Assembly: GCF_014204715.1 (NCBI RefSeq) | Contig: NZ_JACHLY010000001.1 | Location: 1,395,001 to 1,459,000, forward strand | Direction of reading: 5' to 3' | DNA: 64,000 nt | Source of the DNA: Streptomonospora salina | GTDB taxonomy: Bacteria; Actinomycetota; Actinomycetes; Streptosporangiales; Streptosporangiaceae | In this document: positions 1 through 64,000 of the stretch, one piece after another | Layout of the letters: the number at the start of each line of letters is the position of its first letter | Numbering within the stretch: the first letter of the stretch is position 1 | Notes under the pieces: model-generated | The model's database searches: none | Told to the model about the DNA's origin: nothing | What the model saw: the letters and a program-made list of their open reading frames with translations, nothing else | Position numbers and translations under genes: made by a program

Positions 1-142
1 CGACGCCGGTTCCGCCTGCTCGCAGGACTGTGTCCCCGTCGGCCTCATATGTTAACCACAGATCGATCCCCGATGCAATACGGGGAGACGTTCCCCCGGG
101 ACCGGCCCCGCCGGCGGACCGGCGAAGCCGCCCGGTCCCGGG

Positions 143-790
143 TCACAGCAGCTCGCCCAGCCTCCGGGCGAGCTTGCGGAAGGCGATCCCGCGGTGGCTG
201 ATGGCGTTCTTGTCTTCGGCGCTCATCTCGGCCGTGGTCCGCGCCTGTCCGTCGGGGACGAAGATCGGGTCATAGCCGAAACCGCCGGTCCCGCGGCGTC
301 GGCGCAGCAGACTGCCGCGCAGCACGCCTTCGGCGGCCTCCTCGGTCTCCTCCCCGGGCCGGGGCGCGGTGCCGCGCGGCACGGCGAGCACGGCTGCGGC
401 CACGAACTCGGCTCCGCGACGCTCGTCCGGGGTGTCGGCGAGCTGGTCCAGCACGAGGTCGAGGTTGGCCGCGTCCATGTCGCCGGACGCCGAGCCGAAG
501 CGCCCGGACCAGCGCGCCGACAGCACCCCCGGCATCCCGTTGAGTGCGTCGACGCGCAACCCGGAGTCGTCGGCGATCGCCGGCAGCCCGGTATGGCGCG
601 CGATCGCGCGCGCCTTGAGCCCCGCGTTGCCCGCGAACGTCGCTTCGGTCTCCGCGACCTCGGGGGCGTCGGGGTAGTCCGCCAGCCCGGCCACGTCGGC
701 GTCCAGCCCCGCCCCGGCCAGGATCTCCCGCATCTCCGGCAGCTTCTTGGCGTTCCGGGTGGCCAGCACCACCGTGATGCGGTCGCTCAT
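143..790 (-). CDS. rdgB: RdgB/HAM1 non-canonical purine NTP pyrophosphatase
   Basis: House-cleaning nucleotidase of the HAM1/ITPase family. It hydrolyses dITP, ITP and XTP to the monophosphate and pyrophosphate, keeping deaminated purines out of DNA and RNA. The 215-residue protein shows the family signature TRNAKK near residues 11-16, the acidic ADDSGL motif with Asp74/Asp75 in the active site, and the C-terminal GYDPIF and SHRG segments that recognise the base. A short acidic insertion followed by a run of arginines lies before GYDPIF. The ATG overlaps the rph stop codon by four bases (ATGA), so the pair is translationally coupled, as in other actinobacteria. The reading frame stays open upstream but that part matches rph in the wrong frame. 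Identity is secure. Confidence 0.95.
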
Positions 791-1506
791 CCGGACAGCG
801 CCTTCTTCTGGTGCTCGGTCAGCTCCGTGCAGCCGGAGACGGCCAGATCCAGCAGGCTGTCGAGCCGGGCGCGGTCGAACGGTGCGCCCTCGGCCGTGCC
901 CTGCACCTCGACGAAGTCGCCCGACCCGGTGACCACGACGTTCATGTCGGTCTGGGCGACGGAGTCCTCCAGGTAGTTCAGGTCCAGGCGCGCCTGGTCC
1001 TGCACGATGCCCACGCTGATCGCCGACACCGAGTCCCTGAGCGGGTTGTTCTTCAGGTTGCGCTTCTTGCGCAGGTGCTTGAACGCATCGGACAGCGCCG
1101 TGTAGGCGCCGGTGATCGCCGCGGTGCGGGTGCCGCCGTCGGCCTGGAGCACGTCGCAGTCCAGTGTCACGGTGTGCTCGCCCATCGCCTTGAAATCGAC
1201 GACGGCGCGCAGGGACCGCCCTACCAGGCGGGAGATCTCGTGGGTGCGGCCGCCGATCTTGCCCTTGACCGACTCCCGGGGGCCGCGGGTGTCGGTGGAT
1301 CGGGGCAGCATCGCGTACTCGGCGGTGACCCAGCCCTCTCCGGTGCCGCGCCGCCAGCGCGGAACGCCGTCCTCGACGGTGGCCGCGCACAGCACGCGGG
1401 TGTCGCCGAACTCGATGAGGGCGGAGCCTTCCGCATGCCGCAGCCAGTTGCGGGTGATCGTTACGGGTCGCAGTTGGTTCGGAGCGCGTCCGTCGGGTCG
1501 TGCCAT
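787..1506 (-). CDS. rph: Ribonuclease PH
   Basis: Phosphorolytic 3'-5' exoribonuclease that trims tRNA precursors, using phosphate and releasing nucleoside diphosphates. The 239-residue protein starts [15 protein letters not shown] and carries the RNase PH core: [40 protein letters not shown] and the DLNYLEDS segment. I chose the ATG at 1506 because the family begins there and a -10-like TAGGCT sits seven bases upstream, which fits a leaderless message. The open frame runs 23 residues further upstream without family similarity. It forms a two-gene operon with rdgB by a four-base stop/start overlap. Confidence 0.95.
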
Positions 1507-1513
1507 GCGCGAA

Positions 1514-1519
1514 AGCCTA
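1514..1519 (-). promoter_or_regulatory. Probable -10 of a leaderless rph promoter
   Basis: On the minus strand TAGGCT lies seven bases before the rph ATG. That spacing puts the transcript start at or next to the start codon. No good Shine-Dalgarno sequence is seen, which supports a leaderless mRNA. No convincing -35 box was found. Confidence 0.45.
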
Positions 1520-1708
1520 TCTGCGCGACAGCTTGAGGCGCGCCGCCGGACAGGCACGCGCGCCGCCGGCGCCACGAGGTATCCCTTGGCTTACGGTCAC
1601 GCCGCACGCCCCCGGTTCGTGTCCGGAAGGTGACACCATGGGTGGTGCCGACGCGGTCGCGGATCGCGGGCGGCCTGAGCACCGCCGGATGTAGAGGGTC
1701 AGCACGCG

Positions 1709-2470
1709 ATGAGATTCGTTCCGATAGAGGGATCGCGGACGCGGCTGGCCGTCGTCGCGGCCGTCGCCGCACTCACCGCCGGCGGGTGCGCGTCCGGTCC
1801 CGACGGCTCCTCCGATGCGGGATCGCCCTCGCCACACACGTCGGCGACGCCCTCCCCCGGATGGTCCGCCGTCGGCGGCGAGCCCGTTACCGGCCCCGCC
1901 CCCTCGCCCGACGCCGCCGAAGACGGCGAGGCCCGGGACCGCGGCGTCGATCCGCTGCCGCTGCCCGCCTCGTGCGACGCGACGGGCATCGAGGCGCACA
2001 TGTCCGAGGCCGTCGACCGGCTGGAGCGCCCGGAGTTCACCGAGGTGCGCACCGAGAACCGGCTGGAGTGCTCCTGGGCCGGCTTCGACGCCAGCAACGG
2101 CAGCGAGGTCGTGATGGTGACCTTCACACCCGGCACGAGCGTTGTGGACTATCCCGGCCATGTGCCGGTGCGCGCCCGGCGCGACGACTCCTTCTTCACT
2201 ACGGAGGCGCTGTCGGCGATGGGCGGGCTCGCGAAGTGGGACGCCGGCGAGATGTTCACCGGGGTGAATCTGCACCTGCCGGGCATGCTGGTGTCCACGA
2301 CGAGCAATACCGAGCGGATCGAGACCCGCGCTCTGCTGGACGGAGCCACCGCGACCGCCCGGGAGATCCTCGCGGAGGCGCCGTTCCAGGAGGGCACCTC
2401 GGCGGCGCCGGCGAGTCCGGCCGCCGGTTCCGCACTTCCGGAGGGCGACGGCGGCGCCCCCTCCCGGTAG
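1709..2470 (+). CDS. Putative secreted lipoprotein of unknown function
   Basis: The 253-residue product starts with a short basic N-region, a hydrophobic stretch and a plausible lipobox ending in AGGC (Cys about residue 28). It is therefore probably a lipoprotein anchored to the outer face of the membrane. A Ser/Pro/Ala-rich, low-complexity linker follows. The folded part, from about residue 85, contains LPLPASCD and a second cysteine in LECSWAG, so one disulfide is plausible. The layout resembles actinobacterial DUF3558-type lipoproteins, but I cannot confirm family membership. The gene lies alone on the plus strand between rph and the phosphodiesterase gene and ends 32 bases from the latter's convergent 3' end. 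Role unknown. Confidence 0.75.
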   Translation: MRFVPIEGSRTRLAVVAAVAALTAGGCASGPDGSSDAGSPSPHTSATPSPGWSAVGGEPVTGPAPSPDAAEDGEARDRGVDPLPLPASCDATGIEAHMSEAVDRLERPEFTEVRTENRLECSWAGFDASNGSEVVMVTFTPGTSVVDYPGHVPVRARRDDSFFTTEALSAMGGLAKWDAGEMFTGVNLHLPGMLVSTTSNTERIETRALLDGATATAREILAEAPFQEGTSAAPASPAAGSALPEGDGGAPSR

Positions 2471-2502
2471 GACCCGGCGGGGGCGCCATAGGGACCGCCG
2501 GA

Positions 2503-3273
2503 TCAGACCGGGTTCAGGGCGGTGTCGCCGATCTCGTAGACACCGCCGGAGCGGGCGAGGTCGATGGGCCCGTCGTAGGTGCTGCGCGCCTCGGCGACGG
2601 TGCACTCGTCGTCGTTCCAGGGCACCAGATGGGTCAGGAGCAGCCGCTGGGCCGCCGCGCGCGCCGCGTGCTCGCCCGCTTCACTGCCGGTGAGGTGCAT
2701 GTCCTTGGGGTGCTCCCGGTGATCGTGGAAGGACGCCTCGCACAGGAACAGGTCGGTGCGGTCGGCGAGGGAGACCAGCTCGTCGCACGCGCCGGTGTCG
2801 CCGCTGTAGGCGAGGCTGCCGCCCCGGTGCTCCAGGCGGATCCCGAAGGCGTCGACCGGGTGGTTCACGCGGTCCAGGCGTGCGGTCATCGGACCGACGG
2901 AGATCTCACCGGGGGCGAGCTCGCGGAAGTCGAAGGTCTCGCGCATGCCGGGGTCGGAATCCAGGCCGTAGACCTCGGCCATCCGGTCGGCCACCCCCGG
3001 CGGACCGTACACCGGCAGGGGCGGTTTCGGACCGTCCGGCGCGAAGGTCCGGGCGACCCAGTAGGAGCAGAGGTCGAAGCAGTGGTCGGCGTGCAGATGG
3101 CTGAGATAGACGGCGTCGATCCCGTAGATGTCGGCGTAGCGCTGCAGCACGCCGAGCGCCCCGTTCCCCATGTCCAGCAAGAGCCGGAACCCCTCGGCCT
3201 CCACCAGATAGCAGGAAGCGGGGCTGGCCGGACCGGGGAAGCTTCCCGAAGAGCCGATGATGGTGAGTCGCAC
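2503..3273 (-). CDS. MBL-fold hydrolase, Rv1339-type (possible cAMP phosphodiesterase)
   Basis: Metallo-beta-lactamase-fold protein of about 256 residues with the di-metal motif HLHADH at residues 59-64, a further Asp in YSGDTG and a late His in LLLTHLVP. Its place next to rph/rdgB and close to cysM matches Mycobacterium Rv1339, which has been described as an atypical class II cyclic-nucleotide phosphodiesterase. The cAMP activity is carried over from that relative and is not visible in sequence. I chose the GTG at 3273 (VRLTIIGSSGSF) because a GAAAAGG ribosome site lies nine bases upstream; an upstream start at 3315 would add 14 residues. A TGTGA-N5-TCACA inverted repeat lies about 160 bases upstream. 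Confidence 0.85.
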   Translation of the reverse strand: MRLTIIGSSGSFPGPASPASCYLVEAEGFRLLLDMGNGALGVLQRYADIYGIDAVYLSHLHADHCFDLCSYWVARTFAPDGPKPPLPVYGPPGVADRMAEVYGLDSDPGMRETFDFRELAPGEISVGPMTARLDRVNHPVDAFGIRLEHRGGSLAYSGDTGACDELVSLADRTDLFLCEASFHDHREHPKDMHLTGSEAGEHAARAAAQRLLLTHLVPWNDDECTVAEARSTYDGPIDLARSGGVYEIGDTALNPV

Positions 3274-3433
3274 GGTGCATAGCCTTTTCACTGGGGTGCC
3301 TCCGCGGAGACGCACACGTGAAGCCGGTGTATCGCGTGGTGGGCCCCTGCGTGTTCTCCGTGTTACGGGTCTACCCCAACGACCGCACCAGCGGTACCGA
3401 ATGTGGCTCGCGTCTCACGCGTGTTGAATCACA

Positions 3434-3448
3434 TGTGAGTTGTTCACA
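3434..3448. promoter_or_regulatory. CRP-like inverted repeat TGTGA-N5-TCACA
   Basis: A perfect TGTGA/TCACA pair lies in the gap upstream of the Rv1339-like gene, embedded in an AT-richer patch. Canonical CRP sites have a six-base spacer and this one has five, so binding by a cAMP receptor protein is only a possibility. Confidence 0.3.
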
Positions 3449-3498
3449 CATACCAACACACCTGTTTTTCCAGGTCAGATCGGTACAAACCGGAAGGT

Positions 3499-4320
3499 CT
3501 ACCAATCCGACCGCGCAAGTTGGCGGCTCTGCGCCACCAGGGTTCCCTTCACATCCCACAGGTCCACGGTCTCGTCGAACCAGCCGTCGTTGACGGCGTC
3601 GGCACGCGCGCGGAACATCAGCGGGCCCGGTTGGGGCACCGCGCGCATGTGCCAGGTGAGTTCGACCGTGGGGGCCCAGCGCCAGGAGCCGAAGACGGTG
3701 ACCACGGGCGGCAGGGCGTCGACGGCCAGCGGAAGGAACAGGGCGGGGTCGTCGCAGGCGGGGCCGCCGTCCTCCTCGCTGACGTGCAGGTAGCCGGCCA
3801 GGTCGGGCGCGGGCTCGGCTGCGCGGCCCCGCAGCCGCTGCCAGGACTCCTCGGTGTAGTACTGGGCGACCCGGCGGATGAAGGAGGGGGCCTCCTCGGC
3901 CCCGGCGCGCGGGTCGTAGACGCGGCACCGGGCCATGGGCGGCAGCTGCGGCGCGGCGACGGCGTACTCGGGAACCGCACCGGAGTCGATCTCGGCGGTG
4001 GCGAGGGTACCGGTCACACACGGCTTTCCCGCTTGGCGCAGCGTGACGCGCACGGTGGCGACGGTGCGTCCGGCCTTGAGGACCTCGGTCTCGACCGCGG
4101 CCGGACCGGCCCCGGCGGGGCGCAGGAAATTGAACGACGAGGAGACCGCGTGCGGGTGCGGGGAGGCCTCCAGCGCGGCGCGCTGCATGACGGCCATCAT
4201 GTAGCCGCCGTTCATGGCCTGGCCGATGAGGTATCCGGCGTCGAGATCGGCGGTGTAGCCGCCTTCGGCGGAGGACGCGGTGACGGCGGTGGCGGTGTCG
4301 AATCGGGTCATGGGACCCAT
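3499..4320 (-). CDS. Acyl-CoA thioesterase family protein (TesB-like double hotdog)
   Basis: Product of about 273 residues with the architecture of TesB/thioesterase-family proteins: an N-terminal hotdog half with QAMNGGYMMAVMQRAA and SSSFNFLRPA, and a C-terminal half with the VELTWHMRA strand and the DETVDLWD segment. Such enzymes cleave acyl-CoA thioesters; the substrate cannot be read from sequence. The gene is on the minus strand with cysM upstream of it. I took the ATG at 4320; a second ATG three codons later is equally possible. The bases just before the start contain a small palindrome (GAACGGCGTTC) that could be an operator. Confidence 0.8.
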   Translation of the reverse strand: MGPMTRFDTATAVTASSAEGGYTADLDAGYLIGQAMNGGYMMAVMQRAALEASPHPHAVSSSFNFLRPAGAGPAAVETEVLKAGRTVATVRVTLRQAGKPCVTGTLATAEIDSGAVPEYAVAAPQLPPMARCRVYDPRAGAEEAPSFIRRVAQYYTEESWQRLRGRAAEPAPDLAGYLHVSEEDGGPACDDPALFLPLAVDALPPVVTVFGSWRWAPTVELTWHMRAVPQPGPLMFRARADAVNDGWFDETVDLWDVKGTLVAQSRQLARSDW

Positions 4321-4461
4321 TGAACCGAACGCCGTTCTATTCGTGCCACCCGCCCCCGGTCTGCGCTCGCGACGACGGCGGCGGGGGATGCGGATACGGC
4401 TGCGGGCGGGCACCGGTCGCGCTCCGGATGCCCGCCCGCTCACCTGCCCGGCGCTCCGGGC

Positions 4462-6320
<1,859 letters not shown>

Positions 6321-6327
6321 GGGTCTC

Positions 6328-6366
6328 AGCGTAGCCGAGGAAATTTCCCTACCCACCCACTGGGTA
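6328..6366 (-). promoter_or_regulatory. Probable mec promoter with palindromic operator
   Basis: TACGCT at 6328-6333 sits seven bases before the mec ATG, as a leaderless -10. A perfect inverted repeat TACCCA-N5-TGGGTA covers 6350-6366, which is where a -35 element would lie. The overlap suggests repression of the cysteine genes by an unknown factor. Confidence 0.5.
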
Positions 6367-6384
6367 TGTCTTGTCGCCCCGGGT

Positions 6385-6948
6385 TCACTTCCCTCCTTCC
6401 GCGGCGTCGGACAGCGCCTCCACCAGGCTCTCCTGCAGCATGCCGAGCCAGTCGTACAGGTGCATGGCCGCGGCGTCGGTCTCGGGGACCGCGTCCTCAC
6501 CGCGCAGGTAGGCGTCGTGGGTCTCCTCGTCGATCCCCAGCCGGGTCCCCAGGGCGAGCCGGACGTCGTTGAGGGACTTCATCCAGGCGTGGGCGCCGCC
6601 GGCGTCGAGGTCGACCCGCCCGCCGCCGTCGGCGGGCAGCGCGTCCAGGATCCGGCGGGCGTTCTCGCGCTTGTGCAGGCGCAGGCCGTCCTCGGTGTAG
6701 CGCCGGAAGTCGCCGGCGGCGCCGGCGTCGTCGCCGTAGGCGTCGGGGAAGAGCCGGGCGAGCACGGGATCGTCGGGCTTTTCGGCGTTGGCGCCGATGC
6801 CGACGATGCGCTCGAATTCGTCCTTCTCCGGCGGCGCTTCCACCAGGTCCAGGACGAGTCCGCCCATAGCGCGCAGAATATCGGCCTCGTCGGAGTCGAG
6901 GTCGATCACCACGCCGCCGCCGGCGGCGGCTCGGAATCCGAATGCCAT
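6385..6948 (-). CDS. DUF2017 family protein
   Basis: Conserved actinobacterial protein of 187 residues starting MAFGFRAAAGGGVVIDLDSDEADILRAM. It is found beside clpS across the phylum (Rv1332 in M. tuberculosis) and has no established function. It is acidic, with a predicted helical C-terminal half (MKSLNDVRLALGTRLG, MHLYDWLGMLQESLVEAL). I chose the ATG at 6948 because GGAAAGG lies eight bases upstream and family members begin there. It follows clpS by 26 bases, so the two are probably co-transcribed; a link to ClpS or Clp proteolysis is only suggested by this pairing. Confidence 0.88.
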   Translation of the reverse strand: MAFGFRAAAGGGVVIDLDSDEADILRAMGGLVLDLVEAPPEKDEFERIVGIGANAEKPDDPVLARLFPDAYGDDAGAAGDFRRYTEDGLRLHKRENARRILDALPADGGGRVDLDAGGAHAWMKSLNDVRLALGTRLGIDEETHDAYLRGEDAVPETDAAAMHLYDWLGMLQESLVEALSDAAEGGK

Positions 6949-6974
6949 CCAGGTCGCCTTTCCGCGGCCGCCCG

Positions 6975-7265
6975 TCACGTGTCCTGCTGCAGTGTGGCCC
7001 ATAGGCCGTATTCGTGCAGGGTCGCGACGTCGCGCTCCATCTCTTCCCTGCTGCCGCTGGAGACCACGGCGCGGCCCTTGTGGTGGACGTCCAGCATGAG
7101 CTTGTGCGCCGTACCCCGGGGGTAGCCGAACACGGCCTGGAAGACGTAGGTGACATAGGACATCAGGTTGACCGGGTCGTTCCACACGATCGTCACCCAC
7201 GGGAGGTCCGGCGCCGCACGCTCCTCGGTCTCGGGGCGCTCCAGACCGGCCGGGGCCGTACTCAT
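6975..7265 (-). CDS. clpS: ATP-dependent Clp protease adaptor ClpS
   Basis: Adaptor of 96 residues that binds N-degron substrates and delivers them to the ClpA/ClpC-type unfoldase. It shows the diagnostic [11 protein letters not shown] segment (28-38), where the Asn-Asp pair contacts the substrate amino group, and the second half VHHKGRAVV with the conserved His. The N-terminal extension is short and charged. AGGTGA lies a few bases before the ATG and supports this start. The gene is divergent from pncB and leads a pair with the DUF2017 gene. Confidence 0.94.
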
Positions 7266-7423
7266 GGGGTTCACCTGCCTCTGGTCACCGTCGTTCGGCT
7301 GTAGCTGCGCGGGGGCGGCCGCTGCGCGGCTGTCCGGGCCGCCGCGTTCCGCATCCGCTGCCCTCCATGGTGCCACTGTTGGAAGGCGGTTCTCGTGGGC
7401 AGAGTCATAGCAGGCGCCCTATT

Positions 7424-7450
7424 TTGATACTGATAGTCACAAACTAGGCT
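7424..7450 (+). promoter_or_regulatory. Possible pncB promoter
   Basis: TTGATA (7424-7429) and TAGGCT (7445-7450) flank a short 15-base spacer, and TAGGCT is eight bases before the pncB ATG, fitting a leaderless start. The patch is markedly AT-richer than its surroundings. The spacing is suboptimal. Confidence 0.35.
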
Positions 7451-7458
7451 GATGCGCT

Positions 7459-8772
7459 ATGACCCACGATGCGAGCAGCGCGCTCCTCACCGACAGGTAC
7501 GAGTTGACGATGCTGCAAGGGGCACTGCAGAGCGGGGCCGCGGACCGGCGGTGCGTGTTCGAGATGTTCGCCCGCAGGCTCCCCGAGAATCGCGGCTACG
7601 GCGTCGTCGCCGGCACCGACCGGTTCCTGGAAGCGCTCCAGCGCTTCCGGTTCGACACCGCGGCGCTGGACTACCTCGCCGACACCGGCGGATTCGACGA
7701 CGCCACGCTGCAGTGGCTGGCCGACTACCGCTTCACCGGCGACATCTGGGGCTACGGCGAGGGCGAGTGCTACTTCCCCGGATCGCCGATCCTCGCCGTC
7801 GAGGGCACCTTCGCCGAATCGGTGCTGCTGGAGACCGTCGCGCTGTCGGTCTACAACCACGACAGCGCCATCGCCTCGGCGGCCTCGCGCATGGCGCTGG
7901 CCGCCGGAGACCGTCCCATCATCGAAATGGGTTCGCGCCGCACCCACGAGATGTCGGCGGTGGCGGCGGCCCGCGCCTCCTACCTCACCGGGTTCGCCAC
8001 GACGTCCAATCTGGAGGCGGGACGCCGGTACGGCATCCCCACGGCGGGCACCAGCGCACACTCGTTCGTACTGGTGCATGACACCGAGCAGGGGGCCTTC
8101 GAGGCGCAGCTGCGCGCCCTGGGCGAGGGCACCACGCTGCTGGTGGACACCTTCGACGTGGAGGAGGCGGTGCACACCGCCGTCGAACTGGGCGGCCCCG
8201 GGCTCGGCGGTGTGCGCGTCGACTCCGGCGACCTCGGCCGCACCGCTTACCGGGTGCGCCGCCAGCTGGACGCGCTCGGCGCACCCGACACCCGCGTCAT
8301 CGTCACCGGCGACCTCGACGAGCACGCCATCCAAGCCCTGGCCGTCGCCCCCGTCGACGGCTACGGGGTCGGCACCGCGCTGGTGACCGGTTCCGGTTCG
8401 CCCACCGCGTCGCTGGTCTACAAGCTCGTCGCCCGATCCGCGCACGGCGGCGGCGAGGAACTGGTTCCGGTGGCCAAACGCTCGGTGGGCAAGCCCAGCA
8501 AGGGCGGGCGCAAGTGGGCCTCGCGCCGCACGGACGAGAACGGCGTCGCCACCGCCGAGTTCGTCCACGAGAAGCCGCCCCAGGACGAGCCGCGCCTGCG
8601 TCCGCTACAGCAGCGGCTGGTATCCGGCGGCGAGGTCGTGGGCCGCGAACCGATCGGGCAGGCGCGCGAGCGCCACGCCCGCTCCATCGCCGAGCTCCCC
8701 GAGACCGTCCGCCGCATGCACCGGGCCGAGCCCGTGATCCCGACCCTCTTCGAACAGCCCGCCCAGGTCTGA
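7459..8772 (+). CDS. pncB: Nicotinate phosphoribosyltransferase
   Basis: NAD-salvage enzyme that joins nicotinate and PRPP to give nicotinate mononucleotide, using ATP. The 437-residue protein starts with the family's SALLTDRYELTMLQGAL. It contains FEMFARRLPENRGY, the GSRRTHE phosphoribosyl-binding region, GTSAHSFVL with the conserved phosphorylatable His, and RVDSGDLG. It is divergent from clpS, as in Mycobacterium (Rv1330c/Rv1331). The nicotinamidase gene starts 120 bases downstream on the same strand, so both steps of nicotinamide salvage sit together. Confidence 0.95.
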   Translation: MTHDASSALLTDRYELTMLQGALQSGAADRRCVFEMFARRLPENRGYGVVAGTDRFLEALQRFRFDTAALDYLADTGGFDDATLQWLADYRFTGDIWGYGEGECYFPGSPILAVEGTFAESVLLETVALSVYNHDSAIASAASRMALAAGDRPIIEMGSRRTHEMSAVAAARASYLTGFATTSNLEAGRRYGIPTAGTSAHSFVLVHDTEQGAFEAQLRALGEGTTLLVDTFDVEEAVHTAVELGGPGLGGVRVDSGDLGRTAYRVRRQLDALGAPDTRVIVTGDLDEHAIQALAVAPVDGYGVGTALVTGSGSPTASLVYKLVARSAHGGGEELVPVAKRSVGKPSKGGRKWASRRTDENGVATAEFVHEKPPQDEPRLRPLQQRLVSGGEVVGREPIGQARERHARSIAELPETVRRMHRAEPVIPTLFEQPAQV

Positions 8773-8892
8773 GTTCCGGGCCGGCGGGGCAGGCAAGGAC
8801 ACAGACGGATTCGGGCGGGCCGGCGCTACGGACCGGACACATCCGGCGCCGGGATCCGGCGGCGCCGCCCACCCGGCGGAAGGAGGACCGCT

Positions 8893-9468
8893 ATGCGGGC
8901 ATTGATCGTCGTCGACGTGCAGAACGACTTCTGCGAGGACGGAAGCCTGGCCGTGTCGGGCGGCGCCGCGGTGGCCGAGGCGGCGTCCGGACACATCGCC
9001 GACAACCGCGCCTCCTACGGAAGGATCGCCGCCACCCGCGACCACCACATCGATCCCGGCCCCCACTTCTCCGACGACCCCGACTTCGTGAACAGCTGGC
9101 CGCGGCACTGCGTCGCGGGCACGCACGGCGCCGAGTTCCATCCCGGCTTCGCGACCGGCGACGTCGGCGCCGTGTTCCGCAAGGGGCAGTACAGCTCGGG
9201 CTACAGCGGGTTCGAAGGCGAAACCGACGACGGCCGCACCCTGGAGGAGTGGCTGCGCGGCAACGGCGCCACCGCCGTCGACATCGTGGGCATCGCCACC
9301 GACCACTGCGTGCGGGCGACCGCGCAGGACGCCGCCGACCGCGGATTCGACACCCGCGTCCTGCTGGGGCTGACGGCCGGCGTCTCCCGCGCGAGCGTCG
9401 ACGCCGCGCGGACCGGCATGGCCGCACACGGCGTACGGCTGGAGGGCGAACCCGTCGTAGCGGAATGA
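8893..9468 (+). CDS. pncA: Nicotinamidase (isochorismatase family)
   Basis: Cysteine amidohydrolase of 191 residues converting nicotinamide to nicotinate, the substrate of PncB encoded just upstream. The catalytic triad is visible as Asp8 (VVDVQNDF), Lys97 (FRKGQ) and Cys139 (ATDHCVRAT), and the metal-binding Asp/His cluster as TRDHHIDPGPHF near residue 50. Nicotinamidase rather than a generic isochorismatase is supported by the metal motif, the WPRHCVAGTHGAEFH segment and the pncB context. GGAAGGAGG lies five bases before the ATG. Confidence 0.93.
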   Translation: MRALIVVDVQNDFCEDGSLAVSGGAAVAEAASGHIADNRASYGRIAATRDHHIDPGPHFSDDPDFVNSWPRHCVAGTHGAEFHPGFATGDVGAVFRKGQYSSGYSGFEGETDDGRTLEEWLRGNGATAVDIVGIATDHCVRATAQDAADRGFDTRVLLGLTAGVSRASVDAARTGMAAHGVRLEGEPVVAE

Positions 9469-9518
9469 GGGGCTGTCGGGCGTCGGGGCGCGCGCGCCGC
9501 GCCGACGGACGCCCGCCG

Positions 9519-9560
9519 GTCTCTGAACGCCCGTCTCTGAACGCCCGTCTCTGAACACCC
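9519..9560. repeat. Three tandem copies of a 14-bp unit
   Basis: The unit GTCTCTGAACGCCC occurs three times head to tail (9519-9532, 9533-9546, 9547-9560); the last copy has one change (GAACACCC). It lies in the convergent gap after pncA and just before a terminator-like hairpin. No coding role. Confidence 0.9.
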
Positions 9561-9595
9561 GGGCCGCGGGACCGCCGCCTGCGGTCCGGCGGCCC
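9561..9595. terminator. Hairpin between convergent pncA and FkbM genes
   Basis: Fifteen-base arms (9561-9575 and 9581-9595) pair with one G/G mismatch around the five-base loop CGCCT. It sits between two convergent genes and could end both transcripts. There is no U-tract, as usual in this GC range. Confidence 0.6.
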
Positions 9596-9604
9596 GGACG
9601 GCGG

Positions 9605-10393
9605 TCAGTCCCGCCGTACAGCGGTGAACAGGTAGTTGCGGTGCCCCTCGCGCACCCGGTCGGCGCTGCGCCATGCGCCGGCCACCCGTGCGCGCATGCT
9701 GTAGCCCAACTGCGCCAGCCGTTCGACCAGGTCGTCCGCGCGCGCACCGTACTTCGCCAGGTGGCGGTCCTCGATCTCCAGCAGCAGCGCCGGCCGGTGC
9801 CTGCGCAGTGTCGCCGCAGCACCGTCCAGCACCGCCAGCTCGGCGCCCTCGACGTCGGCCTTGACGAAGTCGACGCGCCGCTCGCCCGATTCGCCGACCA
9901 GCGTGTCGAGCGTGCTCACCCGCGTCTCGACGGTGCGCTCGGCGCCGAATTCGGCGTTGGGCCCCCGCCCGTGCGCCCCGGTCGTCAGGAAGGCGCGGCC
10001 GTGCACGGGCAGGCCGCGGCGCATCGGCAGGCTCAGCGTGCCGGCGCCCTCCTCGGCGCCGACGGCGCGGCGCAGGACGCGGACGTTGCGGGCCCCCAGC
10101 GTGCGCGCCGCCGAACGCAGGAACCGGGCCGGTCCGGGCAGCGGCTCCACGGCCCAGACCCGGCCACCGGGGCCGGCGAGACCGGCCAGGGCGAGGGTGT
10201 AGAGCCCGTATTCGGCGCCGATGTCCAGGCACACGTCGCCCGGCCGGACGATCTCGGCCAGACCGGCGACCTCGCGTTCGAGGAAGAACGCGTGCGGTGA
10301 CAGACCGCGCAGCGCGGCGGCGACCGCCCGCACTCCGGGCGCACCGCCGGGTGCGGCACCGGACCGCAGCCGGGGGTGGGAATCAGAGGTCAT
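9605..10393 (-). CDS. FkbM-family SAM-dependent methyltransferase
   Basis: Product of 262 residues with a Rossmann SAM-binding fold: DVCLDIGAEYGLYTL is motif I (VxDxGxxxG type), VWAVEPLPG holds the acidic residue that binds the ribose, and VDFVKADVEGAELAVL is the FkbM-family signature. Members O-methylate sugars, glycolipids or polyketide-derived compounds; the substrate here cannot be predicted. It stands alone between the convergent nicotinamidase gene and trpS, so context does not help. The ATG at 10393 opens the frame. Confidence 0.85.
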   Translation of the reverse strand: MTSDSHPRLRSGAAPGGAPGVRAVAAALRGLSPHAFFLEREVAGLAEIVRPGDVCLDIGAEYGLYTLALAGLAGPGGRVWAVEPLPGPARFLRSAARTLGARNVRVLRRAVGAEEGAGTLSLPMRRGLPVHGRAFLTTGAHGRGPNAEFGAERTVETRVSTLDTLVGESGERRVDFVKADVEGAELAVLDGAAATLRRHRPALLLEIEDRHLAKYGARADDLVERLAQLGYSMRARVAGAWRSADRVREGHRNYLFTAVRRD

Positions 10394-10538
10394 GCGTCCT
10401 CACAGCAGCCGGGGGTCGGGGCGGTCTCCGCTCCGGAGACCGCCATGCTAGACCCGCTCGAACCCTCCAGTGCGCCGGACACCCCGGCCGCCCGCCGGGG
10501 CGGCCGGGAGTCGCCCGCGGCTCCGGTCCGGACTCCGC

Positions 10539-11549
10539 TCAGTCGATGCCGATCGCGCGGCGGACCTCGGCGAGGGTCGCTGCGGCGCGGCGGCGGGCGC
10601 GCCGGGCGCCGGTTTCCAGGATGTCGTCGAGTTCGCTTCCCGGCTCCATCAGCTCGCTGTAGCGCTCGCGCATCGGGCCGAACCGGGTGTCGATCTCGTC
10701 GAAGAGCTCGTTCTTGAGGTCGCCCCAGCCCATGCCGCCGGCCTCCAGGCGCTTGCGGACGTCGTCGGTGCGTTCGGGGGCGGCGAGGTAGGCCAGCAGC
10801 CGGAACGGAACGGAGCCGTCGGGGTCCTTGGGCTCCTCCACCGGGGTGGAGTCGGTGGGGATGCGCCGGACCAGCTTCTTGAGCTTGTTCTCCGGCATGA
10901 ACAGCGGGATGTGGTTCTCGTAGGACTTGCTCATCTTCCGCCCGTCGACGCCGGGCAGGATGCTGCCGTCGCCCTCGGGGTAGGCGCCCTCGGGGACCGG
11001 GAAGCTGTAGTGCTCGCCGTAGAGGCGGTTGAACGCCTGGGCGATGTCGGCGGTGTACTCGATGTGCTGCGTCTGGTCGCGGCCGACGGGCACCACGTCG
11101 GTCTCCATGATGAGGATGTCGGCGGCCATGAGCACGGGGTAGTTGAACAGCCCCATGTTGATCCCGGAGTCGAGCTCGGAGCTGCCCGCCGCCTCGTTGC
11201 GGTCGCGCGCGGCCTTGTAGGCGTGCGCCCGGTTCATCAGCCCCTTGGGAGTGACCGTCGACAGGATGGTGGCCAGCTCGAAGACCTCGGGCACCGACGA
11301 CTGGCGGTAGAGCACGGTGCGTTCGGGATCGAGCCCGCAGGCGAGCCAGGTGGCGGCGACCGACCGGATGTCCGCACGCAGTTTCTCCGGTTCCTTGACG
11401 GAATTCAGCGAATGGTAGTCCGCGAGGAAGTACAGGCTGTCGTTGGACTCGGCTGCGGTCAGCGCGGGCCGGATCGCGCCGTAGTAGTTGCCGAGGTGGG
11501 GCATGCCCGAGGTCTGGATGCCCGTGAGGTAGGTCTTGGTCGCTGCCAT
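10539..11549 (-). CDS. trpS: Tryptophanyl-tRNA synthetase
   Basis: Class I aminoacyl-tRNA synthetase of 336 residues charging tRNA-Trp. The HIGH-type motif is PHLGNYYGAI (His18) and the KMSKS loop is intact at 205-209 (GRKMSKSYEN). GIQTSGMPHLGN and the tryptophan-pocket segment DQTQHIEYT are typical. I chose the ATG at 11549 by family alignment; TAAACT lies seven bases upstream and suggests a leaderless transcript. The frame stays open far upstream, but that translation belongs to the protease gene in another frame. Single gene on the minus strand. Confidence 0.95.
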   Translation of the reverse strand: MAATKTYLTGIQTSGMPHLGNYYGAIRPALTAAESNDSLYFLADYHSLNSVKEPEKLRADIRSVAATWLACGLDPERTVLYRQSSVPEVFELATILSTVTPKGLMNRAHAYKAARDRNEAAGSSELDSGINMGLFNYPVLMAADILIMETDVVPVGRDQTQHIEYTADIAQAFNRLYGEHYSFPVPEGAYPEGDGSILPGVDGRKMSKSYENHIPLFMPENKLKKLVRRIPTDSTPVEEPKDPDGSVPFRLLAYLAAPERTDDVRKRLEAGGMGWGDLKNELFDEIDTRFGPMRERYSELMEPGSELDDILETGARRARRRAAATLAEVRRAIGID

Positions 11550-11556
11550 GCCGCCG

Positions 11557-11562
11557 AGTTTA
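11557..11562 (-). promoter_or_regulatory. Probable -10 of a leaderless trpS promoter
   Basis: TAAACT on the minus strand, seven bases before the trpS ATG, with no recognisable ribosome-binding site between them. Confidence 0.4.
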
Positions 11563-11590
11563 TCGGGGCGCAGGCGGGCACCGGCGTTCT

Positions 11591-11608
11591 CCCGCCGCCG
11601 GCGGCGGG
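11591..11608 (-). terminator. Palindrome downstream of the M43 protease gene
   Basis: An 18-base perfect palindrome CCCGCCGCCGGCGGCGGG lies 13 bases after the protease stop codon on the minus strand. It may act as a weak terminator, but short GC palindromes are common at this composition. Confidence 0.35.
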
Positions 11609-11620
11609 ACGGCGGCGCGG

Positions 11621-12634
11621 TCAGGGCCGGGGCTGTCGGCCCGCTTGCTGCTGCGGGTCGCGGAACGCCGTCCAGTGCTCGGACATGCGCTGGGCCTGTC
11701 CCGCGGTGAAACGGTCCAGGCAGGGGTCGTCGCTGTAGTTCATGAAGTTGTGCACGGGATCGGCGCCTTCGCGGTGGGGGCAGGTGTCGCGGCCTTCGGG
11801 GCAGCCGGAGGACTGCTCGGCCTCGTAGGGGGTGTCGTCGACGTAGTCGCCCGGATCGGTGCACCCGTTCTGGAACGTGTGGAAGAGGCCGAGCCAGTGC
11901 CCGGTCTCGTGCACGGCGGTGTAGCCCAGGTCGAAGCCCGCGTGGCCGCCGCCGGGGACGGTGCGCCGGTCGACCACCACGCCGTCGGCGGCGGGATCCT
12001 CCGGATACTCCTGGGGGAAGGCGGCCCGCCCCAGGACTCCGTCGCTCAGCGGGGCGATGTAGAGGTTGAGCGTCTCGGCGCCGCCCTGGCGCAGGCCGCT
12101 TTTGATCCGGTCCTCGTGGGCGCCGAAGTCCTCGAACCACGCGTCGTCGCCGGTACGGGTGAGGTCGGCGAGCCGGAATCCGAACCCGGTGTCGGCGCCG
12201 GAGTAGCCGCCGCCGTAGGCCGTGTCCAGCACGTCGATCTGCTCGCGCACGGTGCTGTCGGCGACGTCGCCCGTACCGTCTTCGGCGTGCACGATGTGCA
12301 CTGCGACCGGCACGGTCGCATCCTGCCGGACCTGTCCGGGGCGCGTGCCCTGGCGTGCGCGCAGGGCGGCGCGCAGCTCGCGGTCGTACTCGGCGGCCTG
12401 TTCGGCGGTGAGGTGGCCGTCGTCGTCGCGGTGGTGCCCGCCGCCCGGCACGGGGCCGTCCTCGATCGGGCAGTCGGCGTGGCGAGCAGCGGGGGCGGCC
12501 GCCGCGGCGGGCGCAGCGGCAAGGGCACCGCCCGCCAGCGCTCCGGCACCGACGGCCAGGGCACCGCACAGGCACAGCACAGTGCCCGATTTGCCGCTGA
12601 TGGCGTCACTCAGGGTCTTTCCACCGTAGTCCAT
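11621..12634 (-). CDS. Secreted zinc metalloprotease, M43 (cytophagalysin/pappalysin-like)
   Basis: Product of 337 residues with an N-terminal signal peptide (hydrophobic segment about residues 17-48, ending in an Ala-rich stretch) and the extended metzincin motif HETGHWLGLFH at 242-252. His242, His246 and His252 bind zinc and Glu243 is the catalytic base. The Met-turn appears as HNFMNYSDD. Cysteines in QNGCTD, SSGCPEG, RDTCPH and DDPCLD suggest disulfides, as expected outside the cell. These features fit family M43. I used the ATG at 12634 because the signal peptide follows directly; upstream sequence in this frame is not protein-like. Likely exported and degradative. Confidence 0.88.
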   Translation of the reverse strand: MDYGGKTLSDAISGKSGTVLCLCGALAVGAGALAGGALAAAPAAAAAPAARHADCPIEDGPVPGGGHHRDDDGHLTAEQAAEYDRELRAALRARQGTRPGQVRQDATVPVAVHIVHAEDGTGDVADSTVREQIDVLDTAYGGGYSGADTGFGFRLADLTRTGDDAWFEDFGAHEDRIKSGLRQGGAETLNLYIAPLSDGVLGRAAFPQEYPEDPAADGVVVDRRTVPGGGHAGFDLGYTAVHETGHWLGLFHTFQNGCTDPGDYVDDTPYEAEQSSGCPEGRDTCPHREGADPVHNFMNYSDDPCLDRFTAGQAQRMSEHWTAFRDPQQQAGRQPRP

Positions 12635-12862
12635 ACACACGGACGGTAGTGAATCGATAACGCACAATGTCGGGCGGCATGCCCAGCTTGCACAGTGTTT
12701 GCCGGTACTTGCGCGGCCGTCGCCCTGCACGGACCGGCCCCGCCGCGGCGGGCGGCACGGGTGCAGCAGACCGCCGCACCACACCCGGCTCCCGTCCGCC
12801 GTCCGCTCCGCTGCTCCGTGCTGCGGAGCCGCGGGCGCCCGCGCCCCGCCGGAGAAAACGAC

Positions 12863-14578
12863 CTAGCGCTGCCCCGTGGCCCAGGCGCGGATCTTGGCGA
12901 TGCGCTCACGGATCTGATCCTGGCTCGCCTGGGCGATGGGCGGGCCCCCGCAGACCCGGCGCAGCTCGCTGTGGATCACGCCGTGCGGCTGTCCGGTGCG
13001 GTGGTGCCAGGCCCCCACCAGCGAATTCAGCTCCTTGCGCAGGTCGGCGAGGACCTCGTGGGCGGGCGGACCGCTCTCCTGCTCCTCGGGGGCCTTGTGC
13101 TCGCCGGCCTTCTGCTCGGATTTGCGCTTGCGCAGCAGCTGGCTGACCTGCTCGGGCTCCAGGAGGCCGGGCAGGCCCAGGAAGTCCTCCTCCTCGGGCG
13201 AGTCCGGCGTGCCGCCGCCGAACTCCGAACCGTCGTAGAGCGCCCGGTCGAACTCGGCCGAGGCCTCCATGGTCTCGAAGGGCAGCTCGTCGCCGGCGTC
13301 GGGGGTGTCCCGCTTCTTCCGGGACTCCTCGACCAAGTCCTCTTCGAGGTCGCCGTCCTCGCGCAGAGGGCGGTCGAGCGCGTGGTCGCGCTCGCGCTCC
13401 AGCTCCCCGGCGTACTCCAGCAGGGTCGGCACCGAGGGCAGGAACACCGACGCCAGCTCGCCCCGCCGGCGGGTCCGCACGAAGCGCCCCACCACCTGGG
13501 CGAAGAACAGCGCCGTGCTGGTGGTGGTGGCGTAGACGCCCACCATCAGCCGCGGCACGTCGACTCCTTCGGAGACCATGCGCACCGCGACCATCCACCG
13601 GTCGTCGGAGTCGGCGAAGCGCTTGATCTTCTTGCTGGCGGTGGGGTCGTCGGAGAGCACCACGGTGGCGCCGCGCCCGGTGATCTGCCGCAGGATGCGG
13701 GCGTAGGCCCGCGCGTTCTCGTGGTCGGTGGCGATCACCAGGCCGCCGGCGTCCGGGTGGCTGTTGCGGACCTCGGTGAGCCTGCGGTCGGCGGCCGCCA
13801 GCACCTTCTTGATCCAGTCGCCCTTGGGATCCAGCGCCGCGCGCCACGCCTGGGCCAGCGCGTCCTGGGTGAGCGGTTCGCCCAGGTGCGCGGCCAGCTC
13901 GTCGCCGGCGGTGGTGCGCCAGCGCATCTCGCCGGAATAGGCCATGAACATCACCGGGCGCACGACGCCGTCGGCAAGCGCCGGCGCGTAACCGTAGCTG
14001 TAGTCCCAGGCGCAGCGCCGCACGCCGTTGGTGTCCTGCACGTACTCGACGAACGGGATCGGGTTGACGTCGGAGCGGAACGGCGTGCCCGTCAGCGCGA
14101 GCCGCCGCGCGGCGGGCTCGAACGCCTCGCGTACCGCCTCGCCCCAGGAGAGCGCGTCGCCGGCGTGGTGGATCTCGTCGAAGATCACCAGGGTGCGGCG
14201 GGATTCGGTGCGGTTGCGGTGGAGCATGGGGTGCGCCGCGATCTGCGCGTAGGTGACGGCCGCGCCGGTGTACTGCTTGCCCAGCGCACCCTGCCCGTTC
14301 TTGAACTCCGGATCGATCGCGATGCCGAACGCGGCCGCCGCCTCGGCCCATTGCTTCTTGAGGTGCTCGGTGGGACAGACGATGGTGACCGACCGCACGG
14401 CGTGGCGGGCCAGCAGCTCGGCGGCGAGGGTCAGCGCGAACGTGGTCTTGCCGGCGCCGGGAGTGGCCACCGCCAGGAAGTCGCGCGGCTCGCGGCGGAA
14501 GTACTCCCCGTAGGCCTCGCGCTGCCACTGCCGCAGTCCGCTCAGCCGGTCCTCGGTGTTGGTGTCGACAAGCGTCAT
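12863..14578 (-). CDS. DEAD/DEAH-box SF2 helicase
   Basis: Superfamily 2 helicase of 571 residues. Walker A is ATPGAGKTT (38-46), motif II is DEIHH (134-138), motif III is LTGTP, and the C-terminal RecA lobe has MVSEGVDVP and QVVGRFVR (motifs V and VI). After the helicase core comes an acidic, Glu/Pro-rich linker with a basic RKRKSEQK patch, then a helical C-terminal domain (DLRKELNSLVGAWHH). Orthologues are common in actinobacteria and are annotated only as DEAD/DEAH helicases; the DNA or RNA substrate is unknown. It is followed on the same strand, 144 bases beyond its stop, by the small trpS-side intergenic region and the protease gene. Confidence 0.88.
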   Translation of the reverse strand: MTLVDTNTEDRLSGLRQWQREAYGEYFRREPRDFLAVATPGAGKTTFALTLAAELLARHAVRSVTIVCPTEHLKKQWAEAAAAFGIAIDPEFKNGQGALGKQYTGAAVTYAQIAAHPMLHRNRTESRRTLVIFDEIHHAGDALSWGEAVREAFEPAARRLALTGTPFRSDVNPIPFVEYVQDTNGVRRCAWDYSYGYAPALADGVVRPVMFMAYSGEMRWRTTAGDELAAHLGEPLTQDALAQAWRAALDPKGDWIKKVLAAADRRLTEVRNSHPDAGGLVIATDHENARAYARILRQITGRGATVVLSDDPTASKKIKRFADSDDRWMVAVRMVSEGVDVPRLMVGVYATTTSTALFFAQVVGRFVRTRRRGELASVFLPSVPTLLEYAGELERERDHALDRPLREDGDLEEDLVEESRKKRDTPDAGDELPFETMEASAEFDRALYDGSEFGGGTPDSPEEEDFLGLPGLLEPEQVSQLLRKRKSEQKAGEHKAPEEQESGPPAHEVLADLRKELNSLVGAWHHRTGQPHGVIHSELRRVCGGPPIAQASQDQIRERIAKIRAWATGQR

Positions 14579-14715
14579 GCTGAATTACCCCAGTTGCTCA
14601 CGGGGACGAGGGTATCCCGCGCCGCCCCGGCGCATGCGGCGTGTCCACGGGTGCGTTCGTCACTCCGCGGCGCGCCGCGGGCGGAACCGCGGCGGTCGCC
14701 CCCGGCCACCCGGCC

Positions 14716-14877
14716 CTAGGGTGCCTCGACTGCGCCGTCGTTGAACGGCATATAGGGGTCGATCGCCGGGAAGACGTAGTACCACAGCCCTGCCGCGATC
14801 CCCGCGACCAGTACCGCCGCCAGCAGCAGGCGCACCGGCCAGGGGCCCGGCAGTACACGCCAGATCAGACCGTACAT
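14716..14877 (-). CDS. Small sortase-linked membrane protein (53 aa)
   Basis: A 53-residue product that starts MYGLIWRVLPGPWPVR, continues with one hydrophobic helix (about 15-36), and ends with DPYMPFNDGAVEAP. The pattern of a short basic N-terminus with WRVLPGPW, one membrane span and a YMPFND tail recurs beside class E sortase genes in actinobacteria such as Streptomyces. The ATG is seven bases after the sortase stop, and GGGGAGTG within the sortase end is a good ribosome site, so the two are co-translated. It is too short to be called by length filters alone. Function unknown; an accessory role for the sortase is suggested only by this conserved pairing. Confidence 0.8.
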   Translation of the reverse strand: MYGLIWRVLPGPWPVRLLLAAVLVAGIAAGLWYYVFPAIDPYMPFNDGAVEAP

Positions 14878-14884
14878 CGGCTGA

Positions 14885-15688
14885 TCACTCCCCCTCTTGC
14901 CGGCGGTCCGGAGCCATGTCGGCGATGCTGTCGGGCATGCCGTCCTCCTTGGGGCGGGTGTCGGTCAGCTCGGCGTGGACGATCAGCCGGTGCGTGTTGT
15001 CGAGCTTGGGTGCGCAGGTCGTCAGTGTCAGCAGGCTGCGCTGCGGGTCGTCGTTGTTCTCGGAATCGAACGGGTCGGGGTCGACCACGTCGACCTCGTC
15101 GGGGGTGACCGTGCGCTCTTCGACGACTTCGTAGGTGTAGAAGTTGTCGCCGTCTTCGAGTACGAGCTCGTCGCCGTCCTCAAGCACGTCGAGGTCCCAG
15201 AAGATACCGGGGTTGCGGTGCCCGGCCACGGCGTAGTTGCCCTGCTCGCCGGCTGCGGTGGCGTCGCCGCCGGAGACGTCGCCGTCGCGGTAGTGGCCCG
15301 GGCTGTAGCGGATGTCCTCCTGGGATACGCCGTTGACGACGACCCACTTCAGATCCAGCTCGGGAACGTAGAGGCGGCTGTCGGCGGCGCCGGGCATGGC
15401 GCCGGCGTCGGGGCCCCCCTCCTCTTGCTGCTGCGACCAGCTCTCCTCCAGTCCTTGGGAGAGCTGCTGCTGCTCCTGGTCGGTCTCCAGCTGCTTGCCG
15501 TAGACCTCGTAGGCGGCGAAGAAGAGCATCAGCAGGCCGGCGGTGAACAGCAGCTCGCCGACGATGCGCACGACCCCGCGGGCGACGTCGCCGCCGCCGG
15601 TGCGCCGCTGCGGGGGCTTCCTGCGGCGTCCCCGGGCGCGGCCCCGGCGCTCGGTGCGGTGCGCATGCCGTTCTCTGGTGGAGACCAT
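14885..15688 (-). CDS. Class E sortase
   Basis: Membrane-anchored transpeptidase of 267 residues that would attach LAxTG-type proteins to the cell wall. A basic cytoplasmic N-terminus is followed by one membrane span (about 38-60), a Gln/Glu-rich linker and the sortase beta-barrel. The catalytic residues are visible: His157 in AVAGHRNP, Cys225 in TLTTCAPK and Arg234 in THRLIVHAE. TLTTC matches class E enzymes of high-GC Gram-positives. I chose the ATG at 15688; upstream sequence in frame is Arg/Pro-rich noise. The 53-residue membrane protein gene follows after seven bases. No LAxTG substrate gene is seen in this window. Confidence 0.92.
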   Translation of the reverse strand: MVSTRERHAHRTERRGRARGRRRKPPQRRTGGGDVARGVVRIVGELLFTAGLLMLFFAAYEVYGKQLETDQEQQQLSQGLEESWSQQQEEGGPDAGAMPGAADSRLYVPELDLKWVVVNGVSQEDIRYSPGHYRDGDVSGGDATAAGEQGNYAVAGHRNPGIFWDLDVLEDGDELVLEDGDNFYTYEVVEERTVTPDEVDVVDPDPFDSENNDDPQRSLLTLTTCAPKLDNTHRLIVHAELTDTRPKEDGMPDSIADMAPDRRQEGE

Positions 15689-16127
15689 GTGACCTGCCGT
15701 CGGTTTCCGTCGCCGCCTGGGCACCCGCTCACGGTGAGCGGCGTCGCCGTGGCACGTGGGCGCGGGTGCGGCGGTCGGGGTGGTGGAGTCGGGTGGCCTC
15801 GGAGCGCATTCGGTACGCATTGGGCGTTCTTCGCCACGGGGCCCGAATGCGGCGATCGGCCCACAGTGGAGGGTACCGCTTCTGCGCGCCGGGGGCGGCG
15901 AACCCCGCCGAATCCGACGGAACCCGCATCACCGGGGATGCGCCGCCGCCGGCGCACGTTCGGCACGCGGGAAACACCGAGGGCGCGGGGCCTCGCGCCG
16001 CCGCGCCCGTCCGCTCCGAGCGGCCCCCGTGCCGGCCGCCGGCCGCAGCGCGCCTCCGGCCCCGGCGCAGCACAGCGCGCGGCCGCCGACCCGTGTACCC
16101 GGCCGGGACTCCTGCGGAACCGCGAGG
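15689..16127. other. Intergenic region upstream of the sortase gene
   Basis: About 440 bases between the DUF3039 stop and the sortase start, both on the minus strand. I see no coding frame with normal codon use, no tRNA and no convincing promoter. The 3' end of this gap holds the sortase leader. Confidence 0.5.
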
Positions 16128-16367
16128 TCAGCCCTTCATCATCTCCTCGTAGATCTCCTTGCACTCGGGGCAGACCGGGAACTTCTTCGGGTCGCGGTTG
16201 GGCACCCACACTTTGCCGCACAGGGCGATCACCGGATTGCCGGTTATGGCACTCTCGGTGATCTTGTCCTTCTGCACGTAATGCGCGAACCGCTCTCGGT
16301 CGCCGTCGTCGTGCGAAACATCCGGCTGAGTCTCGCTGTCCGGAAGCACCTTGTTGACAACGTCCAT
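16128..16367 (-). CDS. DUF3039 family protein
   Basis: Conserved actinobacterial protein of about 79 residues with VSHDDGDRERFAHYVQKDKI, ALCGKVWVPNRDPKKFPVCPECKEIYEEM. The conserved cysteines (Cys50 and the CPEC pair 66-69) suggest a small zinc-binding fold. Function unknown. The ATG at 16367 is the only sensible start in frame: seven bases upstream the sequence changes to the right end of an IscB-type element, and the frame beyond reads into that element. The element may therefore supply this gene's leader or promoter. The N-terminus before DVSH is variable in the family, so slight shortening by the insertion cannot be excluded. Confidence 0.85.
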   Translation of the reverse strand: MDVVNKVLPDSETQPDVSHDDGDRERFAHYVQKDKITESAITGNPVIALCGKVWVPNRDPKKFPVCPECKEIYEEMMKG

Positions 16368-16396
16368 CAGGCTTTCTGCGGCGGGCCCCCCGGTCT

Positions 16397-16831
16397 TCAG
16401 ACCGAGGAGAGCGCCGCTCCCTCCTCTCGGTTGGTATAGCCGCAACCGCCTCCCCGTCGGGGGAGGCGGACGTGGCGGTAGTGGATGTCTTTCACGATGC
16501 GGCGGGCCGTACGGACGGAGAAGCTGCCGTCGGGCCGCACTGCGGCCCGACCGGTGCGGGTCCCGGCGTTCCCGCCTGCGGGCGCGACGGCGCGGACGCG
16601 ACCGCCCGGGGCGACGGCGAGGAACGTCCGCAGCGGCACCTCGGCCCGGGCCGGGATGTTCGCCGGTCGTGCGGACCCGGCCTGGAGGACGCCGGCAGTG
16701 CGGTCCTTCGGCCGGACGGTGCGGAGACCACGGCGGTGCACGACCGCGCGTACCTTCCGGGCCCCGGCGGGCGGGTACGGCTGGAGCGGAGGGCGGTGCC
16801 GGTCGAGCACGACCGCGTAGGGCTCGGACCG
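16397..16831 (-). pseudogene. IscB remnant A (RRXRR N-terminus and C-terminal domain only)
   Basis: On the minus strand the frame contains YAVVLDRHRPPLQPYPPAGARKVR, written here as VVLDRH...PLQPYPPAGARK, which resembles the IscB N-terminal segment VLDKxxxPLxPCxPARARKLL. About 60 residues further, PARAEVPLR joins directly to VRAVAPAGGNAGTRTGR and runs through the C-terminal domain to GCGYTNREEGAALSSV. RuvC-I, bridge helix, RuvC-II, HNH and RuvC-III are all missing. The RRXRR core is itself blurred (PYPPAG for PCPPAR) and no start codon lies in frame at the expected place, so I call it a pseudogene. The C-terminal part has no stop and looks less decayed. Confidence 0.7.
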
Positions 16832-17041
16832 GGCGGGGGTCCCGCGGCCCTGCTCCCCGGCCCCGGAGGGGTCGGGGGCGGCGGCCCCGGGCCGCTGAGG
16901 AGGCACGGCCCGGCGGGTCTGCGGTCCTGTGTGGAACGTAGCCAACGGGGTCACCTCCCTAACCTGCCGGCCGGTGCCGGCAACGGCGGGCCACGGCCGA
17001 TCGGGCCGAAAGCCCCCGCCTCCAAGCGGGGAACCCGTCAC
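16820..17041 (-). ncRNA. HEARO/omega-RNA-like structured RNA, copy A
   Basis: Region 5' of the IscB remnant, where IscB loci encode their guide-scaffold RNA (the HEARO RNA family). Reading the minus strand, it starts with a CCCCGC/GCGGGG hairpin followed by GCTTTCGGCCC. It then contains a block (16890-16960) identical at 70 of 71 positions to copy B, and ends in a GGCCGGGG hairpin shared with copy B just before the protein start. Conservation here far exceeds that of the protein remnant, which points to an RNA function. The guide, if any, would be the flanking sequence beyond 17041. Confidence 0.65.
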
Positions 17042-17095
17042 CGGACCCGCGCACCTCCTCCATGCTCGTTCCACGGTATCCGGCGGAGCCGACGC

Positions 17096-17683
17096 TCAGT
17101 TCAGAGTCGGGTCGTCGGGATAGGTCGATACCAAGGCGAGATCCCCGCCCTGGCGGCGCAGCACCCGCGGCCACAGCGACTCGGGGGCGGGGGAGAACAC
17201 GTCCTCGGCCACCGCGGGCACGACATACCACGCGTCCTCGTCGATCTCACCGGCCAGCTGGCCCGCGTCCCACCCGGCGTAACCGGCGAACACGCGGAAG
17301 CGGCCGAGCGCACCGCCGAGGATCTCGGGCGGCGCGTCGAGGTCGACGACCCCCATCCCGTCGACCCGGGATTCCTCGTTCGGGGTGCCGTCGAGGGGGC
17401 GCCACCCCGGTGGGGCGTGGCCGCCGCCGGGCATGCCCAGCGCCAATCCGGACCCGGTCCCCACCGGGCCGCCGGAGAACATCACCGCGGGCTCGGTGGC
17501 CACTCCGCTCCAGTTCTCCAGGACCTCGTCCACCGCCACCTCCATGGGGCGGTTGACGATCACGCCGAGCGTGCCCTCGCCCGGATCGTCGTCGATGACG
17601 AACACCACCGCCCGGCGGAAATCGGGATCCTCCAGCACGGGGGTCGCCACCAGGAGGCTCCCGGTCAGAGTCGGCTCGTCCAT
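17096..17683 (-). CDS. YqgE/AlgH family protein
   Basis: Protein of 195 residues of the YqgE (DUF179) family. It starts MDEPTLTGSLLVATPVLEDPDFRRAVVFVI and contains GTLGVIVNRPM, FSGGPVG and VFAGYAGWDAGQLAGEI, all family hallmarks. The biochemical role is not settled in any organism. In actinobacteria the gene is commonly near DUF3039, an arrangement kept here but interrupted by IscB-type element A, whose left end lies 54 bases beyond the stop codon. The ATG at 17683 matches the usual family start. Confidence 0.92.
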   Translation of the reverse strand: MDEPTLTGSLLVATPVLEDPDFRRAVVFVIDDDPGEGTLGVIVNRPMEVAVDEVLENWSGVATEPAVMFSGGPVGTGSGLALGMPGGGHAPPGWRPLDGTPNEESRVDGMGVVDLDAPPEILGGALGRFRVFAGYAGWDAGQLAGEIDEDAWYVVPAVAEDVFSPAPESLWPRVLRRQGGDLALVSTYPDDPTLN

Positions 17684-17738
17684 GCTCCACGTCTACCCGC
17701 ATCGCCCGGCGGAATCCAGTCCCGCGGCGCCCCCGGAG

Positions 17739-19181
17739 TCACCGCTGCGGCCGTGCGCGGCCGCCGCCGGCCGGACGCTCGGCGCGCCGGGCCTGCTCGC
17801 GCAGCGCCGCTTCGCGCACGGACGCGGCGACCTGCTGGGCCAGATCGGGCTGGAAGACGCTGGGGATGATGTAGTGCGGGCCCAACTCCTCGTCGGTGAC
17901 GACGTCGGCGAGCGCCTTGGCCGCGGCCACCATCATGTCGGCGTCGACATGGTCGCTCTGGGCGTCGAGCAGGCCGCGGAAGACGCCGGGGAACACCAGC
18001 ACGTTGTTGATCTGGTTGGGGTAGTCGCTGCGCCCGGTGGCCACCACGGAGGCGTGCAGGTGGGCGACCTCGGGGTCGACCTCGGGGTCGGGGTTGGCGA
18101 GCGCGAAGATGATGGAGTCGTCGTTCATCTCGGCGACGTCGGGGCCCTCCAGGACGTTGGGCGCCGAGACGCCGATGAACACGTCGGCTCCGCGCACCGC
18201 TCCGCGCAGGTCGCCGGTGTAGCCGTCGGGATTGGTGTTCTCGGCGATCCAGGCGAGGTTGGGGTCGAGGTCGCCGCGGCCGGAGTGCACCGCGCCGTGC
18301 ACGTCGCAGACGACGATGTGCTCGGCGCCGGCGTGCATGAGCAGTTTGAGGATCGCGGTGCCCGCCGCTCCGGCTCCCGACATCGCGATGCGGACCCCGC
18401 CGAGGTCCTTTCCGAGCACCCGCAGCGCGTTGCGCAGCGCCGCCAGCACGACGATGGCGGTGCCGTGCTGGTCGTCGTGGAAGACGGGAATGTCCAGCAG
18501 GTCGCGCAGCCGCTCCTCGACCTCGAAGCAGCGGGGCGCGGAGATGTCCTCCAGGTTGATGCCGCCGAAGCCGGGGGCCATCAGCTGCACGGTGCGCACG
18601 ATCTCGTCGACGTCCTGGGTGTCCAGGGCGATCGGCCAGGCGTCGATGTCGGCGAAGCGTTTGAACAGGGCCGATTTGCCCTCCATCACCGGCATGGCCG
18701 CCTGCGGGCCGATGTTGCCCAGTCCCAGCACCGCCGACCCGTCGGTGACCACGGCGACGCTGTTGCGCTTGACGGTGAGGCGGCGCGCGTCGTCGGGGTT
18801 GGCCGCGATGGCCTGGGAGACCCGGGCGACGCCGGGGGTGTAGGCCATGGACAGTTCGTCGCGGTTGCGCAGCGGCACCTTGGACTTCATCTCGATCTTG
18901 CCGCCGAGGTGCAGCAGGAAGGTGCGGTCGCTGACCTTGTGCACCGTGACGCCCTCGATCGCGCCCAGCGCGTCGACGATGGCCTGGGCGTGGTCGGTGT
19001 CGCGGGCGGCGCAGGTGACGTCGATCCGCAGCCGCTCGTGGCCCGCGGAGGCGACGTCCAGGGCGGTGATGACGCCACCCACGTGCTCGGCGGCGGTGGT
19101 GAGGCTGCCTACCGCGGCGCCGTGTCCGTCGAGCTCCAGGCGAACCGTGATGGAGTAGGAAACGCTGGGAAGGGTGGCCAC
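17739..19181 (-). CDS. NAD(P)-dependent malic enzyme with N-terminal ACT domain
   Basis: Oxidative decarboxylation of malate to pyruvate with reduction of NAD(P). The 480-residue protein has an N-terminal ACT-like regulatory domain (about 1-80, VSYSITVRLELDG), then the malic enzyme core: LSMAYTPGVARV, RNSVAVVTDGSAVLGLGNIGP, HDDQHGTAIV and the Rossmann motif MSGAGAAGTAI. The C-terminus (PSVFQPDLAQQVAASVREAAL) is typical, with a short Arg-rich tail. I chose the GTG at 19181 because a perfect AAGGAG lies six bases before it. The frame stays open for seven more codons to a GTG at 19202, but that start would put the ribosome site inside the gene. Confidence 0.92.
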   Translation of the reverse strand: MATLPSVSYSITVRLELDGHGAAVGSLTTAAEHVGGVITALDVASAGHERLRIDVTCAARDTDHAQAIVDALGAIEGVTVHKVSDRTFLLHLGGKIEMKSKVPLRNRDELSMAYTPGVARVSQAIAANPDDARRLTVKRNSVAVVTDGSAVLGLGNIGPQAAMPVMEGKSALFKRFADIDAWPIALDTQDVDEIVRTVQLMAPGFGGINLEDISAPRCFEVEERLRDLLDIPVFHDDQHGTAIVVLAALRNALRVLGKDLGGVRIAMSGAGAAGTAILKLLMHAGAEHIVVCDVHGAVHSGRGDLDPNLAWIAENTNPDGYTGDLRGAVRGADVFIGVSAPNVLEGPDVAEMNDDSIIFALANPDPEVDPEVAHLHASVVATGRSDYPNQINNVLVFPGVFRGLLDAQSDHVDADMMVAAAKALADVVTDEELGPHYIIPSVFQPDLAQQVAASVREAALREQARRAERPAGGGRARPQR

Positions 19182-19463
19182 GAAATGCTCCTTGGAATTC
19201 ACGGATGTGCCGCGGGGCTGCCACAGGCCCGCAAAAGCCGGCGCGCGGGGTACGGCGGAGGCCGGGCGGCGCGATCATGCTGATTGGCGCCAGTGCCGCG
19301 GGCGGCCGCCGGGTGGCTGGCAGCGGAACGCGCTGACGGGCGGACGACGGCACCGGGGGTGCACTCCTCATAGTGCCATCGGCGCGCGTCCTGCGGCGCA
19401 GGTCCCGGGTGAGAATGCGGACACCCGCGCGGGCGCGGCGCGGGCCGCCCGGCCGCGGACGGG

Positions 19464-20189
19464 TCAGCGGTCGCGGGCGCGCTCGCGGGCCATCCGCTCG
19501 ACGACGTCGACGCAGGCTTCCAGGGGCAGCGCGGTGGTGTCCAGCACCGCGTGGTACAGCGACGAGGAGGCCGGATCGGCCCTGTAGAACCGGCGGACGT
19601 AGGCCGCGCGGGCGCGGTCGTTGTCGCGCAGGTCGCGCATGGTGGGCGGGTTCCACGGCTCCGCGCCGCCGGCCCGGCCGCTCTCGCCGACCTCGCCGGC
19701 GCCCGGTGCGCTCTCGGGACCGGTCGCCTGTTCACGCAGTCGGGCGGACTGCGACAGGCGCCGCTCGGGCGGCCCGTCGAGGCGGACGTGCAGCACCCCG
19801 GGGGTGTCGGCCAGCACCAGCGCGCCGGCGCGCCCGAGGATCACGCCGCCGGACCGGGCCACCTCGCGGATGGTCTGCTCGGTGCGCTCGACGAACTCCC
19901 GGTCGAACAGGAGCCGCCCGCTGCCCTCGGCGGCGTGCACGTAACTCATGTCGACGCTGCCGGGCGTGACGGCGGGCATCCGCGCGACGCCGGCGAGCAG
20001 GCGCTGCAGGCCGGTGGGTGCGCGGTCGTCGTGTTCGAGCACGTCCTGCAGGGAGCACCCGATCTCGCGGGCGACCGCCGTGGGAACGGCGCGGTCGACG
20101 AAGGCGACGCCGAGCCGCTCGGCGACCGCCGGGCCGATCACGCTGCCGCCGGCCCCGAAGGCCGCCGATACCGTCACCACGTACGCCAT
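19464..20189 (-). CDS. Cytidylate kinase-like family protein
   Basis: Product of 241 residues in the cytidylate-kinase-like (Cytidylate_kin2) group of P-loop proteins. The N-terminus YVVTVSAAFGAGGSVIGPAVAERLGVAFVDR has the nucleotide-binding layout, with GAGGSVIG in place of a classical Walker A. GRAGALVLADTPGVLHVRLDGPPERR is the second conserved segment, and DNDRARAAYVRRFY resembles the arginine-rich lid. True Cmk is normally a separate gene, so this is probably not the essential CMP kinase; substrate unknown. I chose the ATG at 20189 over a GTG five codons upstream because GGTGAG precedes it. Monocistronic. Confidence 0.82.
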   Translation of the reverse strand: MAYVVTVSAAFGAGGSVIGPAVAERLGVAFVDRAVPTAVAREIGCSLQDVLEHDDRAPTGLQRLLAGVARMPAVTPGSVDMSYVHAAEGSGRLLFDREFVERTEQTIREVARSGGVILGRAGALVLADTPGVLHVRLDGPPERRLSQSARLREQATGPESAPGAGEVGESGRAGGAEPWNPPTMRDLRDNDRARAAYVRRFYRADPASSSLYHAVLDTTALPLEACVDVVERMARERARDR

Positions 20190-20414
20190 AGCACTCACCG
20201 CCACGGTCGGACCCGGTGCCCGCCGTTTCGGGCACCCGTGCCCCCGTGGTACCCGGCGCGGGTCGCTCGGCCACCTCGCGGCGGCGGTCCCTCCCGCTGA
20301 GTGTCCCAGCGCGGGGCGCGGCCCGCGGCGGCGGACGGTGTGTCGGACCGGCCCGCCGCCGCGGAGGCGCCGGCGCAGCGCAGCGGTACCGCGCGGCCTC
20401 GGCGCCCGGTCGGC

Positions 20415-21359
20415 TCAGAACAGCGCGGAGGTGAGGGCGCGGCGGCCCTTGGCCACACGCGGGTCACCGCTCGGCAAGAGCTCGAACAGCGACAGCAGGT
20501 GCCCGCGCGCCTGGTCGCGGGAGTCGCCGCCGGTGCGCCGCACGGTGCCGACCAGACGCTCGAAGGCGTCCTCGACCTTGCCGCCGTACATGTCGATGTC
20601 GGCGACGTCGATCTGGGCCTGGACGTCGTCGGGGTCGTCGGCGGCGGCCTTGCGGCGCTCGTTCGCGTCACCGAGCTTGCTGACGCGCCCGTAGAGGCGG
20701 ATGTGGGCGAGCTTGAGCTTGGCTTCCTCGTCGCTCGGGTCGGCCTCGACCGCCTTGGTGTAGACGGCCTCGGCGGCTTCGAAGTCGCCGCGCTGGAGGG
20801 CCTCCTGGGCCTCGGTGTCGGCGGCGCTCTGCTCGCCGGCCTCGCCCTCCTCTTCACCGGCCTCCTGGCGCTCGCCCAGGCCGCTGTACTCCTGGGGCAG
20901 CACGCCCTGCTCGCGCAGACCGTCGAAGATCTGGCCGAGCCACTCGCGCAACTGGTCGTAGTCGGCGGGACCGCTCGGTCCGGGCACGACCTGGCCGCCG
21001 ATCACCATGGCGATCGTGGGTACCGCCTGTACCCGCATGGCCTGGGCGATCTGCGGGCTCGCCTGGACGTCGACCTTGGCTACGGCCCACTGGCCGCCGG
21101 CCTCGACGGCCAGCCGGTCCAGGGCGCGCTCGGTCTGGTCCGACTGCTCGGAACGCTGCTGGAGCACCGCCAGGACGATGGGTGCGTTCATCGAGCGTTC
21201 GAGGACTTCCTGTTGGAAGTTCTCCTCGGTGATATCGATGGCATACGGGTTGGCGTTGCCGGACGACTCGTCGGCCTGCCGCTTGGCCTCGCGATCCAAG
21301 GCCGCCTTGCGAGCTCCGAGGTCGACCGCGCTCTGCATGGAGTTGTCCGAAGGCTGCAT
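20415..21359 (-). CDS. CnoX/YbbN-like thioredoxin-TPR co-chaperone
   Basis: Protein of 314 residues with a thioredoxin fold (about 45-155: PYAIDITEENFQQEVLERS, AVAKVDVQASPQIAQAMRVQAVPTIAMVIGGQ) fused to a TPR-like C-terminal half (EALQRGDFEAAEAVYTKAVEADPSDEEAKLKLAHI). The usual WCxxC active site is replaced by QQRSEQS, so it cannot act as an oxidoreductase. This matches CnoX-type proteins, which hold unfolded proteins and pass them to chaperones. The region between the domains is Glu-rich. I took the ATG at 21359 (MQPSDNSMQ); an ATG six codons upstream is possible. The gene is downstream of the mutase gene on the same strand, 133 bases away. Confidence 0.87.
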   Translation of the reverse strand: MQPSDNSMQSAVDLGARKAALDREAKRQADESSGNANPYAIDITEENFQQEVLERSMNAPIVLAVLQQRSEQSDQTERALDRLAVEAGGQWAVAKVDVQASPQIAQAMRVQAVPTIAMVIGGQVVPGPSGPADYDQLREWLGQIFDGLREQGVLPQEYSGLGERQEAGEEEGEAGEQSAADTEAQEALQRGDFEAAEAVYTKAVEADPSDEEAKLKLAHIRLYGRVSKLGDANERRKAAADDPDDVQAQIDVADIDMYGGKVEDAFERLVGTVRRTGGDSRDQARGHLLSLFELLPSGDPRVAKGRRALTSALF

Positions 21360-21492
21360 GCTTCCATCCTGCCGCATACAGCGGCGCGACGGTGAATGTT
21401 GCGCGGCCCGGGCCGCCTGCGGCCACCGCCCGGGGCGCCGCGCCGGCCCGCGCAGGGTCCGGCGCGCCGTCCCGAGCGGGCGCCGGGCGCTG

Positions 21493-23223
21493 TCACAGGC
21501 GCGGTTCCTCGGTGTAGGTGCCGAACTCCTCGCCCATGGCCCTGCAGATCTCGCCGAGGGTGGCTTCGGCGCGCACGGCGTCGAGGATGACCGGGATCAG
21601 GTTGGGGCGGGCGGGGTCGCGCACCGCGGAGAGGAGTTCGGCCAGGGTCCGGTCGACGGCGGCCCGGTCGCGCCCCTCGCGGCGCCCGGCCAGGGTCTGC
21701 TTCTGCTCGCGCTCGATCTCGTGGCTGATGCGCAGGGTCTCGACCTCGCCGGTGACCGACTGAGTGTGGCGATTGACACCGACGATGCGCTTCTCGTCCT
21801 TCTCCAGGGCCTGCTGGTACTGGAACGCCGACTCGGCGATCTCGGAGGTGAACCACCCGTCGTCGATGCCGGCGAGGATCCCCGAGGTGATGGGCCCGAT
21901 CCCGTGCTCGGCGTCGGCGCCGCCGCCCATGCGCTCGATGCGCTCGAAGATGCGCTCGGCTTCGGCTTCCATGCGGTCGGTCAGCGCCTCGATGTAGTAG
22001 GAGCCGCCCAGCGGGTCGGCGACGTTGACCACCCCGGTCTCCTCCCGCAGGACCTGCTGGGTGCGCAGCGCGATCTCGGCGGACTGCTCGGTGGGCAGCG
22101 CCAGGGTCTCGTCCAGGGCGTTGGTGTGCAGCGAGTTCGTGCCCCCGAGCACGGCCGACAGCGCCTCGACCGCGGTGCGCACCACGTTGTTGTAGGGCTG
22201 CTGGGCGGTCAGCGAGACACCCGCCGTCTGGGTGTGGAAACGCAGCCACTGGGCGCGCTCCTCGGTGGCGCCGAAGCGGTCGCGCATCCAGCGCGCCCAG
22301 ATCCTTCGGGCGGCGCGGAATTTGGCGATTTCCTCGAAGAAGTCGACGTGGGCGTCGAAGAAGAACGACAGGCCGGGCGCGAAGCGGTTGACGTCCAGCC
22401 CGCGCGACAGCCCCAGTTCGACGTAGCCGAAACCGTCGGCCAGGGTGAACGCCAGCTCTTGGGCGGCCGTGGCACCGGCCTCGCGGATGTGGTAGCCCGA
22501 CACCGACAGGGGTTTGAACGCGGGGATGCGTTCGCCGCAGTACTCCATCAGGTCGCCGATGAGGCGCAGGTGCGGCTCGGGCGGGTAGAGCCACTCCTTC
22601 TGGGCGATGTACTCCTTGAAGATGTCGGTCTGCAGAGTGCCGTCGAGTACGGAGGTGTCGGCGCCCTGGCGCTCGGCGGCGACCAGGTACATGCAGAAGA
22701 CGGGGACGGCCGGGCCGCTGATGGTCATGGACGTGGTGACGTCGGTCAGCGGGATGCCGTCGAAGAGGACCTCCATATCGGCCGCGGAGTCCACGGCCAC
22801 GCCGCAGTGGCCGACCTCGCCCAGAGCGATGGAGTCGTCGGAGTCGTAGCCCATGAGCGTGGGCATGTCGAAGGCCACCGACAGTCCGCCGCCGCCGTTC
22901 TCCAGGATCATCCGGTAGCGCTCGTTGGTCTGGCGCGCGTTGCCGAACCCGGCGAACTGGCGGATGGTCCAGGGGCGCCCGCGGTAGCCGGTGGCGTAGA
23001 GCCCGCGGGTGAAGGGGAACTCGCCCGGCCACCCGATCCGCTCGAAGCCGGGGGCCTCGGTGTCCTCCGGGGGCCCGTAGACGGGATCGACCGGTTCGCC
23101 CGAGAGCGTGGTCCGGGCCTCGGGGGCGCCGCCGCCCCGACCGCCGGAGCCGGGTGTGCGCGCCGCGTCGTAACGCGCCTGCCAGCGGGCGCGGCCCGCG
23201 GCGATGTCTTCAGGGTTGGCCAT
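21493..23223 (-). CDS. icmA: Isobutyryl-CoA-mutase-type acyl-CoA mutase large subunit
   Basis: Adenosylcobalamin-dependent acyl-CoA mutase subunit of 576 residues, without the C-terminal B12-binding domain, which must come from a separate small protein. Two specificity positions point to isobutyryl-CoA mutase: Phe90 in TIRQFAGFG and Gln208 in [10 protein letters not shown]. They are 118 residues apart, as are Phe80/Gln198 in IcmA and Tyr89/Arg207 in methylmalonyl-CoA mutase. Core motifs include [15 protein letters not shown] and [13 protein letters not shown]. The meaB, epimerase and cobalamin adenosyltransferase genes are within 20 kb; no small-subunit gene is in the window. The ATG at 23223 follows a -10-like TACTAT by six bases, so the mRNA is probably leaderless and regulated by the palindrome over that promoter. 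Confidence 0.9.
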
Positions 23224-23229
23224 ACTCCA

Positions 23230-23248
23230 ATAGTAGGACGTCCAACTA
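23230..23248 (-). promoter_or_regulatory. Leaderless icmA promoter overlapped by an 18-bp palindromic operator
   Basis: On the minus strand TACTAT ends six bases before the icmA ATG. The near-perfect palindrome TAGTAGGACGTCCAACTA (23231-23248; 8 of 9 pairs) covers the -10 and the spacer. This is the expected place for a repressor; the MarR protein encoded at 26080-26655 is one candidate, but no second site is seen next to its own gene. Confidence 0.6.
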
Positions 23249-23522
23249 AAAATGCATAGGTCGCCGCTGAGGCGTCCCGATTCATCCGGATCCGGCGCGC
23301 GGATAGTGCGGCGTGAGGCCCGCACAGCAGAAAAGGCCACGCGCCGGATGAAATCCCCGGCGTCGACCGCCGCCCCGGGCCATCCGCCGCCTCGCCGGAC
23401 GGGCTACCGCCGAACACCGGAACCGATACCCGCCGGAAAAGCGGGGACGGCGGCCGCGCGGTTGACGCCGCCGATCCGGCGGTGAAGCATGTGCGGCCGA
23501 TCCCCCACCCGGAAAGATCCCC

Positions 23523-24749
23523 ATGACCGATGACCGAATCGCCGACGCCGATCCCGCCGAGGCGCGTGTCGACCTCGATTCCCTCCCCCGCCGCGCCCGC
23601 GCCATGCTGGAGCTGCTGGCGGTCCTGGGCCCATCGGACGTCCCCCGATCGATGCTGATCGAGGAACCCTCCGTGCACCTCTACATGGACGCGCCCCCGA
23701 GCAGCCCCCGCTCGATCCTCGGCAGGGTCGCGCAGTTCCGGTTCATCCGAAGCGACGGCAACGAGGCGGACCGGGCCCTGCGCCGACTCGCGAAGAAGGG
23801 GCCGGTGTCCCAGGCGAGCGCGGAGACCGTCGGCGCGACGGCGCCCGCCCGACGGGCGGCGCTGAAAGCGATGCCGGAGCGAGCGCGCGAACGCGCCGTA
23901 CTCGCCCTCGCCCCTGCCCTCGACGACCAGTGGACCGCCTCCCTGGATGACGACTTCGAGGCACCGGAGGCGCCGGAGGTCGACGGGCCGATGCTGGCCC
24001 GCGCCGAGAACCTCATCGGCCTGGGGCGCGAGACGCTGCTGGCGGACTGGTCCGACGTCCTGGAAACCTACGGTTACCGGCCGGCCCACTCAAGCGACCG
24101 CACCTTCGACGAGGCCCTCGGCTTCTGGCGCGGCTTGGAATCCGACCTCGAACGCCTGCACGGCCCCGGTAGCGGCGTCCACGCCCGCGAGGAGCTGCAG
24201 CGCCCGCTGAGCAGCGGCGGAGGGCACCACGCCGAGGAGGCGATCGAGCTCTACACCGCGGACATCGCGACCTACCGCCGCGTCCACGGTCCCGAGCACG
24301 AGAACGTCTTCCTGGTCCGTGCCGGGCACGGCGCTGCCGTAGCCGCCGCAGGCCGGCACGACGAGGCCGCGGCCGAACTCGCATCGGCGCTCGCCGAGGC
24401 CGAAGCGGCCCACGGATCGGTGTCGCGCTCCGCCGGCCCTGTGCACATCGCGCTGGCAAAGGCCCACAGCGCCGCTGACCTCGGCGACGACGCGGTCGCG
24501 CAGCTCGAAGGCACGCTCGCCGCGTTCGCGCGTCCCGACGCCGAGAAGTCGGCAGACGTTCTCCGCATGCGCGCGGACATGGCCCGCGAACTCGAAGAGC
24601 TGGGCAGCGCCGACTCCGCAGCCGAAGCGTGCCGGAACCTGCGCACCGACGTGCGCGCGTCCCAGCGCCGCTTGAGCACCACCCGCGGCGCCCTTCTCGA
24701 CCGGGTCGAGGCGATCCTCTCCCGTGTCGACGACACGACCGCCGCGTAA
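23523..24749 (+). CDS. TPR-containing protein, NBD-less STAND-like (paralogue 1)
   Basis: Protein of 408 residues without a confident family. The first 60 residues (LPRRARAMLELLAVLGPSDVPRSMLIEE) resemble the winged-helix segment that follows the ATPase in NB-ARC/STAND proteins. The rest is Ala/Glu/Leu-rich helical sequence with TPR-like pairs (AIELYTADIATYRRVHGPEHENVFLVRAGHGAAVAAAGRHDEAAAEL). No P-loop or nuclease motif is present. A related gene follows 42 bases downstream with the same layout, so this is a tandem duplication. GGAAAG precedes the ATG. Parts between about 85 and 135 are less like the second copy and may have decayed. Function unknown. Confidence 0.7.
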   Translation: MTDDRIADADPAEARVDLDSLPRRARAMLELLAVLGPSDVPRSMLIEEPSVHLYMDAPPSSPRSILGRVAQFRFIRSDGNEADRALRRLAKKGPVSQASAETVGATAPARRAALKAMPERARERAVLALAPALDDQWTASLDDDFEAPEAPEVDGPMLARAENLIGLGRETLLADWSDVLETYGYRPAHSSDRTFDEALGFWRGLESDLERLHGPGSGVHAREELQRPLSSGGGHHAEEAIELYTADIATYRRVHGPEHENVFLVRAGHGAAVAAAGRHDEAAAELASALAEAEAAHGSVSRSAGPVHIALAKAHSAADLGDDAVAQLEGTLAAFARPDAEKSADVLRMRADMARELEELGSADSAAEACRNLRTDVRASQRRLSTTRGALLDRVEAILSRVDDTTAA

Positions 24750-24791
24750 CCGCAACGGCCGTCCCGACCGCATATCCCTGGAAAGGCACCT

Positions 24792-25991
24792 GTGACCCAC
24801 GAGCGACCCGCCCCGGAACCCGCCGCGCCCTCCCGGCGCGCCCGCGCGCTGCTGGACATCGCGGCGCTGCTGGGCACGGGGGGATTCCCCGAGGACCTGC
24901 TGACCGCCTCCGGCGGCATCTTCGCTTACCTGGACGCCGCACCCGGTCAGCCGCGGATCCCCGGATTGGCCGGCCGGCTGCGCGACCGGCTGCGCAAGCG
25001 GACCGACGCCGGAGCGGTGCATGCGGCGCTGGCCGAGCTGCGCACGCTGGGATACGTGGCCGGCGACGGCTCCGGGACGGTCTTCGTCCACGAGTCGGCG
25101 CGGCGGAACATGCCCGCCGCGCCGGACGGCGAGGCCTTCGCCCGTGCCGTCGCCGCCGCCGCCGAGGCGCTGCACGACCACTGGCCGGACGCGCCCCCCG
25201 CCGACGAGCGCGCCGAGGCCGACCTGACGATGCTGGCCTGCACCGCGGCCCTGTCCGAGGCGGCGGGCGACACCCTGCTGGAGCAGAACACCGACCTGCT
25301 CTTCGCGGCCGGCCACCGGATGCGCGAGTCCCCGCAGTACTCGGCCGAGCAGGAGGCGGAGTTCTGGCAGCGGCTGCAGGACGATTGCGAGCGCGTGTCG
25401 GGCGCCGATTCCGAAGACGCGTTCGGGGTCCGGGAGCAGCTCGGCGGTGCGCTGCTGGCCCGCGGCGAGCAGTGGGCCGAGACCGCGGCACGGCATTACG
25501 ACCTTCTCCTCGCCGACCGCAGCTCTGCCGTGGCGCCGGGGGACGAAGAGCTGCTGGCCACCCGGGCCAACCGCGGCGAGGCCCTGGCCCGGGCCGGGCG
25601 CGCCGAGGAGGCCGTGGCCGACCTGGAGGCGGCCCTCGCCGAGGCCGCGGACCACGGTGTGCCGCCGTGGCCGTGGACCGCCCACCTGCGCAGCCGCCTC
25701 GCCCTCGCCCACCGGCTGGCGGGCCGCCTCGACACCGCCCTGGCGCTGCGCATGGAGGAGGTCGAAACCGCGGAGCAACGCTGCGGCCGGACATCCGGCC
25801 AGGCGCTGTACGCCCGTCTGGACCTGGCCTGCGAGCTCCGCGACACCGATCTCACCGAGGACGCCGCCGAAGCTTTCCGGGAACTGCGCGAGGACTGCGG
25901 CCGGCTGCCCGCCCCCCTCGATCCCCTCCCGCGGCGCGTGTCCGAGGAGGCCCGGAGGGCGCTGGAGGGACTGGAGCACGCCGCGGGGTGA
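24792..25991 (+). CDS. TPR-containing protein, NBD-less STAND-like (paralogue 2)
   Basis: Protein of 399 residues related to its upstream neighbour. It has PSRRARALLDIAALLGTGGFPEDLLTASG at the start, a winged-helix-like unit ending ELRTLGYVAGDGSGTVFVHESARRNM (about 75-110), and TPR-like helices (AARHYDLLLADRSSAVAPGDEELLATRANRGEALARAGRAEEAVADLEAAL). In full-length STAND regulators this winged-helix/TPR part follows an ATP-binding module, which is absent here. GGAAAGG lies before the GTG start, and the 42-base gap suggests one transcript with copy 1. It converges on the MarR gene. No partner gene hints at its job. Confidence 0.7.
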   Translation: MTHERPAPEPAAPSRRARALLDIAALLGTGGFPEDLLTASGGIFAYLDAAPGQPRIPGLAGRLRDRLRKRTDAGAVHAALAELRTLGYVAGDGSGTVFVHESARRNMPAAPDGEAFARAVAAAAEALHDHWPDAPPADERAEADLTMLACTAALSEAAGDTLLEQNTDLLFAAGHRMRESPQYSAEQEAEFWQRLQDDCERVSGADSEDAFGVREQLGGALLARGEQWAETAARHYDLLLADRSSAVAPGDEELLATRANRGEALARAGRAEEAVADLEAALAEAADHGVPPWPWTAHLRSRLALAHRLAGRLDTALALRMEEVETAEQRCGRTSGQALYARLDLACELRDTDLTEDAAEAFRELREDCGRLPAPLDPLPRRVSEEARRALEGLEHAAG

Positions 25992-26079
25992 ATCCGGCGA
26001 TCAGCGGTTCAGGGCCCTGCCGGGTGCGGTGCCGCGCGCGGATCCGGGTGCGGCCGCCGCGCCCGGCGGGCGCCGGAGG

Positions 26080-26655
26080 CTACTCGTCCGCGCCGGTGCC
26101 GCCCGGGTCCCGGTCCGGGTGCTCGCCGCGGTGCAGGTCGCCGCGCTGTGCGGCGGGGAAGTCGCCGAACTCCACCCGGAGCTCGGCGAACAGGGAGTGG
26201 ATCTGCCAAGCCTGTTCGTCGGAGTAGCAGTCCAGCCCGAAGTCCATGGCGACCAGGTCCTGTGTGGCCTGCTCGACGACCTCGCGGCCGCTGCCGGTGA
26301 TCTCGGCCAGGGTGCCGCGGCCGTCGCTGGGGTTGGGCTTGCGGCGCACGAACCCCTGGCGCTCCAGCCGGTCGATGGTGTTGGTGACGCTGGTCGGGTG
26401 CACCATCAGCCGCTCGCCGATCTTGCCGAGCGGAAGCTCGCCGGTCGCGCTGAAGGTGAGCAGGACCAGCGCCTCGTAGCGCGCGAAGGTCAGCTCGTAG
26501 GGCTTCAGCGTGGTGTCGAGTTGGCCGATGAGGATCTGCTGGGCGCGCATGATCGAGGTGACGGCCGCCATCGAGGGGTTGGCTCCCCAATGGCGCGTCC
26601 AGTTGTCGTGCGCGCGCTCGATGGGATCGAAAGGAAGATTCAGCGGGTTGCCCAC
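26080..26655 (-). CDS. MarR-family transcriptional regulator
   Basis: Regulator of about 191 residues. The winged helix is PLGKIGERLMVHPTSVTNTIDRLERQGFVRRKPNPSDGRGTLAEIT, preceded by the dimer helices SMAAVTSIMRAQQILIGQLDTTLKPYELTFARYEALVLL. Close relatives sit in the acyl-CoA mutase/meaB neighbourhood of Streptomyces (SCO5405 type), which matches this context. I chose the GTG at 26655 (GNPLNLPFDPIERA) because family members begin there and TACAGT lies six bases upstream, indicating a leaderless mRNA. The C-terminal tail after GDFPAAQRGD is polar and variable. Target genes and ligand unknown. Confidence 0.88.
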   Translation of the reverse strand: MGNPLNLPFDPIERAHDNWTRHWGANPSMAAVTSIMRAQQILIGQLDTTLKPYELTFARYEALVLLTFSATGELPLGKIGERLMVHPTSVTNTIDRLERQGFVRRKPNPSDGRGTLAEITGSGREVVEQATQDLVAMDFGLDCYSDEQAWQIHSLFAELRVEFGDFPAAQRGDLHRGEHPDRDPGGTGADE

Positions 26656-26661
26656 CCGGAC

Positions 26662-26667
26662 ACTGTA
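26662..26667 (-). promoter_or_regulatory. Probable -10 of a leaderless marR-type gene promoter
   Basis: TACAGT on the minus strand, six bases before the GTG start of the MarR-family gene, with no ribosome-binding site between. Confidence 0.45.
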
Positions 26668-26808
26668 TCGAGCCGCCGATGCCCCCATACCCGCAGAAAC
26701 CGCTCGGCGGGCGACAGTTCGCAAGCCGAACCGCCCCGAAGCCGGTCGCACGGGCGCTTGTGCGCGCCGCGGCCGCTGCGGCGATCGGAGCACGATCGGG
26801 TCCCCCCC

Positions 26809-26836
26809 TTGAACTCGACAGTACTGATAGTAAAGT
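26809..26836 (+). promoter_or_regulatory. Candidate chitinase promoter
   Basis: TTGAAC (26809-26814) and TAAAGT (26831-26836) are separated by 16 bases in an AT-rich patch 40 bases before the chitinase ATG. The spacer contains TACTGATAGTA, a short inverted repeat whose core TACTGATAGT also occurs before pncB. Confidence 0.5.
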
Positions 26837-26876
26837 TTCCTAAAAATTATCCCCCGTCAGGACGGAGCGCGCCACC

Positions 26877-28550
26877 ATGGCCACCCCCCGCCACCGACCT
26901 CCCGCACGGACCGCCGCCGCGGCCGCGATCCTCGTCGCCGTTCCCCTGGTGTCCGCGACCCAGGCGTCCACGGCCGCAGCCGACACCACCGCGCCGGGGA
27001 CGCTCACCGTGACCCAGATCGAGAACGCCCGCTGGCCCGGCGGCTACCAGGCCGAGATCACCGTCGCCAACGGCACCGGCTCCCCGGTGAGCGACTGGAC
27101 CGTCGACTTCTCCCTGCCCGACGGTGCACAGGTCGAGCACCTGTGGAACGCGTCCCTCGACGAGGACGGCGACGGCTACACCGCCACCCCGCCAGCATGG
27201 GGCGCCGCGATCCCCGCCGGCCAGAGCTACACCTTCGGCTACAACGGGGAACTCTCCGGACGCAGCACCGATTTCACCGCATGCACCGTCGACGGCGCGC
27301 CGTGCTCCGGCAACGAGTACCGCCAGGTCGGCTACTTCACCCAATGGGGCGCCGCCGACCGCGGCTATCTGGTCGAGGACCTGGTCGACAGCGGCCAAGC
27401 CGAGCGCCTCACCCACCTCAACTACGCCTTCGCCAACCTGGACGAGAACGGGCGCTGCTTCATGTCCGACGAGGACGGCGAAGGCGACGCCCACGCGGAC
27501 TACGGCCGGACCTACCCCGCCGCCGAATCCGTCGACGGGGTCGCCGACTCCGCCGATCAGCGGCTGCGCGGCAGCTTCAACCAGCTCCGCGAGCTCAAAG
27601 AGCGCTTCCCCGACCTGCGCGTGAGCATCGCCATCGGCGGCTGGGCCTGGTCCGACCACTTCTCGGACGCGGCACTGCCCGAGAACCGCGAAGCCGCCGT
27701 GGAGTCCTGCGTGGACATGTTCCTGCGCGGCGACCTGCCCGAGCTCAACGGCGCCGGCGGCCGCGGCGCCGCGGCCGGCCTGTTCGACGGCATCGACCTC
27801 GACTGGGAGTGGCCCGCCACCCCGGGCGAGCCCGGCAACGTGGTCCGCCCGGAGGACAAGGAGAACTTCACCGCGCTGGTGCGGGAGTTCCGCGACCAGC
27901 TCGACGCGCTGGAGCGGGAGAAGGGCCGCGAGTTCGACCTGACCGCCTTCGTTCCCGCGAGCACCGGCGCCGTCGAGGCCGGCTACGAGGTCGGCAAGCT
28001 CGCCGACGAGTTCGACTTCATGAACGTGCAGGGCTACGACTTCGCCGGCGCGTGGAACCCCGCCTCCGGCCACCAGTCCAACGTCCGCGTCCCCGAAGGG
28101 GACCCCGCAGACGCCCCGCGCAGCTACGAGACCGTCGTCCAGACCTACCTGGACCGCGGCGCCGATCCCGAGGACCTGGTCATGGGCCTCCCGTTCTACG
28201 GCCGAGGCTGGACCGGCGTGCAGCCCGGACCGCGGGGCGACGGCCTCTGGGCCCAGGCCGACGGCGCCGCCTCCGGCGAGTGGGAGCCCGGGTTCAACGA
28301 CTACAGCGTCCTCAAGGACTACGCCGGAACCGACGGTTTCGAGCTCTACCGCGACGACCGCGCGGGAACGGCCTGGCTCTACGACGGCACCGAATTCTGG
28401 AACTTCGACGACCCGACCGCCATCGCGCAGAAGGCCGCCTGGGCACGCGAAGCCGGACTCTCCGGCGTCATGAGCTGGTCGCTGGACGGCGACGACGCCC
28501 AGGGCAGTCTCACCCGAGCGTTCGACGGCGAACTGAACGGCCGCGGCTGA
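26877..28550 (+). CDS. Secreted GH18 chitinase with CBM2-type N-terminal module
   Basis: Exported chitinase of 557 residues. A signal peptide (about 1-36) is followed by a CBM2-like sugar-binding domain (about 42-135: VTQIENARWPGGYQAEITVANGTGSPVSDWTVDFSLP, abridged as ARWPGGYQAEITV...DWTVDF) and a GH18 catalytic barrel from about residue 147. The catalytic DxxDxDxE motif is DGIDLDWE at 304-311, with Glu311 as the acid. SIAIGGW, FMNVQGYDF and MSWSLDGDD are other GH18 landmarks. It would cleave chitin outside the cell. The gene is monocistronic, preceded by GGAG and a candidate promoter, and divergent from the MarR gene, which could regulate it. Confidence 0.93.
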   Translation: MATPRHRPPARTAAAAAILVAVPLVSATQASTAAADTTAPGTLTVTQIENARWPGGYQAEITVANGTGSPVSDWTVDFSLPDGAQVEHLWNASLDEDGDGYTATPPAWGAAIPAGQSYTFGYNGELSGRSTDFTACTVDGAPCSGNEYRQVGYFTQWGAADRGYLVEDLVDSGQAERLTHLNYAFANLDENGRCFMSDEDGEGDAHADYGRTYPAAESVDGVADSADQRLRGSFNQLRELKERFPDLRVSIAIGGWAWSDHFSDAALPENREAAVESCVDMFLRGDLPELNGAGGRGAAAGLFDGIDLDWEWPATPGEPGNVVRPEDKENFTALVREFRDQLDALEREKGREFDLTAFVPASTGAVEAGYEVGKLADEFDFMNVQGYDFAGAWNPASGHQSNVRVPEGDPADAPRSYETVVQTYLDRGADPEDLVMGLPFYGRGWTGVQPGPRGDGLWAQADGAASGEWEPGFNDYSVLKDYAGTDGFELYRDDRAGTAWLYDGTEFWNFDDPTAIAQKAAWAREAGLSGVMSWSLDGDDAQGSLTRAFDGELNGRG

Positions 28551-28566
28551 CCCGCGCACCCGCTGC

Positions 28567-28610
28567 GCAGGGGCCGTCCGGGACGCACCGCGCCACCGGC
28601 CGGCCCCTGC
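28567..28610. terminator. Long-loop hairpin between convergent chitinase and meaB genes
   Basis: GCAGGGGCCG (28567-28576) pairs with CGGCCCCTGC (28601-28610) across a 24-base loop. The position in a 74-base convergent gap fits a shared terminator, but the loop is long. Confidence 0.35.
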
Positions 28611-28624
28611 CCGGGCCCGGACGG

Positions 28625-29569
28625 TCAGCTCTGCAGAGCGGCCAGGACCGTGTCGGCGGCCGCGTAGGGATCGGCGCCGGCGGCCACCTCGTCGGCGAGC
28701 GTGTCCAGCGCCGCGTGGCCGCGGACGTCGGCCAGCCGCCGGGTCAGCTCCTCCATGGCGATGCCCTCGATCTCGCGACGGGCGCGGTCGCGGCGGCGCG
28801 CGTGCAGCCCGCCTGAGGCCCGCAGGTGCTCGACGTGCTCGTCGAGTCGGGCGAGGAGGTCGGCGACCCCCTCGCCCGCGGCCGCGGTCATGCTCACCAC
28901 TGGCGGCTTCCATTCGTCCGGCTCCCGGTCGACCTGGGCGACCATCTGGCGCAGGTCCCGCACGGCGGCCCGCGCTCCGTCGCGGTCGGCCTTGTTCACG
29001 GCGAGGACGTCAGCGACCTCCAGCACGCCGGCCTTGCCCGCCTGCACGCCGTCGCCCATTCCCGGCGCCGACAGCACGACGGTGGTGTCGGCGTGGGCGG
29101 CGATGTCGACCTCGGCCTGGCCCACCCCGACCGTCTCGACCAGCACCGCCCCGAATCCGGCGGCGTCGAGGACCCGCAGCGCGTGCGGCGCCGCCCACGA
29201 CAACCCGCCGAGGTGGCCGCGGGTGGCCATCGATCTGATGTAGACGCCGGGGTCGGTGGCGTGCTCCTGCATCCGGACCCGGTCACCCAGCAGAGCGCCG
29301 CCGGTGAACGGCGAGGAGGGGTCGACGGCCAGCACGGCGACGCGGTCCCCGCGCTCTCGCAGAGCCGTGACCAGGGAACTGGTGGACGTGGACTTGCCGA
29401 CGCCGGGCGCGCCGGTCAATCCGACGATCCGGGCGCGGCCGGTGTGGGCCGCCAGCCCCGAGACGATCTCCCGCAGCTCGGGCGCCGCATCCTCGACCAG
29501 AGAGATCGCCCGGGCGACCGCTCTCCGGTCCCCGTTCAGCACCCGCTGCACCAGGCCGCCGACGTCCAT
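28625..29569 (-). CDS. meaB: MeaB, G-protein chaperone of B12-dependent acyl-CoA mutase
   Basis: G3E-family GTPase of 314 residues that gates cofactor loading and protects adenosylcobalamin-dependent mutases. Visible motifs are the P-loop GAPGVGKS (53-60), AVDPSSPFTGGALLGDRVRM, the ETVGVGQAE switch and NKAD for guanine. The likely client is the acyl-CoA mutase encoded 5 kb away on the same strand. GGAG lies before the ATG at 29569; the open frame upstream of it is Arg/Gly/Pro-rich and not conserved. The C-terminal helices ending DTVLAALQS are typical. Confidence 0.94.
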   Translation of the reverse strand: MDVGGLVQRVLNGDRRAVARAISLVEDAAPELREIVSGLAAHTGRARIVGLTGAPGVGKSTSTSSLVTALRERGDRVAVLAVDPSSPFTGGALLGDRVRMQEHATDPGVYIRSMATRGHLGGLSWAAPHALRVLDAAGFGAVLVETVGVGQAEVDIAAHADTTVVLSAPGMGDGVQAGKAGVLEVADVLAVNKADRDGARAAVRDLRQMVAQVDREPDEWKPPVVSMTAAAGEGVADLLARLDEHVEHLRASGGLHARRRDRARREIEGIAMEELTRRLADVRGHAALDTLADEVAAGADPYAAADTVLAALQS

Positions 29570-29829
29570 CGGGCTCCTTCCGCGCTCACCGAAGCCATTC
29601 GGGCATCCGAGTATCGCAATCCCGGGTTCCCGGGCGCACGCGCCCCTGCCCCCGGACGGCGAACGGCCGACCGCCGCGCCCGCCGAAATCCGCCGGGGCA
29701 TACCGGCGGGCTCGGTACCCTCCGCCCGGAGCGGCGCAGGCGAGCGCGGGCGGGCCCGCGTCCGGACCGGCGCGCACCGACCGCGTCCGGGACCGGACGG
29801 CCCCGCCATGGCGGGGAGCGACGCCGAAG

Positions 29830-30378
29830 ATGTCCTTCACCGACGAAGAGGCCGCGTATCTGCGCGAAAACCCGATGGGTCGCCTGGCGACCGTCGCACC
29901 GGACGGCTCGCCCGACGTCGTCCCGGTCGCCGTGGAGTTCGACGGCGCGTACCTGTGGGTGGGCGGTGGCTCCGCCGTCACCCGTACCCGCAAGTTCCGC
30001 AACGTCGCGGCCGGCGGTGAAAAAGTCGCCCTGGTCGTGGACGACACGGTGTCGTTCGCTCCCTTCACCGCCCGCGGTATCCGGATCTACGGCGCGGCTG
30101 AGCAGCCGTTCGAGCGCGTGGGGATGGTCGGACCCGGCGTCTACATGCGCATCGCGCCGACCGTGTCCTGGAGTTGGAACATGGCGGGCGAGCCCGTCGG
30201 CGAGACCTGGTACGCGACCCGGCGCGCCCATCACGGCCGGCACGGCCGGCCCCGCCGACGGGAGCGGACGGATCAGTCCAGCACCATGCCGACGACGGCG
30301 CCCGGCTCGCCTCCGGCTTGGGCGGCGAGGGCGCCGCCGGGGCGCCACACCCCCGAGCGGCCGAGAGTGCGGCTGTAG
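29830..30378 (+). CDS. PPOX-class (F420-dependent) oxidoreductase family protein with extended tail
   Basis: Split-barrel flavin/F420-binding protein. The first 135 residues (MSFTDEEAAYLRENPMGRLATVAPDGSPDVVPVAVEFDG, abridged as MGRLATVAPDGSPDVVPVAV, and GGEKVALVVDD) match small PPOX-class F420-dependent reductases, which end around WYATRRA. Here the frame runs 45 residues further in Pro/Arg/Ala-rich sequence with no family likeness. It overlaps the 3' end of the convergent carbon-nitrogen hydrolase gene by 106 bases. The tail looks like read-through after loss of the original stop codon. F420 rather than FMN use is inferred from the family in actinobacteria. GGGGAG lies upstream of the ATG. 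Confidence 0.8.
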   Translation: MSFTDEEAAYLRENPMGRLATVAPDGSPDVVPVAVEFDGAYLWVGGGSAVTRTRKFRNVAAGGEKVALVVDDTVSFAPFTARGIRIYGAAEQPFERVGMVGPGVYMRIAPTVSWSWNMAGEPVGETWYATRRAHHGRHGRPRRRERTDQSSTMPTTAPGSPPAWAARAPPGRHTPERPRVRL

Positions 30379-30977
30379 CCGCCGCCGGTCGGTCCGGCGA
30401 AGCTGGCGACCGCGACCCACATGCCGTGCTCCGCGGCGGCGCTCGCGGCCCGCTGCTGCTGGACCTGCGCGTCGTGGGCGTGCTCCAGGGTGGCGGCGAT
30501 GTAGATGTCGGCACCCAGATCAGCGGTACCCGCGGCGTGCGCGGCGACGCCGAGGTCCTTGCAGACCGCCAAGCCGAGGCGGCGGCCGTCGACGTCGAGG
30601 ACGGCGGGCCCGGCGCCGGGAGCGAACCGCTCCGGCTCGGCCCCGCCCAGCCACGTCTTGTCGTAGACGTGGGCGGCTCCGCCGCCGTCGACGGCGAGCA
30701 CGGCGATGTGCACGGCACCGTCCCCGCCCCGGACGGGGGCGCCCGCAAGCGCGGTCGCGCCCGCCCGGGCACACGCCTGCACGATCGGCTCCAGCCGCGC
30801 GTCGTCGCAAGCGAGGGCGGGCGCGTCCAGTTCGTAGCCCGTCAGCGACAGCTCGGGGAAGACCACGACACGGGCTCCGGCGGTACGCACCGCCTCGGCG
30901 TGCGCGCGAGCGTTGGCCGCCGCGTCGCGCGCCCGGCACACGGGCTGGGCGAGTGCGATCGCCAGAGGTGCGCGCAC
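30273..30977 (-). CDS. Carbon-nitrogen hydrolase (nitrilase superfamily)
   Basis: Nitrilase-fold amidase of about 234 residues with the full Glu-Lys-Cys triad: Glu42 in VVFPELSLTGYE, Lys107 in YDKTWLGG and Cys139 in LAVCKDLGV. It would hydrolyse a non-peptide C-N bond; the substrate is unknown. The GTG at 30977 (RAPLAIALAQPV) fits the family start, with GGACGG upstream; the frame stays open to 31067 through Ala/Pro/Gly-rich sequence. The gene's 3' end overlaps the tail of the convergent PPOX-class gene. It lies 106 bases downstream of the thiolase gene on the same strand. Confidence 0.88.
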   Translation of the reverse strand: MRAPLAIALAQPVCRARDAAANARAHAEAVRTAGARVVVFPELSLTGYELDAPALACDDARLEPIVQACARAGATALAGAPVRGGDGAVHIAVLAVDGGGAAHVYDKTWLGGAEPERFAPGAGPAVLDVDGRRLGLAVCKDLGVAAHAAGTADLGADIYIAATLEHAHDAQVQQQRAASAAAEHGMWVAVASFAGPTGGGYSRTLGRSGVWRPGGALAAQAGGEPGAVVGMVLD

Positions 30978-31088
30978 GGGTACCGTCCGTTCTCCGCTCG
31001 CGAGGCCGGCTGCCGGGCTCCGGGTGCGGGCGCCGGGTGCGGGCGCCGGGCGGGGTCCGCCCCGCAACCGGCGCCCCTGCGGCGCGGC

Positions 31089-32282
31089 TCAGGCTCCGGG
31101 AACCTTCAGCAGCAGGGCGTCGCCCTGGCCGCCGCCCCCGCAGAGGGCGGCCGCTCCCAGCCCGCCGCCCCTGCGGCGGAGTTCGTAGACGGTGTGCAGG
31201 GCCAGCCTGGCGCCGGACATGCCGATCGGGTGGCCCAGGGCGATGGCGCCGCCGTCGGGGTTGACGGTTTCGGTGTCCTCGGGCAGGCCGAGGTCGCGCA
31301 TCGACTGCAGGGCGACGCTGGCGAAGGCCTCGTTGATCTCGATCAGGTCGAGGTCGGAGGCTGCGGTGCCGGTCTTGCCCAGCGCGTGGCGGATGGCGTT
31401 GGAGGGCTGGGACTGCAGCGCGTTGTCGGGGCCGGCGACGTTGCCGTGCGCGCCGACCTCGGCGAGGATCCCGCAGCCCAGTTCCTCGGCCTTGGCCCGG
31501 CTCATCACGACCAGGGCGCAGGCGCCGTCGGAGATCTGCGAGGAGGTGCCGGCCGTGATGGTGCCGCCCTCGTCGAAGGCCGGGCGCAGGCGCCCCAGGC
31601 TCTCGGCGCTGGTTTCGGCCCGCACGCCTTCGTCTTCGGCGAACAGGCGGTCCTCGCCCTTGCGCTGGGGGATGCGCACCGGGGCGATCTCGTCTTCGAA
31701 GCGCCCGTCCTCGATGGCGGCGGCGGCCCGCTGGTGGGAGCGGGCGGCGAAGGCGTCCTGCTGTTCGCGGCCGATGCCCAGGCGTGCGTTGTGCCGCTCG
31801 GTCGAGGCGCCCATGGAGTCGCCGTCGAAGGCGTCGGTCAGCCCGTCGTGGGCGGTGGCGTCGAGGACCTCCACGGAGCCGTACTTGTAGCCCTGGCGCG
31901 CCTTGGGCAGCAGGTGGGGGGCATTGGTCATGGACTCCATGCCGCCGGCGACGACCACGTCGAACTCGCCCGCGCTGATGAGCTGGTCGGCCAGCGCGAC
32001 GGCGTCCAGGCCCGACAGGCAGACCTTGTTGATCGTCAGCGAGGGCACGCTCATCGGGACGCCGGCCTGCACGGCGGCTTGGCGCGAGGGGATCTGGCCC
32101 TGGCCGGCCTGCAGGACCTGGCCCAGGACGACGTAGTCGACCCGGTCGCCGGGCACCCCGGCCCGCTGCAGGGCCGCCTCGATCGCGAAAGCCCCCAGCT
32201 GGACGGCTGAGAACCCGGACAGCGATCCGAGCAGGCGGCCGATCGGGGTCCGCGCCCCGCTGACGATGACGGATCCGGGCAT
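31089..32282 (-). CDS. Acetyl-CoA C-acetyltransferase (thiolase)
   Basis: Thiolase of 397 residues that condenses two acetyl-CoA to acetoacetyl-CoA or cleaves 3-ketoacyl-CoA. The three catalytic residues are clear: Cys88 in [10 protein letters not shown], His351 in [10 protein letters not shown] and Cys381 in CGGGGQG. With the 3-hydroxybutyryl-CoA dehydrogenase and the isobutyryl-CoA-mutase-type enzyme nearby, it fits a route between acetyl-CoA, butyryl-CoA and branched acyl-CoA. GGAGG lies eight bases before the ATG at 32282. It is divergent from the epimerase gene, with an 86-base shared promoter region. Confidence 0.94.
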
Positions 32283-32368
32283 TTGACGAGCCTCCGTTGC
32301 GTTCCTGTCCGACCTCGTCTGCCACGATACATACACGTCGTTCGGCGGATTCTGGAGAGGTGGAGCCC

Positions 32369-32812
32369 GTGCTGACCCGGATCGACCATATCGGCATCGC
32401 CTGTTTCGACCTGGATGCGACCGCGGACCTGTACCGCCGGGTGCACGGTTTCGAGGTCGCCCATGAGGAGGTCAACGAGGAGCAGGGCGTGCGCGAGGCA
32501 ATGCTGCGCGTCAACGGCACCGACGACGGCCATGCGACCTACCTGCAGCTTCTGGAGCCGGTCCGCGAGGACTCCGCTGTAGCGAAGTTCCTGGCGCGGC
32601 ACGGCGAAGGGGTGCACCACGTCGCCTTCGGCACCGGCGACGTCGCCGGTGCGTCCGCGGAGATCGGCGGCGCGGGGGTGCGGGTGCTGGACGCGGCCCC
32701 CCGCCCGGGGTCGATGGGCTCGTCCATCGCCTTCCTGCACCCCAAGGACTGCGGCGGGGTGCTGACCGAGCTGGTGCAGGCCGCCGGCCCCGAGGAGGAC
32801 GAGCGGGGGTGA
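32369..32812 (+). CDS. mce: Methylmalonyl-CoA epimerase
   Basis: VOC-fold metalloenzyme of 147 residues that interconverts the two C2 epimers of methylmalonyl-CoA. Metal ligands are visible as His7 (RIDHIGIA), His84 (GVHHVAFG) and Glu134 (LTELVQ), and [20 protein letters not shown] is a family hallmark. I chose the GTG at 32369 because GGAGAGGTGGAG ends close upstream; the longer frame from 32297 runs through the divergent promoter. It links propionyl-CoA-derived methylmalonyl-CoA to B12-dependent mutases; a methylmalonyl-CoA mutase itself is not in this window. Confidence 0.93.
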
Positions 32813-33391
32813 AGCGCCGGGACCGGCGGGTGCCCGGTCCGGCCCCTCTGCCGCTCCCGCTCCTGCCGCGAAGGGCGCGTGCGGGCGCCGCCGGTTATGC
32901 TGAAGGCGGCGCCGCGGGCCGCACGCGGCCGCCGGCGGCGCCGCCGGTACGCGGCACCGCGTGCGGCTGCCCGCTGCGGCGGATCCGTCACCGCGGAGTC
33001 CTCGCACGTCCGGTCCCCGTTCACGCGGCCGCCCCCGATCGAAATGCCGCGAACCCTCCTCCGCGGGGCGTTGAGCTTGATAAAGTCTGCTAGCTGCCGG
33101 AACTTCCGGTACGACCTGTCCCCCGCCCGTCACGGCCTACGGAGTCGGGCAAGCCGCGCACAGCGTCCACGTCCGTCGGCAAAGCCCATTCGCTCCCTTC
33201 CCTACCAAAGGAGCGAACTCGCCCACGGAGGGGCACTTCTCGGAGTACCCTCGCCGGGAACAACTCGCGAAACCGCTGGATCGTGGCGAGAGGAGCGGCC
33301 GCACGCGCCGACGCCGGGCCGCACACACCCCCGACTCGACACGAACACCCCCGTAAGTAGCCGTCTCGTCACTCGTTCAGGATTCCGCCAC
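32813..33391. other. Intergenic region upstream of the FilP-like gene
   Basis: About 580 bases with no acceptable reading frame. The stretch around 33071-33096 is AT-richer (TTGAGC, TTGATAAAG, TAGCTG) and may hold the promoter for the coiled-coil gene, but spacings are not standard. I see no tRNA-like or riboswitch-like fold by eye. Confidence 0.5.
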
Positions 33392-34720
33392 ATGTCGTCG
33401 TCCGATATTGAAGCCCAGCTGACCAATTTCTTCGAGGAAGGCAACCAGGCCACCGAGTTCGACGTGGTCCTGCGCGGTTACGACCGGTCGCAGGTGCAAA
33501 GCTACGTCGACCAATTGAAAACCGAGCTCCAGCAGGCGCGGGAAGAATCCGAGCAGAGCCGCAACGACCTCTCCGAGGCCAAGGACCAGCTGCAAGAGCA
33601 GGAGCGCCCCACCTATTCCGGGCTGGGCGCCCGCATCGAGCAGCTGCTGCGCCTGGCCGAGGAGCAGGCGACCGAGCTGGTTCAGGGCGCCCGCGCCGAG
33701 GCCAACGACATCAAGTCCGAGGCCAAGATCGAGGCCGCCGAGATGCGCTCGGCCGCCGAGAACGAGGCCAACGACCTGCGCACGACGGCCCAGCGCGAGG
33801 CCGACGAGATGCGCTCCTCCGCCGAGAACGAGGCCGAGGAGATCCGCACGACCGCCCAGCGCGAGTCGGAGGAGCTGACCTCCACCACCGAGCGCGAGGT
33901 GCAGAAGAAGCGGTCGGCCGTCGACCACGAGATCGCCGAGAAGCGCGCCACGTTCGAGGGCGAGATCGCCAAGCTGCGCACCACCACCGAACGCGAGTGC
34001 GCCCAGGCGCGCGCTTCGGCCAAGCGCGAGCGGGACGAAACCCTGCAGACCGCCAAGCGCCAGTCCGACGAGATGCGGGCCCAGGCCCAGCGCACGCTGG
34101 AGGAAAGCGAAGCCAAGCGCGCGCAGGAAGAGGCCGAGTTCGAGATCCAGCTGGCCAGCCGCCGCGAGGAGGCTGAGCGCCAGGACGCCGAGCGCCTGGC
34201 CGCCGCGCAGGCCGCGACGCAGAAGCTGGTCTCCGAGGCCGAGGAGCGGGCCGCTAGCGCCGAACAGCGGGCCACCAAGGCCAGCAACCAGTCGGAGCAG
34301 ACCCGGCGCGACGCCGAGCAGCACGCCAAGCAGCTCGTCAACAACGCCAAGAAGAACGCCGAACAGGTCAGTGCCGAGGCCAAGTCCAAGGCCGACCACC
34401 TGGTCAGCGACGCCAAGGCCGAGGCCGACCGCATCATGGGCGTCGCCCAGCAAGAGGTCGAGGAGATGAGCCGCCAGCGCGACAGCATCCAGTCGCACCT
34501 GGACCAGCTGCGCCAGCTCCTCGGCGGCGGCGGTGGGGACCCCTCGGCGGCCGCCGCACCCGCGGCGCCCGCGCCCGCGCAGGTGGCCTCCTCCGAGCCG
34601 GCCGCGGCGATCGAGTCGCAGAACGACGATCAGCAGTCCGCGGGCGAGAAGTCCGAGAAGCAACCGGTCACCGCCGCGTCCGGCAGCAAGGCCGACGACG
34701 AGGACTGGTGGCAGGAGTAG
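33392..34720 (+). CDS. FilP/Scy-like coiled-coil cytoskeletal protein with DivIVA-type N-terminus
   Basis: Protein of 442 residues, dominated by a long Glu/Ala/Arg coiled coil (about 45-385) with recurring units such as SAENEAxxxRTTAQREA. The N-terminus, TEFDVVLRGYDRSQVQSYVDQLKTEL, is the DivIVA-like motif that follows membrane curvature. The C-terminus is a low-complexity Ala/Pro/Ser tail ending DDEDWWQE. In Streptomyces, Scy and FilP (SCO5397/SCO5396) lie beside the epimerase and thiolase genes and organise polar growth. The same neighbourhood here supports a polarity role. The ATG at 33392 is clear; the long frame upstream is noise. It is one of the few genes on the plus strand in this part. 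Confidence 0.87.
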   Translation: MSSSDIEAQLTNFFEEGNQATEFDVVLRGYDRSQVQSYVDQLKTELQQAREESEQSRNDLSEAKDQLQEQERPTYSGLGARIEQLLRLAEEQATELVQGARAEANDIKSEAKIEAAEMRSAAENEANDLRTTAQREADEMRSSAENEAEEIRTTAQRESEELTSTTEREVQKKRSAVDHEIAEKRATFEGEIAKLRTTTERECAQARASAKRERDETLQTAKRQSDEMRAQAQRTLEESEAKRAQEEAEFEIQLASRREEAERQDAERLAAAQAATQKLVSEAEERAASAEQRATKASNQSEQTRRDAEQHAKQLVNNAKKNAEQVSAEAKSKADHLVSDAKAEADRIMGVAQQEVEEMSRQRDSIQSHLDQLRQLLGGGGGDPSAAAAPAAPAPAQVASSEPAAAIESQNDDQQSAGEKSEKQPVTAASGSKADDEDWWQE

Positions 34721-34771
34721 TCACCGCCCGCCGGACCGCTTCCGGGCGGAGGCGGCCCTGACACCGCGAAT

Positions 34772-34809
34772 GGCCCCGGCCTCCCGGATCGCTCCGGGAG
34801 GCCGGGGCC
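34772..34809. terminator. Bidirectional terminator, 17-bp perfect stem
   Basis: GGCCCCGGCCTCCCGGA (34772-34788) pairs perfectly with 34793-34809 around the loop TCGC. It lies between the convergent coiled-coil gene and hydrolase gene, 51 and 31 bases from their stops. Confidence 0.85.
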
Positions 34810-34840
34810 TGCCTGTGTCGGGTGTCCGGTCCGCGGGGCG

Positions 34841-35578
34841 TCAGCCGGCGGAGGCCGCGCGCTCGTACGGGCCGTCCCACTCCACGGGCAGGGGCGCCGC
34901 GTCGGGCGCGACGTGCTCGACGACCGTGTTCAGCACGGTGCGCACGTAGGGCTCGCCCACCCACAGGTGCTTGGCGCCGTCCACTCCGATCACCTCGGCC
35001 TGGCGTACGCGCGCGAAGCGCTCGCGGGCCTCCTCCGGCCGCAGGTAGTCGTCGAACTCCGGCACCAGGGCCACCAGCGGTGTGCCGGCGTCGTTCCACA
35101 CGTCCAGGTCGGAGTCGGCGGCCCGGTGCAGCGGCGGCGACAGCAGGATCGCGCCCTCGACCTCGGGATCGCAGCCCCACTTCAGCGCCAGCTCGGTGCC
35201 GAACGACCAGCCGAGCAGCCAGGGCCGGGGCAGTTCTTCGAATTCGGCGTACTCGATCGCGGCGGCCACGTCGTAGCGCTCGGTCTCGCCCTCGCCGAAT
35301 TCGCCCTGGCTTTTGCCGTGGTGCGACTCGGTGCCGCGGGTGTTGAAGCGCAGCACCGCCACGTCGGCCAGCGCCGGCAGCCGGTAGGAGGCCTTGCGCA
35401 GCACGTGGCTGTCCATCATGCCTTCGGCCGTGGGCAGCGGGTGCAGGCACACGAGCGTGGCCGCGGGCCGGCGCCCCTCGGGCAGGGCCAGTTCGCCGAC
35501 GAGCTCCAGGCCGTCGGCGGTGTGCAGGGTGACAGGGCGGCGCTCGGCGGGCAGCACCGTTGTGGCGCGGATCTGCAT
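34841..35578 (-). CDS. Alpha/beta-hydrolase family protein
   Basis: Serine hydrolase of 245 residues. The nucleophile elbow is GWSFGTE (Ser125), the oxyanion region is VCLHPLPTAEGMMDSHVL, and the catalytic His is in GAKHLWVG near residue 212. FNTRGTESHHGKSQGEFGEGE resembles short dienelactone-hydrolase-like enzymes seen in actinobacteria. Substrate unknown. The ATG at 35578 opens the conserved part; the frame remains open upstream through unrelated sequence. It follows the zinc-ribbon gene on the same strand by about 60 bases and may be co-transcribed with it. Confidence 0.85.
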   Translation of the reverse strand: MQIRATTVLPAERRPVTLHTADGLELVGELALPEGRRPAATLVCLHPLPTAEGMMDSHVLRKASYRLPALADVAVLRFNTRGTESHHGKSQGEFGEGETERYDVAAAIEYAEFEELPRPWLLGWSFGTELALKWGCDPEVEGAILLSPPLHRAADSDLDVWNDAGTPLVALVPEFDDYLRPEEARERFARVRQAEVIGVDGAKHLWVGEPYVRTVLNTVVEHVAPDAAPLPVEWDGPYERAASAG

Positions 35579-35640
35579 CGGTCCTCGGTTCGCAGAAGGG
35601 GCGGGCTCAGCTCCGGCGGGCGGGCCGGCGGGCCGCGGAG

Positions 35641-35958
35641 TCAGCGCCGCGGATAGCGCACGCCGCGATCGGCCCGGCGCTCCCAGCACGAGCTGTGCCA
35701 GTGGCGGCGGTCCCGACCGTCGCCGAACGGCCGCCATGCCACCACATGCGGCATGGACGGCGGGATCTCCTGGTAGCAGCCGGGGCAGCGGTAGGCCTTG
35801 GTCGCGGCGGATCCGGTGATCCGGCGGACGGCCCACTCGCCGTCGGGGCCGTTCTCCCGGCGCTCGGCTCCGGTGACGCGGTTGAACACGGCGTCCTCGC
35901 CGCCGGTCGGGCGGCGTCCTCCTTGGCGGCGGCGGGGCGTATTGCGGCGCGGACTCAC
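35641..35958 (-). CDS. Conserved small zinc-ribbon-like protein
   Basis: Arg-rich protein of 105 residues, conserved in actinobacteria and often labelled ATP/GTP-binding protein without experimental basis. The N-terminal third is disordered and basic (MSPRRNTPRRRQGGRRP). The C-terminal part has a metal-site pattern: YRCPGCYQEI, then HVVAW and RRHWHSSCW (Cys-x2-Cys ... His-x3-Cys). A nucleic-acid role is plausible from charge and zinc site but unproven. It lies between the hydrolase gene and the 3-hydroxybutyryl-CoA dehydrogenase gene, all on the minus strand. Confidence 0.82.
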   Translation of the reverse strand: MSPRRNTPRRRQGGRRPTGGEDAVFNRVTGAERRENGPDGEWAVRRITGSAATKAYRCPGCYQEIPPSMPHVVAWRPFGDGRDRRHWHSSCWERRADRGVRYPRR

Positions 35959-36051
35959 CCTTCCAGGGTAGAGGCAGCCGCGAACCGCACCCGTCCCCGG
36001 CCCGGTCCACGCCGGGCCCGCAGGCGGCGCCGCCCGGCGGCGGGGCGGTCT

Positions 36052-37242
36052 TCAGCGCAGGCTGTCCTGCCCGGTGACTTCCATCGCCAGCAGCACCGGG
36101 GCTGCGGCGGCGGTGGTGAGGCGGGCCGGGGTCGGCGCTTCCAGCACCGCGCCGAACCACGGGATGCCGCGTTCCTCGAACAGCTCCACCGGGCCCTTGG
36201 GGTAGCCGCAGCCGAACCGCATGGCGGTGTCCACGTCGGCGGCCGAGGCGTAGCCGTCGCCGACCATCCGCAGCGCGTCGTTGACGTGCGGGACGAGCAG
36301 CATCGCCGCCAGGTCGAAGCCGAAGCTCTCCGAACGCACGGCCTGGGCGAGCGGCCCGGTCGGCGGCTCTTCGGCGGGGTCGGAGGGGCCGCTGTAGTCG
36401 TAGAAGCCGCGCCCGGCCTTGCGGCCCAGGCGCCCGGCGGCGACCATGCGCCGCAGCAGGGGAGTCGCCGCGTACCGCTGGATGCGGAACTCGTCCCACA
36501 GCACGTCCATGACCGCCAGGCACACGTCCACGCCGACGAGGTCGGCGAGTGTCAGCGGCCCCATCGGCAGGTCCGCGTCCTCGGTGACGGCGGCGTCGAT
36601 CTCCTCGCGCGAGGCGATCTTGCGTTCGTAGGCCGAGATCGCGTCGTTGATGAACGGCACGAGCAGAGCGTTGGCGGCGAAACCCGCCCGGTCGGCGACG
36701 GTGACCGGGGTTTTGCCGATGCGCTTGGCCACCTCGGTGGCGATGTCGACGGTGGACTGGGAGGAGCTGATGGTGCTGACCACCTCGGTCAGTTTCATCA
36801 CCGGAGCGGGGTTGAAGAAGTGCAGGCCCACGACCTTGTCGGGACGCCCGGTCAGCGCGGCGACCTCGGTGACCGACAGCGAGGAGGTGTTGGTCGCCAG
36901 GATCGTGCCCGGCGGACAGATGCGGTCGAGATCGGTGAAGACGTCGCGCTTGAAGTCCATGCGTTCGGGGACGGCCTCGACCACGAAGTCGGCGTCGCGC
37001 AGATCTTCGCGGTCGGTGGTGAAGGCGATGCGGTCGAGGATGCCGCTGCGCTCCTCGGATCCGAGCTTGCCCTTATCCACCGCTTTCGCCAGCGATCTGC
37101 GCACGTGATCGCGGCCGCGCTCCATGGCGGTGCCGTCGATCTCCACCCCCGACACCTGGAATCCGGCCCGGGCGAACACCTCGGCGATGCCGGCGCCCAT
37201 GGTGCCCAGACCGACCACTCCGACCTTGTCAAATTCCTCCAT
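36052..37242 (-). CDS. 3-hydroxybutyryl-CoA dehydrogenase (3-hydroxyacyl-CoA dehydrogenase family)
   Basis: NAD(P)-dependent dehydrogenase of 396 residues that interconverts 3-hydroxybutyryl-CoA and acetoacetyl-CoA. The N-terminal Rossmann motif is VGVVGLGTMGAGIAEVF; NTSSLSV and GLHFFNPAPVMKLTEVV contain catalytic residues. The C-terminal half DRAGFAANALLVPFINDAI and GPLTLADLVGVDVCL binds substrate. A further C-terminal 3HCDH repeat (about 300-385, RMVGDGYASAADVDTAMRFGCGYPKGP) makes it longer than the usual 285 residues. With the thiolase and mutase nearby it fits four-carbon acyl-CoA metabolism. TAGGGT lies six bases before the ATG, suggesting a leaderless transcript. Confidence 0.93.
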   Translation of the reverse strand: MEEFDKVGVVGLGTMGAGIAEVFARAGFQVSGVEIDGTAMERGRDHVRRSLAKAVDKGKLGSEERSGILDRIAFTTDREDLRDADFVVEAVPERMDFKRDVFTDLDRICPPGTILATNTSSLSVTEVAALTGRPDKVVGLHFFNPAPVMKLTEVVSTISSSQSTVDIATEVAKRIGKTPVTVADRAGFAANALLVPFINDAISAYERKIASREEIDAAVTEDADLPMGPLTLADLVGVDVCLAVMDVLWDEFRIQRYAATPLLRRMVAAGRLGRKAGRGFYDYSGPSDPAEEPPTGPLAQAVRSESFGFDLAAMLLVPHVNDALRMVGDGYASAADVDTAMRFGCGYPKGPVELFEERGIPWFGAVLEAPTPARLTTAAAAPVLLAMEVTGQDSLR

Positions 37243-37248
37243 GCGACC

Positions 37249-37254
37249 ACCCTA
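37249..37254 (-). promoter_or_regulatory. Probable -10 of a leaderless promoter (hydroxybutyryl-CoA dehydrogenase)
   Basis: TAGGGT on the minus strand, exactly six bases before the ATG, with no ribosome-binding site between. Confidence 0.45.
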
Positions 37255-37290
37255 CGCGGTCGCCCGCGGGCGCTCGCGCACGGACGCCGC

Positions 37291-37322
37291 CGCAGAACCG
37301 GCACCGCGGCGCCGGTTCTGCG
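37291..37322 (-). terminator. Hairpin terminator after the SCO5389-like gene
   Basis: Perfect 12-base arms CGCAGAACCGGC and GCCGGTTCTGCG (37291-37302, 37311-37322) around an eight-base loop, 48 bases beyond the stop codon on the minus strand. Confidence 0.65.
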
Positions 37323-37369
37323 CGGAACCGGCGCCGCGGATTCCGCACTCCGCGGACCGCGGGCGCCGG

Positions 37370-37756
37370 TCAGCAGTCGACGAGCTCGGGCGACTGGTTG
37401 AGCAGTTGGGCGCGCGGCGAAGTGAACTCCTCGCGGGCGGCGTCGGCGCCGGGCTTGAACAGCGCGACGCGGTGGCAGTTCTGGAAGGCCAGCCGCATGC
37501 CGAAGTGGCGCTCCACGGCGTCGCGCATGGCGTCGCTGGCCAGCAGCCGCAGCAGCTGACCGCGCTCGGTCTCGCCGGGCGGGGGCACCTCGTTGGCTTC
37601 GTATTCGGCGTCGCCGGCCGCGGCCCGCTCGGCCAGCCCGCTGACCACGCTCCAGGCGTAGGGCAGCGATTCGCGGATGCAGGCGATGAAGTCGGTGTTG
37701 TCGACGGGGCCCTGCTCGGCCTTGCTCTGAAGTTCCGGCGAAACCGTCAGCGACAT
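37370..37756 (-). CDS. Conserved actinobacterial protein (SCO5389 type)
   Basis: Protein of 128 residues starting MSLTVSPELQSKAEQG, with DNTDFIACIRESLPYAWSVVSGLAERA and DAMRDAVERHFGMRLAFQNCHRVALF. This set is conserved next to nucS in Streptomyces (SCO5389 beside SCO5388), as here. Function unknown; it is predicted soluble and mostly helical. I chose the ATG at 37756 by conservation; AGAGAGG lies just upstream. It is divergent from nucS across a 309-base region holding a Zur-like box. Confidence 0.85.
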   Translation of the reverse strand: MSLTVSPELQSKAEQGPVDNTDFIACIRESLPYAWSVVSGLAERAAAGDAEYEANEVPPPGETERGQLLRLLASDAMRDAVERHFGMRLAFQNCHRVALFKPGADAAREEFTSPRAQLLNQSPELVDC

Positions 37757-37913
37757 GGACGTCCCTCTCTCGTTGGCGACCGGGGCGAGACGCGAACGCC
37801 GCGGGCTGGGCCGTGCGGCGCCGGCGCTCTCGCACACCGGTGGCGACGTTAGTGATCCGTGCGCTCAGCGTCACGGGGCCGGGGAGCCACACCTGGCTAC
37901 CCCCGGCGCTATA

Positions 37914-37928
37914 CGAAAATAGTTTTCA
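37914..37928. promoter_or_regulatory. Zur-like box CGAAAATAGTTTTCA
   Basis: A 7-1-7 inverted repeat with GAAAA/TTTTC arms in an AT-rich patch, close to the actinobacterial Zur consensus TGAAAATNATTTTCA. It lies in the divergent region between the SCO5389-like gene and nucS, 158 bases from the first start and 138 bases from the second. Neither gene is a known zinc gene. Confidence 0.45.
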
Positions 37929-38051
37929 TTACCGTTAGCCGCCACCGGTTCGAGGGAATCGGCGGCACCGATGTCCGCGCGCCGGACGGCGCGCGCTCCA
38001 CCGGCGCAGGGCGCCCGCGCCGTCCGGCCCGCACCGCCCCGCGCGCGTGGT

Positions 38052-38057
38052 TAGGAT
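38052..38057 (+). promoter_or_regulatory. Probable -10 of a leaderless nucS promoter
   Basis: TAGGAT lies eight bases before the nucS GTG, with no purine-rich ribosome site at a good distance. Confidence 0.4.
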
Positions 38058-38065
38058 CGTGCAGC

Positions 38066-38743
38066 GTGAGACTCGTGATCGCCCGCTGCAGCGTCGACTA
38101 CGTCGGACGCCTGACCGCCCACCTGCCCATGGCCCCGCGGCTGCTGCTGTTCAAGGCCGACGGCTCGGTCTCGGTGCACGCCGACGACCGCGCGTTCAAA
38201 CCGCTGAACTGGATGAACCCGCCGTGCTCGGTCAGGGAGTCCACCGACGACGCGGGCACCGGGATCTGGACCGTCACCCACGACAAGTCCGGCGAGAAGC
38301 TGGTGCTGCGCATCGAGGAGATCCAGCACGACAGCAGCCACACGCTGGGCGCCGATCCCGGGCTGCAGAAGGACGGCGTCGAGGCCCACCTGCAGGAGTT
38401 GCTGGCCGAGCACATCACCACGCTGGGCGACGGCTACACCCTGATCCGCCGCGAGTACCCCACCGCGATCGGCCCCGTCGACATCCTCTGCCGCGACGGC
38501 GCGGGCGCCACCGTGGCCGTCGAGCTCAAACGGCGCGGCGACATCGACGGCGTCGAGCAGCTCACCCGGTACCTGGAACTGCTCAACCGCGACCCCTCCC
38601 TCAGCCCGGTCACGGGCGTCTTCGCCGCCCAGGAGATCAAGCCGCAGGCCCGCGTACTGGCTTCGGACCGCGGCATCGGGTGCGTGACCCTCGACTACGA
38701 CGCACTGCGCGGCATCGAGCCCGACACCCCGCGCCTGTTCTGA
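38066..38743 (+). CDS. nucS: NucS/EndoMS mismatch-specific endonuclease
   Basis: Mismatch-repair nuclease of 225 residues, used by actinobacteria in place of MutS/MutL. The N-terminal DNA-binding domain ([35 protein letters not shown], abridged as [20 protein letters not shown]) is followed by a RecB-like nuclease domain with [10 protein letters not shown] and [16 protein letters not shown] (catalytic Asp and Glu-x-Lys). The protein ends PDTPRLF, the short C-terminal motif thought to bind the beta clamp. The GTG at 38066 matches the family start. It stands alone on the plus strand, divergent from the SCO5389-like gene. Confidence 0.94.
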
Positions 38744-39064
38744 GCCGCCTCCGGGATCCGGGAGTCCGCTGAACCGGCCCCCTCAGGGGCACGGCGACGG
38801 GTCCGGATGCGCGCAGCGCGTGCGCCCGCTTGCCGCCGAACACACCCCGCGCCGTCCAGCGGGGCCCCGCCCCCGGTGCTCGGCGAACCGTCTATGACAC
38901 CACACAACTCCGGCACGGCGGAAGATCTCTGGCTGGATGCGGCAATCCCGGGCGTATCACCTTGCTCTCGGGTGTACGGCAGTGACAGAGTTCCCGATAC
39001 TTCGCACGAATCGCGCCCGTCTCATCACCCCGAGTAGACGGGGGCACGCAGCAGGAGGACGCCA
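38744..39064. other. Intergenic region between nucS and the M28 peptidase gene
   Basis: About 320 bases on a plus-strand tandem pair. A 47-codon frame from 38895 is not convincing. No hairpin with long perfect arms was found after nucS. The last bases hold GCAGGAGGACGCCA, the ribosome site of the peptidase gene. Confidence 0.5.
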
Positions 39065-40588
39065 GTGCCCACACGCCAACGATCCCCCGAAACCCGGCGG
39101 CACCTTCCGCCGAGCGCCAAGCGCCTCGCCTCCGCGGGCGCCTCGGTCGCCCTGGTGCTGGGCCTGGGGCTCGCCCCCGGGACCGCGAACGCCGACGCAG
39201 CCGTACTGCCGACTCTGGTCACCACCGACGGCATCCGCGAGCACGTCGAGAACCTCAGCACCATCGCCGAGTACAACGGCGGCAACCGCGCCACCAACAC
39301 CCCCGGGTACGACGTCGCCGCCGACTACGTCGCCGACCAGCTCAAGCGCGCGGGATACCGCCCCAAGCGCGAGAAATACGACTACGAGATGTGGGACGAG
39401 CACTCCGAGCCCGTCCTCACGCAGCTCTCCCCCGAGCACCGCGAATTCACGCCCGAAGACGACTTCGCCACCATGTCCTACTCGACCGCGGGCGACGTCA
39501 CCGGGGCGGGGGTCGCCGTCGACTACGACAGCCAGGACAGCGGCTGCACCGCCGACGACTTCGCCGGCTTCCCCGACGGCGCCGTCGCCGTCGTCAAGCG
39601 GGGCAGCTGCACGTTCACGTCCAAGACCGCCAACGCCGCCGACGCCGGCGCCGCCGGGATCGTCATCGCCAACAACCAGGAGGGCGCGCTGCTCGGCACG
39701 GTCGGCGAGGAGTCGGCCATCCCGACGGTGGGTTCCACCGCCGAGACCGGCGACGCGCTCGCGGCGGCCGGCGACGGGCTGGAGCTGCGCGTGCGGGTCG
39801 ACGCCTCGGTCACCGAGGAGACGTCCTACAACGTCGTCGCCGAGACCAAGGGCGGCGCGCGCGACAACGTCGTCATGGTGGGCGCCCACCTCGACAGCGT
39901 GCCCGAGGGCCCCGGAATGAACGACAACGCCAGCGGGACCGCGACCGTCCTGGAGACGGCTCAGCAGCTGGCCAAGCTGGGCGGACCGAACAACCGGGTG
40001 CGTTTCGCCTTCTGGGGCACCGAGGAGCAGGGGCTGATCGGCTCCACGAAATACGTCGAAGGGCTGAAGGAGAAGGAGCGCGAGCGCATCGCGCTCTACC
40101 TCAACTTCGACATGCTCGGTTCGCCCAACTACGGCCGCTTCGTCTACGACGGCCGCGGTGAGCTGGACGGATCGCTGCCGCCGCCCTCGGGGTCGGGCGC
40201 CATCCAGAAGACGTTCGAGGACTACTTCGAGCAGGAGGGGCTGGCCGCCGAGCCGACCGAGTTCAGCGGCCGCTCCGACTACAGCGCCTTCATGGAGGCC
40301 GGCATCGCCTCCGGCGGCCTGTTCAGCGGCGGCGACGGCACCAAGACCGAGGACCAGGCCGACGACTACGGCGGCACCGCCGGCGAGGACTTCGACCCGA
40401 ACTACCACACCCCCGCCGACGACATCGACAACGTCAACTGGCGGGCGATCGACGAACTGTCCGGCGGCGTGGCCCACGCCGTGGAGACCTACTCCGAAAG
40501 CACCCTCCCGGTGAACGGCGTGGCTCCCCGGACCTTCCGGGACCGGGAGTTCCGGCCCGACCAGGTCGGAGACCTCTGGCTGCGGTAA
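39065..40588 (+). CDS. Secreted M28-family aminopeptidase with PA domain
   Basis: Exported zinc aminopeptidase of 507 residues. A signal peptide (about 1-44, ending PGTANADA) is followed by the M28 fold, interrupted by a protease-associated domain (about 140-250, FAGFPDGAVAVVKRGSCTFTSKTANAADAGAAGIVIANN in part). Zinc ligands are seen in VGAHLDSVPEGPGMNDNASGT, FWGTEEQGLIGS, LNFDMLGSPN and NYHTPADDIDNV. This pattern matches Streptomyces griseus-type aminopeptidases. The GTG at 39065 is supported by GGAGG eight bases upstream. A 17-bp hairpin follows the gene. Confidence 0.92.
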   Translation: MPTRQRSPETRRHLPPSAKRLASAGASVALVLGLGLAPGTANADAAVLPTLVTTDGIREHVENLSTIAEYNGGNRATNTPGYDVAADYVADQLKRAGYRPKREKYDYEMWDEHSEPVLTQLSPEHREFTPEDDFATMSYSTAGDVTGAGVAVDYDSQDSGCTADDFAGFPDGAVAVVKRGSCTFTSKTANAADAGAAGIVIANNQEGALLGTVGEESAIPTVGSTAETGDALAAAGDGLELRVRVDASVTEETSYNVVAETKGGARDNVVMVGAHLDSVPEGPGMNDNASGTATVLETAQQLAKLGGPNNRVRFAFWGTEEQGLIGSTKYVEGLKEKERERIALYLNFDMLGSPNYGRFVYDGRGELDGSLPPPSGSGAIQKTFEDYFEQEGLAAEPTEFSGRSDYSAFMEAGIASGGLFSGGDGTKTEDQADDYGGTAGEDFDPNYHTPADDIDNVNWRAIDELSGGVAHAVETYSESTLPVNGVAPRTFRDREFRPDQVGDLWLR

Positions 40589-40611
40589 CCGACCGCCGCA
40601 CGCATCGGGAC

Positions 40612-40651
40612 GCGCCCGCGGGCGGGGAGCCGGATCCCCGCCCGCGGGCGC
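40612..40651 (+). terminator. Terminator hairpin after the M28 peptidase gene
   Basis: GCGCCCGCGGGCGGGGA (40612-40628) pairs perfectly with 40635-40651 around a six-base loop, 23 bases after the stop codon. Confidence 0.8.
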
Positions 40652-40771
40652 TCCTGCGGCCGATCGGCGCCCCGGTGAAGCCCCCGGACCCCACCGGGAT
40701 CGGCCGCCCCGGAAGGGCCCCTCACCAGGGTGCGGGACCCGCGCGCCCCGGGGCCGCCGGGCGCCGCCGCC

Positions 40772-40777
40772 TAGAGT
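40772..40777 (+). promoter_or_regulatory. Probable -10 of a leaderless adenosyltransferase promoter
   Basis: TAGAGT lies six bases before the ATG of the cobalamin adenosyltransferase gene; no ribosome-binding site is present between. Confidence 0.45.
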
Positions 40778-40783
40778 GGGCCC

Positions 40784-41401
40784 ATGACCAAACCGGACTC
40801 GGACACCCCAGTCGTGCTGTCGAAGATCTACACGCGCGTCGGCGACGACGGAACCACCGCCCTGGGCGACATGAGCCGCACCGCCAAGACCGATACGCGC
40901 CTGATCGCCTACGCCGACGTCGAAGAGGCCAACGCCGCCATCGGGACCGCGCTCGCGATGGGCGGCGACGCCGTCTCCGACGACGTGCGCGCCGTACTCA
41001 CCCGGATCCAGAACGAGCTGTTCGACCTGGGCGCCGACCTGTCCTGCCCGGTCGCACCGGCCGACGAGGAGGAGCAGGCCGAGTACCCGCCGCTGCGTGT
41101 CGAAAAGGCCTACGTCGACCGCCTTGAGCAGGAATGCGACCGCTACAACGCCGACCTGCCGACGCTGCGGAGCTTCCTGCTGCCGGGCGGATCACCCGCC
41201 GTCGCACTGATGCACCAGGCGCGCGTGGTCGCGCGCCGCGCGGAACGCGGCGCCTGGGCGGCGCTGGAGGAGTACGGCGACGGCGTGAACCCGCTGACGG
41301 CGCGCTACCTCAACCGGCTCTCCGATCTGCTGTTCATCCTGTGCCGAGTGCTGGGCCAGGACGGCTCGGAGGTGCTGTGGAAGCCGGGAGGCCACCGCTG
41401 A
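40784..41401 (+). CDS. Cob(I)alamin adenosyltransferase, PduO type
   Basis: Enzyme of 205 residues that transfers the adenosyl group of ATP to cob(I)alamin, making adenosylcobalamin. Family motifs are KIYTRVGDDGTTALGD at the start (ATP-binding), RTAKTDTRLIAYADVEEANAAIG and the C-terminal RYLNRLSDLLFILCR. The product is the cofactor of the acyl-CoA mutase encoded at 21.5-23.2 kb, whose chaperone MeaB is also nearby, so the set is functionally coherent though not one operon. The transcript appears leaderless. Confidence 0.93.
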   Translation: MTKPDSDTPVVLSKIYTRVGDDGTTALGDMSRTAKTDTRLIAYADVEEANAAIGTALAMGGDAVSDDVRAVLTRIQNELFDLGADLSCPVAPADEEEQAEYPPLRVEKAYVDRLEQECDRYNADLPTLRSFLLPGGSPAVALMHQARVVARRAERGAWAALEEYGDGVNPLTARYLNRLSDLLFILCRVLGQDGSEVLWKPGGHR

Positions 41402-41420
41402 GGACGCCGGGCGGGCCCTA

Positions 41421-41460
41421 GTGCGGTGCGGCGGGGGACCGGTCCCCCGCCGCACCGCAC
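41421..41460. terminator. 40-bp perfect palindrome between convergent genes
   Basis: The 20-base arm 41421-41440 is the exact reverse complement of 41441-41460, with no loop bases in between. It starts 20 bases after the adenosyltransferase stop, and the convergent thiamine-binding gene ends 50 bases further, so it should terminate both. Confidence 0.8.
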
Positions 41461-41509
41461 GTCTCGAAAGGCCGGGCACGGTGCCCGGAGGCCCGGAGGC
41501 CCGGCGCCG

Positions 41510-41809
41510 TCAGGCCCCGCCGAGCTCGCGCTCGACCGCCTCGACCTTTCCGGTGAGGCCGTCGTCGACGCCTTCGCGGATGTCGGCTTTGAGAGTGAGG
41601 CTGACCCGTGACGCCCCCTCCCCCGCGGCGTCGACGGCGCGCTTGACGACGTCCATCACGTCGTCCCACTCGCCTTCGACGCTGGTGAACATCGCGTCTG
41701 TGCTGTTGGGCAGCCCGCTTTCGCGCACCACGCGTACCGCGCGGGCCACCGCCGGGGCGACGGAGTCGTCGCCGGATCCCATCGGACTCACGGAGAATGC
41801 AACGATCAT
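41510..41809 (-). CDS. MTH1187/UPF0045-family thiamine-binding protein
   Basis: Small protein of 99 residues with a ferredoxin-like fold. MIVAFSVSPMGSGDDSVAPAVARAVRVVRESGL is the family start (abridged as AFSVSPMG), and TSVEGEWDDVMDVVKRAVDAAGEGASRVSLTLKADIR follows the MTH1187 pattern. Homologues bind thiamine or related cations; the physiological job is unclear. TAGGGT six bases before the ATG suggests a leaderless mRNA. The gene is downstream of DUF2550 on the minus strand and converges on the adenosyltransferase gene. Confidence 0.88.
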   Translation of the reverse strand: MIVAFSVSPMGSGDDSVAPAVARAVRVVRESGLPNSTDAMFTSVEGEWDDVMDVVKRAVDAAGEGASRVSLTLKADIREGVDDGLTGKVEAVERELGGA

Positions 41810-41815
41810 GCCGCC

Positions 41816-41821
41816 ACCCTA
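41816..41821 (-). promoter_or_regulatory. Probable -10 of a leaderless promoter (MTH1187-family gene)
   Basis: TAGGGT on the minus strand, six bases before the ATG at 41809, without a ribosome-binding site. Confidence 0.4.
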
Positions 41822-41876
41822 GGCGGGCGGCCGCGGATTCGTCCCGCGCCGTGCCCGGCACCGGCTCTGAGCGGAT

Positions 41877-42362
41877 TCACGACTGCCAGTGCGTCCCCGG
41901 CGGCATCGACTCCAGCCACGAGAGGAACCCGGTCAGCGCGCCGTCGCTCATCGCCAGCTCGTAGACCGGCTCGGTGGGGTCGGAACCGTCGGCGCCGACC
42001 CACCCGACCTCGATGACCACCAGGTCCAGCGTCAATTCACGCAGATCTCCGGGCGTGGGCCGGCGCCGTCCCAGAACGACGAGGCCGCGGCGCGACAGCT
42101 CGGCTGCCGGCCGCGGCCACAGTGAGAAGACTCGGTACCAGCGCAGTTCCTCGCTCCCGTAGCGGGCGAGCCCCATACGCCAGGGAACATGCCGGGTTCC
42201 GCCCCCGGACCGCAGGTAGCACTCGACGGCGCCCCCGCTGCGCTCCAGGAAGTAGCGGCGGCCCGTGACGGCGAGCAGCGCTGCAACGGTCACGATGAGG
42301 AGCGCGATGAACAGCCATTCCGCCGCTCTGAACCACGGCTGGCCGAATATCAGCTCCTCCAC
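41877..42362 (-). CDS. DUF2550 membrane protein
   Basis: Protein of 161 residues with one N-terminal membrane helix (about 13-33, AEWLFIALLIVTVAALLAV) and a soluble domain starting RRYFLERSGGAVECYLR. DUF2550 genes are found directly behind atpC across actinobacteria, as here, with a 37-base gap. That suggests co-transcription with the ATP synthase operon, but no role is known. The start is a GTG (EELIFGQPWFRAAEW). Conserved landmarks are RYGSEELRWYRVFSLWPRP and LSRRGLVVLGRR. Confidence 0.87.
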   Translation of the reverse strand: MEELIFGQPWFRAAEWLFIALLIVTVAALLAVTGRRYFLERSGGAVECYLRSGGGTRHVPWRMGLARYGSEELRWYRVFSLWPRPAAELSRRGLVVLGRRRPTPGDLRELTLDLVVIEVGWVGADGSDPTEPVYELAMSDGALTGFLSWLESMPPGTHWQS

Positions 42363-42399
42363 CGGCGCACTCTCCCCGCTCAGCGCCTTCCGGCGCCGT

Positions 42400-42807
42400 T
42401 CATGCGCTCGCTCCGGCGGCCTGCAGGCGGCTGCGCGCCCGCGCCGCCCGGGCTTGGGCGTCCTCGTCCTCCACCAGGCTGCCTTCGGGCTCGGCGCCGC
42501 GCAGCGCGGCCTTCGCGCGCTCGACGTCCACGTCCTCGGCCAGTTCGGCGGTTTCGGCCATGATGGACACCCGGTCGCCCAGGGTCACCACCATGAACCC
42601 GCCGTGGACCGCCGCCCGCACCTCACCGGTCTCGCGGGCGCCCTGCACCCGGACCACGGACCCCGGCGCCAGCAGCGCCAGGATCGGCTGGTGCCCCGGC
42701 TGCACACCGACCTCACCGTCGACGGTCTTAGCGATGACCATATCGCCTTCGCCGGCCCACAGCTCCTGCTCCGGCGAGACGATCTCGACGAAAAGCTTCT
42801 TCGACAC
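42400..42807 (-). CDS. atpC: ATP synthase subunit epsilon
   Basis: F1 epsilon subunit of about 135 residues, linking catalysis to the rotor and limiting ATP hydrolysis. The N-terminal beta-barrel (KKLFVEIVSPEQELWAGEGDMVIAKTVDGEVGVQPGHQP in part) and the C-terminal helices (ERAKAALRGAEPEG, AQARAARARSRLQAAG) are complete. I chose the GTG at 42807 because GAGGAG lies nine bases upstream; a GTG two codons earlier leaves only three bases. It is the last F1 gene of the operon, 77 bases after atpD. Confidence 0.95.
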   Translation of the reverse strand: MSKKLFVEIVSPEQELWAGEGDMVIAKTVDGEVGVQPGHQPILALLAPGSVVRVQGARETGEVRAAVHGGFMVVTLGDRVSIMAETAELAEDVDVERAKAALRGAEPEGSLVEDEDAQARAARARSRLQAAGASA

Positions 42808-42884
42808 TGCCACAAACTCCTCTGCTAGTGGGCGGTCGCACGGGGCGCGGCCGGCCGGGTAGCCGGCCGCGCCCCGCTGAACGT

Positions 42885-44330
<1,446 letters not shown>

Positions 44331-45248
44331 TTACTCACTTCCCGCGCTGGCACCAGCGAGCGCGTCGGCACCGCCGACGATCTCACTGATCTCGTTGGTG
44401 ATCTCCGCCTGGCGGGCTTGGTTGGCCTGGCGGGTCAGGGTCTGGACAAGCTCCTCGGCGTTGTCGGTGGCCGCCTTCATCGCGTTGCGGCGCGAGGCCT
44501 GCTGCGAGGCGGCCGACTCCAGGAGCGCGAAATAGATCCGGTTCGCCACGTACTGGGGCAGCAGCTGGTTCAGCGCCTCCTCGGCGGAGGGCTCGAAGTC
44601 GTACAGCGGCTGGGCGCCCTGCTCGGCCTCCAGCACCTTCGGCTCGACCTCCTCCACCTCCAGCGGCAGGACACGATGGGAGGCCGCGTGCTGGGTGAGC
44701 ATCGAGACGAACTTGGTGGTGACGATGTGGATCTCGTCCACTCCGCCCTCGGTTTCGGTGTCCCGGGTGAAGCGCTCCATGAGCACGTCGGCGATCTCCT
44801 TGGCGTCCTGATACGTCGGACGCTCGGTGATGTCCTCCCAGGTCCGCTCCATGGGACGCTTCCGGAACTCGTTGAAGGTGACGCCTTTGCGGCCCACCAC
44901 GTACTGCAGGACCTCTTTGCCCTGGTTCTGCAGCAGGGTGTGCAGCCGCTCGGACTCCTTGATCGCGTTGGCGGTGAAGGCGCCGGCGAGCCCTTTGTCG
45001 CTGGTGATGACCAGGACGGCGGCCCGTGTCGGGTTCTCCGACTCCTCCAGCAGCGGGTGGTCCGAGACCCGCTGGGCCACGGCGGAGACCGAGCGGGTGA
45101 TCTCCCGCGCGTAGGGCTCGGCCGCCTGCATCACCCGCTGTGCCTTGGTGATGCGGGTGGTGGCGATGAGCTCCATGGCGCGGGTGATCTTCGCCATCGA
45201 CTTCGTCGATCGGATCCGCCGGCGGTAGACGCGAAGCTGTGCTCCCAT
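44331..45248 (-). CDS. atpG: ATP synthase subunit gamma
   Basis: Central stalk subunit of 305 residues that rotates inside the alpha/beta ring. The N-terminal helix MGAQLRVYRRRIRSTKSMAKITRAMELIA and the C-terminal helix with RRNAMKAATDNAEELVQTLTRQANQARQAEITNEISEIVGGA are nearly invariant in the family (quoted here only as landmarks RAMELIA and EITNEISEIVGGA). ITSDKGLAGAFTANAI is the conserved central motif. It starts four bases after the atpA stop and ends three bases before atpD. The final ALAGASAGSE tail is a common actinobacterial extension. Confidence 0.96.
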   Translation of the reverse strand: MGAQLRVYRRRIRSTKSMAKITRAMELIATTRITKAQRVMQAAEPYAREITRSVSAVAQRVSDHPLLEESENPTRAAVLVITSDKGLAGAFTANAIKESERLHTLLQNQGKEVLQYVVGRKGVTFNEFRKRPMERTWEDITERPTYQDAKEIADVLMERFTRDTETEGGVDEIHIVTTKFVSMLTQHAASHRVLPLEVEEVEPKVLEAEQGAQPLYDFEPSAEEALNQLLPQYVANRIYFALLESAASQQASRRNAMKAATDNAEELVQTLTRQANQARQAEITNEISEIVGGADALAGASAGSE

Positions 45249-45252
45249 TGGG

Positions 45253-46896
45253 CTACTTCCCGCTGCTCTTGGCGACCTTGATGGTCTCCTGGCCGACCTC
45301 GGACTCGTCGAGCGCCTCGGCCTCTTCCTCCGAGCCCAGCACGGTGCCGGCCGAGGTCTGGAAGGTCTTCTTGAACTCGGCGACGGCGTCCTTGACGGCG
45401 GCCTCGGTCTCGGGCTCGAACTTCCCGCTCTCGCGGATGTTGTCGAGGACCTTGGGGTGCTCGCGCGAGAGGTGGTCGAGGAAGTCGCTCTCGAAGCGGC
45501 TCACGTCCTCGACCGGGACGTCGTCCAGCTGGCCGTTGGTGCCCGCCCAGATGGAGACGACCTCCTTCTCCATCGGGAGCGGCGCGTACTGGCCCTGCTT
45601 GAGTACCTCCATGAGGCGCTCGCCGCGCTCCAGCTGCGCCTTGGACACCGCGTCCAAGTCCGAACCGAAGGCGGCGAAGGCCTCCAGCTCGCGGAACTGG
45701 GCCAGGCCCAGTCGCAGCGAACCGGTGGCGTTCTTCATCGCCTTGGTCTGGGCCGAACCGCCCACACGCGAGACCGATACGCCGACGTTGATCGCCGGGC
45801 GCTGGCCCTGGTTGAACAGGTCGGACTCCAGGAACACCTGGCCGTCGGTGATGGAGATCACGTTGGTGGGGATGTAGGCCGAGACGTCGTTGGCCTTGGT
45901 CTCGATGATCGGCAGGCCGGTCATCGACCCCGCGCCCATCTCGTCGGAGAGCTTGGCGCAGCGCTCCAGCAGGCGCGAGTGGAGGTAGAAGACGTCGCCG
46001 GGGTAGGCCTCGCGGCCCGGCGGACGGCGCAGCAGCAGGGATACGGACCGGTAGGCCTCGGCCTGCTTGGTGAGGTCGTCGAAGACGATCAGCACGTGCT
46101 TGCCGTCGTACATCCAGTGCTGGCCGATGGCCGAACCGGTGTAGGGGGCGAGGTACTTGAAGCCGGCCGGGTCGGAGGCGGGGGCCGCGACGATGGTGGT
46201 GTAGTCCATCGCACCGGCTTCCTCCAGTGCCCCCCGCACACCGGCGATGGTCGAGCCCTTCTGGCCGACGGCGACGTAGATGCAGCGCACCTGCTTGTCC
46301 GGGTCGCCCGACTCCCAGTTGCTCTTCTGGTTGATGATCGTGTCGACGCCGATCGCGGTCTTGCCGGTCTGGCGGTCGCCGATGATCAGCTGCCGCTGGC
46401 CGCGGCCGACCGGGGTCATCGAGTCGATGGCCTTGAGGCCGGTCTGCATCGGCTCCCCGACCGGCTGGCGCTCCATGACCGAGGGGGCCTGGACCTCCAG
46501 GTCGCGGCGCTCGGTCGTCTCGATCTCGCCCTGGCCGTCGATCGGGTTGCCCAGCGGGTCCACGACGCGGCCCAGGTAGTTGTCGCCCACCGGCACCGAG
46601 AGCACCCGGCCAGTGCGGCGCACCGACTGGCCTTCCTCGATCTGGGAGAACTCGCCGAGGACGATGGCACCGATCTCGCCGATCTCCAGGTTCTGGGCCA
46701 GGCCCAGAGTGCCGTCTTCGAATTGAAGCAGCTCGTTCGCCATCGCCGAGGGAAGGCCGCCGACGCGCGCGATCCCGTCACCGGTGTAGGTGACGGTGCC
46801 GATCTCCTCGCGCGCGGCGGCGTCGGGCTCGTACGACTGGACGAAGCGCTGCAGCGCGTTCCGGATCTCATCCGGCCGGATCGTCAGCTCCGCCAT
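45253..46896 (-). CDS. atpA: ATP synthase subunit alpha
   Basis: Non-catalytic nucleotide-binding F1 subunit of 547 residues. It starts [19 protein letters not shown] and has the P-loop [26 protein letters not shown] (here VSVSRVGG) and [13 protein letters not shown]. The C-terminal tail ([28 protein letters not shown] in part) is acidic and longer than in E. coli, as is usual for actinobacteria, where such extensions can restrain ATP hydrolysis. It lies 77 bases after atpH and directly before atpG. Confidence 0.97.
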
Positions 46897-46973
46897 CTCA
46901 CGTATGTCCTTGCTCTCGTATGGCGCCGCGTTCCCCGGCGCCGGTGCATTCTGCTTGGGGGTGGATCATCGCC

Positions 46974-47783
46974 TCAGCCGGCTAGGCGCCGCCGAACGTC
47001 GCTGATCCGCCCGGCGACCGTGCCGTCGATGACTTCGTCGCCGATGCGGACGGACACGCCGCCCACGATCGAGGGGTCGACGTCGATGTTCAGGTGGATC
47101 GGCCGCCCGTAGACCCGGGAAAGGCTGGCGCGCAGCCGCTCCTGCCGGTCCTCGCTCAGTGCGACCGCGGTGCGGACCAGCGCCACGTAGCGCTGCGCAC
47201 GCTCGGCCACGAGCCGCCCGAAGTACTCCAAGCCGTCTTCCAGGGTACGACCCCGCGGATGCGTCACCGCCTGGGTGACCAACGCGGTCGTCGCCGGATC
47301 GGCCTTGTCCGCCAGCAGCTCCTCCACGACCGCGGTCTTGCGGACGTCGGGGACCGTCTCGTCGGTGAGCGCCGCACGCAGCTCGGTCTGGCCGGCGAGC
47401 ACCCGGGTGAACCGGAAGAGCTCGTCCTCCAGGCCGGTGAGCCGCTGCTCGGTCTCGGCGCGGGCGATCGTCGCGAAGACGGCCGCCCGCTCGACCGCGT
47501 CGACCAGGTCGCGCGGACGCGACCACCGGGCCCCGACGACGTCGCCGACCACCATGACGGTCGACGGCGACGCTCGGGACTCCAGCAGCTCGCCGATCAG
47601 GCCGGACTTGGCTTCGGCCGTGTTGGCCGGGTCGGCCAGCCACCGCCGGAGCCCGTGCTCGCGTCCGAGCAGGGCCACGACCTCGAAGAGCTCGCGGCCC
47701 AGCGCCGCGGTGTCGGCGGACTCCAGCACGGTGCCGAGTCGCTGAGTCACCTCGTCCAGGGAGGCGCGGCTGATGCCCCGCAT
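46974..47783 (-). CDS. atpH: ATP synthase subunit delta
   Basis: Peripheral-stalk OSCP subunit of 269 residues, which joins the b subunits to the top of F1. The N-terminal helical bundle contains SRASLDEVTQRL and GRELFEVVALLGREHGLRRWLADP; the C-terminal domain ends with the conserved DPSIVGGVSVRIGDEVIDGTVAGRISDVRRRL, quoted in part as VGGVSVRIGDEVIDGTV. Its ATG overlaps the atpF stop by one base (TGATG), giving translational coupling. Unlike mycobacteria, b and delta are separate proteins here. Confidence 0.95.
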   Translation of the reverse strand: MRGISRASLDEVTQRLGTVLESADTAALGRELFEVVALLGREHGLRRWLADPANTAEAKSGLIGELLESRASPSTVMVVGDVVGARWSRPRDLVDAVERAAVFATIARAETEQRLTGLEDELFRFTRVLAGQTELRAALTDETVPDVRKTAVVEELLADKADPATTALVTQAVTHPRGRTLEDGLEYFGRLVAERAQRYVALVRTAVALSEDRQERLRASLSRVYGRPIHLNIDVDPSIVGGVSVRIGDEVIDGTVAGRISDVRRRLAG

Positions 47784-48322
47784 CAGCGCGCCTCGGCCTG
47801 CGAGGCGTTCTCGCTCTGCTCCAGCTCGTCCAGGAACCGGTCGATGACGCGGTTCTGGGCGGCGCTGTCGCCGAGCTGCTCGCCGACGATGCGCTCGGCC
47901 AGATCGGTCGACAGTGTGCCGATCTCGTTGCGCAGCTGAGCGAACGCGTGCTGGCGGTCGGCCTCGATCTGGGCGTGGGCGGCGTCGAGGACCCGCTGCG
48001 CCTCGGTCTGGGCCTCTTCGCGCGCCTCGGCGATGATCGAGGCGCGCTGCTCCTTGGCCTGTTCCAGCTCCCGGGCGTATTCGCGGTGCGCCTCGTCCAG
48101 CTTCTCGCGGTACTGCTGGCGGACTTCCTCCGCCTCCGCTTCAGCCTTGCGGGCGCGCTCGATGCCACCCTCGATCTGGTTCGCCCGCTCGTCGAGTGCG
48201 GACGTCAGTCGCGGCCACATCCGGTACACGACCAGGGCGAACAGGATGAAGGCGATCGCACCGAAAGTGAATTCGTCCCAGTGGATCTGCAGGATGCTCT
48301 CCTGCTCGGCTGCCAGATTCAT
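47783..48322 (-). CDS. atpF: ATP synthase subunit b
   Basis: F0 stator subunit of about 179 residues. One membrane helix (about 18-36, FGAIAFILFALVVYRMWP) is followed by a long charged coiled coil (RKAEAEAEEVRQQYREKLDEAHREYARELEQAKEQ in part) that reaches F1. I chose the ATG at 48322 because AGGAG lies nine bases upstream; an ATG three codons earlier would sit almost on the ribosome site. It overlaps atpH by one base and follows atpE by 32 bases. Confidence 0.94.
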   Translation of the reverse strand: MNLAAEQESILQIHWDEFTFGAIAFILFALVVYRMWPRLTSALDERANQIEGGIERARKAEAEAEEVRQQYREKLDEAHREYARELEQAKEQRASIIAEAREEAQTEAQRVLDAAHAQIEADRQHAFAQLRNEIGTLSTDLAERIVGEQLGDSAAQNRVIDRFLDELEQSENASQAEAR

Positions 48323-48354
48323 GGCTGGCATCTCCTCCGCGTTGCTGGCCGTTT

Positions 48355-48576
<222 letters not shown>

Positions 48577-48618
48577 TTACTCGAAACACGCCGACGGATT
48601 CAGGTGCCGCCGGTCTGG

Positions 48619-48652
48619 CGTTGCCCTTTTGCGGACGTTGCCCTTTTGCGGA
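48619..48652. repeat. 17-bp tandem duplication upstream of atpE
   Basis: CGTTGCCCTTTTGCGGA occurs twice, head to tail and identical, at 48619-48635 and 48636-48652. In the mRNA each unit reads as CCGCAAAAGGGCAACG. It lies 52 bases before the atpE start, between atpB and atpE. Confidence 0.92.
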
Positions 48653-48691
48653 CTGGGGTGACAGCTTGCGCGCACGTTGCCGGGGCTTCCC

Positions 48692-49570
48692 CTAGTGCGC
48701 GCCTTCGACCGCCTGACCGATGTAGACGGAGGAGAGCAGAACGAACACATAAGCCTGGACGGCCATGATGAACAGCTCGAAGACGGTGAAGACGAGGAAC
48801 CCGATCAGGGCCAGCGCGGAGTAGCCCACCGAGACCGCGCCCAGAGCGCCGCCCATCTCGGTCAGCGGGTTGAACATGTAGAACCCGGCCGCGGCGAAGA
48901 CCGCCAGCAGCAGGTGGCCGGCGAACATGACCGCGAAGAGCCGCAGTGCGTGGGTGAACGGGCGGATGACGAAGTTGGACAGCGCCTCGATGGGCGTGAC
49001 CAGGATCAGCAGCGGTTTGGGGACGCCGCCGGGGACCAGGTGGGCCTTGAAGTGCCCGACCGTCCCGTTGCGGCGGATACCGGCGCCGTTCCACATCAGG
49101 TAGACGAACAGCGCGAGCATGACCGGGATCGCCAGGCTGGTGGTCACCGGCAGCTGCAGCCCGGGGATGGGGATGAGGCCCATGATGTTCATCGAGAAGA
49201 TGAAGATGAACAGGGTCACCATGAGGGGCAGGTACTTGTCGCCCTCCTTGCCCATGGTGTTCCGGGTGATCTGGTTCCGGATGAACTCCACCAGCATCTC
49301 CGCCAGGCTCTGCCCGCGACCGGGCACGACCTTGGCGTTGCGCGTGGTGAAGTACCAGAATCCCGCCGAGATCAGCAGGGCCAGGATCAGGACTACGAAG
49401 TACTTGGTGATGCCCGCGGTGCCGGGGATGCCGAGATCCAGGTAGGGCTCGGGGAAGAACAGGCTGACCCCCGGAGGGTCGAAACCGCATCCGTGGGTGT
49501 TGAAGATGTGGCAGCCTTCTTCGGACGCGGCACTGTGCAGCCCGGCGGACACGTCGTTTTGTTGGTTCAC
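48692..49570 (-). CDS. atpB: ATP synthase subunit a
   Basis: F0 proton-channel subunit of 292 residues with five to six membrane helices. The key arginine lies in THALRLFAVMFAGHLLLA, and the C-terminal helix FELFIMAVQAYVFVLLSSVYI carries the conserved Gln. The N-terminus (about 1-55) is periplasmic and includes two cysteines (EEGCHIF, HGCGFDP). Translation begins at a GTG with GAGGAG upstream. It is separated from the atpI-like gene by 439 bases, which probably hold the main operon promoter. Confidence 0.95.
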   Translation of the reverse strand: MNQQNDVSAGLHSAASEEGCHIFNTHGCGFDPPGVSLFFPEPYLDLGIPGTAGITKYFVVLILALLISAGFWYFTTRNAKVVPGRGQSLAEMLVEFIRNQITRNTMGKEGDKYLPLMVTLFIFIFSMNIMGLIPIPGLQLPVTTSLAIPVMLALFVYLMWNGAGIRRNGTVGHFKAHLVPGGVPKPLLILVTPIEALSNFVIRPFTHALRLFAVMFAGHLLLAVFAAAGFYMFNPLTEMGGALGAVSVGYSALALIGFLVFTVFELFIMAVQAYVFVLLSSVYIGQAVEGAH

Positions 49571-50009
49571 CGCTCCTCGCTCGCTACACGGCCAGGGGTT
49601 CCCTCAGCGATGAAGTGGGCGTAGCTCAGGCGAACCCATTCGTCGTGACGCAACTCAATCCTCGATGTATTGGGCGGTACCGTGCCGCTCGCGTGGAGAG
49701 GCCGGCGACCGGACTGGACACTCAGGACCGGAAAAAACGGGCGTCGATCAGACCGATCGCGCCGCACCGGCCGGGAAGCGCACGGACCGGCGGTCACACT
49801 GCGGTCGGCCCCGGCACCCGGTTCGCCGACCGCCCCGCGCCGCCCCGCAGGAGTGCGTCTCCCAGCAGGCAGGTGAAGAACATCGCGCCGTCGGTGCTCG
49901 GCGTTCCGGGGGAATCGCCGACGCCCGCACGGTCCTTCGTCTCGCTCCGGAAGATAGCAGCAGGTGAATCTTGTTCGCACATCACCCCATACGGGTGGTT
50001 TCACCGGAT
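49571..50009. other. Leader region of the ATP synthase operon
   Basis: About 440 bases between the atpI-like gene and atpB. The sequence near 49940-49990 is AT-richer (minus strand GAACAAGATTCACC, then TATCTT) and is the likeliest promoter site, though boxes and spacing are not canonical. A frame spans the whole gap with four-base overlaps on both sides but has poor codon use and was rejected. Confidence 0.45.
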
Positions 50010-50471
50010 TCACCGTCCGCCCCCCACACCCGAGCCGGCCGGAGAGTCCTCGGTGCCCGCGTCCCCGGTGCCGTCGGAAACGGGCTCCACGGTGAGCCGA
50101 CGCACCCGCAGACCGGCGGTCGCCTGGCCGGCGAGCCAGGTGACCACGCAGGCCAGAGCGGTCAGCGCGAACGCGTTGTGGTGGAACGCCGTGGTGCCGC
50201 CGAAGAGCACGAGAGCCACCGCCAGGACGCCGATCTTGGTCGTGTAGACCAGGAAGGCGACAGGCAGCAGCAGATGGGGATGGCGCTGCCCAGTACGGGC
50301 GATGACGAACGCGGAGACGGCGAAGAACGCGAGGACGACTACCGCCGCCAGAGCGGCGCCGATCAGTCCTGCCACACCCGCCGCGACCGAGGATGCGACT
50401 GCCGCCGCTACCGCGACGGCGGCCGTGGGAATCGCGGCGCCGCGGAGGATCCGGGCGTCGTGTTCCTGCAT
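50010..50471 (-). CDS. AtpI-like small membrane protein
   Basis: Protein of about 153 residues with four predicted membrane helices (ILRGAAIPTAAVAVAAAVASSV, VAGLIGAALAAVVVLAFFAVSAFV, HLLLPVAFLVYTTKIGVLAVALVLF in part, and ALTALACVVTWLAGQATAG) and a polar Gly/Ser-rich tail. Its place just ahead of atpB matches the actinobacterial atpI position (SCO5366), whose product helps assemble or stabilise the synthase. Sequence likeness to AtpI is weak, so the name rests on position and topology. I took the ATG at 50471 (QEHDARILRG); upstream sequence in frame is unlikely to be translated. Confidence 0.8.
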   Translation of the reverse strand: MQEHDARILRGAAIPTAAVAVAAAVASSVAAGVAGLIGAALAAVVVLAFFAVSAFVIARTGQRHPHLLLPVAFLVYTTKIGVLAVALVLFGGTTAFHHNAFALTALACVVTWLAGQATAGLRVRRLTVEPVSDGTGDAGTEDSPAGSGVGGGR

Positions 50472-50718
50472 GTAAGAGACTCCGGTGGCTGTGCTGTGGG
50501 GTGCTTGCTCGTGAAAGCTATCACAAGGATTCGGACCCCTGAGCACGGGTGGCCCCTCCGGTCACCCCTGCCGCTCGCGCGGAGTCGAGATCACCGACTG
50601 TCGTCGCAGGTCGCCGTATATGTCGCCGCAGCTTGGGAGCCGCGGGTCATGTGCCGTTGGGCTGGATTCGACCTCCCGTTCCGATCGGCGTCGCCGGCGT
50701 ACGCACCATCTCCGCCCG

Positions 50719-51873
50719 CTACCCCGGCGGACCCGGCGCCGCGGACTCCGCTTTCGCCGCTGCGGCGGAGGAACGCGCGGCAGCGCTGCGGCGGCGCAGC
50801 CGCGGCAGGGTGATAAGCCCCACTGCGCAGGCGGCCACCAGCAGCGTGACGGCCAGCACCACGAACGGGGTGTCGAAGACCGACAGCGAAACCGAAGCGA
50901 ACGCGATGATCGCGGCCCACAGGTACATCAGCAGCACCGCGCGGGCATGGGAGTGGCCCAACTCCAGCAGGCGGTGGTGCAGGTGCTTCTTGTCGGGGGC
51001 GAACGGCGACTTGCCCGCCATCGTGCGGCGCACCACCGCCAGGACCAGGTCGGCCAGCGGAAGCGCGATGACCAGCAGCGGCAGGAACACCGGCATGAAC
51101 AGCGCGACGCCGTGCACGCTCGTGCGGCCGTCGGGGTAGAACTGTCCGGTCACCGTGATGGTGATCGACGTCAGCAGCAGCCCGAGCAGCATCGCGCCGG
51201 TATCGCCCATGAAGACGCGGGCGGGGTTGAAGTTGTGCAGCAGGAACCCGATGCACACCCCGGCCAGGATGATCGCGATCATGGCCGGGTAGGACTGGCG
51301 CTCGAAGCCCTGGTCGACGGCGGCCACGTAGTAGTAGGCGAAGAACGCGAACGAGGAGATCGCGACGATCCCCGCGGCCAGGCCGTCGAGTCCGTCGGCG
51401 AAGTTCACCGCGTTGATCGTCACCACGATCAGCAGGATCGAGACCAGAGCTCCCAGCCACGGCCCCAGCGAGAGCTGGGTACCCGGAACCGGCAGCCAGA
51501 GCATCTGCACCCCGGACCACACCATGATCCCCGCCGCCAGGGTCTGCCCGGCCAGCTTGGGGACGGGACCCATCCCCCACCGGTCGTCGATGATGCCGAT
51601 GACGATGATCAGGGCACCGGCCAGCAGCAGACCCCGCCAGGTGTTGTAGACGAAGACGTCCTGCAGGTGCGGCAGCCGATAGGAGATCAGCATCGCCGCG
51701 GCGAACCCGCCGTAGATGGCGATCCCGCCCATCCGCGGGATGGGCTCGCTGTGCACGTCGCGGTCGCGCACCGGGGGCACAGCGCCCAAGGCGATCGCCG
51801 CTCGCCGCACGAAGGGCGTCAGCAGATGGGTGACCGCCAAGGCGATGACGAAGGTGAGCGCGTACTCACGCAC
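50719..51873 (-). CDS. Undecaprenyl-phosphate GlcNAc-1-phosphate transferase (WecA/TagO/Rfe)
   Basis: Polytopic membrane enzyme of 384 residues with about 11 helices that moves a sugar-1-phosphate from a UDP-sugar to undecaprenyl phosphate, starting a wall glycopolymer or polysaccharide. Family motifs are VRDRDVHSEPIPRMGG, IGIIDDRWGM, NAVNFADGLDGLAAG, NFNPARVFMGDTGAMLLG and the basic KKHLHHRLLELGHS. The C-terminal tail is Ala/Ser-rich. In Streptomyces the gene (SCO5365) also lies just before atpI. The start is a GTG at 51873. The exact sugar substrate is not visible. Confidence 0.92.
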   Translation of the reverse strand: MREYALTFVIALAVTHLLTPFVRRAAIALGAVPPVRDRDVHSEPIPRMGGIAIYGGFAAAMLISYRLPHLQDVFVYNTWRGLLLAGALIIVIGIIDDRWGMGPVPKLAGQTLAAGIMVWSGVQMLWLPVPGTQLSLGPWLGALVSILLIVVTINAVNFADGLDGLAAGIVAISSFAFFAYYYVAAVDQGFERQSYPAMIAIILAGVCIGFLLHNFNPARVFMGDTGAMLLGLLLTSITITVTGQFYPDGRTSVHGVALFMPVFLPLLVIALPLADLVLAVVRRTMAGKSPFAPDKKHLHHRLLELGHSHARAVLLMYLWAAIIAFASVSLSVFDTPFVVLAVTLLVAACAVGLITLPRLRRRSAAARSSAAAAKAESAAPGPPG

Positions 51874-52523
51874 GGCGTGTCAGGTGCCTTCCTCGGATTG
51901 CGCGCCGACGGTGGGGAGCCGGCGGGGGCGGTCGGCGTTTCGGCGCTGGGCTGTCGGCTTCTGCTGCTGTGGCGGCCGCCGGACGACCGCGGTGCAGACG
52001 AAACTAGCACTACTCGCCGCCGGAACGCGGCACCACGACACGGCCACGGAGCGTGACGCCCCTGGGGTGCAGCGCGGGATGCGGCGGACCCGTTCCCCCT
52101 GCCGGCCGGCCGCGGCGGGGCCCCGGGCCGCACCGCCGCACCCGGCGCGGGCACCGCCGGCGTTCCGGGCGGCCGAGCGCGGAAGCCACCGCCGGCCCCC
52201 GCACCGGGTGCGGGACACAACCCCCTGTACAGCAGGGCGTCCGCAGGGGTGCGGGGGCGGCAGGGCCGATCCCGCGTGGCGACCGGGCGACCGGGGCGAT
52301 CTGCCGCGCGCGGCGGCGCGCCGCGTCGCGCCGGGGTCCGCACAGCTGATCCGGCGGCGCGCGGGCACCGGGCCGGACGCGGGCGCGCGGACCCGTCCGG
52401 TGGACGCGTTGCGTAACGCGCCCCGCTGTCGGTGCCCGGCCAGTCTTTGCGCTTTCTTAGCGCCCGCGGCGACGCGGTCCCGGCGGCACGCGGCGGATGC
52501 CGGTCCGCGCCGTCCGGAACCGG
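51874..52523. other. 650-bp intergenic gap between sua5 and the WecA-type gene
   Basis: Unusually long for this conserved block. No frame has normal codon use, and none resembles the glyA or low-molecular-weight phosphatase genes that occupy this place in Streptomyces. The sequence around 52100-52350 is extremely GC-rich. I see no repeat or RNA gene. Confidence 0.55.
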
Positions 52524-53372
52524 TCAGGACCGGTCGTCGCGCTCGGAATCGGCGGCCGGGACCGCTTCCCCGGATACGGGGGCACCCGACGCCGAACCGG
52601 TCGCTGGAGCCTCCTCAGTGCCTTCTGTGTCCTTTTCCGCGAATTCATCCGGAGCCGGGGCCGCCTCCGCGCCACCGGAGGGCTCTGCGCCGCCGGAAGG
52701 CTCGGCGCCCTCGTGCGCGTCCCGCTGCGGAACGCCGATCACCGTTCCGCAGACGGCACGCAGGCGCTGGATCGAAACGGCACCCTCGCGCAGGACGCGC
52801 GGGACGGCGTAGGTCAGGTCGACGATGGTCGACGGCGTATCGTCGTCGCACGCCCCGCCGTCCAGGTAGACGGCGACGTCGTCCGCCAACTGCTTGCGGG
52901 CCTCCTCGACCGTCGTGGCGGCGGCGCGGCCCGAGACGTTGGCACTGCTGACCGCCATGGGGCCGACCTCTTTCAGCAGCTCCAGGGCCACCGGATGCAT
53001 CGGCATGCGCACCGCCACAGTGCCCTTGGTGTCGCCCAGGTCCCACGACAGGCTCGGCGCCGCGGAGCAGACGACGGTCAGCGGGCCCGGCCAGAACTCC
53101 TCGATGAGGTCCTGGCCGTAGTTGCCCATGTCCTCGATCAAGGCCTGCGCGGCCCGCACCGAGCCGACGAGGACGGGCGGCGGCATGTCGCGGCCCCGAC
53201 CCTTGGCGCCGAGCAGCGCCGACACGGCCGCCGGGCTGAAGGCGTCGGCCCCGATGCCGTAGACGGTGTCGGTGGGCAGTACCACCAGTTCGCCCCGGCG
53301 GACGCTGGACGCCGCGTCGGCGATGCCGTCCGCACGCCCTTGCCCGTCAGCGCAGTCGTAACTGCGACTCAC
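52524..53372 (-). CDS. L-threonylcarbamoyladenylate synthase
   Basis: Sua5/YrdC-family enzyme (TsaC function) of about 282 residues. It makes threonylcarbamoyl-AMP from threonine, bicarbonate and ATP for the t6A modification of tRNAs reading ANN codons. The core is VRRGELVVLPTDTVYGIGADAF, the KGRGRDMPPPVLV nucleotide-binding segment, WPGPLTVV and VSSANVSGRAA. After about residue 225 the tail is acidic and low-complexity, with a repeated PSGGAE unit. I chose the GTG at 53372 because GGGGTGA lies five bases upstream. It follows prmC on the same strand, as in other actinobacteria. Confidence 0.92.
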   Translation of the reverse strand: MSRSYDCADGQGRADGIADAASSVRRGELVVLPTDTVYGIGADAFSPAAVSALLGAKGRGRDMPPPVLVGSVRAAQALIEDMGNYGQDLIEEFWPGPLTVVCSAAPSLSWDLGDTKGTVAVRMPMHPVALELLKEVGPMAVSSANVSGRAAATTVEEARKQLADDVAVYLDGGACDDDTPSTIVDLTYAVPRVLREGAVSIQRLRAVCGTVIGVPQRDAHEGAEPSGGAEPSGGAEAAPAPDEFAEKDTEGTEEAPATGSASGAPVSGEAVPAADSERDDRS

Positions 53373-53460
53373 CCAGGTCACCCCATCTCTCGTCGGCGCC
53401 CGGCCGGGCGCGTCGGCCTGCCTGTACGGTGATCGGGCGGTCGGCCGCCCGCCACCGCCC

Positions 53461-54318
53461 TCATTCCTCGGCTCTGCGCATGACCACGAACCGGTCGCGG
53501 TGCGCGAGGTCCTTGCGGTTGCGGACGTCGCGCCAGCCGCTCCCCTCGGGGAACAGCCGCGGGATGTCGATGCCTTGCCCGTCGCCGTGCTCGATCGCCA
53601 TGGCGCCGCCCGGGCGCAGCAGCCTGCGTCCCACCGCCTCCAGCTCGCGGATCGCGTCCAGGCCGTCGTCGCCGGCCCACAGCGCGCGGTCCGGGTCGTG
53701 GTTGGAGACCTCGGGCGGGATCCCCGCGGCCTCGGCCGTGGGCACGTACGGCGGGTTGGAGATCACCAGGTCCATCCGGCCGTCGAACTCGGCCAGCGCC
53801 GAACGCATGTCGGCACGGTGGGCGGTGACCCGGTCGGAACGGCCGCCGGCGTCGATGTTGCGCCGCGCCCAGCCCAGCGCGTCGGCGTCGACCTCGACCG
53901 CGTGGACCCGCGAACGCGGGACCTCCTGGGCGAGAGAGATGGCGATGGCGCCCGACCCGGTCCCCAAGTCGGCCACCACGGGGTCGGCGACGTCCATGGC
54001 ACGCAGCGTGTCGATCGCCCAGCCGACCATGATCTCGGTCTCGGGGCGGGGGACGAAGACACCGGGCCCCACCTGGAGCTCCAGGTACCGGAAGTAGGCC
54101 AGGCCGGTGATGTGCTGCAGCGGTTCGCGCGCGGCGCGGCGGGCGACGCACTCCCAGTAGCGGGCGTCGAAATCGGCGTCGGCGACCTCGTGCAGCCCTC
54201 CTCGACGGACGCCGTGCACGAACGCCGCGAGCTCCTCGGCGTCGGTGCGTGGCGAGGGGACGCCCGACTCGGCCAGCCGCAGCGTGGCCCGGGCGACCTC
54301 GTCGAGCAGGAAGTTCAT
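53461..54318 (-). CDS. prmC: PrmC/HemK, N5-glutamine methyltransferase of release factors
   Basis: SAM-dependent enzyme of 285 residues that methylates the Gln of the GGQ motif in PrfA and PrfB. It shows the N-terminal helical domain, FVPRPETE, the SAM site DLGTGSG (117-123) and the catalytic NPPY (188-191). prmC normally follows prfA directly. Here the two are about 1 kb apart because an IscB-type element sits between them, its right end only five bases upstream of the prmC ATG. The native leader and ribosome site have therefore been replaced by element sequence (GCCGCAGAACCTCG). No frameshift is seen. Confidence 0.95.
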   Translation of the reverse strand: MNFLLDEVARATLRLAESGVPSPRTDAEELAAFVHGVRRGGLHEVADADFDARYWECVARRAAREPLQHITGLAYFRYLELQVGPGVFVPRPETEIMVGWAIDTLRAMDVADPVVADLGTGSGAIAISLAQEVPRSRVHAVEVDADALGWARRNIDAGGRSDRVTAHRADMRSALAEFDGRMDLVISNPPYVPTAEAAGIPPEVSNHDPDRALWAGDDGLDAIRELEAVGRRLLRPGGAMAIEHGDGQGIDIPRLFPEGSGWRDVRNRKDLAHRDRFVVMRRAEE

Positions 54319-54347
54319 CGAGGTTCTGCGGCGGAACCCCCGGCCCT

Positions 54348-54986
54348 TCAGGCCGGGGAGGAAGCCGCTCCCTCCTTTCGGGTGGTATAGCCGTAGCCGT
54401 CCGCTCGCTGGAGCGGGCGGACGCGGCGATGGTGGACTCCTTGGGCGGTTCCGCGGGCGGTGGTGACGTTGAAGTATCCCCGAGCGCGTACGGCCACCCG
54501 GCCGGTGCAGGTGCCCTCGTTCTCGCCCGCGGGCGCGACCGCGCGGACGAGGTCGCCGGTCTGGTACCCGAAGAACGCCTTCTTCCGAGGCACGGCCGGC
54601 CGGGGGAACCCGTGACGGTCGGGGCGGGTGCGGGCGTGGGTGCCGCGGCCGGTGCAGGCGGCCGCCAGCACCCGGGTAACGGTATCGGTGACGGTATCGA
54701 CCGTGCCCACGGCGAGCGCGTCGAGGGTGTGGGTCTTGGGCAGGTGGTTGCGGGCGCGGTTGTACTTGGTGCGTCCACCCGAGGCGATCCGGGTGGGCAG
54801 GCGGGACTCCAGCGCGCGCCACAGCGCCCACCGCACGGATTGGGCCGCGGCGGTATCGCGCAGTGGTGCCTCGGCCCGGGCGAGGATGCGTGCGGCGCCT
54901 TTGGCCAGGAGCTTGCGGGCCCGGGCGGGCGGGCACGGCTGCAACGGGCGGTGGTGCTTGTCGAGTACGAATACGTGCGGGTGCAC
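54348..54986 (-). CDS. Truncated IscB-family protein lacking the nuclease core (212 aa)
   Basis: IscB proteins are RNA-guided nucleases of about 400-500 residues and the ancestors of Cas9. This 212-residue frame begins VHPHVFVLDKHHRPLQPC and goes on with PPARARKLLAKGAARILAR, the RRXRR/PLMP-like N-terminus. At about residue 43 it jumps to AAQSVRWALWRALESRLP, GGRTKYNRARNHLPKTHTLDA (RuvC-III, His86 and Asp89) and the C-terminal domain (HGFPRPAVPRKKAFFGYQTGDLVRAVAP in part, ending GYGYTTRKEG). RuvC-I, the bridge helix, RuvC-II and HNH are missing, so it cannot cut DNA. The frame has no internal stop. I chose the GTG at 54986 because homology starts there; a longer frame upstream is the RNA region. 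Either a decaying gene or a nuclease-dead RNA-binding protein. Confidence 0.78.
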   Translation of the reverse strand: MHPHVFVLDKHHRPLQPCPPARARKLLAKGAARILARAEAPLRDTAAAQSVRWALWRALESRLPTRIASGGRTKYNRARNHLPKTHTLDALAVGTVDTVTDTVTRVLAAACTGRGTHARTRPDRHGFPRPAVPRKKAFFGYQTGDLVRAVAPAGENEGTCTGRVAVRARGYFNVTTARGTAQGVHHRRVRPLQRADGYGYTTRKEGAASSPA

Positions 54987-55306
54987 CTCACGGTGCCTCT
55001 CCCCGGCCCCGGGGGGGCCGGGGGTGGCGCCCCCGGCGCCAGGTGAAGCGCCGGGGGGCTCCTCTCGCACATGTCCCGCACCCGGTGCGCTGCGGCGCTC
55101 GACGCCCGTTTCGTGCCCGCTCCGGGGCGTGTCTGCTGCGTCGGGTGCCAGAGCAGGCCGCTGAGGAGGCACGGCCCGGCGGGTCTGCGGTCCTGTGCGG
55201 AACGTAGCCAACGGGGTCACCTCCCTTGATGTTGGCTGGTGCTGGTAAAGGCGGCCCTCAACCACAGGGGCCGAAAGCCCGGGGCTTCAGCCCGGGATCC
55301 CTTTAC
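54987..55306 (-). ncRNA. HEARO/omega-RNA-like structured RNA, copy B
   Basis: The 320 bases before the IscB-derived start. Minus-strand order: a CCCGGG-type hairpin with loop near CTGAAG, GCTTTCGGCCCC, a variable segment, the 71-base block shared with copy A (55156-55226, one mismatch), a longer variable part, a strong GCCCCCGGCGC hairpin, and CCGGGGCCGGGGAG just before the protein start. In IscB loci this region encodes the guide-scaffold RNA, with the guide taken from sequence flanking the left end, here the last codons of prfA. That a transcript is made is inferred. Confidence 0.68.
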
Positions 55307-56370
55307 GACTCGGCCTGCTCCAGCCTTTCCTTGGTGTCGGCGTCGATGAGCGCCCGGAGGACGCCGTCCAGGTTCCCGTCGAGGACCTGGTCGAGGTTGT
55401 AGGCCTTGTAGCCGACACGGTGATCGGAGATCCGGTTCTCCGGGAAATTGTAGGTGCGGACGCGCTCGGAGCGGTCGACGGTGCGCACCTGGCTCTTGCG
55501 CTCGGCCTCGGCCTCGGCGTCGGCGCTGGCCTGGGCCTCGGCGTAGAGGCGGGAGCGCAGGACGCGCATCGCCTGGTCCTTGTTCTGCAGCTGGCTCTTG
55601 CCGTTCTGGCACGAGACCACGAGGCCGCTGGGAAGGTGGGTGATGCGCACCGCGGAGTCGGTGGTGTTGACGCTCTGGCCACCGGGGCCCGAGGAGCGGA
55701 AGACGTCGATGCGCAGGTCGTTGTCGTGGATCTCGATCTCGACGTCCTCGACTTCGGGCACGACGAGGACGCCGGCGGCCGAGGTGTGGATGCGGCCCTG
55801 CGACTCGGTGACCGGCACGCGCTGCACGCGGTGCACCCCGCCCTCGAACTTGAGCTGGGGCCACACGCCCGTGCCGGGATCGGGGGTGCCCTTGTTCTTG
55901 AAGGCGATGGTGACGTCCTTGTACCCGCCGAGGTCGGAGAGCGTGGAGTCGATGATCTCGGTCTTCCACCCCTGGCGCTCGGCGTAGCGCAGGTACATGC
56001 GCACGAGGTCGCCGGCGAACAGCGCGGACTCTTCGCCGCCCTCGCCGGCCTTGACCTCCACGATGATGTTCTTCTCGTCGGCGGGGTCGCGCGGGATGAG
56101 CAGGTGGTGCAGGCGCTCGATCAGCTCCTCGCGCGTCTGTTCCAGCTGCCGGGCCTCGTCGGCGAAGGCGGAGTCCTCGCCCGAAAGCTCGCGTGCCGTG
56201 CCGAGGTCGGACTCGACCTGCATGAGTTCGCGGTAGGCGGCGATGACGGGTGTGAGCTGGGAGTAGCGCTTACTCAGGGCGCGCGCCCTCGCTTGGTCCG
56301 CGTGCACGGCAGGGTCGGCGAGCTGCTGTTCCAGTTCGTAGTACTCGCCTAGGAGGTCGTCCAGCTTCAC
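55303..56370 (-). CDS. prfA: Peptide chain release factor 1
   Basis: Release factor of 355 residues that reads UAA and UAG. The decoding tripeptide is in RVPVTES (Pro186-Val-Thr188), and the peptidyl-tRNA hydrolysis motif GGQ is at 230-232 in [10 protein letters not shown]. The N-terminal coiled-coil domain starts [17 protein letters not shown] chose the GTG at 56370 by family alignment. The stop codon TAA lies inside the GTAAAGGG left end of IscB-type element B, so the last codons may have been altered by the insertion. Its modifying enzyme gene prmC lies beyond the element. Confidence 0.95.
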
Positions 56371-56548
56371 GTTCGAATATCCAGCTTCCGTCGATGGCCG
56401 TCGGTGGCGTCGTGGCGGGGTGCGCGTCCGCTGCCCGGCGGCCCGGGAGCGGCCCCACCGGGTCGGACAGGGCCCACTACGAACAGCGGCGCCGGTCGCG
56501 CGGCCGAGGTTCGCCCCCGGCTGCGCGTTCCGACGCCGCGTGCGGAAG

Positions 56549-56764
56549 CTACTTGGCGCTGCGCTTGCCGAAGCGCTTCTCGAAGCGGGCGACCCGGCCG
56601 CCGGTGTCCATGATCTTCTGCTTGCCCGTGTAGAACGGGTGGCAGGCGGAGCAGATGTCGGCCCGGATCTCACCCGATGCGGCGGTGCTGCGGGTGGTGA
56701 AGGTGTTGCCGCAGGTGCAGGTGACCTGGGTCACGACGTAGTCGGGATGGATGTCGGCTTTCAC
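56549..56764 (-). CDS. rpmE: 50S ribosomal protein L31 (zinc-binding form)
   Basis: Ribosomal protein of 71 residues starting [21 protein letters not shown]. The pairs Cys-Thr-Cys and Cys-Ser-Ala-Cys ([13 protein letters not shown]) mark the C+ zinc-binding form, the one replaced by a C- paralogue under zinc starvation in actinobacteria. GAGGAG lies six bases before the GTG start. It lies between rho and prfA, as in many Gram-positives, with two strong hairpins separating it from rho. Confidence 0.95.
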
Positions 56765-57107
56765 TTGGATCTCCTCGCTATTGGCGGTCGCCGGGCGCAC
56801 TCGGCAGGGCGCTGGGCTGCCGTTCTGACGGCGTGAACCGGTACCGCGGCGGTCGATATACCAGTTTGCCAGACCTTCGAACAAGAACCGACCAGCGGCT
56901 ATTCCGATCCCGTCGTGCGGCAGCCGGATCCCGCGGCCGCAGCGGTCCGGCGGGGCGCCCCGGGGGGGGATTCCCGCAGTACCGCCGGGCGGCCGCCTCG
57001 CTGACGGGTGCGGGCACCGGCCATCCGCCCCCGGCCGCCTCCATCGGTGATGGGGGTTTGTCGAGGGACCTGCGGCTGGGGAGGCATCCCCGGGAACCAC
57101 AAGCATC

Positions 57108-57158
57108 GCCGCCACCACAGAGGTTGCGGCAATGGGGCGCAACCTCTGTGGTGGCGGC
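57108..57158 (-). terminator. Second hairpin downstream of rho, 21-bp perfect stem
   Basis: Arms 57108-57128 and 57138-57158 are exact reverse complements (GCCGCCACCACAGAGGTTGCG on the plus strand begins the first; only part quoted: CCACCACAGAGGTTGCG), around a nine-base loop. The stem is less GC-extreme than its surroundings. It may be a back-up terminator or the remains of a small palindromic element. Confidence 0.7.
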
Positions 57159-57186
57159 GCAGAAACCGGCCGAAACCCGGAACACG

Positions 57187-57229
57187 ACACGGCGCCGCCT
57201 CCCGGGCGGACCGGGAGGCGGCGCCGTGT
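57187..57229 (-). terminator. rho terminator hairpin, 19-bp perfect stem
   Basis: Arms 57187-57205 and 57211-57229 are perfectly complementary around GCGGA, 67 bases beyond the rho stop codon. An intrinsic-style hairpin would make termination of rho independent of its own product. Confidence 0.85.
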
Positions 57230-57295
57230 TCACGTCCGGGCGCGTTCGGCGGTGCGGCGACCGCCGGCGCGGGGCGCCGGTACCGGGGAAGGCGG

Positions 57296-59431
<2,136 letters not shown>

Positions 59432-59843
59432 TAAGGGTCCTTCCCAAGGAGCGGGCTCTGGCCGTCATCGTGTCGCTGACGGCCGGCCCGGTGGTGCGAA
59501 CCGGCGGGGGCCGGGTCGGGCATGCCCCACGCGGATGTGTCGGGAACCGTGGATCCCTACCCGATCGCGGCGGGCTCTGGGTACAGCCAGACGTGAGGGC
59601 GATGAGTCCGGTAGTGCCGCCCGTGAACCATTCTGCCGCCCTCGTCGGGCGAGTCGGCGGCACACTCAGGGTGGACGGATTCACGGGAGCGCCGCGAACT
59701 CAACACAGTGTGAACCGCGTGCAGTGATCGCATGGCCAAGACCACGTACACCTTGGACGCGGGAAACACTGTGGCGGATGAGCACACGCCCCGGATCGGG
59801 GCATCTGGTGCTTCACCCAGCCTAACATCACCGGAGCCCACAG
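59432..59843. other. Long leader region of rho
   Basis: About 410 bases between thrB and rho, both on the minus strand. A short hairpin (GCCCCG-GAT-CGGGGC at 59788-59802) follows thrB. The rest would be the rho promoter and untranslated leader, where autoregulation by Rho is common; no coding frame is convincing. Confidence 0.5.
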
Positions 59844-60848
59844 CTATTCCTTGACACAGGTCCATGAACGGGGAGTTTCGATCCACGCTCCTGCCGGATC
59901 GATGGCTAAGGGGCGTATGTGCCAATGCTTACCCGCCCGCCGTCGGACTGAATCAACCAGGTCGTCACTGATTTCCGGCACACCCGGCGATTCCGCGGAC
60001 GTAGCGGCGCCGTCCGCGGGACCGGCGTCGGCCAGCACGAGCACGGTGGGGCCTGCCCCGGAGACCACGGCCGCCAAGCCGTCGCGTTCGCGCAGTTCAC
60101 GGGCGATACGCAGGCTCTCCGGCATCGCCGGCCGACGGTACCGCTCGTGCAGCCGGTCCTCGGTGGCCTCCAAGAGCAGCTCCGGATGGCCGGAAACGGC
60201 CGCGACCAGCAGCGCCGCACGCCCGGCCGTGAACGCCGCGTCGGCGTGGGGCACCGTCTCCGGCAGCAGGCCCCGCGCCTGCTCGGTCGACACCCGTTCG
60301 TCGGGGACGCACACGATCGGGCGCAGCCGCGCCGAAGCCGCCACACCGGCCGCGCACCAGTCCTCGCCGCCGCGCCAGGCGACGGTGAACCCGCCGTAGA
60401 CGCACGGCGCCACGTTGTCGGGGTGGCCCTCGATGTCGGCGGCGAGCCGGAATACGCGGTCGCGGTCCAAGCGCAGGTCCTGCGGGTCCCTGCCGCTCAG
60501 CAGGGCGGTCGCGGCGATCACGCCGGTGACGATGGCCGAGGCCGAGGAGCCCAGTCCGCGCCCGTGCGGGATGCGGTTCCTGCAGTGCAGCCGCAGGCCC
60601 GGCATCGGCTCCCCCGCCTGTTCGAACACCGCCCGCATCGCGCGCACGATCAGGTGCGAGGAGTCCAGCGGTACCTCGCCGGCGCCCTCGCCCTCCACGT
60701 CGACGACCAGCCTGCCGTCACCCGTGATCCGGACGTCGGCCTCGTCGTAGAGGCCCAGCGCCAATCCGAGCGAGTCGAATCCGGGGCCGAGGTTGGCACT
60801 GGTGGCGGGGGTGCGCACATGCACCCCGGCGGGGCGCGTCTGGGGCAT
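59844..60848 (-). CDS. thrB: Homoserine kinase
   Basis: GHMP-family kinase of 334 residues that phosphorylates homoserine, the step between Hom and ThrC. VRTPATSANLGPGFDSLGLAL is the N-terminal signature and PHGRGLGSSASA (94-105) is the ATP-binding GHMP motif; SGAGPTVLVL is the third motif. Substrate-pocket residues lie in GHPDNVAPCVYGGFTV. The gene follows thrC by 100 bases and ends upstream of rho, the usual order hom-thrC-thrB-rho. The ATG at 60848 fits the family. Confidence 0.95.
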   Translation of the reverse strand: MPQTRPAGVHVRTPATSANLGPGFDSLGLALGLYDEADVRITGDGRLVVDVEGEGAGEVPLDSSHLIVRAMRAVFEQAGEPMPGLRLHCRNRIPHGRGLGSSASAIVTGVIAATALLSGRDPQDLRLDRDRVFRLAADIEGHPDNVAPCVYGGFTVAWRGGEDWCAAGVAASARLRPIVCVPDERVSTEQARGLLPETVPHADAAFTAGRAALLVAAVSGHPELLLEATEDRLHERYRRPAMPESLRIARELRERDGLAAVVSGAGPTVLVLADAGPADGAATSAESPGVPEISDDLVDSVRRRAGKHWHIRPLAIDPAGAWIETPRSWTCVKE

Positions 60849-60948
60849 GCGGAAACTCTTTCCGTGGCTCGGGGCGTCGGGGGACGCGGACCCGCCGACG
60901 GCGGCGCACGGCCGCCGCGCGGGTGTCGCGGCGCAGCGGACCGGCGGG

Positions 60949-62007
60949 TCAGGCCAGCCCGAGTGCCGAAGCCGCCGTGGGGGCGTCGACGGGCACGGTC
61001 GTGGCGGTCGAGGCCCCGGCGATCGCCCAGTCGGGGTCCTTGAGGCCGTTTCCGGTCACCGTGCACACCACGCGCGTGCCACGCTCGATGTGGCCGGATT
61101 CGACCGACTGGAGCAGTCCGGCGACGCTCGCGGCGGAGGCGAGCTCGACGAAGACGCCTTCCTCGGCCGCGAGCATGCGGTAGGCGGACAGGATCTTGCG
61201 GTCGGTGACCGAGGCGATGCGGCCGCCGGACTCGTCGCGCGCCTGCTCGGCGTAGACCCACGAAGCGGGGTTGCCGATGCGGATCGCGGTGGCGATGGTG
61301 CGCGGCTTCTCGACGGGCGCGCCGTTGACGATCGGCGCCGCCCCGCTGGACTGGAAGCCGAACATGCGCGGGGCGGCGGTGGAGACGCCGCCGTCGGCGT
61401 ACTCGCGGTAGCCCATCCAGTAGGCGCTGATGTTGCCGGCGTTGCCCACCGGCAGGCAGTGCACGTCGGGGGCGTCGCCGAGCGCGTCGACGACCTCGAA
61501 CGCCGCGGTCTTCTGCCCCTGCAGCCGGTAGGGGTTGACCGAGTTCACCAGCGCGACCGGGTAGTCCACCGAGAGCTTGCGGGCGAGTTCGAGGCAGTCG
61601 TCGAAGTTGCCGTCGACCTGCAGCAGCTTCGCGCCGTGCACCAGCGCCTGGGCGAGTTTGCCCATGGCGATCTTGCCCTGGGGCACCAGTACCGCGCAGG
61701 TCATGCCCGCACGCACCGCGTAGGCGGCCGCGCTGGCGCTGGTGTTGCCGGTGGAGGCGCAGATGACGACCTTGGCGCCGTCCTCGGCCGCCTTGGTGAT
61801 GGCCATGGTCATGCCGCGGTCCTTGAAGGAACCGGTGGGGTTGAGGCCCTCGACTTTGAGGAACACCTCGCACCCGGTCAGCTCGGAAACGCGCTTGGCC
61901 GGAACGAGCGGGGTTCCGCCCTCGTTCAGGGTGACGACCGAGGTGTTCGCTGTAACGGGGAGACGGTCGCGGTACTCCTCGACGACTCCCCGCCACGCCC
62001 GTGCCAT
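60949..62007 (-). CDS. thrC: Threonine synthase
   Basis: PLP enzyme of 352 residues converting O-phosphohomoserine to threonine. The PLP lysine is Lys62 in [10 protein letters not shown], and [14 protein letters not shown] and [14 protein letters not shown] are phosphate-binding and substrate segments. The length matches the short class of ThrC. I chose the ATG at 62007 ([17 protein letters not shown]) by family alignment; the frame remains open upstream through the hom-thrC gap but is not conserved there. Second gene of the hom-thrC-thrB cluster. Confidence 0.95.
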
Positions 62008-62321
62008 GCTCACGACAGGGCCCTTTCGAGAGAAACGGGTGGATGCATCAGCCGATGCCGCGGGCGGGAGCGCGCCGCGGCGCGCGGTTCCCCTGCGGGT
62101 GTGCGCGTCGGCCGCGGCCGACGCCGGTCGGAACCGGACGCGCGGCCGCGGCACCGCCACCGAGTCTAGATCCCGGCGGGGACCGCGCGTGCATCCGACG
62201 CCCACTCGTCTCAGCTGTTGGGACGGCGTTTTCGGGGCGCCGCCCCGCCCCCGCGCACCGGGCGCACCGGGCCCGCCGCAGGACGGCCCCGCACGTGCCG
62301 GACCGGCGCGCGGAGGCGGGA
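62008..62321. other. Intergenic region between hom and thrC
   Basis: About 310 bases within the threonine cluster, GC-rich, with no convincing reading frame, terminator or attenuator-like threonine-codon leader. Confidence 0.5.
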
Positions 62322-63620
62322 TCAGACGTCCTCGGAGAACGCCTCCACACGCATGAGACTGGCCACCGAACGCACCATGTCCAGCTCCCGCAGCCGCTCG
62401 ACGGTCTCGGCCAGCGCGGAGTCGGGTGCGGGGTGGCTGACCAGCACCAGCTGGGCGTCCTCGCCCGAACCCTCCTGGCGGACGTTCTTGATGGAGACCC
62501 CCATCTCCGCGAAGACCTCAGCGCAGCGGGCCAGCACACCGGGACGGTCGGCCACGTCCAAGGAGATGTGGTACCGGGTGACCGTGTGGCCCATGGAATG
62601 CACAGGCAGCCCGGTGTCGTGGGCGCCCTCGCCCGCCGACGTGCCCGCCAACCGGTTGCGGGCCACGGCGACCAGGTCGCCCAGCACCGCGCTGGCCGTG
62701 GGCCCACCCCCGGCGCCGGGGCCGTAGAACATCAGCCGCCCTGCGGACTCGGCCTCGACGAACACCGCGTTGTAAGCCTCGGTGACCGCGGCCAGCGGGT
62801 GCCGGCGCGGCAGCATCACCGGGTGGACGCGCACGCCCACCGACGCGCCGTCCTCGGCGCGCTGGCAGATCGCCAGCAGCTTGACCACGCAGTCCATGGC
62901 CTTCGCGCTGGCGATGTCGCCGGCGGAGACCTCGGTGATGCCTTCGCGGTGCACGTCGGCCGCCGTGACGTTCTGGGTGTGGAACGCGAGCCTGGCCAGG
63001 ATCGCGGCCTTGGCCGCGGCGTCGAAGCCCTCGACGTCGGCGGTGGGGTCGGCCTCGGCGTAGCCCAGGGTCTGGGCCTCCTCCAGCGACTCGGCGAAGC
63101 CGGCGCCCTGGGAGTCCATCCGGTCGAGGATGAAGTTCGTGGTGCCGTTGACGATACCCAGCACCCGCTGGACCCGGTCGCCGGCCAGCGACTCGCGCAG
63201 CGGGCGCAGCAGCGGGATCGCGCCGGCCACCGCGGCTTCGTAGTAGATGTCGACGTTGTTCTCACGCGCCGCGGCCAGCATCGTCGCGCCGTCCTCGGCC
63301 AACAGCGCCTTGTTGGCGGTGACGACGGACTTGCCCGCCTTGACCGCCTCCAGGATCAGCGACCGGGCGGGCTCGATGCCGCCGATGACCTCGACGACGA
63401 GGTCGATGTCGGGCCGTGTCACCAGCTCCGTGGCGTCGGTGGTGAACAGCCCGGGGTCGACGCCGGTGCCGCGCTCGCGCCCGAGGCGCCGGACGGCGAT
63501 GCCGCCGACCTCCAAGGGTGTTCCCACCCGTGCGGCGAGTTCGGACGCCTGCTGGTCGACCAGCTGCACCACTTCCGCACCCACAACGCCGCATCCCAGC
63601 AGCGCCACCTTCATCGCCAT
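62322..63620 (-). CDS. hom: Homoserine dehydrogenase
   Basis: NAD(P)-dependent enzyme of 432 residues reducing aspartate semialdehyde to homoserine. The N-terminal Rossmann motif is [27 protein letters not shown] and [13 protein letters not shown] line the active site, and [24 protein letters not shown] is the family signature (quoted in part). A C-terminal ACT domain (from about 350, [21 protein letters not shown]) suggests feedback inhibition by threonine. It follows lysA by about 80 bases, the standard actinobacterial order lysA-hom-thrC-thrB. Confidence 0.96.
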
Positions 63621-63699
63621 AGAGGGGTGACTCCCACTTCTGTCACGTCGTGTCCGTCCGATTCGTCCGCCGCCGGCCCGGCGCAGGTACCCGGCCCCG

Positions 63700-64000
63700 T
63701 CAGCCTACGTCCAAGCGGAGGAGGTCCTCTTCGGTCTCCCGGCGCACGAGCGTCCGCGGGACGCCGTCGCGCACCGCGACCAGGGCCGGGCGCGGAAGAT
63801 GGTTGTAGTTGCTGGCCATGGAGAAGCAGTAGGCACCGGTGGCGGCGACGGCGACCAGGTCGCCGGGGCGCACGTCGGCGGGCAGGTGCAGGTCGTGGAC
63901 GATGATGTCGCCGCTTTCGCAGTGCTTGCCGACCAGGCGGGACAGCACCGGCTCGGCGCCGCTGGTGCGCGAGGCCATCGTGCAGGTGTACTCCGCGCCG
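63700..64000 (-). CDS. lysA: Diaminopimelate decarboxylase, C-terminal part (runs off the window)
   Basis: The last 100 residues of LysA, the PLP enzyme making lysine from meso-diaminopimelate. The frame continues beyond 64000, so the N-terminal barrel and PLP lysine are outside. Visible are [19 protein letters not shown] (the CESGD substrate motif, supplied across the dimer), [22 protein letters not shown] and the ending [10 protein letters not shown]. The apparent ATG at 63978 is internal. It is upstream of hom on the same strand. Confidence 0.93.

What the first reader, a model, noticed from the sequence alone, without database searches (positions are those of the whole stretch)
54324..55306. 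Nuclease-core-deleted IscB (212 aa) with its RNA region, lodged between prfA and prmC
The frame at 54348-54986 joins an intact RRXRR/PLMP-like N-terminus (LDKHHRPLQPC, PARARKLLAKG) directly to the RuvC-III segment (LPKTHTLDA) and the C-terminal domain. RuvC-I, bridge helix, RuvC-II and HNH are cleanly missing, yet the frame is open to the normal end and follows a structured RNA region. Established: IscB is an RNA-guided nuclease whose omega-RNA (HEARO) lies 5' of the gene. Inference: a nuclease-dead, ultra-small derivative that could still bind RNA or DNA, comparable to nuclease-dead TnpB relatives that became repressors.
Basis: partly seen in the sequence, partly recalled or inferred. Interest (0 to 1): 0.85.

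Follow-up and report, generated by a model that had tools for sequence, protein, structure and literature searches.

The report
Internally deleted, decaying IscB mobile element
A small RNA-guided-nuclease transposon inserted between two bacterial genes and lost its nuclease core through one internal deletion; related copies in the same genome are broken in other ways, so this is most likely an ordinary decaying mobile element and not a new mini-protein.

Summary
On the minus strand, 54319-55306 is a 988-bp IscB/HEARO element between prfA and prmC; five of five sister genomes have the uninterrupted site (GTC^ATGAAC). It carries an omega-RNA (40 bits, under Rfam's gathering score) and a 212-aa frame fusing the first ~30 IscB residues to RuvC-III and the C-terminal domain. 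Against the nearest intact relative 225 codons are missing, with an 8-nt overlap at the junction.

A maintained nuclease-dead derivative is not supported. The junction, allowing 3 mismatches, occurs in 1 of 297 genomes, its own. The genome has four partial copies with different deletions, no intact IscB and no full-length Y1 transposase. Two more diverged copies lost 15 of 33 and 11 of 32 invariant C-terminal sites yet still read open, so openness says little. Short repeats in these genes lie in frame 54-65% of the time. dN/dS shows constraint over the whole branch, which includes the intact ancestor, and no significant relaxation; present function is neither shown nor excluded.

Most likely: a non-autonomous, decaying deletion derivative of an IS200/IS605-like IscB element.

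The parts
54319..55306 (-). Whole IscB/HEARO insertion element, 988 bp, inserted at GTC^ATGAAC, no target-site duplication
   Evidence: Five of five sister genomes have the uninterrupted site; boundaries printed
55053..55306 (-). HEARO / omega-RNA region, full-length, starting at the left end (GTAA)
   Evidence: Rfam RF02033 40.1 bits; 5 of 142 conserved positions altered, range 0-17 in the other 16 sequences
54348..54986 (-). 212-aa frame: first ~30 residues of IscB fused to RuvC-III segment and C-terminal domain
54897..54904 (-). Deletion junction: 8-nt overlap of the two alignments to intact relative L014; 225 codons missing between
   Evidence: blastn; sequences of the two donor places
54338..54358 (-). 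Right-end palindrome (8-bp stem), followed by a CCGCAGAACC-type tail and ATGA
   Evidence: sequence
55303..56673 (-). prfA reading frame as listed (true start inside); now stops at the element-supplied TAA instead of TGA
   Evidence: Pfam PCRF and RF-1
53461..54318 (-). prmC; its ATG is the right flank of the element
   Evidence: Pfam PrmC_N and methyltransferase models
16368..17041 (-). Second, more diverged deletion derivative of the same element family (both ends, part of omega-RNA, decayed frame)
   Evidence: blastn pieces; sequence; 15 of 33 invariant C-terminal sites lost

Best explanation
An IscB/HEARO insertion element (IS200/IS605-like, no target duplication) landed exactly at the ATGA where prfA's stop and prmC's start overlap. 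Its left end, GTAA, gave prfA a new stop codon and its right end left prmC's ATG in place, so neither protein changed. Afterwards, or in a parent copy, an illegitimate event between short imperfect direct repeats removed 225 codons of iscB in frame. What remains is a non-autonomous, probably immobile element: structured omega-RNA, left and right ends, and a 212-aa remnant without a nuclease, in early decay. Shown: insertion site, deletion, absent catalytic segments, different deletions in paralogues. Inferred: the deletion mechanism, lack of function, immobility, and the order of events.
For: Empty site in 5 of 5 sister genomes. Junction in 1 of 297 genomes. Four partial copies in the genome with different structures, none intact. 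The window copy groups with intact L014 (support 91) and copy L002 with intact L012 (support 100), so their deletions are separate. Of 20 family loci fetched as possibly partial, 8 keep HEARO with a deletion within or at the start of iscB, at other junctions. Five of 83 conserved sites lost, against 0-4 in 27 intact relatives. No full-length Y1 transposase. In-frame bias of short repeats. Core deletion of IS605-type elements by repeat-mediated deletion is described in PMC3119063 (passages seen).
Against: The omega-RNA is not visibly more damaged than those of other elements (5 of 142). omega = 1 over the whole terminal branch is rejected (2 delta lnL 13.6), and the rise over background is not significant (0.154 against 0.085, 2 delta lnL 2.7) nor specific: the intact L012 branch gave 0.219. 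In the C-terminal part alone this copy is within the intact range (3 of 35; intact maximum 3 of 38), so the excess of lost sites is small. In-frame junctions are frequent: 6 of 7 with HEARO, 9 of 11 with all counted; against a 59% expectation p = 0.15 and 0.11, so some selection for open frames is not excluded. A recent deletion would explain the first three but is not proved.
Confidence: 0.88

Rival explanations
1. A domesticated nuclease-dead mini-IscB that binds omega-RNA and represses a target, as TldR proteins do for TnpB.
For: Nuclease segments removed in frame, RNA kept, frame open, whole-branch omega below 1, in-frame junctions frequent in deleted copies. Inactivated TnpB proteins do act as RNA-guided repressors (PMC13418256, passages seen).
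Against: No other copy with this fusion found; five conserved residues lost; the bridge helix and most of the RuvC core are gone, whereas TldR proteins are described as showing no apparent loss of guide and DNA binding; no second guide+NTGA match with up to 3 mismatches in the genome; paralogues decay.
Confidence: 0.04
2. A passive but still mobile non-autonomous element (PATE/MITE-like) whose ends and RNA are kept because a transposase and an IscB act in trans.
For: Both ends and the RNA are present; several deleted copies of related elements exist in the genome and family.
Against: The genome has only two partial Y1_Tnp matches and no intact IscB; the copies are not near-identical (72% protein identity or less) and the junction occurs once, so there is no burst of this short form.
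Confidence: 0.07

Closest known systems
IscB / HEARO ORF with omega-RNA (RF02033, NF040563)
   Same: Order omega-RNA then ORF, N-terminal RRXRR start, RuvC-III and C-terminal domain; ends and ATGA/GTGA right flank as in related elements
   Different: RuvC-I, bridge helix, RuvC-II and HNH are deleted; scores below both curated cut-offs
PATEs and core-deleted IS605-type elements of Haloquadratum (PMC3119063, passages seen)
   Same: Internally deleted element keeping near-terminal palindromes; deletion attributed to direct repeats
   Different: Here the omega-RNA and part of the coding frame remain, the homology is only ~8 nt, and no multiplied identical copies were seen
IsrB and IshB (recalled; no text read; one paper naming them is in the listing)
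   Same: Smaller IscB relatives lacking a domain
   Different: Recalled: IsrB lacks HNH only and IshB keeps HNH; this frame lacks HNH and most of RuvC, and no lineage was found
TldR, TnpB-like nuclease-dead repressors (PMC13418256, passages seen)
   Same: Descends from a transposon RNA-guided nuclease and has no working nuclease
   Different: TldR form families with gene associations and targets; none was found here

Membership tests
IscB (NF040563), functional | Score over curated cut-off 175 bits | tested here: not met
   77.3 bits in two stretches
IscB (NF040563), functional | RuvC-I/II and HNH catalytic segments present | tested here: not met
   Pfam HNH models match intact L014 and L012 but not this frame; alignment
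IscB (NF040563), functional | Descent from IscB with upstream omega-RNA | tested here: met
   Up to 79% identity to an intact relative on the retained columns, tree, HEARO
HEARO RNA (RF02033) | Match at or above gathering score 83 | tested here: not met
   40.1 bits, though E 1.7e-6 over the full model; of the 24 HEARO matches only L058 reaches 83
HEARO RNA (RF02033) | Conserved structure | tested here: met
   Covarying consensus and 5 of 142 conserved positions altered
Deletion derivative / PATE-like element | Both ends kept, core deleted at short direct repeats | tested here: met
   Ends and junction; only 8 nt of overlap, with L014 as stand-in for the parent
Deletion derivative / PATE-like element | Evidence of mobilisation as the short form | tested here: not met
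   The junction occurs once in the genome
TldR-like repressor | Conserved orthologous lineage with inactivated nuclease | tested here: not met
   1 of 297 genomes for near-identical junctions; no other fused copy seen among the matches listed that were examined
TldR-like repressor | RNA and DNA binding | not testable with these tools
   Needs expression and binding experiments

The most novel reading that the evidence does not exclude
The 212-aa remnant, with its C-terminal TAM-reading domain and the kept omega-RNA, still forms a ribonucleoprotein that marks the prfA-prmC junction or competes with invading intact IscB elements that would cut the empty site; the frequent in-frame deletions in the family would then reflect selection for such remnants.
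Probability: 0.04. Interest if true: 0.7.

Novelty: new member of a known kind. Interest (0 to 1): 0.15.

Why it matters
It shows how easily an in-frame deletion in a high-GC mobile element can look like a designed mini-protein, and gives controls for such claims: in-frame bias of short repeats, and decayed paralogues that still read open. If the remnant did bind RNA and DNA it would be a very small natural RNA-guided binder, but nothing here argues for that directly.

Tried and rejected
Structure prediction as a test of folding: the 212-aa model is confident only at about residues 131-196 (mean pLDDT 52.9), but the intact control L014 is no better (47.4), so the comparison says nothing about loss of fold; in both only the C-terminal beta region is confident. 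Foldseek put HfmIscB and IsrB first, but at E 0.065 and 0.069, not significant.

A stop-codon-repair rule (GTAA left end at ATGA overlaps) as a general strategy: 18 of 24 left ends begin GTAA, but my script located both ends in only 8 elements, a Shine-Dalgarno-like motif in 4 of these, and at least two ends are doubtful (L079, L082). It stays an observation.

Excess of in-frame deletions as a sign of selection: 6 of 7 junctions with HEARO, or 9 of 11 when L003, L066, L068 and L131 are added, are in frame. Against one third this is unlikely (0.007 and 0.001); against the 59% in-frame share of 7-mer repeats it is 0.15 and 0.11. The loci were picked by eye from the rows. Not excluded, and because of the wider count I lowered my main confidence from 0.90 to 0.88 and raised the repressor reading and the novel case from 0.03 to 0.04 each.

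Promoter and terminator scan: nothing found. Phage, plasmid and viral-contig searches gave only more distant relatives (best 43%, 61% and 58% identity); these were not examined for deletions. One further IscB-profile hit in the genome, L006 (profile 183-242 only), is an HNH-type frame by its printed translation and was set aside without further test. Serine transposases were not searched.

Literature: searches returned 7, 2, 1, 3, 3, 10, 3 and 0 papers; I saw listings for all and passages of three (PMC9755519, PMC3119063, PMC13418256). Nothing in these listings is about natural nuclease-dead IscB, but I did not read the rest. That HEARO elements insert at ATGA/GTGA, and that standalone omega-RNAs exist, is recalled from Weinberg 2009 and Altae-Tran 2021, which were not read.

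Full report
What is there. Its first ~33 residues match Pfam RRXRR (profile 1-33 of 174). NCBIfam IscB matches in two pieces, best 251-314, total 77.3 bits against a cut-off of 175, the other piece being profile 1-33. Upstream, 55306-55053 matches the full HEARO model at 40.1 bits, below the gathering score of 83 (one search lists none at that threshold). The same frame stays open through the RNA (305 aa).

Boundaries and target. In all five other genomes of the genus that are held, prfA and prmC overlap as GTCATGAACTTCCTG; the two bases before GTC differ (GA, TC, GA, CA, CA). In the window this reads GAGTC | 988 bp | ATGAAC. The element therefore lies at 54319-55306. Its first bases GTAA turn prfA's last codons TCA TGA into TCG TAA, so PrfA is unchanged; PrmC's ATG is untouched. 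Sister genome G005 corresponds to Streptomonospora sp. PA3 (L011 and L077 agree in contig position), from which I infer the genus. Of the five, only G005 has relatives of the frame (three places).

The deletion. Against the nearest intact relative, L014 from another genus of the family, element positions 1-410 and 403-979 align to two places, leaving out 225 codons (residues 37-261) with an 8-nt overlap at the junction (donor sequences). The exact parent is unknown; L014 is a stand-in. Intact relatives carry HNH and the full RRXRR domain by Pfam.

Is it a lineage? A 33-nt pattern across the junction, with up to 3 mismatches, was found in 1 of 297 genomes, the own one; this sees near-identical junctions only. 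By protein, 53 of 297 family genomes hold relatives (at most 10 candidates per genome were scored); of the listed matches that begin in the first 12 query residues and run into the C-terminal part, L016 is full-length, L057 is interrupted and L058 has another deletion. A further search found 272 relatives in named genomes and kept the best 80: 68 align in one piece over at least 390 residues; of the other 12 several begin at or near contig ends and cannot be judged, two have divergent starts, and L077, L131 and L140 are shifted or broken; where both sides are held none shows this fusion. The own genome has four copies: this one; L002, which lacks the whole N-terminus and nuclease; L003 (inside the window at 16368-17041); and L004. 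None is intact. In the tree this copy pairs with L014 (support 91) and L002 with L012 (support 100), so their deletions arose separately. Of 20 family loci fetched as possibly partial, two proved full-length (L061, L073); 12 have a HEARO match; 8 of these have a deletion within or at the start of iscB (L058, L059, L062, L070, L071, L072, L074, L075), at other junctions.

Is it under selection? On columns conserved at 95% in intact relatives, this copy has lost 5 of 83, against 0-4 of 83-87 in 27 intact proteins; in the C-terminal part alone it lost 3 of 35, equal to the intact maximum of 3 of 38. A home-made codon model on 9 taxa and 211 codons gave omega 0.154 on this branch and 0.085 elsewhere; freeing the branch improves lnL by 1.35 (not significant), and fixing it at 1 worsens lnL by 6.8 against the free fit. 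Controls: L014 0.102, L012 (intact) 0.219, L002 0.191, so the slight rise is not specific to this copy. Divergence is high and the branch includes time before the deletion, so the result may mainly record the intact ancestor. The omega-RNA has 5 of 142 conserved positions altered, within the 0-17 of the other 16 sequences, 9 of which precede full-length iscB; its HEARO score is the lowest of the 14 matches, while two are lower. These facts fit a recent deletion; they do not show present function and do not exclude it.

Why open and in frame? GC is 74% and 4.9% of simple shuffles stay open, so openness is not trivial by composition alone. But L003 and L004, which lost 15 of 33 and 11 of 32 invariant C-terminal sites, also read through (open frames of 232 and 378 aa). 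Direct repeats of 6, 7 and 8 nt in 27 intact genes lie in frame 54%, 59% and 65% of the time. Six of seven junctions with HEARO, or nine of eleven in all that I could judge, are in frame, which is compatible with that bias (p 0.15 and 0.11 at 59%) but not with one third. Selection for open frames in deleted copies is thus not needed, but not excluded.

Could it act? No full-length Y1 transposase was found in the genome (two partial matches). The natural guide, the end of prfA, has no second match with an NTGA TAM within 3 mismatches. Structure models were inconclusive, the intact control being no better. I therefore read it as a decaying, non-autonomous deletion derivative; similar core deletions of IS605-type elements are described in PMC3119063 (passages seen). 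Association of HEARO ORFs with TnpA is described as rare in PMC9755519 (passages seen), so absence of TnpA beside it is not unusual.

Noticed in passing
window 16368-17041 (minus): A second, more diverged IscB/HEARO deletion derivative keeps both ends, sits just before an ATGG start with a GGAGGAGG motif upstream, and still reads open for 232 aa although 15 of 33 invariant C-terminal sites are lost.
   Followed up: partly
window 55303-55309 and left ends of related loci: The left end GTAA recreates a stop codon when the element inserts at an ATGA stop/start overlap; 18 of 24 left ends in the family sample begin GTAA and one GTAG. This could be a way to insert between overlapping genes without changing either protein.
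   Followed up: partly
L058 (family genome G062, contig 25): A HEARO RNA that passes the Rfam gathering score (83.6 bits) stands before a differently deleted and frameshifted iscB.
   Followed up: no
window 53461-54936 (minus): The prmC frame stays open upstream through much of the element (491 aa listed), so translation from within the element into prmC is possible; prmC's start is now 988 bp from its old upstream region.
   Followed up: no
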